From positions 1,488,001 through 1,552,000 of the forward strand of contig NZ_CP046175.1 of assembly GCF_009708215.1 (NCBI RefSeq): a stretch of DNA of 64,000 nt. Reading direction: 5' to 3'. Positions 1 to 64,000 of the stretch are shown in pieces (positions within the stretch are counted from its first letter, which is position 1; the number at the start of each line of letters is the position of its first letter). The notes under the pieces are model-generated. The model made no database searches and was not told the origin of the DNA. It saw only the letters and a list, made by a program, of their open reading frames with translations. A program made the position numbers and the translations under genes. The stretch is from Occultella kanbiaonis. Its GTDB lineage: Bacteria; Actinomycetota; Actinomycetes; Actinomycetales; Beutenbergiaceae.

Positions 1-2421
1 GCGGTTGCGGCGGACCTGCGCGCGAGCGGTCCGCTGATCCTGTACACGCCGGTGGTGGCGCCGGCGGACTTCGACGTTGCCGTGTCCTACCTGGTGCGCC
101 GCCTCGAGGAGAACGCCGCCCCGGAGAACTTCCTGCACGCGCTCTTCGCCGGCGGGCACGGCCAGGGTCAGGACCAGCAGACCGTGATGGCCGACCAGGA
201 GGCGCGCTTCCGGGCGAGCGTCGAGGCCCGCAGCACGGTCTCGGACCGGCCCCGGCGGACCCGGGAGCGCGTACCGGCGGGTGTGGACTTCGCGAACTCG
301 GTCGACTCCGACCCGGCGGTCTCGAGCACCCGGGACTGGGCGGTGACCGCCCTCGAGGGCGCGGCTCGTGGGCTCACCTCACCCGAGCTGACCACGGTGG
401 CCATGGTGGACGACGTCGTCACTCGGGCCCGGCGCGCCGGCGGCACCTGGGCGGCTCTGCCGGCCGCGGAACGGGCTGCGGTGCTGCGCACCGCCGCCGA
501 CGCCATCGAGGCGCGCCGCGCCGACCTGGTCACGCAGATGGCCCACGAGGGCGGCAAGACCGTCGGTGAGGCCGATCCGGAGGTCTCCGAGGCCGTCGAC
601 TTCGCTCGGTACTACGCGGACTCCGCCGTTGACCTCGAGCTGCGCTCCGACGCCGAGGGACTCGCCTTCACCCCGACCGGACTGGTGTTGGTCACCCCAC
701 CCTGGAACTTCCCCGTCGCGATCGCGGCAGGCGGGGTGCTGGCCGCGCTCGCGGCCGGTTCACCCGCGATCATCAAGCCCGCCCCCGCGGTACCCGGGTG
801 CACGGAGGTGGTGGTGGAGGCGATCCACGCCGCCCTGGCCGAGCACGGGCACGATCGCGACGTGCTGAGCGTGGTGCGGGTCGCCGAGGACGAGGTCGGC
901 CGGCACCTGGTCGCGCACCCGCAGGTCGAGACGGTCATCCTCACCGGGGCCTGGGAGACGGCCCGGATGTTCACCCAGTGGCGGGCCGACCATCCCGGCG
1001 GGCCGGGGGTGCTCGCCGAGACCAGCGGCAAGAACGCGCTGATCGTGACGCCGAGCGCCGACTACGATCTCGCCGTCGCGGATGTCCTACGCAGTGCGTT
1101 CGGGCACGCCGGCCAGAAGTGCTCGGCGGCCTCGCTGCTCATCCTGGTCGGCTCGGTGGCCGGCTCGGAACGCTTCCGGCGGCACCTCATCGACGCCGTC
1201 GCCTCGGTGCGGGTCGGCTGGCCGGAGGATCTCGGCACCACGATGGGGCCGATCATCGAGCCTGCCGGCGGCAAACTGCTCGACGCCCTCACCCGGCTGG
1301 AGCCGGGCGAGACCTGGATGGTGGAGCCGCGCCGGCTGGACCCCTCCGGCCGGCTCTGGTCGCCCGGGGTCAAGGAGGGCGTCTGGCCCGGTTCCCCGTT
1401 CCATCTCACCGAGTACTTCGGCCCCGTCCTCGGCGTCATGACCGCCGCCACCCTTGACGATGCGATCGACATCGCGAACGCGGTGCCCTACGGGCTCACC
1501 GGTGGGCTGCACAGCCTCGACGCTGACGAGATCGCCCGTTGGAGCGACCGGATCGAGGTCGGCAACGGGTACGTCAACCGGCACACCACCGGGGCGATCG
1601 TGCGCCGGCAGTCCTTCGGCGGCTGGAAGCGATCCGCCGTCGGACCGGGGGCGAAGGCGGGCGGACCGAACTACGTGGCGCAGCTGGGCACCTGGATCCA
1701 GGAGCACCGGCCCGCCGGCGCCGGGGTCCCCGGGACCCGGGTGCGTGCCCTCGCGCGGACGCTGGCCGCGCTCACCACCGACCCCGGTGAGAGTGAGTGG
1801 CTGGAGGTGTCGATGGGTTCGGACGCGGCCGCCCGCGACGACGTGTTCCGTGTCGAGGCCGACCCGTCGGCGCTGCGGAGCGAGTCGAACGTGTTCCGGT
1901 ACCGGCCGATCCCGCACCTGACCATCCGTGCGCAGGAGCGCACGCTACCGATCGAGGTGGCCCGGGTCGCGCTGGCGGCCGAGTGCGCCGGCGTGCCGGT
2001 GAGCGTGAGCCTGGCCGCGGATGTCGCCGCCGCGGCGAACGAGTCCGCCGCGGCCTTCGCCGACGCGGCCAGGGCCATCGGGTACATGGGCTGGCGCACC
2101 GAGACGGCTCAGGAGTTCGCCGACCGGATCGCAGCCGGGGACGTGCGCGGACGGGTGCGGGTGATCGGCCGGGCCGACGACCTCTGGCCGGCCACCGCGG
2201 CGCCCGACGCCGACGTGACCCTGCTCACCGGAGAAGTACTCGCATCCGGGCGCCGGGAGATGCTCGGCGTGCTCCGTGAGCAGGCGATCAGCAGCACCCG
2301 GCACAGGTTCGGGCACCTGCCGCCCGCACCGCGGGAACCGGAGCCGCCCGGCCGGGCCGCCCGAGCCCCGGGCGACCAAGCCCCGAGCACTGCCGCACCG
2401 GGCTCAGCCCCGGCGGGCTGA
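1..2421 (+). CDS. putA: Bifunctional proline dehydrogenase / L-glutamate gamma-semialdehyde dehydrogenase (PutA), 3' part
   Basis: The reading frame is open from base 1, so the N-terminal part lies outside the window; 806 codons are visible. The first residues look like the end of the proline dehydrogenase barrel. They are followed by a linker and a complete NAD-dependent aldehyde dehydrogenase domain with TPPWNFP, the general-base motif ETSGKN (visible codon about 340) and the catalytic cysteine in GQKCSAAS (about 374). About 230 residues follow, ending in a Pro/Ala-rich tail. Known role of the family: oxidation of proline to glutamate through P5C and glutamate semialdehyde, with channelling between the domains. 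An 8-bp hairpin overlaps the stop codon, and the next gene is convergent. The PutA call rests on the pre-ALDH segment plus the C-terminal extension; a stand-alone P5C dehydrogenase is less likely. Confidence 0.88.
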   Translation, partial: AVAADLRASGPLILYTPVVAPADFDVAVSYLVRRLEENAAPENFLHALFAGGHGQGQDQQTVMADQEARFRASVEARSTVSDRPRRTRERVPAGVDFANSVDSDPAVSSTRDWAVTALEGAARGLTSPELTTVAMVDDVVTRARRAGGTWAALPAAERAAVLRTAADAIEARRADLVTQMAHEGGKTVGEADPEVSEAVDFARYYADSAVDLELRSDAEGLAFTPTGLVLVTPPWNFPVAIAAGGVLAALAAGSPAIIKPAPAVPGCTEVVVEAIHAALAEHGHDRDVLSVVRVAEDEVGRHLVAHPQVETVILTGAWETARMFTQWRADHPGGPGVLAETSGKNALIVTPSADYDLAVADVLRSAFGHAGQKCSAASLLILVGSVAGSERFRRHLIDAVASVRVGWPEDLGTTMGPIIEPAGGKLLDALTRLEPGETWMVEPRRLDPSGRLWSPGVKEGVWPGSPFHLTEYFGPVLGVMTAATLDDAIDIANAVPYGLTGGLHSLDADEIARWSDRIEVGNGYVNRHTTGAIVRRQSFGGWKRSAVGPGAKAGGPNYVAQLGTWIQEHRPAGAGVPGTRVRALARTLAALTTDPGESEWLEVSMGSDAAARDDVFRVEADPSALRSESNVFRYRPIPHLTIRAQERTLPIEVARVALAAECAGVPVSVSLAADVAAAANESAAAFADAARAIGYMGWRTETAQEFADRIAAGDVRGRVRVIGRADDLWPATAAPDADVTLLTGEVLASGRREMLGVLREQAISSTRHRFGHLPPAPREPEPPGRAARAPGDQAPSTAAPGSAPAG

Positions 2422-2422
2422 G
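2403..2422. terminator. Hairpin overlapping the putA stop codon
   Basis: Perfect 8-bp GC-rich stem (CTCAGCCC / GGGCTGAG, loop CGGC) between two convergent genes. There is no T-tract, as is common in actinobacterial terminators. Confidence 0.5.
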
Positions 2423-2479
2423 GTCCCAGCGGGCGCCCGGTTCCGGTGCGCGGCTCCGGTCAGGCAGCCGACGCGCCGG

Positions 2480-3166
2480 TCACGCCTCGCCCGGCTCCGC
2501 GAGCAGGTCGGCACCGCGAGCCTCGTCCCATCCCATCCGGTAGACCGTGCCGGGGTCCCAGGGCAGGGTCCAGCCGAGCTGGTCGAAGACGTGGTCGAGC
2601 AGGTTCCCGGTGAAGCCCCACACCCAGCCCGTCGGGCGGCGGAACCCGTGGCTGCCGAAGCCGCCCATCTGCACCGTGGCCCGCGCGGCCGGATCGAGCA
2701 GCTCGGCCACCGGGACCCGGAGCGTGTGCAGGACCTCCCCGGGCGTGACCTCGTCGGCTGCGTGGGCCGTGTCCGACCACCCGAGCACCGGGGTGACGAC
2801 GAACTCGCTGATCGGTACCAGCACCGGCGGGAGCGGACCGGCGACCTCCACCTGATCGGGGGCGATGCCGGTCTCCTCGTGCGTCTCACGCACGGCGGCG
2901 GCGACGGCGTCCTCACCGGGCTCGAGCCGCCCGCCGGGCAGCGCGATCTGGCCCGGGTGGTGGCGCAGCAGCGGGGACCGCTGGACCAGGAACAGGTCAA
3001 GGCCCGGGCCGGCCTGCGCCGTCGGCGTGAACAGCAGCAGCACCCCGGAGTGGCGGAAGCCCCTGGAGCTCTCCTCGGAGTAGGCGTGGGGTCCGCCCAG
3101 TTTCTTGAACCGACCGGACGCGGCCCGGGCCGCGAGCTCGAAGAGATCGTCGCGACGTGGCTGCAC
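2480..3166 (-). CDS. NUDIX hydrolase (CoA-pyrophosphatase-like)
   Basis: A 228-residue NUDIX protein. The Nudix box starts at GGRLEPGED and ends in RETHEETGI, matching GX5EX7REUXEEXGU, so the metal-binding glutamates are intact. The general look, with an N-terminal arm and the HPGQIALPGGR stretch before the box, is like the CoA diphosphatase (NudL/YeaB) group, which hydrolyses CoA and related nucleoside diphosphate compounds; the exact substrate is not shown. A GTG at 3166 is chosen over an upstream ATG at 3217 because TAGGCT lies exactly 7 nt upstream (3174-3179), matching the leaderless pattern of this genome. The protein then begins VQPRRDDLF. The gene is convergent with putA and divergent from the ABC exporter. 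Confidence 0.85.
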   Translation of the reverse strand: MQPRRDDLFELAARAASGRFKKLGGPHAYSEESSRGFRHSGVLLLFTPTAQAGPGLDLFLVQRSPLLRHHPGQIALPGGRLEPGEDAVAAAVRETHEETGIAPDQVEVAGPLPPVLVPISEFVVTPVLGWSDTAHAADEVTPGEVLHTLRVPVAELLDPAARATVQMGGFGSHGFRRPTGWVWGFTGNLLDHVFDQLGWTLPWDPGTVYRMGWDEARGADLLAEPGEA

Positions 3167-3173
3167 GTCCGCC

Positions 3174-3179
3174 AGCCTA
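3174..3179 (-). promoter_or_regulatory. -10 box TAGGCT of a leaderless NUDIX transcript
   Basis: TAGGCT on the minus strand, 7 nt before GTG 3166, so transcription would begin at or next to the start codon. Confidence 0.55.
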
Positions 3180-3264
3180 CGTGCCGGGTCGGTGCGTCGG
3201 TGCGTGGTCGCTGGCACGGTGGCTCGGCGAATGCTCTCGCCCGTCGTCGCCCGGTTGTGTCACG

Positions 3265-4269
3265 ATGGCGGCGGACGGGGACGATCGACGGCTGGGGACG
3301 CCTGTGGCGCACGAGCGCGGAAGCACGACGAGTCAGCACGTTCTCGAGGTCGAGGAGGTGGTCCGACGATACGGCGACCTCACCGCCGTCGACGGGATCT
3401 CCTTCGACATCGCACCCGGCGAGACGTACGGCCTGCTCGGCCCGAACGGCGCCGGCAAGACCACCACGATCTCGATGATCGCCGGGCTGCTCGCCGCCGA
3501 CTCCGGAGCGGTCCGGGTCCTCGGTGAGCAGATGGGCCCGTCCCGGGTCGCGGTGAAGCGGCACATCGGGCTCGTGCCCCAGGACCTGGCCATCTACCCC
3601 GAGCTCAAGGGCCGGGAGAACCTGAACTTCTTCGGTCGGCTGCAGGGCATGCGCGGCAAGGAACTGACCACTCGCGTCGACGAGGTCCTCGATCTCGTGG
3701 GACTGACCGACCGTGCCGGTGACCCGGCCAAGGAGTACTCCGGCGGCATGAAGCGCCGCCTGAACATCGGGATCGGACTCCTGCACCGGCCCACCTTGCT
3801 CATCCTCGACGAGCCCACCGTCGGGGTCGACCCGCAGTCGCGCAACGCCATCCTGGAGTCGGTGGAGGCGCTGTCGGGAGAGGGCATGGCAGTGCTCTAC
3901 ACGACCCACTACATGGAGGAGGCCGAGCGGCTCTGCGACCGCATCGGGATCGTCGACTCCGGGCAACTGCAGGCCGAGGGCACCCGGGACGAGCTGATCC
4001 GGCTCATCGGCGGGCTGGACCGGGTCCGCCTGGACGGTTCCGGCGACCTCGCCGCGGCCGCCGACGCCCTGGGCGACCTGGCCGCCGTCGAGCAGGTCGA
4101 CGCGGACCGCACGGGACTCTCGCTCGCCGTCCGCGAGGCACCGACCGCCGTCGCCGAGCTCGTCACCCGAGCCACCGCCGCGGGCGTGACGTTGGCGGAC
4201 GTGGAGATCACCCGCCCGAACCTAGAGCAGGTCTTCCTGCACCTCACCGGCAAAGCGCTGCGGGACTGA
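3265..4269 (+). CDS. ABC-2 type exporter, ATP-binding subunit
   Basis: Cytoplasmic ATPase of an ABC-2 (drug or antibiotic type) exporter. It has an intact Walker A (GPNGAGKT), Q-loop (VPQDLAIYP), signature (YSGGMKRRL), Walker B (LLILDEPTVGVDP) and switch His (TTHYMEEAE). A C-terminal extension of about 80 residues is typical of the CcmA/DrrA group. Start is uncertain: ATG 3265 is used, but GTG 3304, giving VAHERGSTT, would fit the family length (about 321 aa) equally well. Two permease genes follow with a 4-nt gap and then a 4-nt overlap, giving one transcription unit of an ATPase with two different membrane subunits. The substrate cannot be inferred. Confidence 0.9.
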   Translation: MAADGDDRRLGTPVAHERGSTTSQHVLEVEEVVRRYGDLTAVDGISFDIAPGETYGLLGPNGAGKTTTISMIAGLLAADSGAVRVLGEQMGPSRVAVKRHIGLVPQDLAIYPELKGRENLNFFGRLQGMRGKELTTRVDEVLDLVGLTDRAGDPAKEYSGGMKRRLNIGIGLLHRPTLLILDEPTVGVDPQSRNAILESVEALSGEGMAVLYTTHYMEEAERLCDRIGIVDSGQLQAEGTRDELIRLIGGLDRVRLDGSGDLAAAADALGDLAAVEQVDADRTGLSLAVREAPTAVAELVTRATAAGVTLADVEITRPNLEQVFLHLTGKALRD

Positions 4270-4273
4270 TCCG

Positions 4274-5440
4274 ATGCGACAACTGTGGGTGATGACCTCA
4301 TCCGACCTGCGCCAGCGCCTCCGCGACAAGTCGGTGATCATCTTCTCGCTGATCGTGCCGCTCGCCCTGATGTTCGTCTTCAACCTGGTCTTCGGTGGGA
4401 CCGACGAGATCGAACTCGAGCCGGTGACGGTCGCGGTGTCCGCCCCGGCCGACGACGAGGTCGCGCAGACCCTGCTCGATGCGATCACCGGGACCGGCGT
4501 CGTCGACGTGACCGTCGAGCAGATGACGGCGGACGCGGCACGGACCGCGGTGGCCGACGGCGACGCCAACCTGGCCATGATCGTTCCGGAGGGCTTCGCC
4601 CAGGACGTGCTCGCCGGCACCGGTGGCGACCTCGAGTTCGTCGAGGGGGACACCTCCGGTCTCGAGACCGGCGTCGTGATCGTCGTCAGTCAGTCCGTTC
4701 TCGATGCCTACGCAGCCGGGACGGTCGCAGCCACCGCAGGCGGCGGGCTCGGTCTCGACCCCGAGGAGCTCGGGCGCGTCGCGGTCGAGGCGGCCACCGC
4801 CGGGCCGACGATCGAGTCGACGGAGGGCGAGACCTCCGACGAACAGCTCGGCCAAGGGGCCGCGCTCGTGGCCGGCCAGGCCGGCCTGTTCCTCACCTTC
4901 ACGGTCGGTTTCGGGGTGCTCGGGCTGATCTCCGAACGGCAGGAGGGCACCCTGGCCCGGCTCCAGTCGATGCCGATGCGCCCGGGCCTGATCGTGCTCG
5001 CCAAGGCCCTGACCGCGTTCGTCCTCGGCGTCGTCGCGACGTCAGTCCTGCTGACCCTCGGCGGGCTGTTCTTCGACGTCTCGTTCGGACCGCCCGCCCT
5101 CGTCGCCCTGCTGATCCTGTCCGTGGTCACCGCGATCACCTCGCTGACCTTCATCGTGGTCCGCGTCGCCCGGACGGCCGAGCAGGCCGGCATCATCCAG
5201 TCCATCCTGGCCATGGTGCTCGGCATCGCCGGCGGCGCGTTCTTCCCGGTGAGTGCCTCGGGGTCGCTCGCCACGGTCCTCGATCTCAACCCGATCGCCG
5301 CGTTCACCCGCGGGCTCGGCATCACCTCGAGCGGTGGTGGGCTCGCCGACATCGCGGCGCCGATCGCGATCATGCTCGGCTTCGCCGTGGTGATGCTCGT
5401 GGTGGCCCGGCTGATCCCCGACCGGGGGGTGTCCCGATGA
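4274..5440 (+). CDS. ABC-2 type exporter, permease subunit 1
   Basis: A 388-residue membrane protein with the ABC-2 (YhgE/Pip-like) layout: one N-terminal membrane segment (residues about 19-40, IIFSLIVPLALMFVF), a large extracytoplasmic loop of about 170 residues rich in Asp/Glu, and a C-terminal block of five segments. RQEGTLARLQSMPMRP before the second helix is the usual cytoplasmic coupling motif of ABC-2 permeases. It starts 4 nt after the ATPase stop and overlaps the next permease by ATGA. It forms the transport pore with the next gene product. Confidence 0.88.
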   Translation: MRQLWVMTSSDLRQRLRDKSVIIFSLIVPLALMFVFNLVFGGTDEIELEPVTVAVSAPADDEVAQTLLDAITGTGVVDVTVEQMTADAARTAVADGDANLAMIVPEGFAQDVLAGTGGDLEFVEGDTSGLETGVVIVVSQSVLDAYAAGTVAATAGGGLGLDPEELGRVAVEAATAGPTIESTEGETSDEQLGQGAALVAGQAGLFLTFTVGFGVLGLISERQEGTLARLQSMPMRPGLIVLAKALTAFVLGVVATSVLLTLGGLFFDVSFGPPALVALLILSVVTAITSLTFIVVRVARTAEQAGIIQSILAMVLGIAGGAFFPVSASGSLATVLDLNPIAAFTRGLGITSSGGGLADIAAPIAIMLGFAVVMLVVARLIPDRGVSR

Positions 5441-6600
5441 GGGTCGTCGGTGCCATCGCCGGGGTGGAACTGCGGCGGTTCCTCCGGGACCGCTCCAACC
5501 TGTTCTTCGTGTTCGTGTTCCCGCTGATCCTCGTGGTGCTGATCGGCTCCCAGTTCGGGGCCGCGTCCTCCTCGGGCCGGGTGGTGATCAGTGGGTCGGA
5601 CTCCTCGCTGCGCGCCGCCCTGGTGGCCGAGCTCGAGGAGGCCTCGGTCACGGTCAGCTACGCCGACGCGGACGCCGCCAGCGAGCAGATCGCCCGCGGC
5701 CGAGTGGATCTGGGTCTGGAGCTCACCGACGAGGCGGCGGCAGCGTTCGACGCCGACGAGGACCTGACCGTCGTGGTGACGTCGAGCTCGAGCGGCGGCG
5801 CGATCGCCACCCGGCAACAGGTCGACCGGGCCCTGAATGCGCTGCAGCTGCGACTACGACAGGAGGCCGCGCTCGTCGGCGCGGGCGCGGACCCGGCCGC
5901 CGTCGACGAGGCACTCGAGGACGCCGAGGCGCAGGTGGTGGCGCCGACCGTGACGGTGACGAACACCTCGAGCCTCTCCGAGGCCTTCGCCGGGGCGTCC
6001 GGCTTCACGGTGGGTGCCTCCGCGCAGGTCCTGCTGTTCGTGTTCCTGAACAGCCTCGCCGGTTCGGCCACCATGATCCAGGCCCGCAAGTACCGGGTGG
6101 TGGCGCGGACCCTCGCGGCGCCGGTCGCCACCGTGCAGGTGATCGGTGGCGAAGCGCTGGGCCGCTGGGTGATCGCCATGGTGCAGGGGCTCTACATCAT
6201 GCTCGGCACCGCCCTGCTCTTCGGTGTCGAGTGGGGCAACCTCGCCCTTTCCACGCTGATCCTCGCGCTGTTCGCCGCCGTGGCCGCCGGTGCGGCGATG
6301 GTCGTGGGGTCGGCACTGGACAACGACAGTGCCGCCTCCGGGCTCGGTGTCGGTCTCGGCCTGGTGCTGGCCGCACTCGGCGGGTGCATGCTCCCGCTCG
6401 AACTCTTCCCGGACACGCTGCAGACGGTCGCCCTCTTCACCCCGCATGCCTGGGCCTACCAGGCGTTCGCGGAGGTGACCCGGCGCGGGGGTACCTTCGC
6501 CGACATCGCCGGCGATCTCGCGGTGCTGCTCGCCTTCGCCGTGGTGCTGCTGGCGCTCGGCTCCGTGCTGCTGCGGCGGAGCCTGGCCCGCGCCATCTGA
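5437..6600 (+). CDS. ABC-2 type exporter, permease subunit 2
   Basis: A 387-residue ABC-2 permease with the same topology as its upstream neighbour: helix 1 (LFFVFVFPLILVVLIG), a periplasm-facing loop of about 170 residues, then five helices, with RKYRVVARTLAAPVA as the cytoplasmic motif. The ATG at 5437 lies in an ATGA overlap with the preceding stop, pointing to translational coupling and a heterodimeric pore. The gene is followed by a perfect terminator hairpin. Substrate unknown. Confidence 0.88.
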   Translation: MRVVGAIAGVELRRFLRDRSNLFFVFVFPLILVVLIGSQFGAASSSGRVVISGSDSSLRAALVAELEEASVTVSYADADAASEQIARGRVDLGLELTDEAAAAFDADEDLTVVVTSSSSGGAIATRQQVDRALNALQLRLRQEAALVGAGADPAAVDEALEDAEAQVVAPTVTVTNTSSLSEAFAGASGFTVGASAQVLLFVFLNSLAGSATMIQARKYRVVARTLAAPVATVQVIGGEALGRWVIAMVQGLYIMLGTALLFGVEWGNLALSTLILALFAAVAAGAAMVVGSALDNDSAASGLGVGLGLVLAALGGCMLPLELFPDTLQTVALFTPHAWAYQAFAEVTRRGGTFADIAGDLAVLLAFAVVLLALGSVLLRRSLARAI

Positions 6601-6619
6601 TCCTGAGCGAGCCCGGCCG

Positions 6620-6651
6620 CCTGACGGCCCTCGCCGACGAGGGCCGTCAGG
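6620..6651. terminator. Bidirectional terminator between convergent genes
   Basis: Perfect 14-bp stem (CCTGACGGCCCTCG / CGAGGGCCGTCAGG) with a CCGA loop, 20 nt after the permease stop and 13 nt from the fdhA stop on the other strand. Confidence 0.85.
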
Positions 6652-6663
6652 TCGCGTCGGGTC

Positions 6664-7881
6664 CTACGCGGCGTCGAGGTAGCCGTTCGGGTTCAGCACG
6701 TACTTCTGTGCGGCGCCCTTGTCGAACTCGGCGTAGCCCCGCGGCGCGTCCGCGAGCGTGATCGCGGTCGCGTTCACATTCGCGGCGATGTGCACCCGGT
6801 CGTGCAGGATGGCCATCATCAGTTCCCGGTTGTACTTCATCACCGGGCACTGACCGGTGGTGAAGGACAGTGACTTGGCCCATCCGGTGCCGAGGCTGAG
6901 GGACAGGGCCCCCTTCTTCGCGGCCTCGTCGATCCCACCCGGGTCGCCGGTCACGTACAGGCCAGGGATGCCGAGCGCGCCGCCGGCCGCAGTGAGGTCC
7001 ATGAGGTCGTTCAGGACCGTCGCGGGTGCCTCGCTCGCACCCTCACCGTGTCCCTTCGCCTCGAATCCGACCGCGTCGATCCCGCAGTCCACCTCCGGGA
7101 CCCCGAGGATCTGCTCGATCTGTTCCACGGGTCCACCCTTGGTCAGGTCGACCGTCTCGCAGCCGAACGACTTCGCCTGCGCCAGCCGGTCGGCGTTCAT
7201 GTCGGCGACGATCACCGCGGACGCCCCGAGCAGCAGCGCCGAGGTGGCCGCGGCCAGGCCCACCGGCCCCGCACCCGCCACGTACACCGTCGAACCGACG
7301 CCGACGCCTGCGGTCACGGCGCCGTGGAACCCGGTCGGAAAGATATCGGAGAGCATCGCCAGATCCAGGATCTTCTCCATCGCCTGGTCCTTGTCCGGGA
7401 ACTTCAGCAGGTTCCAGTCCGCGTAGGGCACCAGCACGTACTCGGCCTGGCCGCCCACCCAGCCCCCCATGTCCACGTACCCGTAGGCGCTGCCGGGCCG
7501 GTCCGGATTCACGTTCAGACAGATGCCGGTCTTGCGTTCCTTGCAGTTGCGGCAGCGCCCACAGGCGATGTTGAACGGCACCGAGACCAGGTCGCCGACG
7601 GCGATGAACTCCACGCCGGGACCGACCTCCACGACCTCGCCGGTGATCTCGTGACCGAGGACCAGATCGGTGGGTGCGGTGGTCCGACCCCGCACCATGT
7701 GCTGGTCCGAACCGCAGATGTTCGTCGCGACCGTTCTCAGGATGGCGCCGTGCGGCACCTTCCGGCCCACGTTCGCAGGATTGACACCCGGTCCGTCCTT
7801 CAACTCGAACGTGGGATGGTCGATATCGATCACCTCGACCACGCCCGGTCCCTTGTAGGCCACGGCCTTGTTGCCACCCAT
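6664..7881 (-). CDS. fdhA: Glutathione-independent formaldehyde dehydrogenase (zinc, NAD-dependent)
   Basis: A 405-residue medium-chain zinc dehydrogenase closely resembling the Pseudomonas putida type FdhA. It starts MGGNKAVAYKGPGVVEV, has the catalytic zinc motif NICGSDQHM and GHEITGEVVEVG, the structural-zinc cysteine cluster (CGRCRNCKERKTGIC) and the NAD-binding glycines (VAGAGPVGLAAA). Family role: oxidation of formaldehyde (and other aldehydes) to the acid without glutathione or mycothiol. A GAAGGGA ribosome site lies before ATG 7881. It appears monocistronic and ends against the terminator shared with the ABC exporter. Aldehyde dismutase activity is an alternative within this family. 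Confidence 0.88.
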   Translation of the reverse strand: MGGNKAVAYKGPGVVEVIDIDHPTFELKDGPGVNPANVGRKVPHGAILRTVATNICGSDQHMVRGRTTAPTDLVLGHEITGEVVEVGPGVEFIAVGDLVSVPFNIACGRCRNCKERKTGICLNVNPDRPGSAYGYVDMGGWVGGQAEYVLVPYADWNLLKFPDKDQAMEKILDLAMLSDIFPTGFHGAVTAGVGVGSTVYVAGAGPVGLAAATSALLLGASAVIVADMNADRLAQAKSFGCETVDLTKGGPVEQIEQILGVPEVDCGIDAVGFEAKGHGEGASEAPATVLNDLMDLTAAGGALGIPGLYVTGDPGGIDEAAKKGALSLSLGTGWAKSLSFTTGQCPVMKYNRELMMAILHDRVHIAANVNATAITLADAPRGYAEFDKGAAQKYVLNPNGYLDAA

Positions 7882-8084
7882 GTCTGATTCCCTTCACCTC
7901 ATCGTGAACCCCGCCGATCCGGCGGGGCACTACCGCGTGACACGCGGCCGAGGCTCGCGGGCTGCAAGCCGAGCAGGATATGGATGTCGGGTGACCCGGC
8001 TGCTCGGCAGCGTGGGCACGCTCCCGAGTCTAGGTACCGTCACGGTTTCGGCAAGCGCAGGCCGATCCCGCTCGACCGGCCGCC

Positions 8085-8119
8085 GTGAAACCAGGGCGAG
8101 GGCATTGTGAAACCGGGGC
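8085..8119 (+). repeat. Two direct repeats upstream of the truncated ATPase gene
   Basis: GTGAAACCAGGGC (8085-8097) and GTGAAACCGGGGC (8107-8119) are 13-mers differing at one base and spaced 22 bp apart, about two helix turns. They may be remnants of an operator for the former exporter operon. Confidence 0.4.
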
Positions 8120-8135
8120 CTCCGAGCATGGGCCC

Positions 8136-8627
8136 ATGACCACGAACACACTCCTGCCAGCGCAGCCGCACACCGGCGGCACCCACGAGACGGCCGTCCG
8201 TACGGAAGGACTCATCAAGGACTTCGGCGAGCTCCGCGCCGTCGACAACGTCGACCTGGAGGTCCGTACCGGAGAGATCTTCGGCGTCCTCGGGCACGGT
8301 GCCGGAAAGACCACCACGCTGAGGATGCTGGCCACGCTCCTCTCGATCGACGGCGGGCATGCGGAGGTCTTCGGCGTCGACGTGGCCCGGCAGCCGCACG
8401 TGGTTCGCCAGCTGCTCGGCGTCACCGGCCAGTACGCCTCGGTGGATGAGAACCTCACGGCAACGGAGAACCTGGTCCTGTTCGGTCGGTTGCAGGGTGT
8501 CGCGCGAGCTCGGGCCCGCACCGTGGCGGCGGACCTGCTCGCCGAGTTCGGGCTCGAGGACGCCGCGAAACGGCCGATCTCGGAGTTCTCCGGTGGGATG
8601 CGGCGCCGCCTCGACCTGGCCGCCAGC
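8136..8627 (+). pseudogene. Truncated daunorubicin-resistance type (DrrA-like) ABC exporter ATPase
   Basis: The first 164 codons match the N-terminal half of DrrA-type ATPases: [20 protein letters not shown]-loop ([17 protein letters not shown]) and signature ([14 protein letters not shown]). Two lesions argue for decay. The P-loop reads [10 protein letters not shown] instead of LGPNGAGKTTT, as if three bases were lost. Homology stops right after the signature motif near 8627, so Walker B, the D-loop, the switch His and the whole C-terminus are missing. The frame continues to 9074 only as an artificial fusion antisense to a real minus-strand gene. No matching permease follows. A deletion that removed the second half and the drrB partner is the simplest explanation. 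Confidence 0.75.
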
Positions 8628-8681
8628 CGGCCGTGCCGCACCAGGTCACCTCTGCGATCAGGGCGAGCCGGGTCGGCACGG

Positions 8682-9017
8682 TCAGCGGCTGGGGTCCGCG
8701 GGCGCGTCCCGGCCGGACTCGGCGCCGGGGGACTCGGGTGCGCCCGGGTGGGCCACGCCGGTCTCCTCGCCCGGCGCGTCACGGGCGGCGTCCGGTGCGA
8801 CGCCTCGCGGCGTCCGCTTCGCGGAGCTGCGGGCATAGCCGAACGCCGCCACCAGGAACGTCGCTGCGAAGATGGCCGGAGTGGACAGGAGCGGCGCCGA
8901 AGACTCACCGATGGACGCCATCATCGCGACGACGGACACCAGTGCGACCACCAGCCACACGGTCGCGGGGATGCGACCGAGGCCGGTGGAACGCCCGCGC
9001 TGTGGAGACGAACTCAT
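8682..9017 (-). CDS. Small membrane protein of unknown function
   Basis: A 111-residue protein with a short basic N-terminus ([13 protein letters not shown]), two predicted membrane helices (about 17-38, [15 protein letters not shown]; and 44-63, [18 protein letters not shown]) and an acidic, Pro/Gly-rich hydrophilic tail. I do not recognise a family. Start ATG 9017 is supported by TAGCAT 7 nt upstream, the leaderless pattern used by many genes here. Its stop lies next to the deletion point of the truncated DrrA-like gene on the other strand, so it may have been brought there by the same event. Confidence 0.65.
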
Positions 9018-9024
9018 GGGGTCG

Positions 9025-9030
9025 ATGCTA
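9025..9030 (-). promoter_or_regulatory. -10 box TAGCAT for the small membrane protein
   Basis: TAGCAT on the minus strand, 7 nt before ATG 9017. Confidence 0.5.
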
Positions 9031-9160
9031 GCCCTCGCCTACTCCCGGCCGATGCGGCGCAGCCAGGGAGCTGAGCAGGAATCGAGAAGCCCGATCTCTC
9101 GGGTGGCGACTAGCGTGGCGGACTCGTGCACACGACGATCACAGACCGAGGCGCAGCGAC

Positions 9161-9634
9161 ATGAGCGCGTCGACGGCAGAAAGTGTCGGGACCGAGTCCA
9201 CCGGGGCAGGGTTCTCCGCCGAGGAACGGGCGTCGATGAAGGCGCGCGCCGAGGAGCTCCGGTCCGATGCCCGCGGCGGCCGGGGCGCGAAGAAGGCGGC
9301 GGCCGACGAGGCTGCACTGCTCGCCAAGATCGAGGACATGGCACAGCCGGACCGGACGCTGGCCGAACGCGTCCACGTCACCGTCACCTCGACCGTTCCG
9401 GACGTCGCACCCAAGCTCATGTATGGCCAACCCGCGTACTACCGGGCAGGGAAGGTGCTCTGCTTCTTCCGGAGCGGACAGGGTGACTCCGAGCGGTACT
9501 CGACGTTCGGATTCAGCGCCGAAGCCGCCCTCGACGACGACGCGGGCATCTGGGCCACCTCGTACGCACTCACCGAGTGGACCGAATCCGTCGAGGCGAT
9601 GATCACGGACCTCCTGACCAGGGCCACCAGCTGA
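9161..9634 (+). CDS. DUF1801 / YdhG-like domain protein
   Basis: A 157-residue soluble protein. The N-terminal 60 residues are charged and Ala-rich (probably helical, RGAKKAAADEAALLAKIED). The C-terminal part has the DUF1801 pattern: APKLMYGQPAYYRAGKVLCFF, then a strand-turn segment ending in ALTEWTESVEAMI. Such proteins have a YjbR/CyaY-like fold; a biochemical role is not established for most members. A GAGG-type ribosome site precedes ATG 9161, and TAGCGT at 9111-9116 may serve as the -10 box of a leadered transcript. Monocistronic, convergent with the GlxA-type regulator. Confidence 0.78.
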   Translation: MSASTAESVGTESTGAGFSAEERASMKARAEELRSDARGGRGAKKAAADEAALLAKIEDMAQPDRTLAERVHVTVTSTVPDVAPKLMYGQPAYYRAGKVLCFFRSGQGDSERYSTFGFSAEAALDDDAGIWATSYALTEWTESVEAMITDLLTRATS

Positions 9635-9676
9635 CTCCGTGACCCGCCGCCCGGCACCCCGCGGTGACGATCGGCG

Positions 9677-10648
9677 CTACCGCACGGCCAGGGAACGGGT
9701 GTGCGTGGTGCGCATTCGCCGGGGACTCGTGCCGTACCGGATGACGAACGCCTGACGCAGGCTCTCGGCCGAGCCGAAGCCACATCGCCGGGCGACCTGG
9801 GACATCGAGAGGTCGGTCGTGGAGACCAGCCGAGCGGCCAGTTCGAGGCGGATCCGGCGCACCGCGCTGGCCGGTGGGACCTTGAGGTGATCCTGGAACA
9901 ACCGGGTCAGCTGTCGCGTGCTGACCCCGACGAGACCGGCGAGCGCGGACGTACGCAGGTCCCCGTCCGGATGGGCCGTGGCGTGGTCGAGGACACGCTT
10001 GACGAGGGCATGGTCGGCGCGCGGGGCCGCGGTGAAGATGCTCATCTGAGCCTGGTTCGCCGGGCGCTGGAGGTAGGTGACCATGCCCATCGCCACCCAG
10101 CGCGCGAACTCGGCGCCGTGGTCCTCCTCGATGAAGGCGAGGGTCAGGTCCAGCGACGCGGTGACACCGCCGGACGTGGCGACCTTGCCGTCCCTGACGT
10201 AGATCGGCCCCGGGTCGAGGCGAACCAGGGGGAAGCGCTCGGCGATGTCCGCCGCGTAGAACCAGTGCGTGGTGGCACGCCGACCGTCCAGCAGGCCGGC
10301 CGCCGCGAGCACGGAGGTACCGGTGCAGACCGATGCAATCCGGCGCGCCCGCGCCGCGAGGCGCCGGACGTGCTGGGTCAGGTCCGGGTTGCGACTGGCG
10401 TCCTCGTGGCCGAGGCCACCGGAGACGATCACCGTGTCGGCTCCCGACACCTCCGCCAGCGCTCGCTGCGCTCCGAGCCGCAGGCCCGAGTCGCAGGTGA
10501 TGTCCCGCCCGTCGATGGTGGCGAGCTCGATGCGGTAGCTCGGGCTGGCGCCGAGGCGGTTCGCCAGCGCGAGCGCGGACGTGACGCTCGAGATGTCGAC
10601 GAGCTCGGCACCCTCGAATCCCACGACGACGACGCTCATGGTGGCCAT
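9677..10648 (-). CDS. GlxA-family transcriptional regulator (DJ-1/PfpI domain + AraC HTH)
   Basis: A 323-residue two-domain regulator. The N-terminal DJ-1/PfpI-like glutamine amidotransferase domain (residues about 5-170: SVVVVGFEGAEL, VIVSGGLGHED, ASVCTGTSVLAAAGLLDGRR) holds the nucleophile-elbow cysteine in SVCTG. The C-terminal AraC-type double HTH has ALAGLVGVSTRQLTRLFQ and VARRCGFGSAESLRQAF. Family members respond to small nitrogenous or quaternary ammonium compounds, but the inducer here is unknown. ATG 10648 (MATMSVVVVG) is chosen because TACGCT lies 6 nt upstream. It is divergent from a multi-pass membrane protein gene that may be its target. Confidence 0.88.
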   Translation of the reverse strand: MATMSVVVVGFEGAELVDISSVTSALALANRLGASPSYRIELATIDGRDITCDSGLRLGAQRALAEVSGADTVIVSGGLGHEDASRNPDLTQHVRRLAARARRIASVCTGTSVLAAAGLLDGRRATTHWFYAADIAERFPLVRLDPGPIYVRDGKVATSGGVTASLDLTLAFIEEDHGAEFARWVAMGMVTYLQRPANQAQMSIFTAAPRADHALVKRVLDHATAHPDGDLRTSALAGLVGVSTRQLTRLFQDHLKVPPASAVRRIRLELAARLVSTTDLSMSQVARRCGFGSAESLRQAFVIRYGTSPRRMRTTHTRSLAVR

Positions 10649-10654
10649 GACGCC

Positions 10655-10660
10655 AGCGTA
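10655..10660 (-). promoter_or_regulatory. -10 box TACGCT of the GlxA-type regulator
   Basis: TACGCT on the minus strand, 6 nt before ATG 10648; leaderless arrangement. Confidence 0.5.
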
Positions 10661-10806
10661 GGCAGAGGTCCGCGTCGACGGCAGGAGTCTCGTAGGACGC
10701 GTATCCAAGAATTCCAGCCATCACCTGCCAGGGGGCGATCCCGCTTGGCATCGTCGTGTCCGCCGGCCCGCCCGGGCGGGGCGGTGATCACGACGAGGGA
10801 GCAACC

Positions 10807-11403
10807 ATGACCACCACAAGCAGGACCGAGACCGAACGCCGGACCCGCTCCGGGGGCGCCATCACCGCCTGGGTCGTGCTCGGAGTCGTCAGCGGCCTCG
10901 GCATGACCTACGGGCTGGCCGCGATGCACGGCGAGTCGATCATCAACGGGACCACCCAGCTCACGCCCGCCACCGCCGTGGGGGTCGCGGCCCTGTGCTA
11001 CCTGGCTGCCGCGGCCACGAGGACCCGCTGGGTCGCCTGGCTCGGCGTGCCGGTGTTCAGCGGCCTCGCCTTCGCGGGCCTGCTCGGGGCACTGCCCTGG
11101 TGGACCCTGTTCGTCCTGGCCGCGATCGTCCTGCTCGGGGTCGGGGTGCTCCTGGGGGCCGGCCAGGTCACCGCGGTCCAGGCCGCGGCCCTGCTCGGCT
11201 ACTTCGGGATGGCGATCGTCGCGCTCCAGCTGAGCCCTCAGCTCGGACTGGCGATCGCGGGCGTGACGCTGGCCGCCCACGCGTTCTGGGACGTCAAGCA
11301 CTACCGCAGCGGCGAGGTGGTCCTGGGCTCGCTGGCGATCTTCTGCATCGGGCTGGACCTCACCGTCGGTGCCATCTGCGTCGCGCTGGCGATCGCCGGC
11401 TGA
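10807..11403 (+). CDS. Multi-pass membrane protein of unknown function
   Basis: A 198-residue, strongly hydrophobic protein with about six or seven predicted helices, starting at about residue 19 (GAITAWVVLGVVSGLGMTYGL), with short loops. AHAFWDVKHYRSGEVV near residue 160 is the main polar segment. I do not recognise a family. ATG 10807 has a good ribosome site (GAGGGAG, 6 nt upstream). It is divergent from the GlxA-type regulator, which suggests, but does not prove, control by it. Confidence 0.75.
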   Translation: MTTTSRTETERRTRSGGAITAWVVLGVVSGLGMTYGLAAMHGESIINGTTQLTPATAVGVAALCYLAAAATRTRWVAWLGVPVFSGLAFAGLLGALPWWTLFVLAAIVLLGVGVLLGAGQVTAVQAAALLGYFGMAIVALQLSPQLGLAIAGVTLAAHAFWDVKHYRSGEVVLGSLAIFCIGLDLTVGAICVALAIAG

Positions 11404-11452
11404 CGCGCCGAGGGGGTGGCGTACGGACGAGGGCTCGGCGAGGATGGGACGC

Positions 11453-11824
11453 ATGGATGAGAAGCAGAACGACGGCGAGAAAACCTGGTACGAGGAGTTC
11501 AGCGTGTCGGGTTCGGAGCTGCTCGACAAGGTCAAGGGCCTGGTCCACGAGGGCAACGTGCGGCGCCTCTACATCAAGAACGGTGACGGCCGGACCCTCC
11601 TCGAGATCCCGCTCACCGCGGGCGTCGCGATCACGGCCGTGACCGCCGTGATCGCGCCCGTGCTCGTGGCCGTCGGGGCCGTCGCCGCCCTGCTGACCAA
11701 GGTCACGCTGGGGGTCGAGCGCGAGGGGGAGGCCGCCCCGGACGTGGCCGACCCTGCTCCGGCCGACCAGGACGCTCCGGGGATCCCCGGGGTGGACCCG
11801 GCGCCGGACGAGGACGCGCGGTAG
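11453..11824 (+). CDS. DUF4342 domain protein
   Basis: A 123-residue protein with the DUF4342 layout. The amphipathic N-terminus (EEFSVSGSELLDKVKGLVHEG) is followed by NVRRLYIKNGDGRTLLEIPL, one hydrophobic segment (about 58-84, AGVAITAVTAVIAPVLVAVGA) and an acidic, Pro-rich tail. The function of the family is unknown; the hydrophobic stretch suggests membrane association. AGGA lies 8 nt before ATG 11453. A second in-frame ATG at 11444 is possible. It follows the multi-pass membrane protein gene by 49 nt and could share its transcript. Confidence 0.75.
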   Translation: MDEKQNDGEKTWYEEFSVSGSELLDKVKGLVHEGNVRRLYIKNGDGRTLLEIPLTAGVAITAVTAVIAPVLVAVGAVAALLTKVTLGVEREGEAAPDVADPAPADQDAPGIPGVDPAPDEDAR

Positions 11825-11842
11825 CACCCGCGCCGGTCGCGC

Positions 11843-13009
11843 CTACTCCTCGACGAGGCCGCCGAACTCCCGACCTCGCCACCGGGCGAGTTCCGCGCCC
11901 CGGTCCTCGACCACGCGGCGCAGGGCCGGGTCGACCGACAGCCAGGGTGTGAACCGGATGCTCACGGTGCTGCCCTTGGTGAGCGGGCGCCAGGTGCCGA
12001 GGATCTCGCCGCCGGCTGCGACCGCACCCGGTCTGCCGATGGTCCGGAACAGATCCTTGCGGCCGGCCTCGTCCGGCACCAGCAGGTCCCGGTCCTTCGC
12101 CTGCAGCAACGGGTCGAACGCGCCAAGCAGGCGCACCTCGAGCGCGTCGTCGGCGCCGCCCGACCCGTCGGCCTCGACGAGGGCGGGCACATCCGGCTCC
12201 AGCAGCCACGACGGGCGACCCTCGACCTCCACCGCGACGGCGTCCGCTGGCCAGGCGGCGACCACGTCCCGGACCGGCGCGTCCAGGTAGGCGGCCACCT
12301 CCTTGGGGGTGGCCGGGCCGAGCAGGCGCAGGTAGGCGCGGACGACCTGCAGGTGCTCGGGTGCTGTGCCCGGACCCCGCGGGGCGCGGGCCGGACCGTG
12401 GCTGCGGCGACGCCAGCCCGGGATCCGGCGCAGCACCGGGGGCGAGGTGCCCGGGTCCAATTCCAGCCCGGCGTACAGGGCGCTGAGCCGGAACGGCTGC
12501 TCGTACAGGTGCGTAGCCCTGCACACCCGGCAGTAGCGCAGGTACGGCTCGTCCACGCGGGCCGTCAGCTGCGCGGACATCTCACCCTTGACCGTCGGCT
12601 CCTTGACGATCTCGCGCATGTGCCGGGCGACGACGTCGAGCGCGTCGAGGACGTCGATGCCGGCCCCGCGCAGCGGCCTGGACGCGTCGTACACCCGCTT
12701 CGCGGCGTCCGCCTCGGAGAACGGTGAGACCGCCTGCATCACCCCGGGCAGATCGGCCCGCCGGTACGCGTGCGGTGCCCCGCGCAACGTCCACGCGAGC
12801 GCCAACTCGGGCTCCGCCGTCGCCGGGTCGACGCCACGCAACCACAACGCCCAGGCGGACCCCATCGGGCCGGTGTCCTGCACGCCCAGGTCGAGTGCGG
12901 GCGCCTCGGCGACGCCGACCGGCCCGGCATGGGCCAGCCCTTGACGGCGCCAGCGGTACCGCAGCGCGCCGGCGCGGGAGACGGTGACGATGGGCCGCTG
13001 CGCATCCAT
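11843..13009 (-). CDS. Winged-helix DNA-binding (HTH_42 / AlkZ-like) protein
   Basis: A 388-residue protein of the winged-helix HTH_42 group, which includes AlkZ, a glycosylase that unhooks interstrand crosslinks. It shows the family's N-terminal SRAGALRYRWRRQGL, the central LRLLGPATPKEVAAYLDAPVRDVV winged-helix segment, WLLEPDVPAL, LLGAFDPLLQAKDRDLLVPDEAGRKDLF and the C-terminal PWLSVDPALRRVVEDRGAELARW. A DNA repair role is known only for some members, so repair function here is inference. TAGCCT 6 nt before ATG 13009 supports the start. Convergent with the DUF4342 gene. Confidence 0.82.
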   Translation of the reverse strand: MDAQRPIVTVSRAGALRYRWRRQGLAHAGPVGVAEAPALDLGVQDTGPMGSAWALWLRGVDPATAEPELALAWTLRGAPHAYRRADLPGVMQAVSPFSEADAAKRVYDASRPLRGAGIDVLDALDVVARHMREIVKEPTVKGEMSAQLTARVDEPYLRYCRVCRATHLYEQPFRLSALYAGLELDPGTSPPVLRRIPGWRRRSHGPARAPRGPGTAPEHLQVVRAYLRLLGPATPKEVAAYLDAPVRDVVAAWPADAVAVEVEGRPSWLLEPDVPALVEADGSGGADDALEVRLLGAFDPLLQAKDRDLLVPDEAGRKDLFRTIGRPGAVAAGGEILGTWRPLTKGSTVSIRFTPWLSVDPALRRVVEDRGAELARWRGREFGGLVEE

Positions 13010-13015
13010 CCACTC

Positions 13016-13021
13016 AGGCTA
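13016..13021 (-). promoter_or_regulatory. -10 box TAGCCT of the AlkZ-like gene
   Basis: TAGCCT on the minus strand, 6 nt before ATG 13009; leaderless arrangement. Confidence 0.5.
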
Positions 13022-13044
13022 GACCTGGGCACCGACCCCTCGAC

Positions 13045-14058
13045 TCAGGCGGACTCGCGCACCACGAGTTCCGTCGGCATCGTCACGGGCTCGAGGATGG
13101 GACCGCCCTCGAGCTGCGCCAGCAGCATGGCGACCGCCTGGGTGGCCATCTCGTCGACCGGGTTCACCACCGTGGTCAGCGGTGGCCGGGTCCGGGTCGC
13201 CAGCTCGAGGTTGTCCATGCCGACCACGGCGATGTCCGTGGGGATCGCGCGCCCGCTCGCGCGGATCGCGTCCATGGCCCCGCTGGCCATCAGGTCCGAG
13301 GCGACGAACACGGCGTCGAGGTCTGGGTGGCCGGCGAGCAGGCGCGTCATCGCGTCGCCGCCACCCGCCACGGTGAAGTCACCGAGTTCGACGGCGTCGG
13401 CCGGCAGGCCGTGCTCGGTGAGCACGCTGCGCCAGCCTTCGAGCCGGTCCGCACCGGCGCTCATGTCCGCGGGACCCGCGACGGTGCCGATCCTCGTCCG
13501 GCCGGAGTCCACCAGGTACCCGGTGGCGAGCGCCGCGGCCGCGACGTTGTCGACGTCCACGAACGTCAGGCCGGGGTGCTCGGCGAACGGGCGGCCCAGG
13601 AACACCGTGGGCAGGCTGACCTCGGCCACGGACCGCCACAGATTGTCGTTCGCGTGGTGGGAGACGATGATGGCGCCGTCGGTGTGGCGGCCGCGGATGT
13701 ACCGGTCCAGTCGGCCGTCGCCGTCGCCCGGGCTGCCGATCAACAGCACCATCTGCAGCTCGGTGAGCGCGAGCGCCTTCGTCACGCCGCGCAGGGTCCC
13801 CGCGAAGAACGGGTCGTTGAAGACCCGCTCGTCGGACTCCGGCACCACGACGGCGATCGTGTCCGTCCGCCGGGTGACGAGCGAGCGGGCGGCCAGGTTC
13901 GGGCTGTAGCCGAGGTCGCGGATCGCCGCCAGGACGGCCTCGCGGGTGGCGTCCTGGACCCGCTCGTCCGCGTTGACGACCCGGGAGGCGGTGGCCCGCG
14001 AGACACCGGCCGCGCGCGCGACATCCTCGAGCGTCGGAACGCCGGTTCGTCGTGACAT
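13045..14058 (-). CDS. LacI-family transcriptional repressor (sugar system A)
   Basis: A 337-residue LacI/GalR regulator. The N-terminal HTH (residues about 8-30: TLEDVARAAGVSRATASRV) is followed by a hinge helix and a periplasmic-binding-protein-like effector domain (TDTIAVVVPES through VVGMDNLELATRTRPPLTTV). It lies immediately downstream of importer A on the same strand, 66 nt after the second permease, and is probably co-transcribed with it. The likely operators are the two GAGCGCTC-type palindromes upstream of the binding-protein gene at 17623-17670. A matching site lies in front of importer B, which has no local repressor, so B may be a second target. The inducer is unknown. ATG 14058 is chosen because the HTH begins about 8 residues later. 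Confidence 0.9.
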   Translation of the reverse strand: MSRRTGVPTLEDVARAAGVSRATASRVVNADERVQDATREAVLAAIRDLGYSPNLAARSLVTRRTDTIAVVVPESDERVFNDPFFAGTLRGVTKALALTELQMVLLIGSPGDGDGRLDRYIRGRHTDGAIIVSHHANDNLWRSVAEVSLPTVFLGRPFAEHPGLTFVDVDNVAAAALATGYLVDSGRTRIGTVAGPADMSAGADRLEGWRSVLTEHGLPADAVELGDFTVAGGGDAMTRLLAGHPDLDAVFVASDLMASGAMDAIRASGRAIPTDIAVVGMDNLELATRTRPPLTTVVNPVDEMATQAVAMLLAQLEGGPILEPVTMPTELVVRESA

Positions 14059-14124
14059 CGTGCTGTCCCGCCCTTCGCCGTGATTGCTGGTGCTCAAACT
14101 ATCCGCCCCGGGGGCCCGCACGGG

Positions 14125-15036
14125 TCAGCCCTTGACCGCGCCGGCCATGATGCCGCTGACGAGCTGCCGGCCGGCGACCACGAACAGGATCAGGAGCGGG
14201 AACGTGGTCACCAGCACGCCCGCCATGACGAGCGAGTAGTCGGTGAAGTAGTTCGCCTGCAGCAGCTGGACCGCCATCGGCAGGGTCGGATTGTTCGAGG
14301 TGAGAATGATGAACGGCCAGAAGAACGCGACCCAGTGCTGCACGAACGTGAAGAGACCGAGCATCGCGGCGGCCGGCCGAGCGGCCGGCAGGGCCACGTG
14401 CCAGAACGTCCGGATCATCGACGCACCGTCCACCCGGGCGGCCTCGATGAGTTCGTACGGGAGGGCCTGGTCCAGGTACTGGGTCATCCAGAACACTCCG
14501 AACGCGGAGACCATGGCCGGCACGATGACGCCGATCAGGTTGTTCGCCCAGCCGAGCTCGGTGAACAGGATGAACATCGGCACGATGCCGAGCTGGGTGG
14601 GCACGGCCATGGTCGCGATCACGAACACCAGGAGCGGCCCGCGGCCCCGGTAACGCAGTTTCGCGAACGAGAACCCGGCCAGGGTCGAGAACGCGACGAC
14701 CGAGACGGCGGCGCTGACCGAGATGATCATCGAGTTCACGAACGCCTTGCCGAACGGGACGCGGCCGCCGAGCACCTCGGCGATGTTCGCGAACAGGTTC
14801 CCCTCGGGCACCAGGCTCGGGATCGGGTTGCGCGCGATCGAGACCGCGTCCGAGGAGGCGAGCTGGAGCGTGTAGTAGAGCGGATACACCGCGATCAGCA
14901 GGACCACGGCGAGGATCGCGTAGGTGACCCAGCCCGGCCGGCGGTTCGCGCCACCGGTCGCACGCCCGCGTCGCCGGGCCGCCCAGCGTGCGGCCCCCGG
15001 GCCGGCGCTCTGCGCGATGACGGGGATCGAGGACAT
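14125..15036 (-). CDS. Sugar ABC transporter permease A2 (MalG-like)
   Basis: A 303-residue inner-membrane permease with about six helices, the first at residues 38-58. It has the EAA loop typical of CUT1 sugar importers (EAARVDGASMIRTFWHVALP, about residues 200-219) and the characteristic C-terminal end GIMAGAVKG. It starts by a TGATG junction with the upstream permease, so translation is coupled. With the next two genes it forms importer A. No ATPase gene is present. The substrate is probably an oligosaccharide, as for other CUT1 systems, but is not specified by the sequence. Confidence 0.9.
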   Translation of the reverse strand: MSSIPVIAQSAGPGAARWAARRRGRATGGANRRPGWVTYAILAVVLLIAVYPLYYTLQLASSDAVSIARNPIPSLVPEGNLFANIAEVLGGRVPFGKAFVNSMIISVSAAVSVVAFSTLAGFSFAKLRYRGRGPLLVFVIATMAVPTQLGIVPMFILFTELGWANNLIGVIVPAMVSAFGVFWMTQYLDQALPYELIEAARVDGASMIRTFWHVALPAARPAAAMLGLFTFVQHWVAFFWPFIILTSNNPTLPMAVQLLQANYFTDYSLVMAGVLVTTFPLLILFVVAGRQLVSGIMAGAVKG

Positions 15037-16106
15037 CAGGTCTCCTTCGAGGCGGTGGTGGGCCGGGTGGCGTCAGCGGCGGGGGTGCGGCCGGCGTCGC
15101 CGGAGCCGCGCGCGAGGAGCCGGGCGGCACCTCGCGGGGAGTCGCTGGTGGCGATCCGGCGCGAGACGAGGAAGTTCACCAGGGCAACCACGATGATGAT
15201 CAGGAACAGCAGCCATGCGATCGCGGCGGCGCGGCCGAAGTTCTTCTGGTTGCCCCAGCCGACGTCGTACATGTACATGGCAACGGTCATCCAGTTCCGG
15301 GACGGGCCACCGAGACCCTGGTCGTCGAACAGACGTGGCTCGTCGAAGATCTGGAGGCCGCCGATGGTGGCCGTGATGATGACGAAGATGATCGTCGGCC
15401 GCAGCTGCGGCACCGTGACCGAGAAGAACTGGCGCAACCGGCCCGCACCGTCGATGATCGCGGCCTCGTACAGCTCCTGGGGCACGGCCTGCATGGCGGC
15501 CAGGAAGATCAGGGTGTTGTAGCCGGTCCAGCGGAAGTTCACCATCGTGGCGATCGCGATGTGGCTGGTCAGCCGGTCCGAGTGCCATCCGAGCGGCTCA
15601 AGGCCGACCTGGGTGAGCAGGGCGTTCACGAGGCCCGAGTCGTCGGCGAACAGCCGGCCGAAGATGAGCCCGACGGCGACGGGCGCCACGATGAACGGCA
15701 GCAGCACCCCCATCCGCCAGAACGTCTTCGCGCGCAGGTTCGCGTTCAGCACCGCCGCCAGGGCGAGTGCGGCGATCACCTGCGGGACCGAGGACAGCGC
15801 GAAGATGCTGAACGTGTTGCCGATGGCCTTGAGGAAGGTCGGCTGGGCGAACACATCGCGGTAGTTGGTCAACCCGACGAACTCGCCCTGACCGCCGAGC
15901 AGGTTCCACTCGTGCACCGAGACGAACGCGGTGTACAGCAGCGGGAAGGCCCCGACCACCGCGAACAGGATGAAGAACGGGGAGATGTACAGGTAGGGCG
16001 AGACCTTGACGTCCCAGCGGCCCATCCGCTGCCGGAACCCCATCCTGCGAGCCGTGGCCTCGCGGGGCCGCTGCGCCGTCGGCGGGCGCGGGGTGATGAC
16101 ACTCAT
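15036..16106 (-). CDS. Sugar ABC transporter permease A1 (MalF-like)
   Basis: A 356-residue MalF-type permease: basic cytoplasmic N-terminus, first helix at about residues 37-58 (SPYLYISPFFILFAVVG), WNLLGGQGEFVGLTNY on the outside, and the EAA-type loop YEAAIIDGAGRLRQFFSVTV. The C-terminus is long and cytoplasmic (DSPRGAARLLARGSGDAG), about 35 residues beyond the last helix. ATG 16106 is preferred to 16118 because GAGGAG lies just upstream. A 13-bp hairpin sits between this gene and the binding-protein gene. Confidence 0.9.
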   Translation of the reverse strand: MSVITPRPPTAQRPREATARRMGFRQRMGRWDVKVSPYLYISPFFILFAVVGAFPLLYTAFVSVHEWNLLGGQGEFVGLTNYRDVFAQPTFLKAIGNTFSIFALSSVPQVIAALALAAVLNANLRAKTFWRMGVLLPFIVAPVAVGLIFGRLFADDSGLVNALLTQVGLEPLGWHSDRLTSHIAIATMVNFRWTGYNTLIFLAAMQAVPQELYEAAIIDGAGRLRQFFSVTVPQLRPTIIFVIITATIGGLQIFDEPRLFDDQGLGGPSRNWMTVAMYMYDVGWGNQKNFGRAAAIAWLLFLIIIVVALVNFLVSRRIATSDSPRGAARLLARGSGDAGRTPAADATRPTTASKET

Positions 16107-16123
16107 GCTGCTCCTCATGAGGG

Positions 16124-16158
16124 GGTCGGCGGGGCGGGTGGGTGCCGCCCCGCCGACC
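16124..16158 (-). promoter_or_regulatory. Intercistronic stem-loop between binding protein and permease genes of system A
   Basis: Perfect 13-bp stem (GGTCGGCGGGGCG / CGCCCCGCCGACC, 9-nt loop) between the SBP stop at 16178 and the permease start at 16106. Such hairpins commonly protect the SBP message or partly terminate transcription, so that binding protein exceeds permease. Confidence 0.55.
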
Positions 16159-16177
16159 GGTTGGCGGATCGGTCGGG

Positions 16178-17509
16178 CTAGAGGCCGAGGTCGGCGACCG
16201 CCTGCTCGGCGGCGGCCCAGGAGTCCTCGGCGTTCTGCTCACCGGTCACGTCCACACGAAGGATGGCGTCCTGCACCGTCTGGTGGATCGCGAAGTAGTT
16301 CGGGCCCTTGTAGGGCAGGAACCCGAGCTCGTCGACGGCGAGGGAGCGGCTCGCGAAGATCTCACCGACGGGAGCGTCGTTGAAGAACTCGTTCGTGGCC
16401 CCGGTCAGGTCAGGGTTCTCGTAGGCGTCCACCTGGCTCGGGAACGTCCCGGCGTTGCCGAACGCCTGGACCTGGATCTCCGGGGAGGTGAGCCACTCGG
16501 CGAGTGCCTGGGCCTCCTCGACGTGCTCGCCGCCGGCGGGCACGGTCAGGTACGAGCCGCCCCAGTTGCCGCCGCCGCCGGGGAAGACGTCGGCGATGTC
16601 CCAGCCCTCGACCTCGGCCGCGTTGCCCGCGATCGGGCCCTGCATCCACGCCGGGCAGAGCATCGTCGCGAACGCGTTGTTCTGGAACCCGGCGGTCCAG
16701 TCCTCCTGCCACTGCTCGAAGCCCGCCGACAGACCGTCGTCGGTGGACGCACTCAGTACCGCGTCGTAGGCCTCGCGCACCTCCGGGTTGGTCAGCCCGA
16801 CAGGGGTGCCGTCGCCCTCCTCGTAGGCGAACTCGACCTGGTTGATCATGCCCTGGTAGATCGAGACGGCCGAGTCGTACCAGGCCGAGTCGGACGCGCC
16901 GACGAACTGGCGCCCGACCTCGAAGTAGTCGTCCCAGGTGGCGTCGGCGCCGCCCAGCAGCTCGGCCACCTCGGCCCGGTCGGTGGGCAGGCCCGCCGCG
17001 GCGAACAGGTCGGAGCGGTAGCAGATCGCCTGCGGGCCGACGTCGGTGCCGTAGCCGAGCAGTCGGCCGTCCTCGGTGGTGGCTGCGGCGACCTTGCTCT
17101 CCAGCCAGCGACCCTCGACGGCCGGGTCGGAGAGGTCGGTGAAGTAGTCGGGGTACTGCAACAGCTCGGCCAGCCAGTCGACCTCGATGGCCTCGATGTC
17201 GCTCAGGCCCTCACCGCCGGAGGCGAGGTTCGTGGTCAGGTTGGCCCGCGCGTCCTCGGCGCGGGCGGCCAGGACGTGCTCGACCACGACGTTCGGGTGT
17301 TCGGCGGTGTACTGGGCGAGGAGTTCCTCGGTGTAGCCGAAGTCGTTGAACGTGGCGACCGTGAGGGTGATCTGCTCACCCTCGCCGGAGCCGCCGTCCG
17401 TGGTCGAACCGGTCTCGCCGCTGCCGGCATCGCCGCCGCCGCACGCGGCCGTCAGGGCCAGGCCGCACAGGCCGGCCGTTGCTACCAGTGCTCGTGTCCT
17501 ACGTCGCAC
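16178..17509 (-). CDS. Extracellular sugar-binding lipoprotein A
   Basis: A 443-residue family 1 solute-binding protein. The signal peptide RRRTRALVATAGLCGLALTAAC ends in a lipobox-like TAAC, so it should be a lipoprotein on the outer face of the membrane, with a Gly/Ser/Glu-rich linker after the cysteine. The body starts ITLTVATFNDFGYTEELLAQY and has aromatic residues (WDDYFEVGRQF, WMQGPIAG) typical of sugar binding. GTG 17509 is chosen because AAGGAG lies 5 nt upstream. First gene of importer A; two LacI-type palindromes lie 114-161 nt upstream. At the lipobox the -3 residue is Thr, slightly unusual. Confidence 0.9.
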   Translation of the reverse strand: MRRRTRALVATAGLCGLALTAACGGGDAGSGETGSTTDGGSGEGEQITLTVATFNDFGYTEELLAQYTAEHPNVVVEHVLAARAEDARANLTTNLASGGEGLSDIEAIEVDWLAELLQYPDYFTDLSDPAVEGRWLESKVAAATTEDGRLLGYGTDVGPQAICYRSDLFAAAGLPTDRAEVAELLGGADATWDDYFEVGRQFVGASDSAWYDSAVSIYQGMINQVEFAYEEGDGTPVGLTNPEVREAYDAVLSASTDDGLSAGFEQWQEDWTAGFQNNAFATMLCPAWMQGPIAGNAAEVEGWDIADVFPGGGGNWGGSYLTVPAGGEHVEEAQALAEWLTSPEIQVQAFGNAGTFPSQVDAYENPDLTGATNEFFNDAPVGEIFASRSLAVDELGFLPYKGPNYFAIHQTVQDAILRVDVTGEQNAEDSWAAAEQAVADLGL

Positions 17510-17622
17510 GATGACTCCTTCGTCGTGGTGCGGCTGGTGCCGCAACCTTGGTGGGGTGCCGGGTCGTTCCGGCGGTCGAGGGATTTGCGCAGGTGTTCCG
17601 GGCAGCTTCGCCCGGAACGGGT

Positions 17623-17634
17623 AAGAGCGCTCTC
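17623..17634. promoter_or_regulatory. LacI-type operator A-O1
   Basis: AAGAGCGCTCTC with a central CG, a palindromic core shared with the stronger site 20 bp away and with the site before importer B. Confidence 0.65.
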
Positions 17635-17652
17635 ACAGTCGGACGACCATGT

Positions 17653-17670
17653 CCTGAGAGCGCTCTCAGG
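17653..17670. promoter_or_regulatory. LacI-type operator A-O2 (perfect 18-bp palindrome)
   Basis: CCTGAGAGCGCTCTCAGG is fully self-complementary with the central CG typical of LacI-family operators. It lies 144 nt upstream of the binding-protein start, in the only divergent intergenic space of system A. Confidence 0.8.
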
Positions 17671-17779
17671 GATTGCAGTGATAGTGGAACATGTGCGGCC
17701 ACCGCGTCAAGTCCCGTGACCGAACCGCAATCAACGGGGGCCGGCGCCGACGTCCGATCCGGACGGGGTCCCGGGTGCG

Positions 17780-18280
17780 TCAGCGCTCGGTCAGCCACTC
17801 CTGCGCGGCCCGCCGCTCGGCGTCGAGCACGTTCTGGACCGCCTCCACGACGGCTCGTTCCACCGCGGCACCCAGGAACGGCACGTTGACCTTCGCGTCG
17901 CCGTCGTAGCGGACCCGGGAGCCGGCCGCGCCGCTGGGCTCGAGCTCGGTGGTGCCGGTGGCTCCGGCCGGCGCGCCGGCCACGTCCAGGGTGAAGGTCC
18001 CGCTGCGCCGCCCATCGGCGGCGGCCCTTTGCCAGACCTCGACGAACCGGACGTCGATCGAGGCGCCGACGAAGGAGCGCAGCGCCGTCGGGATCCTGTC
18101 GGTCGGCATCGCTCGCCGGGTCAACACGGTGAAGCCGCCGTCGTCGCCAGCGGTGACCTCGATGGCGGTCGACGTCGCACCGGTCGCCTCGACCTTGCGC
18201 CGCACGAACTCGGGATCGGCGAACATCCGAGCGACCCGCGTGGTGTCCGCGGGGTAGTCGATCGCGGCATCGAAGCGCAT
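17780..18280 (-). CDS. DUF2505 family protein (SRPBCC/START-like fold)
   Basis: A 166-residue soluble protein beginning MRFDAAIDYPADTTRVARMF, with alternating strands and a long C-terminal helix (AVERAVVEAVQNVLDAERRAAQEWLTER). This is the pattern of actinobacterial DUF2505 proteins, which belong to the START/SRPBCC superfamily that holds hydrophobic ligands. No ligand is known. ATG 18280 has a strong GAGGAG ribosome site. The gene is divergent from the PdtaS-type kinase gene. Confidence 0.82.
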   Translation of the reverse strand: MRFDAAIDYPADTTRVARMFADPEFVRRKVEATGATSTAIEVTAGDDGGFTVLTRRAMPTDRIPTALRSFVGASIDVRFVEVWQRAAADGRRSGTFTLDVAGAPAGATGTTELEPSGAAGSRVRYDGDAKVNVPFLGAAVERAVVEAVQNVLDAERRAAQEWLTER

Positions 18281-18419
18281 GGCTCTCCTCGCTGGGTGGT
18301 CGGGCCGGCCGGCCCATCTGTGAGCGTAGCGACGCACCGCTCGCGGCACACCCCCGGCCGCACCCGCCGCACCGACCGGCCGCCGTCGGACCGTGGCTCG
18401 CCGTCGGTCCCGCGGTGCG

Positions 18420-18425
18420 TAGGCT
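18420..18425 (+). promoter_or_regulatory. -10 box TAGGCT of the PdtaS-type kinase gene
   Basis: TAGGCT, 6 nt before GTG 18432; leaderless arrangement. Confidence 0.55.
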
Positions 18426-18431
18426 ACGAGC

Positions 18432-19895
18432 GTGTCCACGATGGGTGACCTGATCGAGAACCACAGCGACCTGAGCAGCCAGGACGCCGAGTGGCTGCAT
18501 CTGCTGGTGGGGGACTGGCAGGTGATCTCCGACCTGTCCTTCGCCGACCTGGTGCTCTGGTTGCCGACCACCGACGGCGACCTGGTGGCCGTCGCACACG
18601 CGCGCCCCTCGACCGGGGCGACCGTGCACCACGACGACGTGGTCGGCAGGCGCGCCCCCGCCGGACTCAAGACGGCGCTGCTGCAGGCCCTGGAGACCAA
18701 GGAGATCAACCGCGCGCGCGAGGCCCGCTGGAACGGGTCGTTCGCGATCCGCGAGGAGGCCATCCCGGTGGTGCGGGCGGGTCGCATCCTTGCGGTCGTC
18801 GCCCGCGAGACGCACCTCGGTGCGAGCCGCACCCCGAGCCGGCTCGAACTCAACTACGTGGAGTCAGCGGACGAGCTCTGCGGGATGATCGCGCGCGGAG
18901 AGTTCCCGCTGGCGAACGCGGCCACCGGTCCGCGGCGCGGCGCCCCCCGGGTGGGGGACGGACTGGTCCGGCTGAACAGCGAGGGCGAGGTCCTGTACGC
19001 GAGCCCGAACGCGCTCAGCGCGTTCCACCGGCTCGGTGTCAGCGACGAGGTCGTCGGGCAGTCCCTGGCGGAGGTGATCACCCCGCTGCTGGAGGACCAC
19101 TCGCCGGTCGACGAGTCGCTCCCGCTCGTGGTGATGGGCCGGGCGGCGTGGCGCACCGATGTGGAGGCGCGTGGGGTCAGCCTGTCCCTGCGAGCGGTGC
19201 CCGTCACGGAGTACGGCCAGCGCGTCGGAGCGGTCCTGCTCGTGCGCGACGTGTCCGAACTGCGTCGCCGCGAGCGCGAACTCCTCACCAAGGACGCCAC
19301 GATCCGCGAGATCCACCACCGCGTGAAGAACAACCTGCAGACGGTGGCCGCGCTGTTGCGGTTGCAGGCGCGTCGAACCGACTCCGACGAGGCCAAGTCC
19401 GCGCTGAACGAGGCGATGCGTCGGGTTGCGACCATCGCGACGGTGCACGAGGCGTTGTCCCAGACCATCGACGAGGTGGTCGACTTCGACGAGGTCTTCG
19501 GACGCACCCTGCGCCTGGTGGCCGACGTCGCCGCGGGCGAGGCGCACGTCAAGACGGTGCGCGAGGGCGCCTTCGGCCGCGTGCCGGCCACCGACGCGAC
19601 GGCCCTGGCCGTCGTGCTCACCGAACTGGTGACCAACGCCGTCGAGCACGGGCTGGCGACCACCGGCGGCACCGTGACGATCAACTCCCGCCGGGATGGC
19701 CCGATGCTCCGGGTCAGTGTCATCGACGACGGCGTCGGCATGGGCGAGGACCCGCAGATGAAGGGCCTCGGCACCCAGATCGTGCGCACGCTCGTGGCCA
19801 CCGAACTGGATGGGACCATCTCCTGGCAGCCGGTCCCCAGCGGTGGCACGGAGGTCGTCCTCGAGGCCCGCGTCGGCGAGCTGCGGGACTACTGA
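18432..19895 (+). CDS. pdtaS: Sensor histidine kinase, PdtaS-type (HisKA_2 family)
   Basis: A 487-residue cytosolic kinase with no membrane segments. An N-terminal GAF-like domain (about 20-155) is followed by a PAS-like domain (about 175-280: GDGLVRLNSEGEVLYASPNALSAFHRLG). The HisKA_2 phosphoacceptor helix is IREIHHRVKNNLQTVAALLRLQ (His at 295/296), and the HATPase domain has ELVTNAVEHG and VIDDGVGMG. This matches mycobacterial PdtaS, which phosphorylates the ANTAR response regulator PdtaR in nutrient and metal or nitric-oxide sensing. No PdtaR gene is in the window, so it acts on a partner encoded elsewhere. A bidirectional terminator follows. Confidence 0.88.
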   Translation: MSTMGDLIENHSDLSSQDAEWLHLLVGDWQVISDLSFADLVLWLPTTDGDLVAVAHARPSTGATVHHDDVVGRRAPAGLKTALLQALETKEINRAREARWNGSFAIREEAIPVVRAGRILAVVARETHLGASRTPSRLELNYVESADELCGMIARGEFPLANAATGPRRGAPRVGDGLVRLNSEGEVLYASPNALSAFHRLGVSDEVVGQSLAEVITPLLEDHSPVDESLPLVVMGRAAWRTDVEARGVSLSLRAVPVTEYGQRVGAVLLVRDVSELRRRERELLTKDATIREIHHRVKNNLQTVAALLRLQARRTDSDEAKSALNEAMRRVATIATVHEALSQTIDEVVDFDEVFGRTLRLVADVAAGEAHVKTVREGAFGRVPATDATALAVVLTELVTNAVEHGLATTGGTVTINSRRDGPMLRVSVIDDGVGMGEDPQMKGLGTQIVRTLVATELDGTISWQPVPSGGTEVVLEARVGELRDY

Positions 19896-19901
19896 GACAC
19901 G

Positions 19902-19938
19902 CGAACGGCCGGACCGCCAAGGGCGATCCGGCCGTTCG
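19902..19938. terminator. Bidirectional terminator between kinase and whiB1 genes
   Basis: Perfect 12-bp stem (CGAACGGCCGGA / TCCGGCCGTTCG) with a 13-nt loop between two convergent stop codons. Confidence 0.8.
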
Positions 19939-19952
19939 GGAAGAGGTTCGGG

Positions 19953-20201
19953 TCAGCCGGCGCGGCGGGCGCGGGCGGTGCGGCGCTTCAGCGCGCGGCG
20001 CTCGTCCTCGGACATCCCGCCCCAGACGCCGGCGTCCTGACCGGACTCGATCGCCCACTTCAGGCACGTGTCCACGACGGGGCAGCGACGGCACACGGCC
20101 TTCGCCTCCTCGATCTGCACGAGCGCGGGCCCGGTGTTCCCGATCGGGAAGAAGAGCTCGGGGTCTTCGGTCAGACAGGACGCGTTGTGACGCCAATCCA
20201 T
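19953..20201 (-). CDS. whiB1: WhiB-family iron-sulfur transcription factor, WhiB1 type
   Basis: An 82-residue Wbl protein. Four cysteines for a [4Fe-4S] cluster are present (NASC, AVC, RRC-P, DTC), together with the turn motif GVWGGMSEDERRALKRR and a basic C-terminus. It is nearly collinear with Mycobacterium WhiB1 (MDWRH N-terminus, DPELFFPIGN, SGQDAGVWGG), which binds the primary sigma factor and is nitric-oxide sensitive. AGGAG lies 7 nt before ATG 20201. The upstream 200 bp is unusually AT-rich for this genome, as expected of a complex, strongly regulated promoter. Confidence 0.93.
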   Translation of the reverse strand: MDWRHNASCLTEDPELFFPIGNTGPALVQIEEAKAVCRRCPVVDTCLKWAIESGQDAGVWGGMSEDERRALKRRTARARRAG

Positions 20202-20466
20202 TGCGTTCTCCTAGCGTGGGCGCGTGCGAGTGCGTGGCCATTTTTCAGGCCGAGTTGGGTGGGGGGAGTTCCGCTACTCGCGTGAATCTCTGGGAACAAC
20301 TTTCACATGGTATTTGAACGTGCACAAGGGGTTACGACAAAGTTTCAACTTGGTTGCCGTGAGAGATTGTTCACAGGGTGGACACCTTGAACGGGATGCT
20401 CGTCGTGTGCTCGCCGGGTGGTGCCGGCCCGACGGCGGAGCTCGGCCCGGGTGGTTCCGCGCGCCG
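20202..20466 (-). promoter_or_regulatory. AT-rich regulatory region upstream of whiB1
   Basis: About 260 bp without a gene. 20280-20380 is clearly lower in GC than anything around it and holds TTTCACATGG, TATTTGAAC, AAAGTTTCAAC and GTTCACAG stretches. A loose dyad GTGA-N8-TCAC (20359-20375) resembles a CRP site but has the wrong spacing. It presumably carries the whiB1 promoter; I cannot assign exact -35/-10 boxes. Confidence 0.45.
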
Positions 20467-20472
20467 TAGAGT
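20467..20472 (+). promoter_or_regulatory. -10 box TAGAGT for the 146-residue membrane protein
   Basis: TAGAGT, 7 nt before GTG 20480; leaderless arrangement. Confidence 0.5.
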
Positions 20473-20479
20473 GGTGGCC

Positions 20480-20920
20480 GTGTCTGCGACCTCCACGCCC
20501 CCGGAATCGGACGCGACGAGCCCCGGAGAGCGTCCGTTGCCGCTGCGCGTCGGCCTCGCCGTTGCCCTCCTCGAGGCCGTGGCCCTGGCCGTGATCGGTG
20601 TCGTGTCGCTGGTCCTCTCGCTCTCGGACGATGCGACCTTCGTCGGCTTCGCGGCCGGCGTCCTGGTGTTCCTGGTGTTGATCGCCGGCCTGCTGTTCCT
20701 GGCCGTCCGGGCGCTGTGGAGTGGCAAGCGCTGGGGCCGGGGGCCAGTGATCACCTGGCAGTTGCTGCAGTTCGCGGCCGGGGCGTCCTCGCTGTCCACC
20801 GTGGTCTGGTGGGCTGCGACCGTGCCGATGGTGGCCGCCGTGGTGGTGATCGTGGCGTTGCTCCTGCCGGCGTCGCTCGCGGCGACCTCGGGCTCCGGCG
20901 GGCCGGACGCCGTCGCCTAG
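20480..20920 (+). CDS. Small membrane protein of unknown function
   Basis: A 146-residue protein: a polar, Ser/Thr/Pro-rich N-terminus of about 30 residues, then four predicted helices (about 34-53, 62-84, 92-112 and 118-135) separated by short loops, with the basic WSGKRWGRGPVITWQLLQF between helices 2 and 3. I do not recognise a family with a known role. GTG 20480 is selected for the TAGAGT box 7 nt upstream; GTG 20474 is the alternative. Its stop codon overlaps the stop of the FtsK-like gene through a shared CTAG. Confidence 0.7.
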   Translation: MSATSTPPESDATSPGERPLPLRVGLAVALLEAVALAVIGVVSLVLSLSDDATFVGFAAGVLVFLVLIAGLLFLAVRALWSGKRWGRGPVITWQLLQFAAGASSLSTVVWWAATVPMVAAVVVIVALLLPASLAATSGSGGPDAVA

Positions 20921-23900
20921 CTCGCGAGCTGGACCGGGGTGAGCCGGCCGCCGTCGAGCAGCACCCCGCGGCCCGGCCCGGGATCGTCGTCGGCGTGCCG
21001 GCGCAGGTCCACCCCGGTCAGGTGTGTGGCGCCTCCGACGGGGCCGAGGATGACCATCAGCGGCGCCTCCCGCAGCCGCGCGCCGACCTCGTGGTAGAGA
21101 CCGAGGAGGGCCTCCGGGCGGGCGGCCGCGAGCACGGCGAGGTCCACGCGCTCGCTCGCCTCGGCGATCGCGGTGAGGGTTGCCGCCGGCAGCCGGTCGG
21201 CGTCATCGAGGAGCAGGACCGGGCCGCGTGCGCGCACGACCGGGTCGCCGACACCCGGGGGTCGGGTCGCACCAGGGGAGGCAGCGGCCCGGAGGGCGGC
21301 GAGCCCGTCGGGCCCGTCGATGACCACGCGGCCGCCGGACCGGAGCTGCCCACCCAACATCCGGAGCGCGCAGGTCCGCCCGGAGCCGGCCGGTCCGGCG
21401 ACCAGCCAGGTGCCGCCGTCGGGCAGGTCACGCACGATCGGGCCGGCATCATCCCCACCCACGCCGAGCACGAGTCCGGCTCGTGCACCGTCGGGCTCGC
21501 CGACGTCGGCCAGCGGGGCCGTGGCAGGCAGGGCGACCAGGCGGACGGGAGCCCGGGCTGGGGCACGGTAGGAGTCGGGAGCGGTCGCCGCGAGGGCGAC
21601 CTGGGCCACCCGAGCCGCGCCCGAGGTGATCAGCACGCCCCGCCCCGCCGGCCAGCCGGTGCCCACGAGGTCCTTCGGGATCCCGGCAAGGAGGGCTTCG
21701 CTGATGTCCTGCGGTCGCAGCACCAACCGGTCGGCCACGAGCGGCGCAAAGCGGGTCGGTGTGCCGGCGCAGGTCAGCACCACCCCGACGCCGACGCGGC
21801 GGGCCCGGCGGAGCAGCGCGGTCATCAGGTCCATCCCGGTGCCGACGCCCCCGGACTCGTCGAGCGCGCGGCAGAGGACGTCGACGTCGTCGACGAGCAG
21901 CACCGCCGGACCGGCGGCGCCCCCGGTGAGCAGTTCGACGAGCCGCCGCGCACGGCGGGAGTCCTCGGGCCCGCACTGGGTGCCGTGGGTGGGGGTGTCT
22001 GTCCCGGGCGAGGTGCCGCCGGACCGAGGGACGATCGCGGCCAGGTCCTCGGCGATCACGTGCGTCGCCAGGCCGGCCCGGTGCGCCATCTCGGCCAGCG
22101 TGCGCAGCGCGGTGGTCCGGCCGGACCCGGGCGGCCCGCTGACGAGCAGCGTGGACGCGGGCGGCCAGGACCAGCTGCCGAGGGCCTGCTCCTCGGGCAG
22201 GTCGGTGCGCAGGAACGGCAGGGCCGTGGGGGTGGGCCGCCCCCGGCCGGAGTCCGGTGCGCCACCGGGCTCGACGGCTGGGGCGCCGAGCTCGGCCTCG
22301 AGTTCGTCGACGTCGATGCGGCCCGGCAACGGTTCGGCCCACGGGCGCGGGCGCCGGGTCCGCCACGGCTCGCGTGCCTCGACGTCGGCCGCGGCGGCCA
22401 CGAGCCGGCCCACAAGGGCCGGGACCGTGCCGGCGTCCGGTGGGCCGGTCCAGGGCACCTGCAGAGTCGTCCGCTCACCGGCCAGGACCACCGCGCGCCC
22501 CGGCACCGGCGGGAGCCGGGCGGCCGACGCGTCACCGACGAGGTCGATCGAGTCGGCGTCCTCGAGCACCCGCAGGCAGATCCGCACGGTGAGGTTGGCG
22601 CGCATGTCCGGTGTCACCGCACCGGCGGGTCGCTGGGTGGCGAGCACCAGGTGGATGCCGAGCGAGCGCCCCTGGGCGGCCAGCCGCACCAGCGCGTCGA
22701 GGAAGTCCGGGTGCTCGGCGGCCATCGCCCGGAACTCGTCGACCATCACGACCAGGGCCGGCGGACGTTCCTCGGGCGGGACACGGGCGCGGTGTTCGGC
22801 GAGGGTCGACGTGCCGGACGTGGCCAGCAGCCGCTCTCGGCGGCGCAGTTCCGCGCGCAGGCTGGCCAGGGCCCTGGCGGTGTCCGCAGCATCGAGATCG
22901 GTGAGCACCCCGGCGGCGTGCGGCAGGTCCGCGACCGGTCCGAACGTCGCGCCGCCCTTGTAGTCGATGAGCACCAGGGCCAGGTCCGCGGGGGAGCGGG
23001 CGTGGGCCAGCCCGAGCAGCCACGACAACAGCAGTTCGGACTTGCCCGACCCGGTGGTGCCGGCCACGAGCGCGTGCGGTCCGTCCACGCCGAGGTCGAG
23101 CCGGAGCGGGCCGGCGGGACCGACGCCGATCACGGCCGACAGCCCGGAGTCCTCGGCCCAGCACTGGAGGATCCCGGCGACGTCGCCCGGGCCGACCACC
23201 GCGCCGATCGGCACCGTCGCGGGGAGCCCTTCGGCGTGGCGGGTGGCCGCGGCGACGGCGGCGCACACCCTGGCTGCCCAGCGCTCGCCGACCCGACGGT
23301 CGTGGCCCGGCCCGACCTCGATCGTCCGCTCGCACCAGGGCGGCACCTCGGTCAGGTCCCGGGCGAGCACGATGCGCACGCCATCGGCTCCGGGTGGCAC
23401 GTCCGGCCGTTCGGCCACCTGGACGGTGAGTCGTTCGGGTCCGCCGCCGGGGGCACGGTGCGGCAGCGTCGTCGCCCAGGCCCACGCGGCCGGCAGGTCC
23501 AGCTGCACCCGCGTCGCCGGGTGCCGCACCGCGAGCCGACAGACCAGCCAGCGGGCGAGCGCGGCCACGTCCTCGTCGTCGCCGACCAGGGCCAGTGCGC
23601 CGGGCGCGCCGGGCAGGTACCTGGCCCGTTCGTGGTCGCGCCGGGCGCGAGCGGACGACGGCGGTGCGCGCCGTCGGGTGGTTTGGCTCGCGTTACCGAT
23701 CTCCCACCTCGGCAGGTGGTCCGTGGCCCGGTCGGTGGCGGCGCGCGGCGGTGCGCCGGCGCTCATCAGCAGACCCGCCGGGTCGTCCGGGCCGAGGTCC
23801 GGCTCCGGCTCGGCGGGTGTCTCCGGCCGGCTCCGCTCGCCTCGGCGACGTCGCCGTTGCGCCAGCAGCGGCCACACGACGGAGCCGACCAGCACCAGGG

Positions 23901-24456
23901 GGAGCGCGATCGCCACCACGACCCGCCACGCACCCGATCCCGAGAGCAGCAACGGCACCGAGGTCACACACATGATCAGCGGGAACATCAGCCGCCCGAG
24001 CAGACCGTCGCCGACACCCGACGGCTGCGCGGGCCCGGTCCGGTCCCGCAGGGAGGGGTGGCGCCGAACCTCGATGACGCTCGTGCCGGCCCGGAGCAGG
24101 TCGCCCTCGCGCAGGGCACGCCACCCGGTCCGCACCCGGCGCGACCGTCGGCCCGGGATGGGCGCATCGGCACGTGGCCCCCTACGGGCACGGACCATCG
24201 TGGTGCCGTTCGCGGAGCCCAGGTCCCGGGCGCGCAGGCGCCCGCCGCGCGCGCTCACCAGGACGTGTTCACGGGAGAGCGACGGGTCCTCGAGCGCGAG
24301 CGAGGCCGTCGGGCCACGGCCCACCAGGACCGGCTGGGCGCCGAGCGGCGCCACCCAACCCGGGTCCGGCCCGGCTATCACGGCCAGATGGAATCGGGTC
24401 GTGGCCGGGGCGGGTCCCGCGCGCCCTGCGCGCCCGCCGGGCATGTCTGTGGGCAT
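20917..24456 (-). CDS. FHA domain - FtsK/SpoIIIE triple-ATPase protein (EccC/EssC-like)
   Basis: A 1179-residue membrane ATPase. The N-terminal FHA domain (about 40-130) has the phosphothreonine-binding pattern VGRG, SLSREH and SANGTT. Two membrane helices follow (about 155-175 and 178-198), then a cytoplasmic linker and three P-loop ATPase modules. The first is complete (Walker A GTTGSGKS at 466-473, Walker B LVVMVDEF at about 568-575). The second (GPPGSGRTT, about 774) and third (GPAGSGRTC, about 1021) have Arg replacing the lysine of GKT, so nucleotide hydrolysis there is doubtful. This layout resembles type VII secretion ATPases (EssC has N-terminal FHA domains). No WXG100 or other T7SS gene is nearby. 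Start ATG 24456 or 24444. Single gene; substrate unknown. Confidence 0.85.
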   Translation of the reverse strand: MPTDMPGGRAGRAGPAPATTRFHLAVIAGPDPGWVAPLGAQPVLVGRGPTASLALEDPSLSREHVLVSARGGRLRARDLGSANGTTMVRARRGPRADAPIPGRRSRRVRTGWRALREGDLLRAGTSVIEVRRHPSLRDRTGPAQPSGVGDGLLGRLMFPLIMCVTSVPLLLSGSGAWRVVVAIALPLVLVGSVVWPLLAQRRRRRGERSRPETPAEPEPDLGPDDPAGLLMSAGAPPRAATDRATDHLPRWEIGNASQTTRRRAPPSSARARRDHERARYLPGAPGALALVGDDEDVAALARWLVCRLAVRHPATRVQLDLPAAWAWATTLPHRAPGGGPERLTVQVAERPDVPPGADGVRIVLARDLTEVPPWCERTIEVGPGHDRRVGERWAARVCAAVAAATRHAEGLPATVPIGAVVGPGDVAGILQCWAEDSGLSAVIGVGPAGPLRLDLGVDGPHALVAGTTGSGKSELLLSWLLGLAHARSPADLALVLIDYKGGATFGPVADLPHAAGVLTDLDAADTARALASLRAELRRRERLLATSGTSTLAEHRARVPPEERPPALVVMVDEFRAMAAEHPDFLDALVRLAAQGRSLGIHLVLATQRPAGAVTPDMRANLTVRICLRVLEDADSIDLVGDASAARLPPVPGRAVVLAGERTTLQVPWTGPPDAGTVPALVGRLVAAAADVEAREPWRTRRPRPWAEPLPGRIDVDELEAELGAPAVEPGGAPDSGRGRPTPTALPFLRTDLPEEQALGSWSWPPASTLLVSGPPGSGRTTALRTLAEMAHRAGLATHVIAEDLAAIVPRSGGTSPGTDTPTHGTQCGPEDSRRARRLVELLTGGAAGPAVLLVDDVDVLCRALDESGGVGTGMDLMTALLRRARRVGVGVVLTCAGTPTRFAPLVADRLVLRPQDISEALLAGIPKDLVGTGWPAGRGVLITSGAARVAQVALAATAPDSYRAPARAPVRLVALPATAPLADVGEPDGARAGLVLGVGGDDAGPIVRDLPDGGTWLVAGPAGSGRTCALRMLGGQLRSGGRVVIDGPDGLAALRAAASPGATRPPGVGDPVVRARGPVLLLDDADRLPAATLTAIAEASERVDLAVLAAARPEALLGLYHEVGARLREAPLMVILGPVGGATHLTGVDLRRHADDDPGPGRGVLLDGGRLTPVQLAS

Positions 24457-24530
24457 GCCTACGATGCTCGCGCTCCGCCGTCAGGCGTGCGCTCGGCCTG
24501 TGGACGACGCCGCCGGCGACCTTGTCAGAA

Positions 24531-24548
24531 TTTTGCAGTCATGCAAAA
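24531..24548. promoter_or_regulatory. Probable TetR operator (inverted repeat)
   Basis: TTTTGCA-GTCA-TGCAAAA, perfect 7-bp arms and 4-bp spacer, lies 8 nt before the TetR start GTG 24557. Binding there would block the promoter of the TetR-MFS operon. Confidence 0.65.
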
Positions 24549-24556
24549 ATGCACGA

Positions 24557-25165
24557 GTGCAGGAAACCTCGCTCAGGGAGCGCAAGCGCGCCGAGACCTG
24601 GGGGACGTTGCACGAGACGGCCGTGGCGATGGTCCTCGAGGACGGCCTCGGCGCGGTGACCGTGGACGCGATCGCCGCCCGTGCGAACGTCTCGACGCGG
24701 ACGTTCTTCAACTACTTCCCGACGAAGGAACACGCCGTCGTCGGGCTTCGGCATCCCCATCTGGACCCGGCCACCCGGCAGGCGTTCCTCGACGCGCCCC
24801 AGGACGGGCAGCTGCTCAAGCGGACCACCCGGCTGCTCCTCGCGGTCGCGCGGACGGCGTCCGGCAGCGCGCTCAGCCGCACCCGGCGCCGGGAGATCTT
24901 CGATCGGCACCCCGAGCTGGTGCGGCACCGCACCGAGTCGTTCCGGGAGACCGAGGCGATCGTGACGGAGATCGTCACCGATCGGATCGCGCTGGTGATC
25001 GGCCACGAACCCGACGAACCCCACGTGCGGATGCTGATCTCGATGGCCTCCGCCGCGCTGAACTTCGCCGCCACGAACGACCCGACCTTCATCCTTCGCG
25101 ATGACGTCGACGCCATCCTCGATGACGCCGTCGACCTGCTCCGAGAGGTAGTACAGAAGTCATGA
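24557..25165 (+). CDS. TetR-family regulator of the adjacent efflux pump
   Basis: A 202-residue TetR protein. The N-terminal HTH (LHETAVAMVLEDGLGAVTVD, then ANVSTRTFFNYFPTKEHAV) is the family signature, and the rest forms the all-helical ligand domain. GTG 24557 follows the operator-like inverted repeat almost directly. Its stop overlaps the start of the MFS gene (ATGA), so regulator and pump are co-transcribed and self-regulated, a common layout for multidrug efflux systems. The inducer is unknown. Confidence 0.88.
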   Translation: MQETSLRERKRAETWGTLHETAVAMVLEDGLGAVTVDAIAARANVSTRTFFNYFPTKEHAVVGLRHPHLDPATRQAFLDAPQDGQLLKRTTRLLLAVARTASGSALSRTRRREIFDRHPELVRHRTESFRETEAIVTEIVTDRIALVIGHEPDEPHVRMLISMASAALNFAATNDPTFILRDDVDAILDDAVDLLREVVQKS

Positions 25166-26874
25166 CAACCGCCCCCACCGCTCCCGGTGGGTCGTCCGGA
25201 ACCCTGCTCGACCGGCGTGCCCTGGCACTGCTGTTCGCCGGGCTGATCCTGTCCATGCTGCTCGCGTCCCTGAACCAGACCATCCTGGCGACCGCACTTC
25301 CGACGCTTGTCGGCGAGCTCCAGGGCGCCCATCTGATGGTGTGGGTGATCACCGCCTACATCCTGGCGTCGACGGTGATGATGCCGGTCTACGGCAAGCT
25401 GGGCGACCTCATCGGTCGCAAGCCGCTCCTGGTCGGCGCGATCGTGCTGTTCATGGTGGGGTCGGTGGTGAGTGCGCTCACCCTGAACATGACCGGACTC
25501 ATCGTGGGCCGCACCATCCAGGGCCTCGGCGGCGGCGGGTTGATCATCCTGTCCCAGGCGATCATCGCCGACGTCGTCCCGCCACGCGAACGTGGCAAGT
25601 ACATGGGGATCATGGGTGGGGTGTTCGCGTTCTCCTCGGTGGCCGGGCCGCTGCTCGGTGGCTGGCTCACGGAGGGTCCGGGCTGGCGGTGGGCGTTCTG
25701 GATGAACATCCCGCTCGGCCTCGCGGCGTTGGCGGCGGCGATCTTCCTGATGCCGCTCCCGCGGAACCGGCGCGGGCGTCCGCACCTGGATCTCGCCGGG
25801 ATGGGCCTGATCGCCGTCGGCACCACCTGCCTCGTGCTGCTCGGCACCTGGGGCGGCTCCCACTACGCCTGGAGCTCGCCGATCATCCTCGGCCTGATCG
25901 CCGGCACCCTGGTCGCGGCGGCGCTGTTCGTGTTCGTCGAGGGCCGCACCCGGGAGCCGATCATCCCGCTGCACCTGTTCGCGGACCGCAACTTCAACCT
26001 GACCACGGTCGCCGGGCTGTTCATCGGCATCGGGATGTTCGGCGTGCTGGGCTACATGCCCACCTATCTGCAGATGGTCGCCGGGCAGGACGCCACGGCG
26101 TCCGGGCTGCTCATGGTGCCGATGATGGGATCGATGCTGGTGACCTCCACCGCGGGGGGCTGGTACGTGAGTCGCACCGGGCGGTACAAGTGGATGCCGA
26201 TCGCCGGGTCGGTGCTGATCGCGGCCGCACTGGTGGCCCTGTCCTCGCTGTCGGTCGGAACGCCGCTCTGGCTGGCGTGCGTCTACCTCGGGGTGCTCGG
26301 TGTGGGTCTGGGCGGGACCATGCAGATCCTGGTCCTGGTGGTTCAGAACTCCTTCCCCGTGACGCAGGTCGGCACGGCCACCGCCGCGAACAACTTCTTC
26401 CGGCAGATCGGCGGCACGCTCGGGTCGGCGGTGGTGGGCAGCGTCTTCACGGCCCGCCTGCTGAGCCTGCTGACCGAGCGTCTGCCGGGTGCCGAGGGTG
26501 CCGTGGAGGGGGGCACGAGCGCCCTCACCCCGGACGTGGTCAAGCACCTCGACGACGCCCTCCGGATTCCGATCGTGGAGGCGTACAACGACGCGCTGAC
26601 GCCGATCTACCTGGTCATCGCACCGCTCGCGGTGCTCGCGGCGATCCTGCTCTGTTTCATCGACGAGAAGCCGCTCGCGACGCGGATCGAGCGGGAGGCA
26701 CCGGCCGAGTCCGTGGTGCCCGCCGACGCCCCGGTACCCGCGGATCTCGCGGCCGGCGCCCAGGCGCGGGTTCCCACGCCGGCCGCCGAAGAAGCGGCAG
26801 CCGCGGACGTGGACCCACTGGCCGACGCGGACCCGCGCGCCATCGAGGGGACCTCCGCGGGGAGCCGGCGCTGA
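25162..26874 (+). CDS. MFS drug-efflux transporter, DHA2 (14-TM) family
   Basis: A 570-residue proton-coupled exporter. It has the DHA2 hallmarks LNQTILATALPTLVGEL in helix 1, the loop motif GKLGDLIGRKPLLVGAI and motif C-like GVFAFSSVAGPLLGGWLTEGPGWRWAFWMNIPLG, with 14 predicted helices. A hydrophilic, Ala/Pro-rich C-terminal tail of about 60 residues is longer than usual and cytoplasmic. The substrate is a drug or toxic compound, inferred from the family and from the co-transcribed TetR regulator. Confidence 0.9.
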   Translation: MTTAPTAPGGSSGTLLDRRALALLFAGLILSMLLASLNQTILATALPTLVGELQGAHLMVWVITAYILASTVMMPVYGKLGDLIGRKPLLVGAIVLFMVGSVVSALTLNMTGLIVGRTIQGLGGGGLIILSQAIIADVVPPRERGKYMGIMGGVFAFSSVAGPLLGGWLTEGPGWRWAFWMNIPLGLAALAAAIFLMPLPRNRRGRPHLDLAGMGLIAVGTTCLVLLGTWGGSHYAWSSPIILGLIAGTLVAAALFVFVEGRTREPIIPLHLFADRNFNLTTVAGLFIGIGMFGVLGYMPTYLQMVAGQDATASGLLMVPMMGSMLVTSTAGGWYVSRTGRYKWMPIAGSVLIAAALVALSSLSVGTPLWLACVYLGVLGVGLGGTMQILVLVVQNSFPVTQVGTATAANNFFRQIGGTLGSAVVGSVFTARLLSLLTERLPGAEGAVEGGTSALTPDVVKHLDDALRIPIVEAYNDALTPIYLVIAPLAVLAAILLCFIDEKPLATRIEREAPAESVVPADAPVPADLAAGAQARVPTPAAEEAAAADVDPLADADPRAIEGTSAGSRR

Positions 26875-26903
26875 CCCTGGGCTCGACCGTCGGTCCCGGC
26901 GCA

Positions 26904-26909
26904 TAGGCT
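26904..26909 (+). promoter_or_regulatory. -10 box TAGGCT of recQ
   Basis: TAGGCT, 6 nt before GTG 26916; leaderless arrangement. Confidence 0.55.
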
Positions 26910-26915
26910 GGCCGG

Positions 26916-28946
26916 GTGGCTGAGGAGAGCAGGGGCGATGTGTCGCCGGTCGAGGACCAGTGGGGCGAGCCTCCGCAGGACTGGGACGAGCCGCCGCCGG
27001 ACTACGGCAGCGATTGGGACGTGCCCGAGGCCCCGGCCGGCGCTCCCGCGGCGCGCTCGGTCGTGCGCGATCGGGTCGCTCGGTCCGCCGAGGCAGCGCC
27101 GGCACGGCCGGCACCGGCCGCCCGCCCGACCCCGCCGTCGGCGAGTTCGCCGCTCGAGGCGCTCACCGCCGTCTGGGGCTACGACGCCTTCCGCGGGGAG
27201 CAGGCCGAGATCATCGACACCGTGGTCGCCGGCGGGGACGCGCTCGTGCTGATGCCGACCGGCGGCGGCAAGAGCCTGTGCTACCAGATCCCGGCGCTCG
27301 TCCGGGAGGGCACCTGCGTGGTGATCAGCCCGCTGATCGCACTCATGCATGACCAGGTCGACGCCCTCGAGCAGGTGGGGGTGCGTGCCGCGTTCCTGAA
27401 CTCGACCCAGTCCGCGGCCGAGCGGCGCGACACCGAGGATCGGCTGCTCGCCGGGGAGCTCGACCTGCTCTACCTCGCCCCGGAACGGCTGTCGGCGGCC
27501 GCCGGGCTGCTCGACCGCGCCCACATCGCCCTGTTCGCCATCGACGAGGCACACTGCGTGGCGCAGTGGGGTCACGACTTCCGGCCGGACTACCTCGCGC
27601 TGTCGATGCTGCATGAGCGCTGGCCCGACGTGCCACGGGTCGCGCTCACCGCGACCGCGACCGAGGCCACCCGCGCAGAGATCGTCGCGAACCTGGACCT
27701 CGGTGGTGCCCGGGTCTTCGTGTCCAGCTTCGACCGGCCGAACATCGCCTACCGGATCACCCCGAAGGCCCAGGCCCGCCCCCAGCTCCTGCGACTCATC
27801 GAGGAGTACCCGGGCGATGCCGGCATCGTCTACTGCCTGAGCCGGGCCTCGGTGGAGCGCACCGCCGAGTGGCTGGTCGGCCAGGGCCACACCGCACTGC
27901 CTTACCACGCGGGCCTTCCGGCGCAACAGCGGGCCGCGAACCAGTCCCGGTTCCTGCGCGAGGAGGGCGTCATCATGGTCGCCACGATCGCGTTCGGCAT
28001 GGGCATCGACAAGCCGGACGTACGGTTCGTGGCACACCTCGACCTGCCCAAGAGCGTCGAGGGCTACTACCAGGAGACCGGCCGGGCCGGCCGGGACGGG
28101 CTGCCGTCGACGGCGTGGCTCGCCTACGGCCTGCAGGATGTGGTGCAGCAGCGCCGGATGATCGCCGACGGCGAGGGGGACGCCCAGCGCAAGCGCGCCC
28201 AGTCGCTGCACCTGGACGCCATGCTCGCGCTCTGCGAGACGGTGCAGTGCCGGCGCCAGCAGCTGCTCGCCTACTTCGGTGAGGTCGGCGAGCCCTGCGG
28301 CAACTGCGACACCTGCCTGTCCCCGCCGAAGTCGTTCGACGGCACCGTGCCCGCGCAGAAGGTGATGTCCACGATCCTGCGGCTGCAGCGCGAACGCGGT
28401 CAGCAGTTCGGGGCCGGTCACGTCGTGGACATCCTGCTCGGCCGCGAGACCGAGCGGATGGTGAAGTTCCGGCACACCGACCTGAGCACGTTCGGCATCG
28501 GCACCGAGCTGGGGGACACCGAGTGGCGGGGCGTGGTGCGCCAGCTCCTCGCGCAGGGCTTGCTGCAGGTGCAGGGGGAGTACGGGGTGCTCGCGCTCAC
28601 CGACGCGGCCGCCGAGGTGCTCGGCGGCCGCCGGCAGGTCATGCTGCGCATCGAGCCCGAGCGCACCCGCGCTCCCCGGTCGGCGAGGTCGGCGGGCGCG
28701 AAGGGCGCCGTCCTCGACCTCGACGACTCCGGTCAGGAGCTTTTCCAACGGCTGCGCACCTGGCGGGCGGAGGTGGCCAAGGAGCAGGGCGTACCCGCGT
28801 ACGTCGTCTTCAACGACGCCACGCTCGCCGGGATCGCGCAGGCCCGTCCGGCCGGCGAGGCGGCACTGCGCGGGATCTCCGGGGTGGGCGAGGCCAAGCT
28901 GGCCCGCTACGGACCGGCCGTCCTCGAGGTGGTCGCCGGCGGGTGA
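26916..28946 (+). CDS. recQ: ATP-dependent DNA helicase RecQ
   Basis: A 676-residue RecQ-family 3'-5' helicase. An acidic, disordered N-terminal extension of about 80 residues precedes the family core, which has [13 protein letters not shown] (motif 0), Walker A MPTGGGKS (113-120), the DEAH box (210-213), [23 protein letters not shown] and [10 protein letters not shown] (motif VI). The RQC zinc cysteines (CETVQC...CGNCDTC) and a C-terminal HRDC domain (about 605-676) are present. It unwinds recombination and fork intermediates. Monocistronic; the DoxX-like gene follows after 22 nt with its own -10 box. Confidence 0.93.
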
Positions 28947-28954
28947 GGCCGACG

Positions 28955-28960
28955 TAGGCT
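28955..28960 (+). promoter_or_regulatory. -10 box TAGGCT of the DoxX-like gene
   Basis: TAGGCT, 8 nt before ATG 28969. Confidence 0.45.
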
Positions 28961-28968
28961 GGGTGGCG

Positions 28969-29361
28969 ATGTCATCCGCCGACGCGCCCCATCAGACCAC
29001 CTTCGGCCCGGCCGCGCTGACGTCGGTGATGTTCACCGTCACCGGCGTGGCCCACCTGGTCCGACCGCGGACCTTCGATGCCATCGTGCCCCGGATGCTG
29101 CCCGGCCCGGCCCGCGCCTGGACGATCGGCTCCGGCCTGATCGAACTCGCCCTGGCCGGCGCCGTGTGGAACCGGCGCACCCGCCGGGCGGCCGGGCTGG
29201 CGTCGGCGGCGTTCCTGGTGGCGGTGTTTCCCGCGAACGTCCGCACCGTGCGGCTCGTGCGGGGCCGGAGCGCGCGGGCGCGGGCGATCGCGTGGGCGCG
29301 GCTCCCCATGCAGGTGCCCCTGGTGATCCTTGCCCTGCGGGCCGCGACCGACCCTCGCTGA
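28969..29361 (+). CDS. DoxX-like small membrane protein
   Basis: A 130-residue membrane protein with three or four predicted helices. It shows the DoxX-family feel: an N-terminal helix with FTVTGVAHLVRPRTFDAIVPRMLP, a second helix ending in WNRRTRRAAG, then LASAAFLVAVFPANVRTV and a final helix with MQVPLVILAL. Biochemical roles in this family vary. ATG 28969 is favoured over GTG 28963 because of the TAGGCT position. It ends at a terminator shared with the convergent ABC permease. Confidence 0.72.
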   Translation: MSSADAPHQTTFGPAALTSVMFTVTGVAHLVRPRTFDAIVPRMLPGPARAWTIGSGLIELALAGAVWNRRTRRAAGLASAAFLVAVFPANVRTVRLVRGRSARARAIAWARLPMQVPLVILALRAATDPR

Positions 29362-29368
29362 ACCGGTC

Positions 29369-29409
29369 CTGCCCGGCACCGGAACCCCTCCAGATCGGGT
29401 GCCGGGCAG
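29369..29409. terminator. Bidirectional terminator
   Basis: Perfect 12-bp stem (CTGCCCGGCACC / GGTGCCGGGCAG) with a 17-nt loop between the convergent DoxX-like and FtsX-type genes. Confidence 0.75.
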
Positions 29410-29427
29410 AAGACTTGCGGGCCGGGG

Positions 29428-32022
29428 TCAGTCCATCGCGAGTGCCGCGACCGGCGGCGTCCGTGCGGCGGTGCGCGCCGGCAGGACCGACGCGAGCAGC
29501 CCGGCCACCAGGGCGATCACGACCACGATCACCAGGTCGCGCCACGGCACGGCCAGGGTCACCTCGCCCACCGAGGAGAGCATCACGGCGGTGCCGGCCC
29601 AGCCGAAGCCCAGCCCCGCGATGATGCCGAGCGCGGCCCCCGCACCGGCGATCATGACCCCCTCGACGGCCAGCATGCCGCGCAGTTGCCCCCTGGTCAG
29701 ACCCATCGCGCGCAGCAGCGCCGACTCCCGCCGTCGTTCCAGGACGGACAGGGAGAGCGTGTTCGCGACCCCGACGAGCGCGATCACCACCGAGACCGCG
29801 AGCATCCCGAGCACCACGGCGAGCAGGGTGTCCACCACGGAGGTGAAGGCAGCTCGTTCCACGGCGGCGCCGGCCACGGACGCGGTCGGTGCATCGGTCG
29901 TCGCGGACAGGTCGGTGAGCACCGTCTGGATCTCCCGCACTGTGTCGACGGCGTCGACGTCGTCGGCGAGGCGCACGGCCATCGCGTTCTCGACGGGCGT
30001 CAGGCCGAGCGCGGCGAACGTCGCGGGCGTGACCATCGGATCGACCCCGCCCAGTTCGGTGACCACTGCGGTGAGCTCGACCTCGGAACCGTCCTCCGCG
30101 GTCACCGTCACCGGGTCGCCGTCGACGAGGTCGTACCAGGCCTCGTAGATCCGTGGCATCACGATCGTGGCGTCGGTCAGGCCGCCGGCCACCTCCGGGT
30201 CACGGAGCACCGGGCTGAGGTCCTCGAGCTCGACCGACTGCGCGAGCACCCACTCCTGCGAACCGTGCACCCCGAGGGTCACCGGGGCCACGCTCAGGAG
30301 CGCCGACTCGGCCACGCCGTCGGTCTCGGTGACCGCGTTGATCTGGGCGTGGTCCAGGGCGACGTCGGAACCACCGAGCGAGACGGTCACGTCGACCGGG
30401 TACTGGGTGGAGAGGGCGTCGCCGAGGCTGTCCTTCGCGGCGGCCGCGCCGGTGGACATCATCGTGACCAGGGCAACCCCGATGAACAGGGCGCTGGCGG
30501 TCGCACCGGTACGGCGGGGGTTGCGGACCGCGTTCGCGGTGGCGATGCGCGCGGGCACCCAGCGGGACAGGATCCGGCCGGCGAGCCGGATCAGCGCGGG
30601 GACCACGAACACGGTGCCGATCAGCAGGCCGAGCACGGTGCTCAGGCCGCCGAGCACGCCGATGCCGAGCGCGATGAGCAGCCCACTCTCAGCGTCGATG
30701 CCACCGAGCCCGCCGGCGACGGCGACGGCGAGGGCAAGCAGCCCGACGCCACCGACCACCAGCACCAGGGCGAAGGCCATCCTGATCCGTCCGGCGCCGC
30801 GGGCGTGCTCGCCCTCCACCGGACGCAGCGCCGCGAGCGGCGCCACCCGGGTGGCGATCCGGGCCGGCACGAGTGCGGCCAGCACCGTCACCACGGTCCC
30901 GACGAGGATGGGCACGATGACGCTGGCGGCGTTCACGTGCAGGGTCCGGTCGAGCGGGACGTCCAGGTTGAGCTCAGCCACCACGGCGAGCCCGACGGCC
31001 ATCAGCACGGTGCCGAGCACCAGTCCTGCGATCGAGGAGACCAGGCCGACCACGAGCGCCTCGATGAGCACCGTGGAGCGGACCTGCTCCTTGGTGGCGC
31101 CGACGCAACGCAGCAGTGCCAGGCTGCGGGTGCGCTGGGCGACCAGCACCTGGAACGTGTTCGCGATGACCAGCGCGGCGACCGCGAGCGCGACGGCCGC
31201 GAAGCCGAGCGGGAGCACCACGAACGTCATGTCGTTGCCGGTGATCTCCGCCGTCTTGCGCTGGGCCTGTTCGGTGACGGTGAGCACCTCGGCCGTGTCG
31301 TTCCCCGCGAGTTGTGCCGCCACCGCGCCGAGGGTGGCCTCGGGGTCCGCTCCGTCGTCGACCGCGATCAGGATCGAGGACCACGTCGAGGCGGTCTCGT
31401 TGGCCTCGAGCTCCCAGCGGGCGAGTTCGTCGGCGGGCACGTAGGCGTTCGGTGCGCCGTAGGCCAGGCCGCTGTTCTCCTCGATCAGGCCGCTGATCCG
31501 CAGGGACTCGGCGTGCGGCGCCCAGGTGCCGCTCTCGGGATCGTCGGGATCAGGGGTCCACGACTCCCAGGTCGCCACGATCTCGTCGCCGGGCTGGACG
31601 TCGAACCGTTCGGCGATGTCCACCCCGAGCGAGATCTCCCCGGCCGCGGCCGGCGCCGACCCGGTGGTGTAGACCGCGGGGGACAGCCGCGGGTCGCTGG
31701 CCGCGCCGCCGATGTTCACCCATTCGGTGCGACCGCCGGCGCCGAGCTCGGCCCCGAAGGAGTACGTCGGGTCGGCCGCGGCGACGCCGTCGGTCTCCCG
31801 GATCCGGTCCAGCGCGTCGGCGTCGAGGTTGTAGGTCGGGTCGTTGACCACGAGGTCCGCGTCCGCGAGCTGCGCGGTGACCGCGTTGTAGGTGGTCTGC
31901 TCCAGCGTGGCCGAGGCGAGCAGGGTCACGGACACGAACGCGGTGCCGAGCAGGATGGCGATGCCCGCCGCGGCCAGCCGTCCGGCGGAGGTGCGCATCT
32001 GCGCCAGGGTCAGGCGCAGCAT
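29428..32022 (-). CDS. FtsX/MacB-type ABC transporter permease (double FtsX domain)
   Basis: An 864-residue membrane protein made of two repeats of the FtsX layout. An N-terminal anchor helix (about 15-38) and a large extracytoplasmic domain (about 40-255, a MacB-PCD-like fold) lead to a first three-helix FtsX block (about 265-390). A further connecting region, a second extracytoplasmic domain and a second three-helix block at the C-terminus (about 740-864) follow. QVLVAQRTRSLALLRCVGATKEQVRS and LERRRESALLRAMGLTRGQLRG are the two coupling loops. Starts by a TGATG junction with the ATPase gene. Such pairs export lipids, peptides or antibiotics, or work mechanically. Confidence 0.9.
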   Translation of the reverse strand: MLRLTLAQMRTSAGRLAAAGIAILLGTAFVSVTLLASATLEQTTYNAVTAQLADADLVVNDPTYNLDADALDRIRETDGVAAADPTYSFGAELGAGGRTEWVNIGGAASDPRLSPAVYTTGSAPAAAGEISLGVDIAERFDVQPGDEIVATWESWTPDPDDPESGTWAPHAESLRISGLIEENSGLAYGAPNAYVPADELARWELEANETASTWSSILIAVDDGADPEATLGAVAAQLAGNDTAEVLTVTEQAQRKTAEITGNDMTFVVLPLGFAAVALAVAALVIANTFQVLVAQRTRSLALLRCVGATKEQVRSTVLIEALVVGLVSSIAGLVLGTVLMAVGLAVVAELNLDVPLDRTLHVNAASVIVPILVGTVVTVLAALVPARIATRVAPLAALRPVEGEHARGAGRIRMAFALVLVVGGVGLLALAVAVAGGLGGIDAESGLLIALGIGVLGGLSTVLGLLIGTVFVVPALIRLAGRILSRWVPARIATANAVRNPRRTGATASALFIGVALVTMMSTGAAAAKDSLGDALSTQYPVDVTVSLGGSDVALDHAQINAVTETDGVAESALLSVAPVTLGVHGSQEWVLAQSVELEDLSPVLRDPEVAGGLTDATIVMPRIYEAWYDLVDGDPVTVTAEDGSEVELTAVVTELGGVDPMVTPATFAALGLTPVENAMAVRLADDVDAVDTVREIQTVLTDLSATTDAPTASVAGAAVERAAFTSVVDTLLAVVLGMLAVSVVIALVGVANTLSLSVLERRRESALLRAMGLTRGQLRGMLAVEGVMIAGAGAALGIIAGLGFGWAGTAVMLSSVGEVTLAVPWRDLVIVVVIALVAGLLASVLPARTAARTPPVAALAMD

Positions 32023-32807
32023 CAGCGAGCCACCTGCGTCTCGAGACCGCGCAGCGCGTCGAGTCCGGCCAGGACCGACTCGGGGGTCGGGTCGTCGATC
32101 GTCCCGGCGATGCGGCCGTCGGCGAGCATCACGACGCGGTCGGCGTAGGCGGCGGCGGCCGGGTCGTGGGTGACCATGACGATGGTCTGGTTCAGCTCGC
32201 GCACGGAGCGGCGCAGGAACGAGAGCACTTCGGCGCCCGAGCGGGAGTCGAGGTTCCCGGTGGGCTCGTCGGCGAAGATCACGTGCGGGCGGGTGCTCAG
32301 CGCGCGGGCGATCGCGACGCGTTGCTGCTGTCCGCCGGAGAGCTGGTGCGGCTTGTGGCTGAGCCGGTCCCGCAGCCCGAAGGTGTCCACGAGCAGGTCG
32401 AGCCACGCGGGATCGACGGCGGTGTTGGCGAGCTCGGAGGGCAGCGCGATGTTCTGCTCCGCCGTGAACATCGGCAGCAGGTTGAAGGACTGGAACACGA
32501 ACCCGACGCGCTCCCGCCGCAGGATCGTCAGTTGCTTGTCGGTGAGCGTGGTGATGTCGACGCCGCCCAGGATCACCTGACCGGAGGTAGCGGTGTCCAG
32601 GCCGGCGAGCAGGTGCATCAGGGTGGACTTGCCGGAGCCGCTCGGGCCCATGATCGCGGTGAACACGCCACGCTCGAAGGAGACGTCCACGTGGTCGAGG
32701 GCGGTCACGGCCACCTCGCCCTCGCCGTAGATCTTGGTGAGGTCGACGGCGCGCACGGCGCTGGTGGACTCGCTGCGGGGCGGGCCGGAAGGCACTGGGG
32801 AGGTCAT
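32022..32807 (-). CDS. MacB/LolD-type ABC transporter ATPase
   Basis: A 261-residue ATPase: Walker A GPSGSGKST, Q-loop VGFVFQSFNLLPMFTAEQNIALP, signature LSGGQQQRVAIARA, Walker B VIFADEPTGNLD and switch His MVTHDP. This is the MacB/LolD group, which pairs with FtsX-type permeases, as here. ATG 32807 (MTSPVPSG) is chosen because TAGGTT lies 7 nt upstream; ATG 32813 is one nt after that box and unlikely. It appears to have its own promoter, separate from the response-regulator gene 128 nt upstream. Confidence 0.92.
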   Translation of the reverse strand: MTSPVPSGPPRSESTSAVRAVDLTKIYGEGEVAVTALDHVDVSFERGVFTAIMGPSGSGKSTLMHLLAGLDTATSGQVILGGVDITTLTDKQLTILRRERVGFVFQSFNLLPMFTAEQNIALPSELANTAVDPAWLDLLVDTFGLRDRLSHKPHQLSGGQQQRVAIARALSTRPHVIFADEPTGNLDSRSGAEVLSFLRRSVRELNQTIVMVTHDPAAAAYADRVVMLADGRIAGTIDDPTPESVLAGLDALRGLETQVAR

Positions 32808-32814
32808 GCTCATG

Positions 32815-32820
32815 AACCTA
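32815..32820 (-). promoter_or_regulatory. -10 box TAGGTT of the MacB-type operon
   Basis: TAGGTT on the minus strand, 7 nt before ATG 32807. It is the probable target promoter of the adjacent two-component system. Confidence 0.5.
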
Positions 32821-32934
32821 CGGTCCGGGTGCCCGGCCCGCGTCGCGCCTCGGTCGGGTTCGTGGATCATCCCGTGGGTGGACCCTTCGGTGGGCAGGTC
32901 GGCCCGTCGGTGGGGTGGTCGATGCCCGACGGCG

Positions 32935-33648
32935 TCAGGTGCCGGGGCTGACCAGTCCGGTCTCGTAGGCGGTCACCACGGCCTGGACACGGTCCCGGAC
33001 GCCGAGCTTGGCGAGCACCCGGCCGACGTGCGTCTTGACCGTGGCCTCGGCCACGAACAGCTCGCCGGCGATCTCAGTGTTCGTGCGGCCACGGGCCATC
33101 AGGATCAGCACCTCGCGCTCGCGGTCGGTGAGGGCGTCGAGGACGGCGGCGGGCGTCTTCTGCTCGTCCGGCAGCACGGTCGCGAGGTGCTCGATGAGCC
33201 GCCGGGTGCTGGACGGTGCGATCACTGCGTCCCCCTGGTGCACGGTGCGGATCGCGGCGAGCATCTCCTCCGGCGGCGTGTCCTTGAGCAGGAACCCGCT
33301 CGCTCCGGCCTTGATGGCACGCAGGACGTACTCGTCGAGGTCGAACGTGGTCAGGATGACGATCTTCGGGATGGTGCCCTGCCGGTGGGTGTCCGGGTCG
33401 GTGAGCGCGGCCGTGGCGGCCAGGCCGTCCATCATCGGCATCCGCACGTCCATCAGGACGACGTCGACCTCGTGGGAGGTGAGCAGCCGCAGAGCCTGGG
33501 CGCCGTCCCCGGCCTCGAGCACGACCTCCAGGTCCGGCTGGGAGTTGATCACCAGCGCGAACCCCGCCCGGACGAGTTGCTGGTCGTCCACCAGGGCCAC
33601 GCGGATCGGCGCGGCGGGAACGTCGGGGAAGGCGCCTTCGAGGGTCAT
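32935..33648 (-). CDS. NarL/LuxR-type response regulator
   Basis: A 237-residue regulator: receiver domain (about 14-135, acidic pocket VDD at 20-22, phosphoacceptor Asp67 in VLMDVRMP, Lys in GFLLKD) and a C-terminal LuxR HTH (about 172-232, LTDREREVLILMARGRTNTEIA, then VKTHVGRVLAKLG). It is translated from an ATGA overlap with the kinase gene. It probably controls the MacB-type ABC operon just downstream, whose -10 box lies 115 nt after this stop; this is inferred from gene order. Confidence 0.92.
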   Translation of the reverse strand: MTLEGAFPDVPAAPIRVALVDDQQLVRAGFALVINSQPDLEVVLEAGDGAQALRLLTSHEVDVVLMDVRMPMMDGLAATAALTDPDTHRQGTIPKIVILTTFDLDEYVLRAIKAGASGFLLKDTPPEEMLAAIRTVHQGDAVIAPSSTRRLIEHLATVLPDEQKTPAAVLDALTDREREVLILMARGRTNTEIAGELFVAEATVKTHVGRVLAKLGVRDRVQAVVTAYETGLVSPGT

Positions 33649-35099
33649 GCGGTGGAGCCCTTCAGTGGGTTCGGATCGGATCTGGCCGGCGGCCCGATGC
33701 GTGGGGTGGGTGCCGCGCCGCCCGGTCCGGGATACGGAGCCGAGGCGGGTGGCGACGTGGGGGCGGGCCACGGGCCGCGCGCCGGGCCGGACGCCGGAGC
33801 GGGCGGCGGCGCGACGACGGGGGTGAGCGGCGCCGTCGCCGGGGTGAGCGGCGCCGTCGCCTGGCTCGGCGCCGGCCGCGGCCCGCGCCCGCCGGGCAGC
33901 GGGATCTCGGCGCGGACGCGGTACCCGCCGCCCGGGCGCGGGCCGGTGGCGAGGGTGCCACCGAGCATCGCGGTCCGCTCGCGCATGCCGAGGAGACCGT
34001 GCCCGGCGCCGTCGGTGGTGGCGGCGGCTCCGCGACCGTCGTCGTCGATCTGGAGCACGAGCCCGATCGGGGTCCACTGGACCAGGAGCGTGGCGTGCGC
34101 GCCCGGGCCGGCGTGCTTGAGGATGTTCGTCAGGGCTTCCTGGGCGATCCGGTAGACGGTGAGCCCGGCACCGGGCGGCAGCGCCCGCGCCTCGCCGACC
34201 CGGACCACCGAGACCTGCAGGCCGGTGTCCCGGACGTGCTCGGCGAGGGTGTCCAGGTCCGAGTCGTCCGGCTGCGGGATCAGGTCACCGTCACGCGGGT
34301 CGTCGCTGCGGAGCACACCGAGGATCCGGCGCATGTCCGCCAGCGCGGCGCGTCCGGTCTCGGAGATGGTCGTGAGCGCGCGGGTGGCCGCCTCGGGGTC
34401 CGCGGACGCGGCGTACCGGCCGCCGTCGGCCTGCGCGATGACCACGGAGAGCGAGTGCGCCACGATGTCATGCATCTCGCGGGCGATCCGGGCCCGCTCG
34501 GCGGCGGTCGCGATCTTGGCCTGCTGGTCGCGTTCGACCTCGAGGCGGGCGGCCCGGTCCGCCAGTGACTCGACCTGGTCCACCCGGGCCTTGCGCACCA
34601 TGGCGATCGCCCAGGTGATCATCACGAGCGCGGACAGGAACGTCATCGCCGCACCGGCCACCACCAGCGAGTGCATGGGCACCTGGCCCGACGTTGCCGC
34701 GTAGTACCCGCTCAGGATGAGACACCCGAGCAGTGCCGAGCCGAGTGCGGTCCTGCGCGCCCACATGGGCCCGTAGACGGTCACCGAGTACAGCGCCACG
34801 AAGATCAGCGAGTCCGCGAAGATCAGGGGCGCACCGGCCAGGACGTGCGCCAGGGCCGCCGCGTACACCACGACCGAGGAGTGCACCGGGTGACTGCGCC
34901 GCCATCCGATGGCCACCGGCATCACCAGGGAGGCGAGGCCGCCGACGGCAGCGCCGGTGGCGGGGTACCCCATGGCCACGGCGAACGCCAGGGACGGGAG
35001 CCCCACGAACAGCAGCGCGACACCGGCGAACACGGCGTCGACCGCGTTCGGCGTGACCCGGCCGGTCCACGCCACCGGCGGCTGGGCAGGGGCACTCAT
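33645..35099 (-). CDS. Sensor histidine kinase, HisKA_3 (NarL-partner) family
   Basis: A 484-residue kinase: about five membrane helices (within residues 20-168) with short loops, a coiled linker (LADRAARLEVERDQQAKIATAAE), the HisKA_3 box RARIAREMHDIVAHSLSVVI (His210) and a HATPase domain ending near GHGLLGMRERTAMLGG. The last 60 residues are an unusual Pro/Ala-rich tail containing a duplicated 7-residue unit encoded by a 21-bp tandem repeat. It partners the response regulator through the ATGA overlap. TAGGCT 7 nt before ATG 35099 supports the start. Stimulus unknown. Confidence 0.9.
   Translation of the reverse strand: MSAPAQPPVAWTGRVTPNAVDAVFAGVALLFVGLPSLAFAVAMGYPATGAAVGGLASLVMPVAIGWRRSHPVHSSVVVYAAALAHVLAGAPLIFADSLIFVALYSVTVYGPMWARRTALGSALLGCLILSGYYAATSGQVPMHSLVVAGAAMTFLSALVMITWAIAMVRKARVDQVESLADRAARLEVERDQQAKIATAAERARIAREMHDIVAHSLSVVIAQADGGRYAASADPEAATRALTTISETGRAALADMRRILGVLRSDDPRDGDLIPQPDDSDLDTLAEHVRDTGLQVSVVRVGEARALPPGAGLTVYRIAQEALTNILKHAGPGAHATLLVQWTPIGLVLQIDDDGRGAAATTDGAGHGLLGMRERTAMLGGTLATGPRPGGGYRVRAEIPLPGGRGPRPAPSQATAPLTPATAPLTPVVAPPPAPASGPARGPWPAPTSPPASAPYPGPGGAAPTPRIGPPARSDPNPLKGSTA
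33820..33861 (+). repeat. 21-bp tandem repeat (2 copies) in the kinase tail
   Basis: A 21-bp unit beginning GGGGTGAGCGGCGCC is present twice back to back (33820-33840 and 33841-33861). It encodes a duplicated Pro/Ala/Thr segment of the kinase C-terminus and leaves the frame unchanged. Confidence 0.7.
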
Positions 35100-35106
35100 G
35101 GGACCC

Positions 35107-35112
35107 AGCCTA
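35107..35112 (-). promoter_or_regulatory. -10 box TAGGCT of the two-component operon
   Basis: TAGGCT on the minus strand, 7 nt before ATG 35099; leaderless arrangement. Confidence 0.55.
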
Positions 35113-35286
35113 GGAGTCGTCGTCGAATCGGGCGTCCCACCGGGGGCGGAATGCGGCGTCCACCCCCGGGATTACGGCGACTGCGGGCCGGATGGTCGCG
35201 GCCGGCCGGGTGAGTGCGCCGGCGGCCATGGCCGGAGTCGCCGGCGGCCGTGGTCGCCCAACTCGGTCGGGTCGTGTCGCGGTCCG

Positions 35287-36267
35287 TCAGAGGCGCAGGT
35301 CGCGCATCCGGGGTGCGACCTCGGCGGCCGCCTCGTCGCCGTAGGCCGCGGTGAACCGCTTGAGGAAGGTGTTGCCGAACCGGTACTCCTGGGTGCCGGT
35401 CACGGCGATCACGTAACTCGCGAGGAGCGAGCCGATCTGCGCGCAGCGCTCCAGGCTCAGACCCCAGGACAGTCCGGCCACGAAGCCGGCCCGGAACGCA
35501 TCCCCCATGCCGGTCGGGTCAAGGGTGACCTCCTCGCGGGCGATCGGCACGTCGATGCGCTCGGATCCGGAGTAGATGCTCGAGCCGTCCTTGCCGCGGG
35601 TGATCACCCGGTGCTTGACCCGGTTGAGGATCTCCTCGTGGGACCAGCCGGTCTTCTGCTGGATCACCGAGTCCTCGTAGTCGTTGGAGAACAGGTACGT
35701 GGCGCCGTCGATCAGGCTCCGGATCGCGGGCCCGTCCATCCAGGCCACCTGCTGCGAGGGATCCGCGAGGAAGGGGTAGCCACGGGTGCGGCACTCCTCG
35801 GTGTGCCGCACCATCGCCTCCGGGTCGTTCGGGCCGACCATCACCAGGTCGATCCGGCCGGCCCGGGCCTCGATCGGGCGCAGTTCGATCTCCCGGGCCT
35901 CGGCCATCGCCCCGGTGTAGAAGGACCCGATCTGAGCGTTGTCGGAGTCCGTGGTGCACACGAACCGGGCGGTGTGGGCGGTCTCGGAGACCCGGACCGG
36001 CCAGGTGGCCACGCCGTGCCGGTCGAGCCAGGCCCGGTAGTCATCGAAGTCCGCGCCCACCGAGCCGACGAGCAACGGGGTCAGGCCGAGCGCGGCCAGC
36101 CCGAAGCAGATGTTCGGGGCGACGCCGCCGCGCTTGATCTCGAGCTCCTCGACGAGGAAGGACAATGAGACCTTGTCGAGCTGCTCCGCAAGCAGGGAAT
36201 CGGCGAAGCGGCCGGGGAAGGTCATCAGGTGGTCCATGGCGATGGAACCGGTCACGGCGATATTCAC
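35287..36267 (-). CDS. adoK: PfkB-family kinase, AdoK-type adenosine kinase
   Basis: A 326-residue ribokinase-fold enzyme, nearly collinear with mycobacterial AdoK (Rv2202c): NIAVTGSIAMDHLMTFPGRF, KVSLSFLVEELEIKRGGVAPN, GADFDDYRAWL, SETAHTARFVCTT, ANDPEAM-like GPNDPEAM, and the PfkB signature DPTGMGDAFRAGFVAGL with catalytic Asp. Known reaction of the mycobacterial enzyme: ATP-dependent phosphorylation of adenosine to AMP. GTG 36267 (VNIAVTGS) is selected because TACCGT lies 7 nt upstream and residues before it lack family similarity. It follows the SRAP gene on the same strand. Confidence 0.85.
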   Translation of the reverse strand: MNIAVTGSIAMDHLMTFPGRFADSLLAEQLDKVSLSFLVEELEIKRGGVAPNICFGLAALGLTPLLVGSVGADFDDYRAWLDRHGVATWPVRVSETAHTARFVCTTDSDNAQIGSFYTGAMAEAREIELRPIEARAGRIDLVMVGPNDPEAMVRHTEECRTRGYPFLADPSQQVAWMDGPAIRSLIDGATYLFSNDYEDSVIQQKTGWSHEEILNRVKHRVITRGKDGSSIYSGSERIDVPIAREEVTLDPTGMGDAFRAGFVAGLSWGLSLERCAQIGSLLASYVIAVTGTQEYRFGNTFLKRFTAAYGDEAAAEVAPRMRDLRL

Positions 36268-36274
36268 TTGCTGA

Positions 36275-36280
36275 ACGGTA
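36275..36280 (-). promoter_or_regulatory. -10 box TACCGT of adoK
   Basis: TACCGT on the minus strand, 7 nt before GTG 36267; leaderless arrangement. Confidence 0.5.
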
Positions 36281-36309
36281 CCCGACGCGCCGGTGCGGCG
36301 CGCCACATC

Positions 36310-37089
36310 TCAGATGGGCCGGATCAACTCGGGGGAGTTGTTGCGCACGGAACCCACCTGGGTGCCGACCTCGTGCCAGGACACCGCCGGTGCGGGCGCG
36401 GCGAGGACGGCGAGCGCCTCGCCGGGATCGGTCACGGTCGGGTCCAGCCAGGTGGCCACGCCCGCAGGCGTCAGCATCGCGGGCTCCCGGTCGTGGATCT
36501 GCTCGAGCCCGTCGCGCGCATCGGCCGTGACGATGGTGGCGCTCAGGACCCACCTGTCCGGATCGTCGGCCGACTTCGACCGATCCGGCCACCAGGCGTA
36601 CAAGCCCGCGAACGCGACCGGGGAGCCGTCGGTCGGGTGGATGTAGAACGGGGTGCGGTCCACCTTCTTCGTGCCCGGCACCGGCGTCTTGTGCCACTCG
36701 TAATAGCCGTCCGCCACCACCACGCACCGCTTGGACTCCAGCGGCTTGCGGAACGCCCTGGACTCGGCGAGCGACTCGCTGCGCGCGTTGAACATCCTGG
36801 CCCCGACGGACAGGTCCTTCGCCCACGCCGGGACCAGGCCCCACCGCGCGAGGTGCATCTCCCGACGCACCGCGGCCTCCGCGGTGCCCTGCTCGACGAG
36901 GTGTCCCTGGCCGCCTTCGACGTCCGCCGTCGCCGGCTTCGGGGCACGATCGAGGACGATCCGGATCGGATCGGTTGGAGCGACGTTGTAATTGGCCGCG
37001 ACCTCGGCGGCGGCGTCGGTGACGTCCTCCACGTCGAAGGCATCGGCGAGGTCCTGGGCCTCCCGGAACGAGGCATAGCGTCCGCACAT
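36310..37089 (-). CDS. SOS response-associated peptidase, SRAP family (YedK/HMCES-like)
   Basis: A 259-residue SRAP-domain protein. Met-Cys at the N-terminus (MCGRYASF) leaves Cys2 as the residue that bonds to abasic sites after Met removal. Also present: NYNVAPTDPI (active-site Asn), FNARSESLAESRAFRKPL, RCVVVADGYYEWHK (catalytic Glu) and the C-terminal HEVGTQVGSVRNNSPELI. Family role: it covalently shields abasic sites in single-stranded DNA to avoid breaks. No LexA box was recognised upstream. It lies just upstream of adoK on the same strand. Confidence 0.9.
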   Translation of the reverse strand: MCGRYASFREAQDLADAFDVEDVTDAAAEVAANYNVAPTDPIRIVLDRAPKPATADVEGGQGHLVEQGTAEAAVRREMHLARWGLVPAWAKDLSVGARMFNARSESLAESRAFRKPLESKRCVVVADGYYEWHKTPVPGTKKVDRTPFYIHPTDGSPVAFAGLYAWWPDRSKSADDPDRWVLSATIVTADARDGLEQIHDREPAMLTPAGVATWLDPTVTDPGEALAVLAAPAPAVSWHEVGTQVGSVRNNSPELIRPI

Positions 37090-37187
37090 GCCCCTACTCT
37101 CGCACCGGCCACCGACGCCCGCTGGCGGCGCACCCGGGCCGTCGAGTTCAAGCCGGGTGCGAGATCAACGGTGGAGCCGGCGATCGC

Positions 37188-37475
37188 TCACGGGCCCCAG
37201 CCGAGGTAGGGCTCGACCACCGTCACCGACGTGATCCACACCGCGGCGGCGAGCACCGGGACCAGCAACACCCAGGACGGGTGGTCGCGGTACCAGCGCA
37301 GACCCAGCGTGAACAGCGTCACCCAGGCGACACTCAGGACGAGCGCGCCCCACACGGGCGCCACCACCCCCGCCGCGACGTAGAACGGGAGCTGCGCGAC
37401 CATGAGCAGGAGCCCGAACGACGCGACGACGGTCTCGAAGGGGTGCGCGCGGCGCACCTGGACGACATCGGCCAT
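37188..37475 (-). CDS. Small membrane protein of unknown function
   Basis: A 95-residue protein with three predicted helices (about 15-33, 38-58 and 66-84) and the short N-terminus MADVVQVRRAHPFETV. Not assigned to a family. TATCGT is 6 nt before ATG 37475, which matches the leaderless pattern. Upstream of it on the other strand begins an SRPBCC gene; downstream is the SRAP gene. Confidence 0.7.
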   Translation of the reverse strand: MADVVQVRRAHPFETVVASFGLLLMVAQLPFYVAAGVVAPVWGALVLSVAWVTLFTLGLRWYRDHPSWVLLVPVLAAAVWITSVTVVEPYLGWGP

Positions 37476-37481
37476 CTCCAC

Positions 37482-37487
37482 ACGATA
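37482..37487 (-). promoter_or_regulatory. -10 box TATCGT for the small membrane protein
   Basis: TATCGT on the minus strand, 6 nt before ATG 37475. Confidence 0.5.
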
Positions 37488-37572
37488 GTTGGCGGGGACG
37501 CTCGCCGCCCGGCAGTCTGGTCCCGGATCGGGCGCGGGGCCCGGCACGGTTCGATGGCGCGGGGAGGGCACG

Positions 37573-38052
37573 GTGGCGGTCGGCACCTTCACGTTCACGT
37601 CCACCTGGCACGCGGCCGCGACACCGGCGCAGGTCTGGCGAGTGCTCTCGGACGTCGCGAGGTGGCCGCAGTGGTGGCCCGGCGTGGTGGCCGCGACGGT
37701 GGTGCGCCCCGGCGACGGCGATCACCTCGGTCAGCGCACGGTGCTGACCGTGCGTGCACCGACCGGCTACCTCCTCCGGTTCGGGGTGGAGCTCACCGAC
37801 GTCTCGCCGGGTGCGTTCGCGCACGCCCGGGTGGTGGGGGACCTGGCCGGTACCGGTGCCTGGTCGCTGACAGCCGAAGGCGAGGCAGTGGTGATGGCGA
37901 TCGTGTGGCAGGTACGGGCCCGACGGCGGTGGATGCGTCTGGTGTCACCGCTCGCCGGGCGGTCGTTCGCTCGCGCACACGCCGCGGTGATGGCCGCGGG
38001 TCAGCGCGGTTTGCGTTCTGCCCTGGCCCGGGTCCATAGTGATGGCCCCTGA
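37573..38052 (+). CDS. SRPBCC-family (START-like) protein
   Basis: A 159-residue SRPBCC protein. The pattern TFTSTWHAAATPAQVWRVLSDVARWPQWWPGVVAATVV is typical of polyketide cyclase/dehydrase-like lipid-binding proteins, ending in a long helix (FARAHAAVMAAGQRGLRSAL). GTG 37573 has GGGGAGGG 5-6 nt upstream. Ligand unknown. It is followed by the operator of sugar importer B. Confidence 0.78.
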   Translation: MAVGTFTFTSTWHAAATPAQVWRVLSDVARWPQWWPGVVAATVVRPGDGDHLGQRTVLTVRAPTGYLLRFGVELTDVSPGAFAHARVVGDLAGTGAWSLTAEGEAVVMAIVWQVRARRRWMRLVSPLAGRSFARAHAAVMAAGQRGLRSALARVHSDGP

Positions 38053-38065
38053 TCCGGCGGGCGTG

Positions 38066-38079
38066 TGAGAGCGCTCTGA
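38066..38079. promoter_or_regulatory. LacI-type operator of importer B
   Basis: TGAGAGCGCTCTGA carries the same AGAGCGCTCT palindromic core as the two sites in front of importer A. It lies 156 bp before the binding-protein gene of B. Confidence 0.7.
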
Positions 38080-38234
38080 GTGGCGGGTTTCCGCCGAACG
38101 AACAGGTCACAAATTGGCGTCGGTTTGGTGCCCCTGGAGGCCGCGGACGCACGCCGGGAACAGAATGAGGAACGTCCCCCGCCCACGCGGCGGGTGACAC
38201 GTCCGGAATCGGACCAACCACGAAGGAGTGACGT

Positions 38235-39512
38235 ATGCGACGCATCGGTGTGGTGGCCACGGCCGCCGCGATTGGCCTCGCCCTGACCGCCTGCAGCGGC
38301 GGCGGCGACGGCGGCGGGGACGGGGGCGAAGGTGGGGGTGACGGCGGCACCGACGTCGAGGTGTTCACCTGGTGGGCCGCCGGCTCGGAACTGACCGGCC
38401 TCGAGGCGCTCGAGGCTGTCTTCACCGAGCAGCACCCGGACTTCACGTTCGTCAACGGCGCGGTGGCCGGCGGCGCCGGTTCGGCCGCGAAGGACCTGCT
38501 CCAGACCCGCCTGCAGGCGGGCGACCCGCCGGACACCTTCCAGGCACACGCGGGCGCGGAGCTGACCGACTACATCGCCGCCGGTCAGCTCGAGGACGTC
38601 TCCGACCTGTACACGGAGTTCGGCCTGACCGACGTCTTCCCGCAGGACCTGATCGACCTGCTCACGGTGGACGGGAGCATCTACTCGGTGCCCTCCAACA
38701 TCCACCGCTCGAACGTGGTCTGGGCGAACCCGACCGTGCTCGAATCGGCCGGGATCGACCCGGCCGCGGTGCCGGCGGACATCGACGCCTGGATCGCCGA
38801 CCTCGAGGCCGTGCAGGCCACCGGCGTCACGGCCCTCTCGGTGGCGACCACGTGGACCCAGGTCAACCTGCTCGAGACGGTCCTCATGGCCGACCTCGGT
38901 GCGGAGGCCTACATCGGCCTCTGGAACGGCGAGACCGACTGGGCGGGCGCGGACGTCACCACGGCGCTCGAGCACTTCGAGACGCTGATGAGCTTCACGA
39001 ACACCGACCGGGACGGGCTCGACTGGCCCGAGGCCACCCAGATGGTCATCGACGGGACCGCCGCCTACAACGTGATGGGTGACTGGGCCGTGGCTGCGTT
39101 CGAGGAGCAGGGCGTCGAGCGAGGCACCGGCTTCGTGGACTTCCCGGTCCCCGGCAGCGACGGGCAGTTCGGCTTCCTCGCCGACTCCTTCACCCTCCCG
39201 GTCGGGGCGCCCAACCCGGATGGCGCGACGGCGTGGCTGGAGACGGTCGGCTCGCTCGAGGGCCAGGTCGCGTTCAACCAGGCGAAGGGGTCCATCCCGG
39301 CCCGGACCGACGCGGACCCGGCGGACTTCTCCGAGTATCAGCAGTCCGCGATCGAGTCCTACGCGAGCGACGCGATCGTGCCCTCGCTGGCCCACGGGGC
39401 TGCGACGCCGATCGCGTGGCTTACCGCCATCTCGGACGCCACCAGCAAGTTCACCACCGGCGGGTCCGACCTGGCGACCTACCAGGAGGAGCTGGCCGCC
39501 GCCGCCGGCTGA
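38235..39512 (+). CDS. Extracellular sugar-binding lipoprotein B
   Basis: A 425-residue solute-binding protein with a short lipoprotein signal (MRRIGVVATAAAIGLALTAC, canonical lipobox LTAC) and a Gly/Asp-rich linker. The mature part starts DVEVFTWWAAGSELTGLEAL, with FTNTDRDGLDWPEATQMVIDG and MGDWAVAAFEEQG, as in CUT1 binding proteins of glucose/mannose or oligosaccharide systems. AAGGAG precedes ATG 38235. First gene of importer B; no local repressor gene. The operator sequence suggests control by the repressor at 13045-14058. Confidence 0.9.
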   Translation: MRRIGVVATAAAIGLALTACSGGGDGGGDGGEGGGDGGTDVEVFTWWAAGSELTGLEALEAVFTEQHPDFTFVNGAVAGGAGSAAKDLLQTRLQAGDPPDTFQAHAGAELTDYIAAGQLEDVSDLYTEFGLTDVFPQDLIDLLTVDGSIYSVPSNIHRSNVVWANPTVLESAGIDPAAVPADIDAWIADLEAVQATGVTALSVATTWTQVNLLETVLMADLGAEAYIGLWNGETDWAGADVTTALEHFETLMSFTNTDRDGLDWPEATQMVIDGTAAYNVMGDWAVAAFEEQGVERGTGFVDFPVPGSDGQFGFLADSFTLPVGAPNPDGATAWLETVGSLEGQVAFNQAKGSIPARTDADPADFSEYQQSAIESYASDAIVPSLAHGAATPIAWLTAISDATSKFTTGGSDLATYQEELAAAAG

Positions 39513-39520
39513 TGCCGGGA

Positions 39521-39554
39521 CGCGTGCCCGGGCGCCGAGACGCCCGGGCACGCG
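39521..39554 (+). promoter_or_regulatory. Intercistronic stem-loop between binding protein and permease genes of system B
   Basis: Perfect 14-bp stem (CGCGTGCCCGGGCG / CGCCCGGGCACGCG, loop CCGAGA), 8 nt after the SBP stop and 47 nt before the permease start. It is the same position as the hairpin in system A, suggesting partial termination or mRNA protection to favour binding-protein synthesis. Confidence 0.6.
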
Positions 39555-39601
39555 CCCGCGCCGTCCGCGTGCGCTCATGACCCGCGTCGAAGGGGAGATC
39601 C

Positions 39602-40507
39602 GTGAAGACCATCAAACGGTGGGGACCGCCGGTCCTGCTGCTGACCCCGTCCATGATCCTCATGGCCGTGTTCGTCTACGGCCTGATCGCCGCGAACTTC
39701 GCGACGTCGGCCACCGACAACCACACTGCGGCTCAGGCCACCGGCGTCCAGCCGACCGTGTTCGTGGGCATCGGCAACTATCTGGATCTGCTCGCCTCCG
39801 AGGCGTTCCAGCACTCCCTGAAGAACCTGCTCCTCTACACCGTCGTGTTCCTGGTCGGCACGATGGTGATCGGGTTCACGTGGGCGTGGTTGCTCGAGCG
39901 GCCGATGCGCGGTGAGGGCATCTTCCGCTCGGTCTACCTGTTCCCGATGGCCGTGTCCTTCATCGCCTCCGGGGTGGTGTGGCGGTGGCTGCTGAACTCC
40001 AACGAGGGGGAGCAGGCGCTCGGGCTGAACCGGCTGTTCCAGATGGTCGGCCTGGACTTCCTGCAGAACCCCTGGTGGAACAACATCACCTGGGGCATCG
40101 CGGCGATCGCCCTGCCGGCGATCTGGCAGCTGTCCGGCTACGTCATGGCCCTGTTCCTGGCCGGATTCCGGGGCGTGCCCGAGGAACTGCGTGAGGCCGG
40201 GCGGATGGACGGCGCCAGCGAATGGCAGGTCTACCGGCACGTGATCTTCCCGCAGCTCTCGCCGGTGGCACTGTCCGCCCTGATCATCATCGGCCACATG
40301 TCGCTGAAGGCGTTCGACCTGATCATGTCCATCTCGAAGCCGTCGAACTACCAGACCAAGGTGCCCGCGGTGGACATGTACGTGTTCAAGTCGAGCTTCG
40401 ACTACGCGAACTCCGCGGCGGTCGGCGCGATCCTGCTGATCATCGTGGCGTTGCTCGTGATCCCGTACCTGATCCACACCAACCGGAAGGAGGCGAGTGG
40501 CCGATGA
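39602..40507 (+). CDS. Sugar ABC transporter permease B1 (MalF-like)
   Basis: A 301-residue permease with six helices, the first at about 9-32 (PPVLLLTPSMILMAVFVYGLI). It has the EAA loop EAGRMDGASEWQVYRHVIFP (about 199-218) and GIGNYLDLLAS on the outside after helix 1. GTG 39602 has AAGGGGAG 5 nt upstream. It overlaps the next permease by ATGA. Importer B has no ATPase gene. Confidence 0.92.
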   Translation: MKTIKRWGPPVLLLTPSMILMAVFVYGLIAANFATSATDNHTAAQATGVQPTVFVGIGNYLDLLASEAFQHSLKNLLLYTVVFLVGTMVIGFTWAWLLERPMRGEGIFRSVYLFPMAVSFIASGVVWRWLLNSNEGEQALGLNRLFQMVGLDFLQNPWWNNITWGIAAIALPAIWQLSGYVMALFLAGFRGVPEELREAGRMDGASEWQVYRHVIFPQLSPVALSALIIIGHMSLKAFDLIMSISKPSNYQTKVPAVDMYVFKSSFDYANSAAVGAILLIIVALLVIPYLIHTNRKEASGR

Positions 40508-41394
40508 CCACGACCACCACTCCGACCGCCCCCGGCATCGGCGACCTCGCCCCGGCACCCCGGCGCCCCAAGGGCCGGTTCTCGGCGGCCCGCACCGCTC
40601 GCTACGCGATCCTGCTGTTCTCGGTGCTGATCGTGCTGATCCCCGTGTACGTACTGCTCGTGACGAGCTTCAAGGGCCCCGGCGACGCGACACCGACCAG
40701 GGCCTGGGCGCTGCCCCAGCTGTGGATCGCCGACAACTGGATCACCGCCTGGGACACCCTCTCCCCGGCGATCGGGCGGACCCTGCAGATGGTGATCCCG
40801 GCGTCGATCATCTCGGCGTTCCTGGGCTCGATGAACGGGTTCGTGCTGTCCCGCTGGTCCTTCCGCGGGGCGAACGTGGTGTTCACGCTGATCCTGTTCG
40901 GGATGTTCATCCCCTACCAGGCGGTGATGATCCCGCTGAACCAGATCGTGCTGGACATCGGACTGCCGAACGGCGTGCCGACCCTGATCCTGCTGCACGT
41001 GATCTACGGCATCCCGATCACGACCCTGATCTTCCGCAACTACTACGAGTCCGTGCCGCACGAGCTGATCGAGGCAGCCCGGATGGACGGTGCCGGGATG
41101 CTGCGCACCTACGCGTGGGTCGTGTTGCCGATCTCCATCCCGAGCTTCGTGGTGGTGCTGATCTGGCAGTTCACGTCGGCCTGGAACGACTTCCTGTTCG
41201 CGGTGTTCTTCTCCACCCCGAACACCGGACCGGTCACGGTCGCACTGAACAACCTCGCCAACGGTGCCCAACTCCAGAACTACGGGGTGTCCATGGCCGG
41301 GGCGCTGTTCGCCTCACTTCCGACGCTGCTGGTCTACATCATCCTCGGCAAGTACTTCGTGGGTGGCTTGATGTCCGGGTCGGTGAAGGGCTAG
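40504..41394 (+). CDS. Sugar ABC transporter permease B2 (MalG-like)
   Basis: A 296-residue permease: Thr/Pro-rich cytoplasmic start, first helix at about 32-53 (YAILLFSVLIVLIPVYVLL), SFRGANVVFTLILFGMFIPYQ, EAA loop EAARMDGAGMLRTYAWVVLP and the C-terminal YFVGGLMSGSVKG. A 24-bp stretch of its 3' end recurs 1.25 kb downstream in a decayed permease fragment at 42582-42647. Confidence 0.92.
   Translation: MTTTTTPTAPGIGDLAPAPRRPKGRFSAARTARYAILLFSVLIVLIPVYVLLVTSFKGPGDATPTRAWALPQLWIADNWITAWDTLSPAIGRTLQMVIPASIISAFLGSMNGFVLSRWSFRGANVVFTLILFGMFIPYQAVMIPLNQIVLDIGLPNGVPTLILLHVIYGIPITTLIFRNYYESVPHELIEAARMDGAGMLRTYAWVVLPISIPSFVVVLIWQFTSAWNDFLFAVFFSTPNTGPVTVALNNLANGAQLQNYGVSMAGALFASLPTLLVYIILGKYFVGGLMSGSVKG
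41369..41392 (+). repeat. 24-bp direct repeat, copy 1 (3' end of permease B2)
   Basis: Starts TGATGTCCGGGTCGG; identical over 24 bp to 42622-42645. Confidence 0.85.
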
Positions 41395-41416
41395 GGACTG
41401 CCGCGGAGTACGCACG

Positions 41417-41575
41417 ATGGCCCGCCTGATCGCCGTCGCCGAACGCGACATCGTTGGCCTCTCCGGTGAGTCCGGGGCCAACAACCTCGCGTTCGACGGC
41501 GGGGGGACAGTCTGGTGGTGCGAGGAGTGGAGTCGGCCCTGGCCCATCGAGCGCTCAGGTGCCGGAGGTTCGTGA
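41417..41575 (+). CDS. Short ORF, possible remnant of a lost gene (uncertain)
   Basis: An open frame of 52 codons (MARLIAVAERDIVGLSGE and, later, a Trp-rich GTVWWCEEWSRPWP) sits between importer B and the M15-type gene, 22 nt after the permease stop. No convincing ribosome site. The Trp/Gly-rich composition looks protein-like, but I recognise no family. It may be the start of an enzyme gene that was once part of the importer B operon and was cut by the rearrangement that also left the permease fragment at 42582. Confidence 0.25.
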   Translation: MARLIAVAERDIVGLSGESGANNLAFDGGGTVWWCEEWSRPWPIERSGAGGS

Positions 41576-41590
41576 CCCACCTCACGCGAT

Positions 41591-41619
41591 CTGACATTTG
41601 ATAACGGTTTGGTTACGAT
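41591..41619 (+). promoter_or_regulatory. Housekeeping-type promoter of the SH3/M15-type gene
   Basis: CTGACA (-35, 41591-41596), 17-bp spacer, TACGAT (-10, 41614-41619). Transcription would start near 41626, giving a leader of about 31 nt to GTG 41657. Confidence 0.55.
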
Positions 41620-41656
41620 GGCTCGGCTTCGTGACCGATCGACCGTGAGGAACTTC

Positions 41657-42562
41657 GTGCCAGCAGGCCGTCACCGTGCCGCCGGGACCCGGCGTACGCC
41701 ATTGTCCCGGATACTCGGCGCCGCCACCGTGGGCGCTCTCGCGCTCGCGAGCCTCGCGGCCGCGGTTCCGGTCGGACCGGCCCTCTCGACCAGGTCGACG
41801 GCGGAGCTACCGGTGCCGTTCGACGGCACCGATGCCGCCGCGGTTCTCGACGAGCGCGCCGCGGAGGTCGCGCAGCGGTCCGAGGCACGGGAGCCGGTGC
41901 CCACGCCCACGCCCACGCCCACGCCGACGCCGACCGTTGCCGCCGAGCCGAGCGAGCCCGAGCCCGTGCCCGCGGTGACGGGCCAGTTGTGGGTGACCTC
42001 CGCCGTCAACGTGCGCTCAGGACCGTCCGCGGACGAGGAGAGGCTGACCACGCTCGCCTGGGCCGACCAGGTCGACGTGACCGGCGAGAGCGCCGACGGC
42101 TGGACCCAGGTGATCTGGGACGAGCGCGTGGCCTGGGTGAACTCGAGCTACCTCGCCGACGAGGAACCGACCGCGACGGAGCCCGAGGACCCGGGTGTCT
42201 CCGGCGCGGCGTGCGCCACCAGCCCGGGGATCGAGGCGTCGCTGGCTGCGAACGCCGCGGCCGCCTACCGCGCCGTCTGTGCCGCGTTCCCGGGCGTCGC
42301 CTCCGCCTACGGTGGCTACCGCGCCGGCGACGGCGGCGACCACGGCTCCGGCCACGCCCTCGACATCATGGTCACCGGCGCCGCGGGGTGGGAGATCGCG
42401 CGGTACCTGCAGGCGCACGCCGGCGAGCTCGGCATCACCTACCTGATCTTCGAACAGCAGATCTGGATGGCCGGCGCCGCCGCCGGCGCCTGGACGTACA
42501 TGTCGGACCGCGGCAGCAGCACCGCCAACCACTACGACCACGTGCACGTCAGCACGTCCTGA
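41657..42562 (+). CDS. Secreted SH3b-domain protein with C-terminal M15-like (D-Ala-D-Ala carboxypeptidase type) domain
   Basis: A 301-residue exported protein. A signal or anchor helix lies near the N-terminus (SRILGAATVGALALASLAAA), followed by a (Pro-Thr) linker. The bacterial SH3 domain (about 117-175: WVTSAVNVRSGPSADEERLTTLAWADQVDV...WVNSSYLADE) binds wall material. The C-terminal domain (about 190-301) has SAYGGYRAGDGGDHGSGHALDIMV and ANHYDHVHV. The His/Asp residues of GSGHALDI and DHVHV are the zinc ligands of the M15-like fold, implying peptidoglycan cleavage. GTG 41657 is chosen: GAGG lies 6 nt upstream. It lies between importers B and C but is functionally separate. Confidence 0.8.
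   Translation: MPAGRHRAAGTRRTPLSRILGAATVGALALASLAAAVPVGPALSTRSTAELPVPFDGTDAAAVLDERAAEVAQRSEAREPVPTPTPTPTPTPTVAAEPSEPEPVPAVTGQLWVTSAVNVRSGPSADEERLTTLAWADQVDVTGESADGWTQVIWDERVAWVNSSYLADEEPTATEPEDPGVSGAACATSPGIEASLAANAAAAYRAVCAAFPGVASAYGGYRAGDGGDHGSGHALDIMVTGAAGWEIARYLQAHAGELGITYLIFEQQIWMAGAAAGAWTYMSDRGSSTANHYDHVHVSTS
41900..41935 (+). repeat. 6-bp tandem repeat coding a Pro-Thr linker
   Basis: Four copies of CCCACG followed by two CCGAC variants, encoding six Pro-Thr pairs, a flexible wall-spanning linker. Length may vary by slippage without frameshift. Confidence 0.8.
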
Positions 42563-42581
42563 GATGAGTAAGCGCGGTGCC

Positions 42582-42647
42582 CTGGTGCACATCCTGTTCG
42601 GGAGGTAGTTCCTGAGCGGGCTGATGTCCGGGTCGGTGAAGGGCTGA
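42582..42647 (+). pseudogene. Fragment of a sugar ABC permease gene (3' end, with in-frame stop)
   Basis: In frame this reads ILFGR-stop-FLSGLMSGSVKG-stop. The end matches the C-terminus of MalG-type permeases, and 24 bp are identical to permease B2. A TAG replaces the conserved tyrosine codon (GKYF in B2). Only about 22 codons remain. It shows that another permease gene once ended here, before a deletion between importers B and C. Confidence 0.7.
42622..42645 (+). repeat. 24-bp direct repeat, copy 2
   Basis: Identical over 24 bp to 41369-41392, in the permease fragment. Confidence 0.85.
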
Positions 42648-42659
42648 GCCGCGCCGTCG

Positions 42660-43556
42660 TCACCCCTTGAGCGCTCCGGCGGCGATGTTCGCGATGAAGT
42701 GGCGCTGGCCGATGATGAACACCCCGATGAGGGGTAGCACGCTGATCAGCGCGCCGGCCATGACCATCCCGTAGTCGGTCAGGTAGATGGAGTTCAGCGT
42801 CTGCAGCGCCACCTGGAGCGTCTGGCGCTGGGGGTTCACGAGCACCACCAGTGGCCAGATGTAGTCGTTCCAGGCACTGATGAAGGTGAAGATGCCGAGG
42901 AACGCCAGGCCGCCGCGCAGCATCGGCACCCCGATGGACCAGTAGCACCGGAAGAACCCGGCACCGTCGATCCGGGCGGACTCGAGGAGCTCGTCCGGGA
43001 TCGAGTTCGTCGCGAACTGGCGCAGCAGGAAGATCCCGAACGCGTTCGCGGCGCCCGGGATGATGAGCGCCTGGAAGCTCCCGATCCAGCCGAGCTCGGA
43101 CATGAGCACGAAACTCGGCACCAGTGAGAGGCTGCCCGGAACGAGGAACGTCGCGATCAACAGGGTGAACAGCACATTCTTGCCAGGAAAGTGGTACTTC
43201 GCGAACGTGAACGCCGCGAGCGAGTCGAAGAACATGACCAGCACCGCGAGGGCTCCGGCCACGAACACGGTGTTCAGCAGTGCCTGGATCAGGTCGACGT
43301 TCGCGAGGAGGTTCTCCACGTTCTCGGCGAGGTTCGTGCCGAACGTGAGTTTCGGCGGGAATGCGAAGATCTCCGCCGTCGTGTTCGTCGACATCGTCAC
43401 GAGCCAGTAGAACGGGAACATCGAGAGCAGCACGCCGATCCAGATGCACACGTGGGTGACCACGTGTGCCAGGCGATTGCGCCGGCGGGAGTGCCGGTCG
43501 GCCCGCGCCTGCGTGGGGTCCCCCAACTGCGCGGTGGGGAGAGTGTCGTTGCTCAT
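42660..43556 (-). CDS. Sugar ABC transporter permease C2 (MalG-like)
   Basis: A 298-residue permease: first helix at about 31-54 (HVVTHVCIWIGVLLSMFPFYW), FAKYHFPGKNVLFTLLIATFLVP, the EAA-type loop ESARIDGAGFFRCYWSIGVP and the C-terminal end FIANIAAGALKG. It starts in an ATGA overlap with permease C1. The last gene of importer C; it ends 13 nt from the permease fragment on the other strand. Confidence 0.92.
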   Translation of the reverse strand: MSNDTLPTAQLGDPTQARADRHSRRRNRLAHVVTHVCIWIGVLLSMFPFYWLVTMSTNTTAEIFAFPPKLTFGTNLAENVENLLANVDLIQALLNTVFVAGALAVLVMFFDSLAAFTFAKYHFPGKNVLFTLLIATFLVPGSLSLVPSFVLMSELGWIGSFQALIIPGAANAFGIFLLRQFATNSIPDELLESARIDGAGFFRCYWSIGVPMLRGGLAFLGIFTFISAWNDYIWPLVVLVNPQRQTLQVALQTLNSIYLTDYGMVMAGALISVLPLIGVFIIGQRHFIANIAAGALKG

Positions 43557-44524
43557 GCCGAAGCCCCCTTCTTCCGACCGCCACGAGGGGTGTCCCGCTC
43601 CCGGATCAGCCGCCAGTTGATGATCGCGAACACGGAGGCGATGATGAACAGCGCCCACGCGATCGCCGAGCCGTACCCGAAGTCGAACTGCGTGAACGCC
43701 TGGTTGTACTGGTAGAGGACGATCGTCATGCCGGCCTCGCCGACGCCGCCGTTGTCCCCGAGCAAGACCTGAGGCTCGGTGAACAGGCCGAGCCCGCCGA
43801 CCGTCGAGGTGATCACTGTGAACAGGATGACGGGGCGCAGCATGGGCACGGTGATGGAGGAGAAGATCCGCCAGGTGTTCGCGCCGTCGACCTTCGCGGC
43901 GTCGTAGAGCTCGGTCGGTATCGCCTGCAGCCCGGCGAGGTAGATGATCGCGTTGTAGCCGGTGAACCGCCAGATCACCATGGCGGAGATGGTGACCTTG
44001 ATGCCCCACTCCGACGACAGCCAGGGCACCTGATCGAGACCGATCGCGGTCAGGGCCGAGTTCACGATGCCGAAGCTGTCCGAGAAGATCGACCCGAACA
44101 CGATCGCCATCGCGACCATGCTGGTGACGTTCGGCAGGAAGTAGGCGACCCGGTAGAAGCCTTTGAAGCGGATGTTCTGGTGGAGCAGGAACGCCAGTAC
44201 CAGTGCCAGGAAGAGCATCGGGATCGTCGACATGAACCAGATGAGGAAGGTGTTGCCGACCGCATTCCAGAATCGCGGGTCACTCAACAGGAACTGGTAC
44301 TGCGCGAGGCCGACGAATCGCATTGGAGCGATCCCGTCCCAGTCCTGGAACGAGAGGAAGATCGAGAATGCGATCGGGAAGAGCCCGAACACGAGGAAGA
44401 GCAGGTAGAACGGGGAGACCGCGAGATACTGCGGCCAGAACCGGCCGATCGCGCTGCGCCGTCGTACCACCGGAACTGGGGCGACGCCGGGCTCGGGACG
44501 GACCCTGGTGTCGGCCGCGGCCAT
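43553..44524 (-). CDS. Sugar ABC transporter permease C1 (MalF-like)
   Basis: A 323-residue permease: first helix at about 34-56 (YLAVSPFYLLFLVFGLFPIAFS), FQDWDGIAPMRFVGLAQY outside, EAA-type loop YDAAKVDGANTWRIFSSITVP and a basic C-terminal tail (RERDTPRGGRKKGASA). It starts by a TGATG junction with the binding-protein gene and overlaps C2 by ATGA. Confidence 0.92.
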   Translation of the reverse strand: MAAADTRVRPEPGVAPVPVVRRRSAIGRFWPQYLAVSPFYLLFLVFGLFPIAFSIFLSFQDWDGIAPMRFVGLAQYQFLLSDPRFWNAVGNTFLIWFMSTIPMLFLALVLAFLLHQNIRFKGFYRVAYFLPNVTSMVAMAIVFGSIFSDSFGIVNSALTAIGLDQVPWLSSEWGIKVTISAMVIWRFTGYNAIIYLAGLQAIPTELYDAAKVDGANTWRIFSSITVPMLRPVILFTVITSTVGGLGLFTEPQVLLGDNGGVGEAGMTIVLYQYNQAFTQFDFGYGSAIAWALFIIASVFAIINWRLIRERDTPRGGRKKGASA

Positions 44525-45816
44525 CAGATCACCCCTCTCTTGGTGAGGTTGCGATTCGTCTGGGACACGGCGTCGTCCCAGGCACGCTCGGGGTCTTTGA
44601 GGCCGGCCTCGACGTTCGCGAGCTCGGTGGCGAAGGCGCCTGCCTGCGCCTCGTACGTGCTGACGAACGTCGTGGGGACCTGCAGGGCCGCCTCGGCGAA
44701 GAACTCGAGCGGATCCTGCTCGCCGAAGAAGCCCAGCTCGCTCGCGATGGTCCCGCTCGTGAATGATTCGGGTGCCGATGGGAACAGCTGGACCTCGTTG
44801 TAGGTCTCCGCCTGGTGCTCCGGTGTCGTGAGCCAGGTGATGAACGCGTACGCGGCCTCCGGGTCCTTGCACGTGCGCGGGATGGTGAGGAACGAGCCGC
44901 CACTGTTTCCGGGACGGACCGGTTGGGGCGCTACGCGCCACGACCCGGCGGTGTCCGGAGCAGTGTCGCCGAGGACGTTCGCCCACCACACCGCCTCGAT
45001 GTGGCCGGCGGTGCGTCCGGAGGACCACGCGGCGTTCTGCTCGTTCGCGACGGGCAGCCTCGCGGTGATTCCTGCCTCGCTCGCCCGGATCGCGGTGTCC
45101 CACGCATCACGGACGGCGCTGCCGTCGGCCTCGTAGAGCGGGTTGTCGTCCCGATCGAAGTAGCGCTCGGGGGAGGCGTTGAGGAACTGGTTGAACACCA
45201 TGCCCGCGGTATTGATGATCGCCACGTCGGCGTTCGCGCGAAGCTCCTGGCCGAGCTCGATCCAGCCGTCCCAGTCCGTGATGGCGGCTCCGACGGATTC
45301 GGGATCGTCCGGCAGGCCGGCATCCGCGAAGATGTCTGCCCGGTAGTAGAACCCGGTCGGCCCGGTGTCCATGGGCCAGAAGCAGAAGCGGCCGGTCGGA
45401 GTGGTGCCGAGGTTCCACTTCCACTCGAAGTAGTCGGCTGCCAGGTCCGCGGCGCCGAACTCGTTGAGGTCGATGAACTGGTCCTCGCTCGGGAAGTACA
45501 GCGCACAGTTGGAGTTGATCGCGGCGATGTCCGGGATGTACGCGCCGCCGGCGAGCGAGGTCCGTAGCTTGTTGTCGTAGCCACCACCGATGGCGTCGGC
45601 TCGCAGCCGCTTGTCGGTGCCGGGGATCTCCTGTGCCGCCTGGTCGAGCAGCACAGGGCTGACCGAGCGGTTCCAATACCAGAGCACCAACTCTTCGGGG
45701 TCTGCGGAGATCGACGTGCTCGATCCACACCCGGCCAGCGTTCCCGAGAGTGCCGCGCCGGTGACCACCCCCAACCCGCCGAGGAATCGTCGTCGGTTGA
45801 GTGCGTCCATGCGCAT
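44524..45816 (-). CDS. Extracellular sugar-binding lipoprotein C (Tat signal)
   Basis: A 430-residue solute-binding protein. The N-terminus DALNRRRFLGGLGVVTGAAL is a Tat-type signal (RRRFLG) ending in lipobox LAGC, so a Tat-exported lipoprotein. The mature protein starts ISADPEELVLWYWNRSVSPVLL and is rich in Trp/Tyr. ATG 45816 is used (GAGAG 5 nt upstream); ATG 45810 is possible. First gene of importer C, divergent from the LacI gene at 46036. The intergenic region holds TGACACG half-sites. Confidence 0.9.
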   Translation of the reverse strand: MRMDALNRRRFLGGLGVVTGAALSGTLAGCGSSTSISADPEELVLWYWNRSVSPVLLDQAAQEIPGTDKRLRADAIGGGYDNKLRTSLAGGAYIPDIAAINSNCALYFPSEDQFIDLNEFGAADLAADYFEWKWNLGTTPTGRFCFWPMDTGPTGFYYRADIFADAGLPDDPESVGAAITDWDGWIELGQELRANADVAIINTAGMVFNQFLNASPERYFDRDDNPLYEADGSAVRDAWDTAIRASEAGITARLPVANEQNAAWSSGRTAGHIEAVWWANVLGDTAPDTAGSWRVAPQPVRPGNSGGSFLTIPRTCKDPEAAYAFITWLTTPEHQAETYNEVQLFPSAPESFTSGTIASELGFFGEQDPLEFFAEAALQVPTTFVSTYEAQAGAFATELANVEAGLKDPERAWDDAVSQTNRNLTKRGVI

Positions 45817-45892
45817 TCTCGCTCTCGTCGATGAGTCGAAGCACAACGTCGTCCTGCCGCTTCGTGAACGATCACGACGACTCGTGGGACCC

Positions 45893-45916
45893 TGACACGG
45901 GGTCATCATCGTGTCA
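45893..45916. promoter_or_regulatory. Operator-like dyad TGACACG-N10-CGTGTCA
   Basis: Perfect 7-bp arms (45893-45899 and 45910-45916) in the divergent region between importer C and the LacI gene. The half-site TGACACG recurs at 46013-46019 just before the LacI gene, and related sequences form the large palindrome before importer D. Confidence 0.65.
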
Positions 45917-46000
45917 AGGGTTCGTCAGAGTTCGAGCGCCCAGAACGGGGTTATTCACGGCGTGTCATTCGTCGTCCGGGCCACGGTCCGCGGCGCGCGT

Positions 46001-46006
46001 TAGGAT
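46001..46006 (+). promoter_or_regulatory. -10 box TAGGAT of the lacI-type gene
   Basis: TAGGAT, followed about 7 nt later by TGACACG (46013-46019), which would place the operator over the transcription start. The LacI gene has its own AGGGAGG ribosome site. Confidence 0.45.
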
Positions 46007-46035
46007 CGCACCTGACACGATTCAGGGAGGCTGCG

Positions 46036-47070
46036 GTGACAGTGACGAGTGCCGATGTTGCACGCCGCGCGGGCGTGTCCCGGACGGCCGTCTCCCTGGT
46101 GCTCAACGGGCGGGGCGAGGGCAGTATCTCCGCGGCGAACCAGGCCAGGATCCACGCGGCTGCGGCCGAGCTCGGGTACCGGCCGAACGCGGCCGCGGTG
46201 AACCTGAGGCGCCGCTCGACCGCGACGGTCGGCATCGTCACCGACGAGATCACCACGAGCCCGTTCGCCGGCCCGCTGCTGCAGGGCGCCCGCGAGGTGG
46301 CCTTCGAGCGCGGCTACCTCACGATCGTGGCCGACTACGGGCTCGACGACGAGCGCGAGCACCAGATGGTCCAGGCGCTGCTCGGACGTCAGGTCGACGC
46401 GTTCCTGCACGCCGCCATGTCGATGCGCGAGATCACGCCGGACCCGGCCATGGTCGAGCTGCCCACCGTGCTCGCCAACTGCTTCGCCGCGGGCGGGCCG
46501 GCCGGAGTCATCGCCGACGAGGAGGAGGGCGGTTACCGGGCCGCTCGCGCCGTGTTCGAGCGCGGGCACCGGCGCGTCGTGATGCTGGCCGGGCGCGATG
46601 CGAGCGAGACCGAGTACATCCCGGCCACCGCGCTGCGTCGGCGCGGCTTCGAGCGCGCCGCCCTCGAGGTGGGCGCCGGCGAGGCCCGCGTGATCGACGC
46701 CGGGTGGAACATCGAGACCGGCGTGCGGCACGCGTGCGCCCTGCTGGACGCACCGGCGGCGCAGCGGCCGACGGCGTTCGTGTGCGCGCGCGACCGGGTC
46801 GCGGTCGGCGTGGTCCTCGCCGCCGCCCGGCTCGGCCTACGGGTGCCGGAGGACGTCTCCGTGGTCGGCTACGACGACGAGACGGACGTGGCCGCCGAGA
46901 TGTCACCGGCGCTGACCACGATCGACCTGCCGCACCGGCGCATCGGTGAACTCGCGATGGAGCTCCTGCTCGCCACCGTGCTCGACGGCGAGCCGTTGCC
47001 CGAGGCGGACGTGCTCGTGCCCTGCGAGCTGGTGGTCAGGGACTCGGTCGGCCCAGTTCCCACACGCTGA
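46036..47070 (+). CDS. LacI-family transcriptional repressor (sugar systems C and D)
   Basis: A 344-residue LacI/GalR protein: HTH at the very N-terminus (TSADVARRAGVSRTAVSLVLNG), followed by the effector-binding domain (STATVGIVTDEITTSPFAGP to LTTIDLPHRRIGELAMELL). GTG 46036 has AGGGAGG 5 nt upstream. It lies between two sugar importers, divergent from C and convergent with D (the last 35 bp overlap the 3' end of the GH32 gene). Operator-like TGACACG half-sites occur before C and before itself, and a CACGTG-centred pair occurs before D. It probably represses both and itself; inducer perhaps a sucrose-derived sugar (inference). Confidence 0.9.
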   Translation: MTVTSADVARRAGVSRTAVSLVLNGRGEGSISAANQARIHAAAAELGYRPNAAAVNLRRRSTATVGIVTDEITTSPFAGPLLQGAREVAFERGYLTIVADYGLDDEREHQMVQALLGRQVDAFLHAAMSMREITPDPAMVELPTVLANCFAAGGPAGVIADEEEGGYRAARAVFERGHRRVVMLAGRDASETEYIPATALRRRGFERAALEVGAGEARVIDAGWNIETGVRHACALLDAPAAQRPTAFVCARDRVAVGVVLAAARLGLRVPEDVSVVGYDDETDVAAEMSPALTTIDLPHRRIGELAMELLLATVLDGEPLPEADVLVPCELVVRDSVGPVPTR

Positions 47071-48352
47071 GTTCCGGCTCGGCCGGTCCGCCCGCCGACC
47101 CACCGGCGGCCCGGATCAGCCACTGTTCGCCGGCTCCGGGGTAGGCCCGCACCGTGTGCGCGGCGCCGCCCGCGAACGCCTCCAGCACCGACCCGTCCAC
47201 AAGGACCCGTGAGCGCTCACCCGCCGCGTGTGCGGGTGTGCGCCAGACCTCCCGCTCGCCCTCCGGACCCGACAGCACGACGGCGAGCGCGCCGGCGGCC
47301 GAAGCCTCCCAGGCCGGTGCGTCCACGCGGACCTCGGATCCGGCGACGACGAGCTGACTCCGGCGCAGCCCTGTCAGTTCGCGGGCGGGTGTGGATGCCA
47401 CCGTGGTTCCGTCGAGCACGAGTTCGCGTGGGAACGTCAGCGCACCGGCCCACCCGGCCGCGGCGACCTCCTCCGGGGAACGTGTGCCGGACTCCCAGGT
47501 CCAGCCCCAGAGCAGGGTCCGCTCCGGGCCGGCCAGCGCCTGCGGTGCGTAGAAGTCGGGGCCCTCGTCGAGCAGATGCCCGCCGTCGGGCCTGAACCTC
47601 GGGTGCGGCCCGGTCAGGTCGAGGTCGCCCACCAGCGCGGCCACGCCGCGCAGGTGGTGGTCGTGGGCGTCGTCCCACAGCGAGAGGATCAGGACCCACC
47701 GGACCCGGCCCTCGCCGTCGGGCAGTTCGACGAGCTGCGGGCACTCCCAGATCTTGCCGGGCGCCACGTCCGCCGCGACGCCGTCGGTCCCGTCGAGCAG
47801 GTTCCCGAGCAGGTCCCAGCGGTCCAGGTCGTCCGCCGCGTACACGAGCACCACGGGGGTGCCGTCGGCGCGCCCGCCGCCCATGAGCGCGTACCGGGCG
47901 CCGCCGGCGGTGAACACGAACGGGTCGCGGATCTCCCGCAGGTCCCCGCCGGGTGCCGGTGCCACCAACTCTGTGCCCGGCGCCCAGGTGCCGTCCGCGT
48001 CGAGCCGCGCGAGGGCCACGCCTGCGTTCGCCGCGACATCGGGCACGGCCGTGTACACGAGGACCGGTTCGCCGTCGTCCATCGTTGCGACACCGCTCCA
48101 CACCCCGGCCGCGTCGAGGGAGTCCGAACGGGGGGCGAGTGCCACCGGCTCGTCGCGCCAGGTGAGCAGGTCTGCGGAGGACGAGTGCCCCCAGTGGATG
48201 TTCGCGTGCACCGGGGCGTCCGGGTTGTACTGGTAGAAGACGTGCCAGCGTCCGTCCCAGTGGCCGATCCCGTTCGGGTCGTTCACCCAGCCCTGCGGCG
48301 GTCGGATGTGCAGGCGCGGGAAAGGGTCGAGCGTGGTGGAGGTGTCGGTCAC
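47036..48352 (-). CDS. Glycoside hydrolase family 32 beta-fructosidase (sucrose/fructan hydrolase)
   Basis: A 438-residue GH32 enzyme, five-bladed beta-propeller plus C-terminal beta-sandwich. Catalytic residues are all present: nucleophile Asp25 in WVNDPNG, transition-state stabiliser Asp143 in RDPF, acid/base Glu203 in ECPQL. There is no signal peptide, so it acts inside the cell on imported sucrose or short fructo-oligosaccharides. GTG 48352 overlaps the permease stop (GTGA), so it is the last gene of importer D. Its 3' end overlaps the convergent LacI gene by 35 bp. Confidence 0.92.
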   Translation of the reverse strand: MTDTSTTLDPFPRLHIRPPQGWVNDPNGIGHWDGRWHVFYQYNPDAPVHANIHWGHSSSADLLTWRDEPVALAPRSDSLDAAGVWSGVATMDDGEPVLVYTAVPDVAANAGVALARLDADGTWAPGTELVAPAPGGDLREIRDPFVFTAGGARYALMGGGRADGTPVVLVYAADDLDRWDLLGNLLDGTDGVAADVAPGKIWECPQLVELPDGEGRVRWVLILSLWDDAHDHHLRGVAALVGDLDLTGPHPRFRPDGGHLLDEGPDFYAPQALAGPERTLLWGWTWESGTRSPEEVAAAGWAGALTFPRELVLDGTTVASTPARELTGLRRSQLVVAGSEVRVDAPAWEASAAGALAVVLSGPEGEREVWRTPAHAAGERSRVLVDGSVLEAFAGGAAHTVRAYPGAGEQWLIRAAGGSAGGPAEPELSVWELGRPSP

Positions 48353-49239
48353 TTGGAGACTCCTGCGGTCAGGCCCTCGCGCAACGGGCGCTGCCCGAAC
48401 AGGAATACGACGAGGGCGGGGATCATGGACAGCACCACACCGGCGAGCACCACCGAGATGGACCCGGTGCCCATGTTGCCCTGCAGGGACACGAGTCCGA
48501 GGGGCAGGGTGAAGTTCTGCTCGCTGATGGTGAGGATGAGGGGGCGGAAGAACTCGTTCCAGTGGAAGTTGAACGCGAGGATGCCGATGATGGCCAGGCC
48601 CGGCAGGGCGAGCGGCGCGTAGATCGAGGCGAACGTGCGCCACGGTCCGGCGCCGTCGATCGAGGCCGCCTCGCCGAGCTCGACCGGTAGGCCGAGGAAG
48701 TACTGGCGCATCAGGAACGTACCGAACGCCGTCGGGATGGCGGGCAGGATCAGCGCGAGGAGCGTGTCGGATAGGCCCATGCCGCGGATGATCATGAAGA
48801 CCGGCACGATCGTGACCTGGACCGGGACCATCATCGTGGCAAGCACGAGGGAGAACCACAGGCTGCGGCCGCGGAACTCCAGGCGGGCGAACGCGTACCC
48901 GGCCAGGGCCGCGGTCAGCATCTGCCCGACGGCGATGAAGCCGGTGACCAGCGCGGAGTTCAGGGTCAGCAGACCCATGTTGATCTGGGAGAAGACCTGG
49001 ATGTAGGGGGTCAGGTCGGGGTCGGTCGGGATGAGCTGGGGCGGCAGTGTGAAGGACTCGGCGGGGCTGCGCAGCGACGTCGAGACGGTCCAGATCACCG
49101 GCCCGAGCGTGAGCGCCGCGGCGACCACGAGGAACGCCGTTCGGGCCACGGTCGACGGACTGGGTACGGCTCTGGTGCGGCGCCGCGGCGGGGCGGTGCT
49201 GGTGGTGCGGGCGGGCGGGGTGACGGTTGCGGTGGTCAT
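48349..49239 (-). CDS. Sugar ABC transporter permease D2 (MalG-like)
   Basis: A 296-residue permease: Thr/Pro-rich start, first helix at about 32-52 (AFLVVAAALTLGPVIWTVS), FARLEFRGRSLWFSLVLATMMVP and EAA-type loop EAASIDGAGPWRTFASIYAP. The C-terminal end REGLTAGVSK differs slightly from the usual GSVKG. A GAGAGG ribosome site precedes ATG 49239; the gene is 10 nt after D1. Confidence 0.92.
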   Translation of the reverse strand: MTTATVTPPARTTSTAPPRRRTRAVPSPSTVARTAFLVVAAALTLGPVIWTVSTSLRSPAESFTLPPQLIPTDPDLTPYIQVFSQINMGLLTLNSALVTGFIAVGQMLTAALAGYAFARLEFRGRSLWFSLVLATMMVPVQVTIVPVFMIIRGMGLSDTLLALILPAIPTAFGTFLMRQYFLGLPVELGEAASIDGAGPWRTFASIYAPLALPGLAIIGILAFNFHWNEFFRPLILTISEQNFTLPLGLVSLQGNMGTGSISVVLAGVVLSMIPALVVFLFGQRPLREGLTAGVSK

Positions 49240-49249
49240 CGTCGACCTC

Positions 49250-50194
49250 TCACTGGTAGAAGACGAAGCGGCGGGACAGGCGGAACTGGAGCGCGGTGAC
49301 GCCCATGATCAGGAGCATCAGGACGACGCCGATCGCGCTGGCGCGGCCGAACTCGAGCTGACGGAACGCGGACTCGTAGATGACCATCACCGCGGTACGG
49401 GTGGCGTCCCCGGGACCGCCGCGGGTGAGCACGTAGGGCTGGTCGAAGATCTGCAGCGCGGAGATCACCGCCATCACGCAGGCCACCAGCATCGTGGGGG
49501 ACAGCAGCGGCAGCGTGATCGAGCGCAACTGCCGCCAGCCGGTGGCGCCGTCGATGGAACTGGCCTCGTAGACCTCCGTGGGGATCGACGCGAGGCCGCC
49601 CACGAAGAGCAGGAACGTGAAGCCGAACTGCTGCCAGACGTAGACGAGGACGATCACGACCGCGGACGCCGTCGGGGACGTGAGCCACGGCACGCCGCCG
49701 ATCCCGACGAGCGAGAGCAGCCAGTTCACGACGCCGAACTCCTCGTTGAACAGGTACCTCATGACGATCGAGACGCTCGCCGCGGACAGGATCAGCGGGA
49801 AGAAGAACACGGAGCGGAAGAACGTGCGCGCCCACGTGGGCATCCGTTGTGAGATCAGGACGGCCAGAGCCAGCGAGACAGCGATCTGCAGCGTCACCGC
49901 GACCACCACGAACACGAGCGTGTTGATGAAGGAGATCCGCACGGTCGGGTCGGCGACGACGTCCACGAAGTTCGTCAGCCCCACGAACTCCGGGTCGGTG
50001 ATGATGTCCCACCGGAAGAACGCGAGCAGGATCGAGGCCAGGATCGGGCCGAGCGTGAAGATCCCGATGCCGATGATGGTGGGGGCCAGGAACGTCAGCA
50101 CCACGACGCGCCGGCGCCAGGCCGGACCCTGGCTGCGGGGGCCGGAACCCCGGTCGACGGCGGCGCGTGCGGTGGGTAGGGCGGCGGTGGTCAT
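49250..50194 (-). CDS. Sugar ABC transporter permease D1 (MalF-like)
   Basis: A 314-residue permease: first helix at about 30-53 (VVVLTFLAPTIIGIGIFTLGP), FFRWDIITDPEFVGLTNF, EAA-type loop YEASSIDGATGWRQLRSITLP and a long final helix (RASAIGVVLMLLIMGVTALQF). ATG 50194 has GAGGAGG upstream and overlaps the stop of the binding-protein gene by ATGA. Confidence 0.92.
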   Translation of the reverse strand: MTTAALPTARAAVDRGSGPRSQGPAWRRRVVVLTFLAPTIIGIGIFTLGPILASILLAFFRWDIITDPEFVGLTNFVDVVADPTVRISFINTLVFVVVAVTLQIAVSLALAVLISQRMPTWARTFFRSVFFFPLILSAASVSIVMRYLFNEEFGVVNWLLSLVGIGGVPWLTSPTASAVVIVLVYVWQQFGFTFLLFVGGLASIPTEVYEASSIDGATGWRQLRSITLPLLSPTMLVACVMAVISALQIFDQPYVLTRGGPGDATRTAVMVIYESAFRQLEFGRASAIGVVLMLLIMGVTALQFRLSRRFVFYQ

Positions 50195-51588
50195 GACATC
50201 CTCCTCAGGGCCTGGGTGAGGTCGCGGTCCAGGGCCGCCAGGGCGCCCGGCACGCCGGCCGCGCTGCCGCTGACGGCGGCGGAGACGTTCTTGATGAGCG
50301 CCGTCTCGACGGCCGCCTGCTGTGGTGGTGCGGGAATCGGGCTGGTGGTCGGGAACGTGTCGAGCGTGTCGTAGAAGACCTGCCAGGTCCGGGGGCCGGT
50401 GTCGGCGTAGAACGCCTCGTTGACCATGGAGCGGCGGGTCGGGGTCGTCGTCGGGCGCGGGTAGGCGAGTTCCATGGCGGGCTTGGTGGCGGAGAACTTG
50501 ACCCACTCCCAGGCGGCGTCCTTACGCTCGGACGTGGCCATGATCGCGTATCCGGCCGCGCCGAACTGGTGGCGCTGGGTGCGCCACCGCGGGAAGAACT
50601 GGACGTCGAAGCCGTCGGGATCCATGCCGGCCTCGTGCAGGCCCTGCGCCCAGTACCCACCGGCGGGCGTGGTGCCGATACGTCCCGATGCGAACAGGCC
50701 GACCAGGGCGCCGCCGCCGCCCTCCTCCGGGCGGGTGCCGAGCCCTTCCGCGACGAGTTCACGCAGGTACTCGACCGACTCGGCCACGAGCGGGTCCTCC
50801 GCGTTGGACTCGAGCCACCGGTAGCCGCCGCTGCGTTGCTCGCCGGGGTAGAAGCGGTCCCAGAACCAGGCGCCGCCCGGGGCCTTCGTCTCGGTGAGGA
50901 AGCTGGTGTCGTTGACGTAGAGCCAGGGGACGAGGCCACCGAACAGCCGGTTCGTCCAGAAGTACGGCACGAAGTCGTCGGCGTTCGTGGCGCGCATCGC
51001 GCGCAACAGGTCGGTGAAGTCGTCCTTGGTCCAGTCGTCCGGCGGTCGTTCCAGGCCGGCGGAGTCCAGCGCCTCGGTGTTGAGGTACATGTTCGCGGCG
51101 TTGAAGTCGGTGGGCAGCTGGAACAGGCTGCCCTCGTACATGAACGCCTCGAGCAGGGTGGGGTGGACGTCGTCGAAGTACTCCTGCAGCTCGGCGGCGT
51201 CGCGCATGACGTAGGCGTCCAGCGGCTCGGCCATCCGGGACGCGAACAGTTGGGTGCCCTCGGTGGCCACGTTGACCACGTCCGGCGGAGTGCCGGCCGC
51301 GATCATCGTGAGGATCTTCGAGAAGAAGTCGCCCCAGTCGTTGCCCTGGATGGCCTGGATCCGCACGCGGATGTCCGGGTGGGCCTCGGTGAACGCGTCC
51401 ACCAGGCTCTGCCGGGCCGCGGCGTCCTGGGACGTGCCGAGGATCGCGACCGTCAGCACGTCCTCGCCGCGGCCGGGGATGTCGCTCGCGGTCAGGCGGG
51501 GCCAGGACAGTCCGACGGTGGCGGCGCCGGCGACGCCGAGGGCGCCGAGCGCCACGCGCCGAGTGATCTCAGGTTGTCTGTGCATCAT
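50191..51588 (-). CDS. Sugar-binding protein D (Tat signal, no lipobox)
   Basis: A 465-residue family 1 solute-binding protein, LTVAILGTSQDAAARQSLVDAFTEAHPDIRVRIQAI, with GNDWGDFFSKIL and many surface tryptophans. The N-terminus EITRRVALGALGVAGAATVG is Tat-like, but no cysteine follows (GLSWPRLTAS), unlike the other three binding proteins in the window. It is therefore either held by an uncleaved N-terminal helix or cleaved and released. GAGGAAG lies before ATG 51588. First gene of importer D, with a 36-bp palindrome just upstream. Confidence 0.88.
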   Translation of the reverse strand: MMHRQPEITRRVALGALGVAGAATVGLSWPRLTASDIPGRGEDVLTVAILGTSQDAAARQSLVDAFTEAHPDIRVRIQAIQGNDWGDFFSKILTMIAAGTPPDVVNVATEGTQLFASRMAEPLDAYVMRDAAELQEYFDDVHPTLLEAFMYEGSLFQLPTDFNAANMYLNTEALDSAGLERPPDDWTKDDFTDLLRAMRATNADDFVPYFWTNRLFGGLVPWLYVNDTSFLTETKAPGGAWFWDRFYPGEQRSGGYRWLESNAEDPLVAESVEYLRELVAEGLGTRPEEGGGGALVGLFASGRIGTTPAGGYWAQGLHEAGMDPDGFDVQFFPRWRTQRHQFGAAGYAIMATSERKDAAWEWVKFSATKPAMELAYPRPTTTPTRRSMVNEAFYADTGPRTWQVFYDTLDTFPTTSPIPAPPQQAAVETALIKNVSAAVSGSAAGVPGALAALDRDLTQALRRMS

Positions 51589-51599
51589 TGCTACTTCCT

Positions 51600-51635
51600 C
51601 TACCTGTCACGTGTCACCTAACACGTGACAGGTAG
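51600..51635. promoter_or_regulatory. Operator of importer D (36-bp palindrome)
   Basis: Perfect 15-bp arms (CTACCTGTCACGTGT / ACACGTGACAGGTAG) with a 6-bp spacer. Each arm holds a CACGTG-centred 12-mer (51605-51616 and 51619-51630), so it may be two LacI-type operators. It begins 12 bp before the start codon of the binding-protein gene. Confidence 0.8.
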
Positions 51636-51899
51636 ACTGCACCCCCGGTGGGTTCCGCGTCAAGGGGGAGTTCGAAGTGAACGGACTTCAGGTCGGTCCG
51701 GATGGCCTGTTGCCGCTCGGGTCCCGAACTCCCCGCCAGCAAGGACCTGGTTCCTCGCAACAGTCACGGAGGTTGGCTATCGTTGCGGGTTTAGGGCCGC
51801 TGGAGTTATCCACAGGCCTTCTCAGGCCGTGATGATTCGGCTAGGTTGTGACGCACTTCACTGTGGCAAAGGCGCGGTGCGGGGGTGATGGGGGACCCG
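51636..51899. other. Divergent intergenic region between importer D and the Tad locus
   Basis: No gene. It contains a long-range inverted repeat GGGGAGTTCG (51665-51674) / CGAACTCCCC (51725-51734) enclosing GAAGT...ACTTC, one perfect DnaA-box sequence TTATCCACA (51806-51814), and TAGGTT near 51842. A leader structure or the Tad promoter are both possible; nothing identifies a known RNA family. Confidence 0.4.
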
Positions 51900-53126
51900 A
51901 TGGGCGAAGGGGTGGCACTCCTCGAGGAAGAGGTGCGCGAACTCATCCGCCGTCGAGGGCTTGACCCCGAGCGGGACGACGTGGGGGTGCGCGGACTGAT
52001 CGCGGCCGCGGTCGCGGACTACGAGGAGCGCTCGCTGCTCGGTCTGGTGCCGCGCCTCGACGATCTCGACCTCACCACCAAGAGCCTGCACGACGTCATC
52101 AGCGGCCTCGGTCCGTTGCAGCAGTACCTCGACGATCCGGAGATCGAGGAGATCTGGATCAACGAGCCGGGCAAGGTCTTCGTCGCCCGGAGCGGTCGCG
52201 CGGAACTGACCAACACGATCCTCACCGAGGTCGCGATCCGGGACCTCGTGGAGCGGATGCTGCGGTCCTCCGGGCGCCGCCTGGACCTGAGCAACCCCTT
52301 CGTGGACGCCTCGCTGCCCGGCGGGGAGCGATTGCACGCTGTCATCCCTGATGTCACGCGTCGGCACTGGGCGATCAACATCCGCAAGTACGTGGTCCGG
52401 GCCAAGCGGGTCGCCGACCTCGTCTCACTCGGCTCGCTCACGGCGGAGGCGGCCACCTTCCTGGAGGCCGCCGTGGTGTCCGGCCTGAACATCCTCGTGT
52501 CCGGCGCCACCCAGGCGGGCAAGACGACCATGGTGAACGCCCTCGCCGGTGCGATCCCCTCGAACGAGCATGTCATTACCTGTGAGGAGGTCTTCGAGCT
52601 CCAACTCGCGGCCAGGGACGTGGTCGCGATGCAGTGCCGTCAGGCCAACCTCGAGGGCACGGGGGAGATCCCGCTGCGCCGGCTGGTGAAGGAGGCGCTC
52701 CGCATGCGGCCCGACCGGCTGATCATCGGGGAGGTCCGCGAGGCGGAGGCTCTCGACCTGCTCATCGCTCTCAACGCCGGGATCCCGGGGATGTGCACGA
52801 TCCACGCGAACTCGGCGCGGGAGGCGGTGGTCAAGATGACGACCCTCCCGCTGCTGGCCGGGGAGAACGTGTCCGACCGCTTCGTGGTGCCCACAGTCGC
52901 TGCCGCCGTCGACCTCGTCGTGCACCTCGACCTCGACTCCCGGGGACGCCGTCGGGTTCAGGAGATCATCGGACTGTCGGGCCGGTCGGAGGGCGGGATC
53001 ATCGAGATCACCACTCTGTTCGAGCGGCGCGACGCCGAACTCACCCGGGCCAGTGGCTTCCCGCCGCATGAGGAGCGATTCACACGGGCCGGATTCCGGC
53101 TGCAGGAACTCCTGGCGGCGGGCTGA
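51900..53126 (+). CDS. cpaF: Tad pilus assembly ATPase CpaF/TadA
   Basis: A 408-residue secretion ATPase of the TadA/CpaF group. The N-terminal helical domain (ALLEEEVRELIRRRGL) is followed by the bridging domain (GLGPLQQYLDDPEIEEIWINEPGKVFV). The core has Walker A GATQAGKTT (202-210), Asp box (ITCEEVFELQL), Walker B (RPDRLIIGEVREAEALDLL) and His box (MCTIHANSAREAV). It powers extension of Flp-type pili at the cytoplasmic face. ATG 51900 is chosen (GGGGGA 4 nt upstream, typical family N-terminus); 51885/51888 are alternatives. First gene of a tight seven-gene set. Confidence 0.9.
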   Translation: MGEGVALLEEEVRELIRRRGLDPERDDVGVRGLIAAAVADYEERSLLGLVPRLDDLDLTTKSLHDVISGLGPLQQYLDDPEIEEIWINEPGKVFVARSGRAELTNTILTEVAIRDLVERMLRSSGRRLDLSNPFVDASLPGGERLHAVIPDVTRRHWAINIRKYVVRAKRVADLVSLGSLTAEAATFLEAAVVSGLNILVSGATQAGKTTMVNALAGAIPSNEHVITCEEVFELQLAARDVVAMQCRQANLEGTGEIPLRRLVKEALRMRPDRLIIGEVREAEALDLLIALNAGIPGMCTIHANSAREAVVKMTTLPLLAGENVSDRFVVPTVAAAVDLVVHLDLDSRGRRRVQEIIGLSGRSEGGIIEITTLFERRDAELTRASGFPPHEERFTRAGFRLQELLAAG

Positions 53127-53130
53127 GGGA

Positions 53131-53988
53131 ATGGGCACGGTCGCGGGTCTGCTGCTCGGGGTGGGCCTGCTGTGCATCTGGTGGTCGTTCTGGCCCCAGC
53201 AGCCGCGCCAACAGCGATCGACTCAGCGTGGTGAGCGCACCCAGGATCTGCTGGTCCAGGCAGGAATGCCGGGGGTGCGCCCGGCCGCCTTCTACGGCAC
53301 CAGCGTCGCGATCGGACTGGTCACGTTCGTGGTCGCGGCCGCCATGACCGCTTCGCCGACGATCGCGGCAAGCTTCGCGGTGCTGGTCGCGCTCGCCCCG
53401 GGCGCGTATGTGCGCTCCCGCGCCCGAAGGCGACGTACCGAACTGCGTGAGCTCTGGCCCGAGGTGGTCGATGACCTGAACTCGGGGATCCGCGCCGGCA
53501 TGTCGCTGCCCGAGGCGCTGATCAGCCTCTCCGAGCGGGGTCCGGAACCGATGCGGGCCGAGTTCCGGGCGTTCGCGGACGACTACCGGGCCACCGGCAG
53601 GTTCTCGGACGCGCTCGACCGGCTCAAGGCTCGCCTCGCCGACCCGGTCGCGGACCGCCTGATCGAGGCGCTGCGGCTGACCAGGGACGTGGGCGGCACC
53701 GATCTCGGCCGGCTGTTGCGGACGCTCTCCGCGTTCCTGCGCGACGACCTGCGCGCCCGCGGTGAACTCGAGGCGCGTCAGTCCTGGACCGTGAACGGAG
53801 CACGGCTCGCGGCGGGGGCGCCCTGGCTGGTGCTCGCCCTGCTCAGCACCCGCCCGGAGACAGCCGCCGCGTTCAATACGGCCGTCGGCGCGGCGGTACT
53901 GCTGTGCGGCGCTGCCGCGTCCGCGGCCGCCTACCTGCTGATGGTCCGGATCGGGCGACTGCCCGAGGACGTGCGGGTGCTTCGATGA
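53131..53988 (+). CDS. tadB: Tad pilus platform protein TadB
   Basis: A 285-residue T2SSF-domain membrane protein: two N-terminal helices (about 3-19 and 52-94), a cytoplasmic platform domain (ELWPEVVDDLNSGIRAGMSLPEALISL, then TRDVGGTDLGRLLRTL) and two C-terminal helices. With TadC it forms the inner-membrane platform turned by CpaF. It starts 4 nt after cpaF, with GAGGGA overlapping the gap, and overlaps tadC by ATGA. Confidence 0.88.
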   Translation: MGTVAGLLLGVGLLCIWWSFWPQQPRQQRSTQRGERTQDLLVQAGMPGVRPAAFYGTSVAIGLVTFVVAAAMTASPTIAASFAVLVALAPGAYVRSRARRRRTELRELWPEVVDDLNSGIRAGMSLPEALISLSERGPEPMRAEFRAFADDYRATGRFSDALDRLKARLADPVADRLIEALRLTRDVGGTDLGRLLRTLSAFLRDDLRARGELEARQSWTVNGARLAAGAPWLVLALLSTRPETAAAFNTAVGAAVLLCGAAASAAAYLLMVRIGRLPEDVRVLR

Positions 53989-54926
53989 GTCTCGAGAACC
54001 CCGCGCTGACCGGAGCCGCACTGGGACTGATGTTCGGCGTGGGGCTCTGCCTCGTCCTCTGGCGCGTGTCCGCTCGTCGGGTCCGCCTGATCGACCGTGT
54101 TTCGCCGTATCTGCGCGACCGCCCGACGACCTCCCGCCTGCTCGTGACGCAGCAACCGATCACGCCGTTCCCGACCTTGGAGCGGCTCCTGCGCCCCGTC
54201 GTGGCCGATGCCGCCCGGCTCCTCGAGCGTCTCGGTAGTTCCTCGGTGGGGATCCGTGGCCGCCTCGTCCGCGCCGGTTCATCCGCAACTGTGGAGCAGT
54301 TCCGCACGGAGCAGGTCATCTGGGCCGCGCTCGGCCTCACCGCCGGACTGGTCGCGGCGCTCGTGCTCGGGGTCGCCCGCGGGGCTGGGATCGTGCCGCT
54401 GACCGTCCTGGTCCTGCTCTGCGGGATCGGCGGGGCACTGGCTCGCGACCAGTGGCTGAGCCAACAGGTGAGTGCGCGTGAGCGCCGGATGATCGCGGAG
54501 TTCCCGACCGTGGCGGAGTTGCTCGCGCTCGCTGTCGGCGCGGGGGAGGCACCGGTGGCAGCCCTTGACCGCGTGTCGCGCACCACCACCGGCGCGCTCT
54601 CCGGAGAGATCGGACGCACGCTGGCGGAGGTGAGGTCCGGCATCCCGCTCACGCAGGCGTTGGACCGGATGTCGGGGCGCGTCGCCCTGCCGAGCATCTC
54701 CCGGTTCACCGAGGGGGTCGCCACTGCCGTCGAGCGGGGCACACCGCTCGCGGACGTGCTGCGCGCCCAGGCCCAGGATGCCCGAGAGGTGGGCCAGCGG
54801 GCGCTGATGGAGGAGGGCGGCAAGCGGGAGATCCTCATGATGATCCCGGTCGTCTTCGTGTTGTTGCCAACGAGTGTTCTGTTCGCGGTCTTCCCCGGGA
54901 TATCCGTCCTGCGGGTGGGCCTGTAG
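53985..54926 (+). CDS. tadC: Tad pilus platform protein TadC
   Basis: A 313-residue T2SSF-domain membrane protein with helices at about 10-27, 110-155 and 290-310, and the cytoplasmic domain ERRMIAEFPTVAELLALAVGAGEAPVAALDRV. TDGA-like RSGIPLTQALDRMSGRVALPSISRFTEGVATAVERG matches the TadC group. It starts in an ATGA overlap with tadB. Confidence 0.88.
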   Translation: MSLENPALTGAALGLMFGVGLCLVLWRVSARRVRLIDRVSPYLRDRPTTSRLLVTQQPITPFPTLERLLRPVVADAARLLERLGSSSVGIRGRLVRAGSSATVEQFRTEQVIWAALGLTAGLVAALVLGVARGAGIVPLTVLVLLCGIGGALARDQWLSQQVSARERRMIAEFPTVAELLALAVGAGEAPVAALDRVSRTTTGALSGEIGRTLAEVRSGIPLTQALDRMSGRVALPSISRFTEGVATAVERGTPLADVLRAQAQDAREVGQRALMEEGGKREILMMIPVVFVLLPTSVLFAVFPGISVLRVGL

Positions 54927-54937
54927 ACGAAGGGTGA

Positions 54938-55123
54938 ATGATGAGAAGCTGGTCGAACGAATTGCGACGGCGCCTGCGTGCCGACGGCGACCGGGGCGAC
55001 GTGCCGGGGTGGGTCCTGGTCACGCTCATGACGGCCGGACTGGTGGTCCTGATCTGGGCGCTGGCGGGCGAGGCGCTCACCCAGGTGTTCAACACCGCCA
55101 TGGAGCGCGTGCTCGGCGCATGA
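54938..55123 (+). CDS. Single-helix protein at the pilin position of the Tad locus
   Basis: A 61-residue protein: a basic N-terminus (NELRRRLRADGDRGDV), one hydrophobic helix (about 24-45, GWVLVTLMTAGLVVLIWALAG) and a short polar C-terminus (EALTQVFNTAMERVLGA). Size and position between tadC and the tadE-like genes are those of the Flp major pilin. The canonical prepilin sequence (G/X4-E-Y) is absent: the helix lacks Glu at position +5 and the Tyr. I infer a divergent pilin or pilus-anchoring protein; not proven. AAGGGTG precedes ATG 54938; ATGA overlap with the next gene. Confidence 0.7.
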   Translation: MMRSWSNELRRRLRADGDRGDVPGWVLVTLMTAGLVVLIWALAGEALTQVFNTAMERVLGA

Positions 55124-55488
55124 GGTCCGAGCGGGGCTCCGCCGTCGTGGACTTCCTGCTGGTCTCCCTGCTGGTGACGATGCTGGTCCTGGGTGTGGTG
55201 CAGTTGGCGCTCACCCTGCACGTCCGCAACGTCCTGATCGACAGCGCTTCGGAGGGAGCCCGGTACGCGGCCCTGGACGGGAGTTCGCTGGCGGCCGGGC
55301 AGCAGCGGACCGCCGACCTGATCACCTCCACGCTGCCTGCCGTGTACGCGGAGAATCTTGCCGCCGGATACGTCACCTATGCGGGCGCGACGCTGGTGGA
55401 GGTACGGGTGAGTGCACCGATCCCGGTCCTCGGCCTGCTCGGGCCGTCCGGCGTGGTGAACGTGACCGGAAGGGCGGTCCAGGAGTGA
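55120..55488 (+). CDS. TadE-like minor pilin 1
   Basis: A 122-residue TadE-family protein. The N-terminal signature RGSAVVDFLLVSLLVTMLVLGVVQL is followed by an extracytoplasmic strand-rich domain (VRNVLIDSASEGARYAALDG). The prepilin-type site would be G/SAVVD, with Asp in place of the usual Glu at +5. ATGA overlap with the 61-residue gene and GTGA overlap with the next. Minor pilins of this kind start or cap the Flp pilus. Confidence 0.85.
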   Translation: MRSERGSAVVDFLLVSLLVTMLVLGVVQLALTLHVRNVLIDSASEGARYAALDGSSLAAGQQRTADLITSTLPAVYAENLAAGYVTYAGATLVEVRVSAPIPVLGLLGPSGVVNVTGRAVQE

Positions 55489-55958
55489 GGCTCGCGGCGT
55501 GGCTCCGGGTCCGGCTCGATCGGGCCGGCGCGGCCGAACGCGGCAGCGCGGTCGTGGAGTTCCTTGGCATCTCCCTGCTGGTGCTGGTGCCGATCGTCTA
55601 TCTGATCATCACCCTCGGCCGGATCGAGGCGGCCAGTTTCGCGGCCGAGGGCGCGGCACGCGATGCCGGCCGGTTGATCGCGGATGCCGAGACCATGGAG
55701 GAGGGCCTCGCGCTGGCGGCGCTCGCCGTCGAGCTCGCGTTCGCGGACCAGGGGATCACGGTCGACGGCGGCGAGGCTTTGACCGTGACCTGTGCCGAGG
55801 ATCCCTGCCTGAGCCCGGGTGCCTACATCCACCTCAGGGTCGACACCACCGTCGGACTGCCGGGGGCGCCGAGTTTCATGGCCGACGCGCTTCCGATGGA
55901 GGTCGCGATCGAGGCGGAGGCCATGACCGCCGTGGACACCTACCGGGAGCAGCCGTGA
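55485..55958 (+). CDS. TadE/TadF-like minor pilin 2
   Basis: A 157-residue protein with ERGSAVVEFLGISLLVLVPIVYL, a canonical G/SAVVE processing motif and helix, then GRIEAASFAAEGAARDAGRLIAD and a beta-rich C-terminus with a likely disulfide (TCAEDPC). It starts at a GTG overlapping the previous stop and overlaps the next start likewise. Minor pilin of the Tad system. Confidence 0.85.
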   Translation: MRLAAWLRVRLDRAGAAERGSAVVEFLGISLLVLVPIVYLIITLGRIEAASFAAEGAARDAGRLIADAETMEEGLALAALAVELAFADQGITVDGGEALTVTCAEDPCLSPGAYIHLRVDTTVGLPGAPSFMADALPMEVAIEAEAMTAVDTYREQP

Positions 55959-56428
55959 CGAGCATGGGCGCCCGTCTGCGCGAACGCCGCGAGGACGGGC
56001 AGATCCTGCTGCTGTCCCTGGTGTACGGGCTGGTCACGCTCGCGCTGGTGATGGTGGTCGCCTCGGTCGCCTCGGTGTACCTGGAGCGCAAACGCCTGCT
56101 GTCCCTGGCCGACGCACTCGCTGCCGACGCCGCCGACTCGGTGGACGAGGCGCAGTTCTACACGGGCGACCGTGGCTCCGTGGTGGACCTGCCGCTCTCG
56201 GACGAGTCCGTGCGGTCCGCCGTCGAGGAGTACCTGCGGGCTGCGCCGGCCGGCGTCACGGACGAGTTCGAGGCCCTCGCCGTCATCGATCCGACCGGGA
56301 GTCCCGACGGCGATATCGCCGAGGTCAGCCTCGGCGCCGTGAGCCGGCCACCGCTCGTGCCCTGGGTCCTGATCCCCTGGTCGGACGGCATCGTCATCGA
56401 GGTCACCGCACACGCCGAGGCCGGCTGA
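55955..56428 (+). CDS. TadG-like pilus assembly protein (Tad domain)
   Basis: A 157-residue protein with the N-terminal Tad-domain pattern RREDGQILLLSLVYGLVTLALVMVVASVASVYLERKRLLSLADALAADAADSVDE. Much shorter than classical TadG (which carries a von Willebrand A domain); only the anchor and a small outer domain remain. Last gene of the Tad set; GTG start within a GTGA overlap. Confidence 0.78.
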   Translation: MTSMGARLRERREDGQILLLSLVYGLVTLALVMVVASVASVYLERKRLLSLADALAADAADSVDEAQFYTGDRGSVVDLPLSDESVRSAVEEYLRAAPAGVTDEFEALAVIDPTGSPDGDIAEVSLGAVSRPPLVPWVLIPWSDGIVIEVTAHAEAG

Positions 56429-56433
56429 GGGCC

Positions 56434-56461
56434 GTTGACCGCTCCGTGCGATCTGGTCAAC
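56434..56461. promoter_or_regulatory. Possible operator of the TetR gene
   Basis: GTTGACC-N14-GGTCAAC, perfect 7-bp arms, ending 7 bp before the -10 box of the TetR gene. Confidence 0.45.
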
Positions 56462-56468
56462 GTCTAGA

Positions 56469-56474
56469 TATGCT
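56469..56474 (+). promoter_or_regulatory. -10 box TATGCT of the TetR gene
   Basis: TATGCT, 6 nt before ATG 56481; leaderless arrangement. Confidence 0.5.
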
Positions 56475-56480
56475 CGGGTC

Positions 56481-57038
56481 ATGACCGGATACCACCACGG
56501 CGACCTGCCCCGACAGTTGCTCGCGGACGCCGCCGCGATGGCGGCGGAGATGGGGCCGGAAGCCATCACGCTGCGGGAACTCGCACGTCGCTCCGAGGTG
56601 TCGCACTCGGCGCCGGTGCATCACTTCGGCACCCGGCAGGGTCTGCTCACCGCGTTGGCCGTCCAGGGCTTCCTGGCGTTGAACGACACCCTGTCGGCGC
56701 ATCGGGACGACATCTTTGAGATGGGCGTGGCCTACGTGACCTGGGCCCTCGAACATCCCGGTCACTATGCGGTGATGTGGCAGCCGCGGCTGCTCAGTGG
56801 TTCGAGTGAGGACCTGGTGGACGCGCGTGACCGGGCCTGGACCCTGCTCTTCGCGACCGTTGCCGAGAACGCTCCCGGCGACAGCGAGGAGCCTGACGAG
56901 GGGACGGATGCCTATGCCGCGTTCGCGATCGTCCACGGTCTGGCTGGCCTATGGCTCAGCGGGGCACTGCCCTACCCGGAGGATCCGACCGCACGGGCTC
57001 GGCAGGTGGTCCGGCGCCTTGGCCTTGATCGCCCCTGA
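56481..57038 (+). CDS. TetR/AcrR-family regulator
   Basis: A 185-residue TetR protein: N-terminal HTH (LLADAAAMAAEMGPEAITLRELARRSEVSHSAPVHHFGTRQGLL) and a ligand domain with VTWALEHPGHYAVMWQPRLL, the WHG-type C-terminal domain. It starts MTGYHHGDLP, as in a common actinobacterial subgroup. The adjacent genes (Tad set upstream, small protein downstream) give no clear target apart from itself, through the inverted repeat at 56434-56461. Confidence 0.88.
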   Translation: MTGYHHGDLPRQLLADAAAMAAEMGPEAITLRELARRSEVSHSAPVHHFGTRQGLLTALAVQGFLALNDTLSAHRDDIFEMGVAYVTWALEHPGHYAVMWQPRLLSGSSEDLVDARDRAWTLLFATVAENAPGDSEEPDEGTDAYAAFAIVHGLAGLWLSGALPYPEDPTARARQVVRRLGLDRP

Positions 57039-57242
57039 CTTGACACGGCGACGGCGAGTTCTTGACGCCATCGAGGAGGACTGGCGCGTCAGGCGGTCAA
57101 AGAGGGAGACCTTGCCCACAAACGGCCCACGCTCATGCGCTACTTGAACCGTCACGCGTCTACCCTTGATTGCGTGGGCATTCGTCCCGCTGCAGGTGCC
57201 CGAGGGTGTGCTCTGAAGACTCGCCACCGAAACGGAGCAACC
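57039..57242 (+). other. Intergenic region before the 31-residue ORF
   Basis: About 200 bp without a recognised gene. It carries TACCCT at 57161-57166 (a possible -10 box, giving a leader of about 70 nt). An in-frame ATG at 57135 begins with the same five residues (MRYLN) as the small protein at 57243, a possible partial duplication. Confidence 0.35.
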
Positions 57243-57338
57243 ATGCGTTACCTGAACTGGTTCGTCGACGCGATCATCCCGTCCGCCGAACGATCCGAAC
57301 ATGTCGACCGTTTGCCGCTGTTCTTCAAGCAGTTCTGA
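57243..57338 (+). CDS. Small protein of 31 residues, unknown function
   Basis: ATG 57243 is preceded by GGAG at 6 nt spacing. The 31 codons begin MRYLNWFVDAIIPS and end in LPLFFKQF, amphipathic and aromatic, with charged residues in the centre (AERSEHVDR). A strong terminator hairpin follows 16 nt after the stop, so ribosome site, ORF and terminator form a self-contained unit. I do not recognise the peptide. It could be a regulatory peptide, a small membrane-associated or toxin-like protein, or the coding part of a dual-function RNA. Conservation analysis would decide. Confidence 0.5.
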   Translation: MRYLNWFVDAIIPSAERSEHVDRLPLFFKQF

Positions 57339-57353
57339 GCAGTCCGGTCATTG

Positions 57354-57388
57354 GAAGCCCCGACGCACCCGAAGGTGCGCGGGGCTTC
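57354..57388. terminator. Terminator hairpin after the 31-residue ORF
   Basis: Stem GAAGCCCCG-CGCACC / GGTGCG-CGGGGCTTC, 15 bp with one bulged A and loop CGAA. It also faces the 3' end of the convergent decarboxylase-type gene. Confidence 0.75.
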
Positions 57389-57440
57389 GGCCGTTCAGGG
57401 GTGCGGGTCTGAGCAGCCGGGGTCACGGTGCGTGCTCCGG

Positions 57441-58895
57441 TCAGCGCTGCTGACCCGCGGGCGCAGGCTCGACGAGTCGTGCCAACAACTCCGTGAGCAG
57501 TCGCTCGGCGAGCGCTGGCGGGGTGATCTCGATGATCGCCAACAGCGGGGCCAGCGCGTCCGGGAGCGCACCCTCGGCTCCGATGCCGAAGCCGGCCAGG
57601 ATCATGGCGGCGGTGTCGGAGTCGAGGGGACCGGTGAGCGGCGGCAGCTGACCGAGCAGCGCAGTGGCATCGACGTGCGGGACGCCGCGCACGGCGTCGG
57701 CTCCGGCGGCCAGCGCCGCGAGCAGGTCCGGTAGGACCCGCTCGGTGACCGGGGTGATGGTGAGGTGCGTCGTCGAACCGATCGCGCCGTTCGCAGGCTG
57801 CAGCTGGAGCGTGAAACCGAGGCCGCGCACGGCGTCCGCCCAGTGGTGCGGGTCGACGCGGGCGGCGGCGGGCACCGCCGGGTCGGCGGCGACCGCCAGG
57901 AGCGGGCCGACCGGATCTCCGAGCACCCGCAGCCCTTCGATCCCCGCGATCGCGTCGAGGACGGCATCGGTCGAACGTCGGGTCGAGTCGACGAGTGCCT
58001 GGAAGCCAGGCAGCCCGAGCGCGCGGGTGATCGCCCAGGCGGCAGCGAGAGGGCCGGCGGACCGGGAGCCGAGGATCGTCGGATTGACCACCGGGTACCC
58101 AGGCCACCGGGTGGTGGCGAAGTACTGCAGGCGCTGTCGGTCCCGGCCACGCTGCAGCAGCACCGAGGCGCCCTTCGGCGCGTAGCCGTATTTGTGCAGG
58201 TCCGCGCTCACGCTCGTGACTCCGGGGACGGCGAAGTCCCAGGCCGGCAGGTCCGGCCAGAACGGCAGCACGAGCCCGCCGATGCAGGCGTCGACGTGCA
58301 CGTCGATGCCCCGGGCGGCCGCGAGCGCGGCGACCGGTGCGATCGGGTCGAGCCCGGCGACCGGGTACGAGGGCGCCGAGACCACGACCAGGGCCACTTC
58401 CGCCCCGAGCCGCGCCTCGAGGTCGCCGACCGCCACCACACCTTCGCTGGAGACCGGGACCAGGTCGAGGGTCAGCCCGAAGTAGTGGGCGGCCTTGTGG
58501 AACGCGGCGTGGGCGGTGGCGGGCATCACCAGCCGCGGCGTGCCCGTCCCGCCGGCGGCCACCCAGGCGTCCCGGGCGGTCTTGACGGCCAGCAGGCACG
58601 ACTCGGTGCCTCCGGTCGTGACGGTGCCCACGACGTCGGCGTCGCCGTGCAGCAGGTCGCGCACGAACGCGATGACGTCGCGTTCGAGCGCCGCCACCGA
58701 ACCGAACGTCGTCGGGTCGAGTCCGTTGACGGGCTGCATCAGGCGCGTGGCATCGGCGGCGAGGTCGTCGAGTTCGGCGAGCCCGGGGTCGTAGACGTAG
58801 GAGAGCACGCGTCCACCGTGCGTCGGGGCGTCGTGCTCACGCAGCGCGCGCAACTGCTCGAGGATGATTGCCGGCTCCTCGGCGAAGGTGCTCAT
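57441..58895 (-). CDS. PLP-dependent lyase/decarboxylase, sphingosine-1-phosphate-lyase-like
   Basis: A 484-residue fold-type I PLP enzyme of the group II decarboxylase superfamily. The active-site segment VSADLHKYGYAPKGASVLL (Lys235 binds PLP) closely follows the SADTHKYGYAPKGSS motif of sphingosine-1-phosphate lyase. So does the later TRWPGYPVVNPTILGSRSAGPLAAAW (S1P lyase: SPTIAGSRPGG). TTGGTESCLLAVKTAR and HVDACIGG bind cofactor. No membrane anchor is present. S1P lyase cleaves phosphorylated long-chain bases; a bacterial substrate could be quite different. It is translationally coupled (ATGA) to a GPH-family transporter gene, which suggests use of an imported compound. Confidence 0.82.
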   Translation of the reverse strand: MSTFAEEPAIILEQLRALREHDAPTHGGRVLSYVYDPGLAELDDLAADATRLMQPVNGLDPTTFGSVAALERDVIAFVRDLLHGDADVVGTVTTGGTESCLLAVKTARDAWVAAGGTGTPRLVMPATAHAAFHKAAHYFGLTLDLVPVSSEGVVAVGDLEARLGAEVALVVVSAPSYPVAGLDPIAPVAALAAARGIDVHVDACIGGLVLPFWPDLPAWDFAVPGVTSVSADLHKYGYAPKGASVLLQRGRDRQRLQYFATTRWPGYPVVNPTILGSRSAGPLAAAWAITRALGLPGFQALVDSTRRSTDAVLDAIAGIEGLRVLGDPVGPLLAVAADPAVPAAARVDPHHWADAVRGLGFTLQLQPANGAIGSTTHLTITPVTERVLPDLLAALAAGADAVRGVPHVDATALLGQLPPLTGPLDSDTAAMILAGFGIGAEGALPDALAPLLAIIEITPPALAERLLTELLARLVEPAPAGQQR

Positions 58896-60328
58896 GCGGT
58901 GGGGGCTCCGTTCCCAGCGGCGGGCTCGGAGTCCACGCGGCGCGTGCGCTCGTCGATGTCGGACCTGCGCAGCGGGTAGCCCGCGAGCGAGAGGAGACTA
59001 CCGAACATCAGCGCCGCCGGGATGGCACTGAAACTCACGATGATGCCGACGGTCGCGCTCTCGGGCTGGGTCGCCGTCTGTCCGGCGACGGTCGGGATGA
59101 ATCCGGTGACGGCGAGCACGATCGACAGGATGGTGCCGCCGAACGCGAGCCCGGCGGTCTCACCGGCGGTCCAGACGCCACTGAACGTGCCGGCTCGGCC
59201 GGGTCCGTTCCGCGCCGCGTCGTGGGCGACCGTGTCCGGCAGCATCGCCAGGGGTAGCGACTGCAGGCCTGCGTACGCCGCGCCGGCGAGCGCGACCGGC
59301 GCGTAGAGCCACGGCCCCGGGAACCAGATGAGCAGGATGAGCGACAGTGCCGCGACGGCGAACACGACCGTCGCGATCCGCAGTGCCCGCTCCTTGCCGA
59401 TGCGGCGCGAGAGCGCCGCCCACAGCGGCGTGACGAGGAGAGCTGGGGCGATGAGCGACAGGAACAGGACGATTACCCCGGTACCGAGGATCTCGGCGGC
59501 CACATAGGCGACACCCGCGAGCATGAGCCCGATCGCGAGCGCTTGGACGACGAACGTGACGAGCAGCGCGCGGTAGGGCTGACTGCTGCGCACCGCCGAC
59601 CAGCCGCGCCGGTAGTGCATGCCGAGTCCCACCTTCGAGGCGGCGGTACCGTCCTCCGGCTCGGTCGCGCCCATCGGCCTTGAGGTGCCGCGTGCGCTGC
59701 GCTCCACCGTCGAGGCGACGAGGAACGCGATTCCGAAGACGAGTCCCGCGACGCCCGCCATCACGAGGTAGCCGAGGTACTCGGTTCCGCCGCCCGCGGT
59801 GACGAGCCCGACGATCTCGGTCGCCCCGCCGCCGAAGGCGAGGATGGCGAGGGCGAGCACGATCACGCGCGCCGAGATCAGCCGGGTGCGGTCGTCGTAG
59901 CCGTCCACGAGCTCGGCCGGAAGGGCGATGTAGGGCACCTGGAAGAAGCTGAACGCCGTGGCTGCGAGCAGGAACCCGATGAGCACCCACGCGGCTGACG
60001 CGAGCTCAGACAGGCCCGGCGGGACCGCGAAGGTGAGCACGAAGAACACCGGCAGTCCGATGGCGCCGAGCACCATGAAGCCGCGACGCGCCCCGGTGCG
60101 GGCAAGGCTGCGATCGCTGCGCGCGCCGATCCACGGGTCGATGATCACGTCCCAGATCTTCGACACCGTGAACGCGGCACCGGCGAAGGCGGGGTTCACG
60201 CCGAGGGTGTTGGTCATGTAGATGAGCAGCACCAGGCCGGGCAGGGTGCCGAAGCCCCCGGTCCCGACCGAGCCGATCGCATAGCGGACGACGGTGCCAC
60301 GTCCCAGGGTGCGTGCGGGCGAGACCAT
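58892..60328 (-). CDS. MFS transporter, GPH (glycoside-pentoside-hexuronide:cation symporter) family
   Basis: A 478-residue, 12-helix symporter of the MFS_2/GPH type: YAIGSVGTGGFGTLPGLVLLIYMTNTLGV in helix 1, KIWDVIIDPWIGARSDRS (the family's signature loop between helices 2 and 3) and GGATEIVGLVTAGG. A basic C-terminal tail follows. GPH members move sugars, glycosides or, in animal MFSD2 relatives, lysophospholipids with a cation. First gene of a two-gene operon with the S1P-lyase-like enzyme. TAGGGT 7 nt before ATG 60328 supports the start. Confidence 0.88.
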   Translation of the reverse strand: MVSPARTLGRGTVVRYAIGSVGTGGFGTLPGLVLLIYMTNTLGVNPAFAGAAFTVSKIWDVIIDPWIGARSDRSLARTGARRGFMVLGAIGLPVFFVLTFAVPPGLSELASAAWVLIGFLLAATAFSFFQVPYIALPAELVDGYDDRTRLISARVIVLALAILAFGGGATEIVGLVTAGGGTEYLGYLVMAGVAGLVFGIAFLVASTVERSARGTSRPMGATEPEDGTAASKVGLGMHYRRGWSAVRSSQPYRALLVTFVVQALAIGLMLAGVAYVAAEILGTGVIVLFLSLIAPALLVTPLWAALSRRIGKERALRIATVVFAVAALSLILLIWFPGPWLYAPVALAGAAYAGLQSLPLAMLPDTVAHDAARNGPGRAGTFSGVWTAGETAGLAFGGTILSIVLAVTGFIPTVAGQTATQPESATVGIIVSFSAIPAALMFGSLLSLAGYPLRRSDIDERTRRVDSEPAAGNGAPTA

Positions 60329-60335
60329 GATCCGA

Positions 60336-60341
60336 ACCCTA
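60336..60341 (-). promoter_or_regulatory. -10 box TAGGGT of the GPH/lyase operon
   Basis: TAGGGT on the minus strand, 7 nt before ATG 60328; leaderless arrangement. Confidence 0.5.
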
Positions 60342-60402
60342 GAGGCAACGGTCCCTTGAACTTGCCGATCTCGGCACCCACCTGGCCGGTGTCCAGCACG
60401 TT

Positions 60403-60437
60403 CGACGCCCGCCGCACCCTGGGCGCGGCGGGCGTCG
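60403..60437 (-). terminator. Terminator of the ehu operon
   Basis: Perfect 13-bp stem (CGACGCCCGCCGC / GCGGCGGGCGTCG) with a 9-nt loop, 40 nt after the ATPase stop. A second GC-rich hairpin (about 60444-60471) lies between the two. Confidence 0.75.
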
Positions 60438-60477
60438 TCGACGGCCCGGCGGGTCCGTGCCCCGCCGGCCGGGACTG

Positions 60478-61272
60478 CTACAGCACAGCCTGCAGGAACG
60501 CCTGGGTGCGCTCGTTCTCCGGGGCGGTGAACATGACGTCGGGGGAGGCCTCCTCGACGATGCTGCCGCCGTCGAACATCAGCACCCGGTGTGAGACGTC
60601 CTGAGCGAACTGCATCTCGTGGGTGACGATCAGCATCGTGATGTCGGTGCTCTTGGCGACGTCTCGCAACACTCCGAGGACCTCGCCGACCAGCTCCGGG
60701 TCCAGGGCCGAGGTGACCTCGTCCAGCAGCAGGATCTCGGGGTCCATGGCCAGCGCACGGGCGATCGCCACCCGCTGCTGCTGTCCGCCCGAGAGGCGCG
60801 TGGGGTGCTCGTCGGCCTTGTCCGCGAGCCCGACCTGGTCCAGTAGTTCCAGCCCGCGGGCGCGGGCCTGGTCCTGGGACCTGCCGAGCACGTGCACCGG
60901 GGCCTCGGTGATGTTCTCCAGCACGGACATGTTCGGGAACAGGTTGAACTGCTGGAACACCATCCCGATCTTCTGGGTGGTCCGCGCGATGTCCTTCGGA
61001 CGGCGTTCCACCCGGCGACCGTTCACCTCCATGTGGGTGAGGGGCTCACCGTCGACGAAGATGTACCCGCCGGTGAGGTGCTCGAGCGTCATCACCAGGC
61101 GCAGGATCGTGGTCTTGCCCGATCCGGACGGCCCGATCAGGGTGACCCGCTCACCGCGCTGGACGTCGAAGTTCAGGTCGTCCAGCACGGTGTGGTCGCC
61201 GAACTTCTTGACCACGTTCTCGAAGCGGATCGCCGGTTGTCCGGCGACCGCGGTGGAATCAGTAGGTGGCAA
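60478..61272 (-). CDS. ehuA: Ectoine/hydroxyectoine-type ABC transporter ATPase
   Basis: A 264-residue polar-amino-acid type ATPase: Walker A GPSGSGKTT, Q-loop GMVFQQFNLFPNMSVLENIT, signature LSGGQQQRVAIARALAMDPE, Walker B ILLLDEVTSALDPELV and switch His IVTHEM. It is the last gene of a set whose binding protein looks like EhuB, hence EhuA. Walker B reads DEVTSALDP rather than DEPTSALDP, a known natural variant. Overlaps the upstream permease gene by 14 nt. Confidence 0.85.
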   Translation of the reverse strand: MPPTDSTAVAGQPAIRFENVVKKFGDHTVLDDLNFDVQRGERVTLIGPSGSGKTTILRLVMTLEHLTGGYIFVDGEPLTHMEVNGRRVERRPKDIARTTQKIGMVFQQFNLFPNMSVLENITEAPVHVLGRSQDQARARGLELLDQVGLADKADEHPTRLSGGQQQRVAIARALAMDPEILLLDEVTSALDPELVGEVLGVLRDVAKSTDITMLIVTHEMQFAQDVSHRVLMFDGGSIVEEASPDVMFTAPENERTQAFLQAVL

Positions 61273-61906
61273 GGCGCTTCTCCATTCTGCGCAGCAGGAC
61301 CGAGATCGGGTAGCTGGCGGCCAGGAAGATCAGGCCGGCCATCGTGATCGACTCGGTGTAGACAAAGGTTCGCGATCCGTAGTTCTCGGCCTGCCGCACC
61401 ATGTCCACCACGAAGATGACGGTGAGGTAGGGGGTGTCCTTGAGCATCGAGATCACCCAGGTGCCCAGGGCCGGCAACGTGGTCCGGAGGGCCTGGGGGA
61501 TGACCACCTTGCGCCAGGTGCGCGCGGGGGACAGGGACAGGGCCTTCGCGGCTTCCCACTGGCCCTTCGGTACGGCGTCGATCCCGGAGCGGTACACCTC
61601 GGCCATGTAACTGGCGTAGTGCACGCCCAGCACGATCACACCTAGCGTCATGCCGTCGACAGACGTGAACGTGTAGAAGACGAACAGCAGTTGGATGACG
61701 ATGGGTGTCATCCGGATGAACTCCATGATCGCGTGCACCGGCGCGGCGATGAACGCCGGCGCGGTGCGGCGCACGATCGCGACGATCAGGCCGAGCACGG
61801 CGGCGATCGCCGAGCCGATCACGGTCGCGACGAGAGTGACCTTGACGAAGGCCACGAGCAGTTCGGGGAGCACCTCGATGGCGCGGTCCCAACTCCACCA
61901 GTCCAT
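61259..61906 (-). CDS. ehuD: Ectoine/hydroxyectoine-type ABC transporter permease EhuD
   Basis: A 215-residue HisM/GlnP-family permease with five helices, the first at about 17-40. It carries the EAA-type loop WEAAKALSLSPARTWRKVVIPQALR and SGIDAVPKGQ. It joins EhuC to form the pore. Starts by a TGATG junction with ehuC and has ehuA overlapping its 3' end. Confidence 0.85.
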   Translation of the reverse strand: MDWWSWDRAIEVLPELLVAFVKVTLVATVIGSAIAAVLGLIVAIVRRTAPAFIAAPVHAIMEFIRMTPIVIQLLFVFYTFTSVDGMTLGVIVLGVHYASYMAEVYRSGIDAVPKGQWEAAKALSLSPARTWRKVVIPQALRTTLPALGTWVISMLKDTPYLTVIFVVDMVRQAENYGSRTFVYTESITMAGLIFLAASYPISVLLRRMEKRLATY

Positions 61907-62670
61907 CAGGCGACCCCCGCTCCGCTGCTACCCGCGTTCGCGGCCGGCTTCGGGTCCGCCGTCGCCTTGTCGGTGATACGCACGCTGAACAGGCCGCCCT
62001 TCGGCGGACCCTGGCCGAGTCGGCGCTTCGCGTGGCGCTCGAGCGCGTTCGCGCCGAGCACCATGGCATAGGAGATCAGGAAGTAGATGATCATGCCGAC
62101 GCCGTAGGCGAAGAACGTGTTGCCGGTCTCCTGGCGCAGTTGGTCGGTCTCCCAGGTGAGGTCGTGCATGAGGATGATGTAGGCGACGGCGGTGCCCTTG
62201 AGGAGCATCACGGCCAGGTTCGCGAGCGAGGGGATCATGATCGCCCAGGCCTGCGGCCAGATGATCTTGCGGAGCTTGCGCACCGGGCTCAGCGAGAGCG
62301 CGGTCGCGGCCTCCCATTGGCCCTTGGGCACGGAGTTGATCGAGCCGCGGACCACCTCTGCGGCGTAGGCGCCGTAGTTGAGGCCGAGAGCCAGCACGCC
62401 GCAGAGCAGTGCGTCCAGCTTGATGCCGAAGAGTGGCATGACGTAGAAGAACCAGAACAGCTGCACCAGCAGCGAGGTGCCGCGGAAGAACTCGATGAGG
62501 ACCCGGGCGGGCACCCGCGCCGGCCAGCGCGGACTCCGTGCCGCCAGGCCGAGGACGATGGCGATGACGAACGCGAGCACGACGCCCCCGACCGTGAGCT
62601 GCAGCGTGATGAACACGCCGCTGCGCAGGTCGGGGAGCGCCGCGATCAGCGCATCGATGTTGTCATTCAT
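61906..62670 (-). CDS. ehuC: Ectoine/hydroxyectoine-type ABC transporter permease EhuC
   Basis: A 254-residue HisM/GlnP-family permease with five helices (first at about 17-44, SGVFITLQLTVGGVVLAFVIAIVLG). The loop WEAATALSLSPVRKLRKIIWPQA and VRGSINSVPKGQ are typical. The C-terminal 40 residues (KGGLFSVRITDKATADPKP...) are polar and cytoplasmic. It lies 12 nt after the binding-protein gene. Confidence 0.85.
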   Translation of the reverse strand: MNDNIDALIAALPDLRSGVFITLQLTVGGVVLAFVIAIVLGLAARSPRWPARVPARVLIEFFRGTSLLVQLFWFFYVMPLFGIKLDALLCGVLALGLNYGAYAAEVVRGSINSVPKGQWEAATALSLSPVRKLRKIIWPQAWAIMIPSLANLAVMLLKGTAVAYIILMHDLTWETDQLRQETGNTFFAYGVGMIIYFLISYAMVLGANALERHAKRRLGQGPPKGGLFSVRITDKATADPKPAANAGSSGAGVA

Positions 62671-62682
62671 AGGCTGGCTGAA

Positions 62683-63600
62683 TCAGCCGATGTCGCCCGC
62701 GCAGAACTGCTCGGTCGTGATCTCACCGGTGGGGCGCTCCTCGGCGGTGAAGCCGAAGTCGCCGACGACCTCGAGGTAGGAGGCCTCGTCACCGACGATG
62801 CCCGCGAGCTGCTCGTTGTAGGCGTCCCGCAGATCGGTGTCGGACGGCCGGAAGACGGTGCCACCGGCACCCACCTGATCGACGCCGTCGATGTTCGCGA
62901 CGAAGGACTCGGTGACCTCGACCGGGGCGTCCGGGTTGTTGTCGGCCATCCAGTTGAGCGAGATGCCGGTGAGGGCGAAGACGTCGGCGCGGCCGTTGAC
63001 CACGGCGTCCAAGCCGTCCTGCGGGTTCCCGACCTCCATCGCGGAGATGCCGAGGTCGGTCGCGTAGGTGGCCTCGATGGCGCCGGTCAGGGCGGCCACC
63101 TGAACGCCGGAGTCGACGATCGACTGCATGTCGGTCAGACCCTCCGGGTTGCCCTCGGGGACCATCAGCGCGGTCGTGTACATGAACTCCGGGTCGGAGA
63201 AGATGGCCTGCTCGCAGCGCTCGGGCAGGATCGACATTCCGGCGGCGATCACGTCGAACCGGCCCGCGTTCAGACCCTGGATCAGCTGGCCGAACTCGGC
63301 CTGGACGCCCTCGACGTTCTCGATGCCCAGCTCGTTCCAGATCCGCTCCTGCAGCGCGACGGTGGCGCCGGTGAGCTCGCCGCCCTCCTCGAAGCTGTAC
63401 GGGGCCTCGCCGGCGAACCCGACGGTGATCGTGCCCTCCTCCTGCAACTGCTCGAGGGTCAGCGCCTCGCCGCTGCTGCCGCCGGTACTGCCGCCGGTCT
63501 CTCCTCCGTCGTCGCCGCCACCTCCGCAGGCGGCAAGCCCGAGTGCGACGGCTCCCGCAGTCGCGAACATCGCGGCCTTGCGGCGCGAAGTGAATGTCAT
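62683..63600 (-). CDS. ehuB: Ectoine/hydroxyectoine-type solute-binding lipoprotein EhuB
   Basis: A 305-residue family 3 binding protein. The signal KAAMFATAGAVALGLAAC has lipobox LAAC, then a Gly/Ser linker. The mature part follows EhuB closely: EEGTITVGFAGEAPYSFEE, VEGVQAEFGQLIQGLNAGRFDVIAAGMSILPERCEQAIFS, VPEGNPEGLTD and GDFGFTAEERPTGEITTEQFCAG. Known role of EhuABCD: high-affinity uptake of the compatible solutes ectoine and hydroxyectoine, for osmoprotection or as nutrients. ATG 63600 is chosen (AGGGA upstream); ATG 63603 is possible. No ectoine-degradation genes are visible. Confidence 0.85.
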   Translation of the reverse strand: MTFTSRRKAAMFATAGAVALGLAACGGGGDDGGETGGSTGGSSGEALTLEQLQEEGTITVGFAGEAPYSFEEGGELTGATVALQERIWNELGIENVEGVQAEFGQLIQGLNAGRFDVIAAGMSILPERCEQAIFSDPEFMYTTALMVPEGNPEGLTDMQSIVDSGVQVAALTGAIEATYATDLGISAMEVGNPQDGLDAVVNGRADVFALTGISLNWMADNNPDAPVEVTESFVANIDGVDQVGAGGTVFRPSDTDLRDAYNEQLAGIVGDEASYLEVVGDFGFTAEERPTGEITTEQFCAGDIG

Positions 63601-63980
63601 CATGGTCCCTTCGGTTGGACGAGGCATAGCCTCCCGGCGGCGCGACCACTGGGGCGCGCGGCACCGGACGGGTCACCCCGACGGTCATGGTGTCGATCCA
63701 CCGTAGGCGGGTCCCCGAGGGGCTACAAACGCCGAATTCGGCCATTTTCCGGCCCTCGAACGGTCCGACGACGATTTGCTCTCAGCCGCAGGCTGATGCG
63801 CCTGAGAGCAAACCGCACCACCGTCGATCCGGGCCGGATCCCGGCCGGATTCGATGCCGTTCATTGTTACTCTGTTGAGACAACCTCCACATTTTCAATA
63901 CCCTTTGGAGGGTAAAACTTTGCCGAGACATGGGCTGGTCGGTGGTGGTCGGAGCCCGCGACCGGTGGCAGGATCGGCAC
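63601..63980. other. Divergent intergenic region upstream of ehuB
   Basis: 380 bp without a clear gene. It holds an inverted repeat TTTGCTCTCAG (63775-63785) / CTGAGAGCAAA (63802-63812) with a 16-nt loop, and an AT-rich stretch (63865-63920) with TTGTTACTCTG, CACATTTTCAATA and CCCTTTGGAGGG. These are the likely ehu promoter and regulatory zone. Confidence 0.5.
63775..63812. promoter_or_regulatory. Stem-loop/operator upstream of ehuB
   Basis: Perfect 11-bp arms (TTTGCTCTCAG / CTGAGAGCAAA), 16-nt loop, 175 nt before the ehuB start. Could be a regulator site or an RNA structure. Confidence 0.45.
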
Positions 63981-64000
63981 ATGGACCTCCACCTGACCGG
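63981..64000 (+). CDS. Start of a gene cut by the window edge (possibly SDR oxidoreductase)
   Basis: ATG 63981 reads MDLHLTG, a common opening of short-chain dehydrogenases (MDL-LTGK-ALVTG), but only seven codons are visible. CAGGAT lies 6 nt upstream, near the leaderless pattern. An in-frame ATG at 63930 is an alternative. Tentative. Confidence 0.35.

What the first reader, a model, noticed from the sequence alone, without database searches (positions are those of the whole stretch)
20917..24456. Orphan FHA-FtsK/SpoIIIE triple ATPase with Arg in place of Lys in two P-loops
The protein looks like a type VII secretion motor (FHA, two helices, three ATPase modules), but no WXG100, EccD, EccB or EccE gene is near. 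Modules 2 and 3 read GPPGSGRTT and GPAGSGRTC: catalytic Lys replaced by Arg, suggesting binding-only modules. The single FHA domain would bind a phosphothreonine partner. It may be part of a minimal or dispersed secretion system controlled by Ser/Thr kinases.
Basis: partly seen in the sequence, partly recalled or inferred. Interest (0 to 1): 0.55.

Follow-up and report, generated by a model that had tools for sequence, protein, structure and literature searches.

The report
Stand-alone type VII secretion-like motor
An actinobacterial genome carries, away from its ordinary type VII secretion genes, an old and conserved secretion-motor-like gene, and related genomes nearly always pair it with one equally isolated small WXG100 gene, which suggests a secretion system whose parts are scattered over the chromosome.

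Summary
The ORF is real (20917-24456, minus, 1179 aa): FHA, two hydrophobic helices, an EccC-type DUF module, intact ATPase module D1, then D2 and D3 with Arg for the P-loop Lys. It is under purifying selection and syntenic in the 4 Occultella genomes seen. The genome has a T7SSa locus with its own EccC-like gene and a second FHA-FtsK cluster with weak WXG100 genes, so this is a third, separate ATPase. Its clade is sister to the TsdC-like one; 24 members, from 10 of 18 sampled families, lie near a PdtaS-like kinase and WhiB gene. Arg in D2 marks the clade and is not decay of this copy. Unexpectedly, 28 of 29 genomes with the clade also carry one lone WXG100 gene with a YxxxE tail, far from the ATPase; the 4 genomes without the ATPase lack it. 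In 4 near-complete genomes these two are the only T7-type ATPase and WXG100 found. Best reading (0.5): a motor of the EccC/EssC lineage driving a dispersed WXG100 export system. Partnership and export are inferred, not shown. FHA phosphothreonine residues are complete in only half of the readable members, so kinase control is not general.

The parts
20917..24456 (-). Stand-alone FHA-EccC/EssC-like ATPase gene, 1179 aa
24052..24399 (-). FHA region (aa 20-135), GR..S..H..NG residues complete
   Evidence: Pfam hit aa 43-90; motif table; boundaries chosen by me
23854..24006 (-). Two hydrophobic helices (aa 151-201)
   Evidence: hydropathy
23182..23601 (-). Degenerate DUF/D0 module (about aa 286-425)
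   Evidence: profile A2 positions 209-494 match EccC3 6lar residues 8-337; boundaries chosen by me
22417..23181 (-). ATPase module D1 (about aa 426-680), Walker A GTTGSGKSE and Walker B VDEF intact
   Evidence: lowest Ka/Ks
21607..22206 (-). Module D2 (about aa 751-950); P-loop GPPGSGRTT at 22111-22137
   Evidence: boundaries chosen by me
20920..21606 (-). Module D3 (about aa 951-1179); P-loop GPAGSGRTC at 21370-21396
   Evidence: boundaries chosen by me
20378..20920 (+). Small hydrophobic membrane protein, convergent with the ATPase gene and overlapping its stop by a few bases
   Evidence: no Pfam family; matches beside the ATPase in many but not all relatives
19953..20201 (-). WhiB transcription factor gene, conserved neighbour
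   Evidence: PF02467 E 4e-27
18432..19895 (+). PdtaS-like histidine kinase gene, conserved neighbour
   Evidence: GAF_PdtaS PF12282 E 7.9e-53

Best explanation
The protein is a membrane-anchored motor of the EccC/EssC/TsxC lineage that has become a stand-alone chromosomal gene. Its substrate or activator is most likely the single WXG100 protein encoded far away (own genome C1:4578196-4578483 plus stop). Proposed mechanism: D1 hydrolyses ATP; D2 and D3, with Arg P-loops, serve as sensing or gating modules, as proposed for degenerate D2/D3 of EccC/EssC; the lone WXG100 protein, perhaps as a homodimer, presents its C-terminal YxxxE helix to the motor and is exported. Where the FHA domain is intact, a phosphothreonine protein may recruit or switch the motor. 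Shown from sequence: lineage, modules, purifying selection, conserved place, co-occurrence. Inferred: partnership, export, oligomer, gating, homodimer.
For: Profile of 11 clade members matches EccC/EssC structures over helices, DUF, D1 and D2 (4nh0 8.2e-128, 9qks 5.1e-106, 7np7 5.3e-96, 6lar 8.3e-16). D1 Walker A Lys and Walker B Asp-Glu in 29 of 29 clade rows. 28 of 29 genomes with the clade have the lone WXG100, 0 of 4 without it (Fisher p 1.2e-4, not corrected for kinship). G006, G025 and G026 keep other T7-type ATPases and WXG100 genes but lack both the clade ATPase and the lone WXG100. G016, G018, G019 and G021 have one T7-type ATPase (this clade) and one PF06013 hit (the lone type). Lone WXG100: WxG and C-terminal YxxxD/E in 28 of 28, against 0 of 12 in the rows of TsdC-type or other loci. 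Three clade members (L085, L089, L091) have a WXG100-like ORF close by.
Against: No physical, expression or secretion evidence. G014 has the ATPase and no PF06013 hit at E 1e-3. Co-loss rests on 4 genomes, one of them (G025) 91% complete in 250 contigs, and kinship is not corrected. The lone WXG100 of each genome was chosen by me among the hits. In 24 genomes including this one other T7-type ATPases or other WXG100 genes may exist that could serve the lone protein instead. The clade branch has SH-aLRT 93, unstarred, with two long branches (L088, L090) joined; G021 depends on L088. No membrane partner is identified. The AlphaFold2 model was useless (pLDDT 30.6).
Confidence: 0.5

Rival explanations
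1. A third T7SS-type ATPase that works in trans with the genome's T7SSa membrane parts or with the second FHA-FtsK cluster, as an alternative or regulatory motor.
For: The own genome and the other Occultella genomes carry an EccC-like and a TsdC-like ATPase beside it; D1 modules are 39-48% identical.
Against: G016, G018, G019 and G021 have the clade ATPase without any other T7-type ATPase detected; in G018 no EccB, EccD or mycosin relative was seen in 66.9% of the genome, while the same queries found them in G025.
Confidence: 0.2
2. A motor or regulator with a non-secretory job, for instance in envelope or DNA handling, linked to the PdtaS-WhiB locus; the WXG100 co-occurrence is ancestry only.
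For: Constant place near pdtaS-like and whiB genes in 24 genomes; no WXG100 gene there; D2/D3 are diverged.
Against: Closest relatives by profile are secretion ATPases, with FtsK well below; a separate FtsK-like protein exists at C1:2064048; co-absence with the lone WXG100 in 4 genomes; a sub-clade with a WXG100-like ORF close by.
Confidence: 0.27
3. A decaying duplicate of a T7SS ATPase without function.
For: It evolves faster than its neighbours (Ka/Ks 0.30-0.34 against 0.01-0.04 for the histidine kinase); the frame is split in G005 and G011.
Against: Open frame and purifying selection in Occultella, strongest in D1; kept in 10 families at one place; D1 catalytic residues in 29 of 29 rows.
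Confidence: 0.03

Closest known systems
T7SSd ATPase TsdC (Garrett et al. 2024, PMC11217815)
   Same: Actinomycetota; FHA at the N terminus of an EccC/EssC-type ATPase; phosphothreonine site reported conserved there and complete in the window protein
   Different: TsdC is described within a gene cluster with a WXG100 protein, kinase and a large Ig-like protein; none of these is beside this gene. The own genome's TsdC-like protein is a different gene (33.6% identity over 738 aa). Olsenella TsdC itself was not compared.
EccC of T7SSa
   Same: Two helices, DUF, D1-D3; D1 intact, D2/D3 degenerate
   Different: EccC has no FHA domain (PMC11217815); NCBIfam EccCa and EccCb cut-offs are not reached (196 of 509 and 161 of 347 bits); no EccB or EccD beside it
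EssC/YukB of T7SSb
   Same: FHA at the N terminus; systems with a single WXG100 protein
   Different: EssC is reported with two FHA domains lacking the phosphothreonine site (PMC11217815); NCBIfam EssC cut-off not reached (225 of 778 bits)
Second eccC of Actinotignum schaalii (PMC5720513, passages)
   Same: A FtsK-SpoIIIE ATPase gene away from the esx cluster in an actinobacterium
   Different: Only mentioned there; not analysed and not compared here

Membership tests
EccC/EssC ATPase lineage | Helices, DUF, D1 and further FtsK-like modules in one chain | tested here: met
EccC/EssC ATPase lineage | Active D1: GxxGxGK[S/T] and hhhhDE | tested here: met
   29 of 29 clade rows
EccC (T7SSa) or EssC (T7SSb) equivalog | Curated NCBIfam cut-offs | tested here: not met
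   224.9 of 778.4, 196 of 509.15, 161.2 of 346.55 bits
Type VII secretion system locus | WXG100 gene encoded with the ATPase | tested here: not met
   none in the window and the other 23 pdtaS-whiB-linked stretches; G030 has a weak hit (24.2 bits, below cut-off) about 10 kb away on the same contig, outside the stretch
T7SSd | FHA-bearing ATPase | tested here: met
T7SSd | Kinase TsdD, TsdH, TsdI and TsdA in the cluster | tested here: inconclusive
   No WXG100 gene and none of the Pfam-scanned neighbours is a Ser/Thr kinase or Ig-like protein; TsdH and divergent forms not searched
T7SSd | Sequence kinship to Olsenella TsdC | not tested
   No sequence of it was fetched
FtsK DNA translocase | Curated FtsK cut-off | tested here: not met
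   62.4 of 1566 bits; a separate FtsK-like protein at C1:2064048
Phosphothreonine-binding FHA | GR, S..H and NG residues | tested here: met
   Window protein and 12 further rows of 26 readable; binding itself not testable
Dispersed WXG100 export system (proposed here) | Co-occurrence of ATPase and lone WXG100 | tested here: met
   28 of 29 against 0 of 4, not corrected for kinship
Dispersed WXG100 export system (proposed here) | Export of the lone WXG100 by this ATPase | not testable with these tools
   needs the bench

The most novel reading that the evidence does not exclude
An order-wide, vertically inherited, scattered two-gene type VII system: a stand-alone FHA-EccC-like motor near pdtaS and whiB and a monocistronic WXG100 substrate elsewhere, working without EccB/EccD-type membrane parts.
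Probability: 0.35. Interest if true: 0.75.

Novelty: new variant of a known kind. Interest (0 to 1): 0.55.

Why it matters
T7SS are found and classified by gene clusters. A motor and a WXG100 protein kept far apart across many families would be missed by such surveys, would contradict the published statement that actinobacterial WXG100 genes are bicistronic without exception (PMC3935865, passages), and would give natural small systems (G016, G018, G019, G021) in which the least set of parts for T7-type export can be tested directly.

Tried and rejected
Arg P-loops as decay of this copy: rejected; degenerate D2/D3 are reported for EccC/EssC in general (PMC11154593, passages).

AlphaFold2 on the 4-sequence alignment gave mean pLDDT 30.6 and was not used; no fold search was run. 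The plasmid collection gave partial matches only (59 records, none covering 80% of the query). Discarded: the FtsX value against L018 (off frame), the row L091:6223-6480 (wrong strand), and antisense frames among the neighbours. The WXG100 tree is too short for firm resolution; the lone type needs 2 changes on it, not 1.

Choices to declare: the 'lone' hit of each genome was picked by me as one not beside an EccC-like or TsdC-like gene, then checked by similarity. A gene that I call HD-type, a DUF4031 gene or a GroEL gene is in the stretch for 26 of 28; not for L099 and L117. GroEL, HD-type, MoxR, DUF58, transglutaminase and kinase labels are my reading of the sequences; DUF4031 is a Pfam hit, the HD-type protein has none. 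The EccC label of C1:1174652 rests on its locus and FtsK domains; it was not scanned with an EccC model. G027 is counted as ATPase-positive from a fragment at a contig end (L086), left out of the tree. The tree is the quick method.
Full report
Observation. The ORF is as described: 1179 aa on the minus strand, FHA domain, two hydrophobic helices, FtsK_SpoIIIE module D1 with GTTGSGKSE, then GPPGSGRTT and GPAGSGRTC. A profile of 11 clade members (alignment A2) matches solved EccC/EssC proteins over the helices, DUF, D1 and D2: 4nh0 (8.2e-128), 9qks YukB (5.1e-106), 7np7 EccC5 (5.3e-96), 6lar EccC3 (8.3e-16). A degenerate DUF module is therefore present too.

Genome. The window lies in a 5.65 Mb single-contig genome; the three named relatives found are Occultella species. 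PF01580 marks, besides this gene, C1:2064048 (FtsK-like, 925-aa frame), the EccC-like gene 1174652-1178641, a 1564-aa FHA-FtsK protein at 909442-914136, a 693-aa frame at 3444935 and a weak hit at 4757401. The EccC-like gene lies in a T7SSa locus: EccB and EccD pass their NCBIfam cut-offs, a mycosin-like subtilase is below its cut-off (139 of 279 bits), two PF06013 hits lie near; EccE was not looked for. The 909442 locus holds two WXG100-like ORFs below cut-off, a Fn3 protein, and genes that I read as MoxR, DUF58, transglutaminase and Ser/Thr kinase.

Relatives. Four of 4 Occultella genomes have the gene; three named records show the same neighbours. Ka/Ks is 0.30-0.34 overall, 0.11-0.22 in D1, 0.23-0.36 in the FHA region, 0.33-0.44 in D2/D3, against 0.01-0.04 for the neighbouring histidine kinase. 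In all, 33 genomes of 18 GTDB families were searched (16 genomes of the own family, one of each other). The tree of 39 rows (quick) has a TsdC-like clade (7 rows, 99*) and a clade with the window protein (29 rows, SH-aLRT 93, not starred; L088 and L090 are long and joined); EccC is the outgroup. Of the 29 rows, 24 have a PdtaS-like kinase and a WhiB gene in the stretch, in 10 families: within about 1 kb of WhiB in 20, 2.6-2.7 kb in L076 and L078, 4.2 kb in L079 and 6.2 kb in L075. L084 is on a 5 kb contig; for L085, L088, L089 and L091 the two genes were not seen. The 29 rows are 28 genomes; the fragment in G027 makes 29. The frame is split in G005 and G011.

WXG100. In G030 a weak PF06013 hit (24.2 bits, below cut-off) lies about 10 kb from the ATPase, outside the stretch. 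Genome-wide PF06013 searches (33 genomes) gave in 28 of the 29 clade genomes a WXG100 gene away from the other ATPases; it resembles own C1:4578196-4578483 (38-100% identity), and in 26 of 28 stretches an HD-type, DUF4031 or GroEL gene lies near. Each of the 28 stretches holds one WXG100-like ORF at E 1e-3. All 28 keep WxG and a C-terminal YxxxD/E; of 4 rows of EccC-linked pairs 3 have it, of 12 other rows none. G006, G017, G025 and G026 have neither gene; G014 has the ATPase alone. Fisher p is 1.2e-4 without correction for kinship. In G016, G018, G019 and G021 this pair is all of the T7 kind that the searches found. In G018 the ATPase is 661 aa, without FHA and with Lys in D2, and in 66.9% of that genome no EccB, EccD or mycosin relative was seen, while the same queries found them in G025.

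P-loops and FHA (my reading of the table). D1 Lys and Asp-Glu: 29 of 29. D2 Arg: 25 of 28 readable (not L080, L088, L090). D3 Arg: 23 of 27 (not L080, L081, L083, L088). TsdC-like rows: D2 Lys 7 of 7, D3 Arg 7 of 7. Arg in D2 therefore marks the clade. FHA binding residues are complete in 13 of 26 readable rows (L041, L047 and L090 set aside).

Literature. PMC11217815 (parts 1, 2, 3 and 5 of 7 read) describes T7SSd, with FHA-bearing TsdC, as a gene cluster in Actinomycetota. PMC11154593 (passages): D2/D3 of EccC/EssC degenerate and proposed regulatory. PMC3935865 (passages): actinobacterial WXG100 genes said to be bicistronic without exception, and YxxxD/E as the T7SS signal; the lone genes here contradict the first. 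PMC5720513 (passages) mentions a second eccC elsewhere in one genome. PMC9415070 (passages) adds nothing here. Searches listed no paper that I recognised as describing a pdtaS-whiB-linked EccC-like gene or a conserved lone actinobacterial WXG100; they cover openly licensed PMC text only, and most listed papers were not opened.

Conclusion. A stand-alone motor of the EccC/EssC lineage, old in the order, most likely (0.5) the engine of a dispersed WXG100 export system. The lineage is well supported; the partnership is a testable inference.

Noticed in passing
Own genome C1:904494-925474 (L016, L029): A second T7-type cluster: two WXG100-like ORFs, a 1564-aa FHA-FtsK ATPase, a Fn3 protein, and genes read as MoxR, DUF58, transglutaminase and Ser/Thr kinase with Fn3; it resembles T7SSd.
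   Followed up: partly
Own genome C1:4578196-4578483 (L005:9197-9484): Lone WXG100 gene with YxxxE tail, found in 28 of 33 genomes at a mostly conserved place.
   Followed up: yes
window 20378-20920 (+): Small membrane protein convergent with the ATPase gene, evolving about as fast as it (69% identity in L019) and beside it in many relatives; no Pfam family.
   Followed up: partly
L090:8116-10098 (G018): A 661-aa short form of the ATPase beside pdtaS-like and whiB genes, without FHA, in a 1.8 Mb genome.
   Followed up: partly
L047 (G005) and L050 (G011): The ATPase gene is split over two frames; disruption or sequencing error.
   Followed up: no
L085, L089, L091: A sub-clade of the ATPase with a WXG100-like ORF close by and a degenerate FHA domain.
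   Followed up: partly
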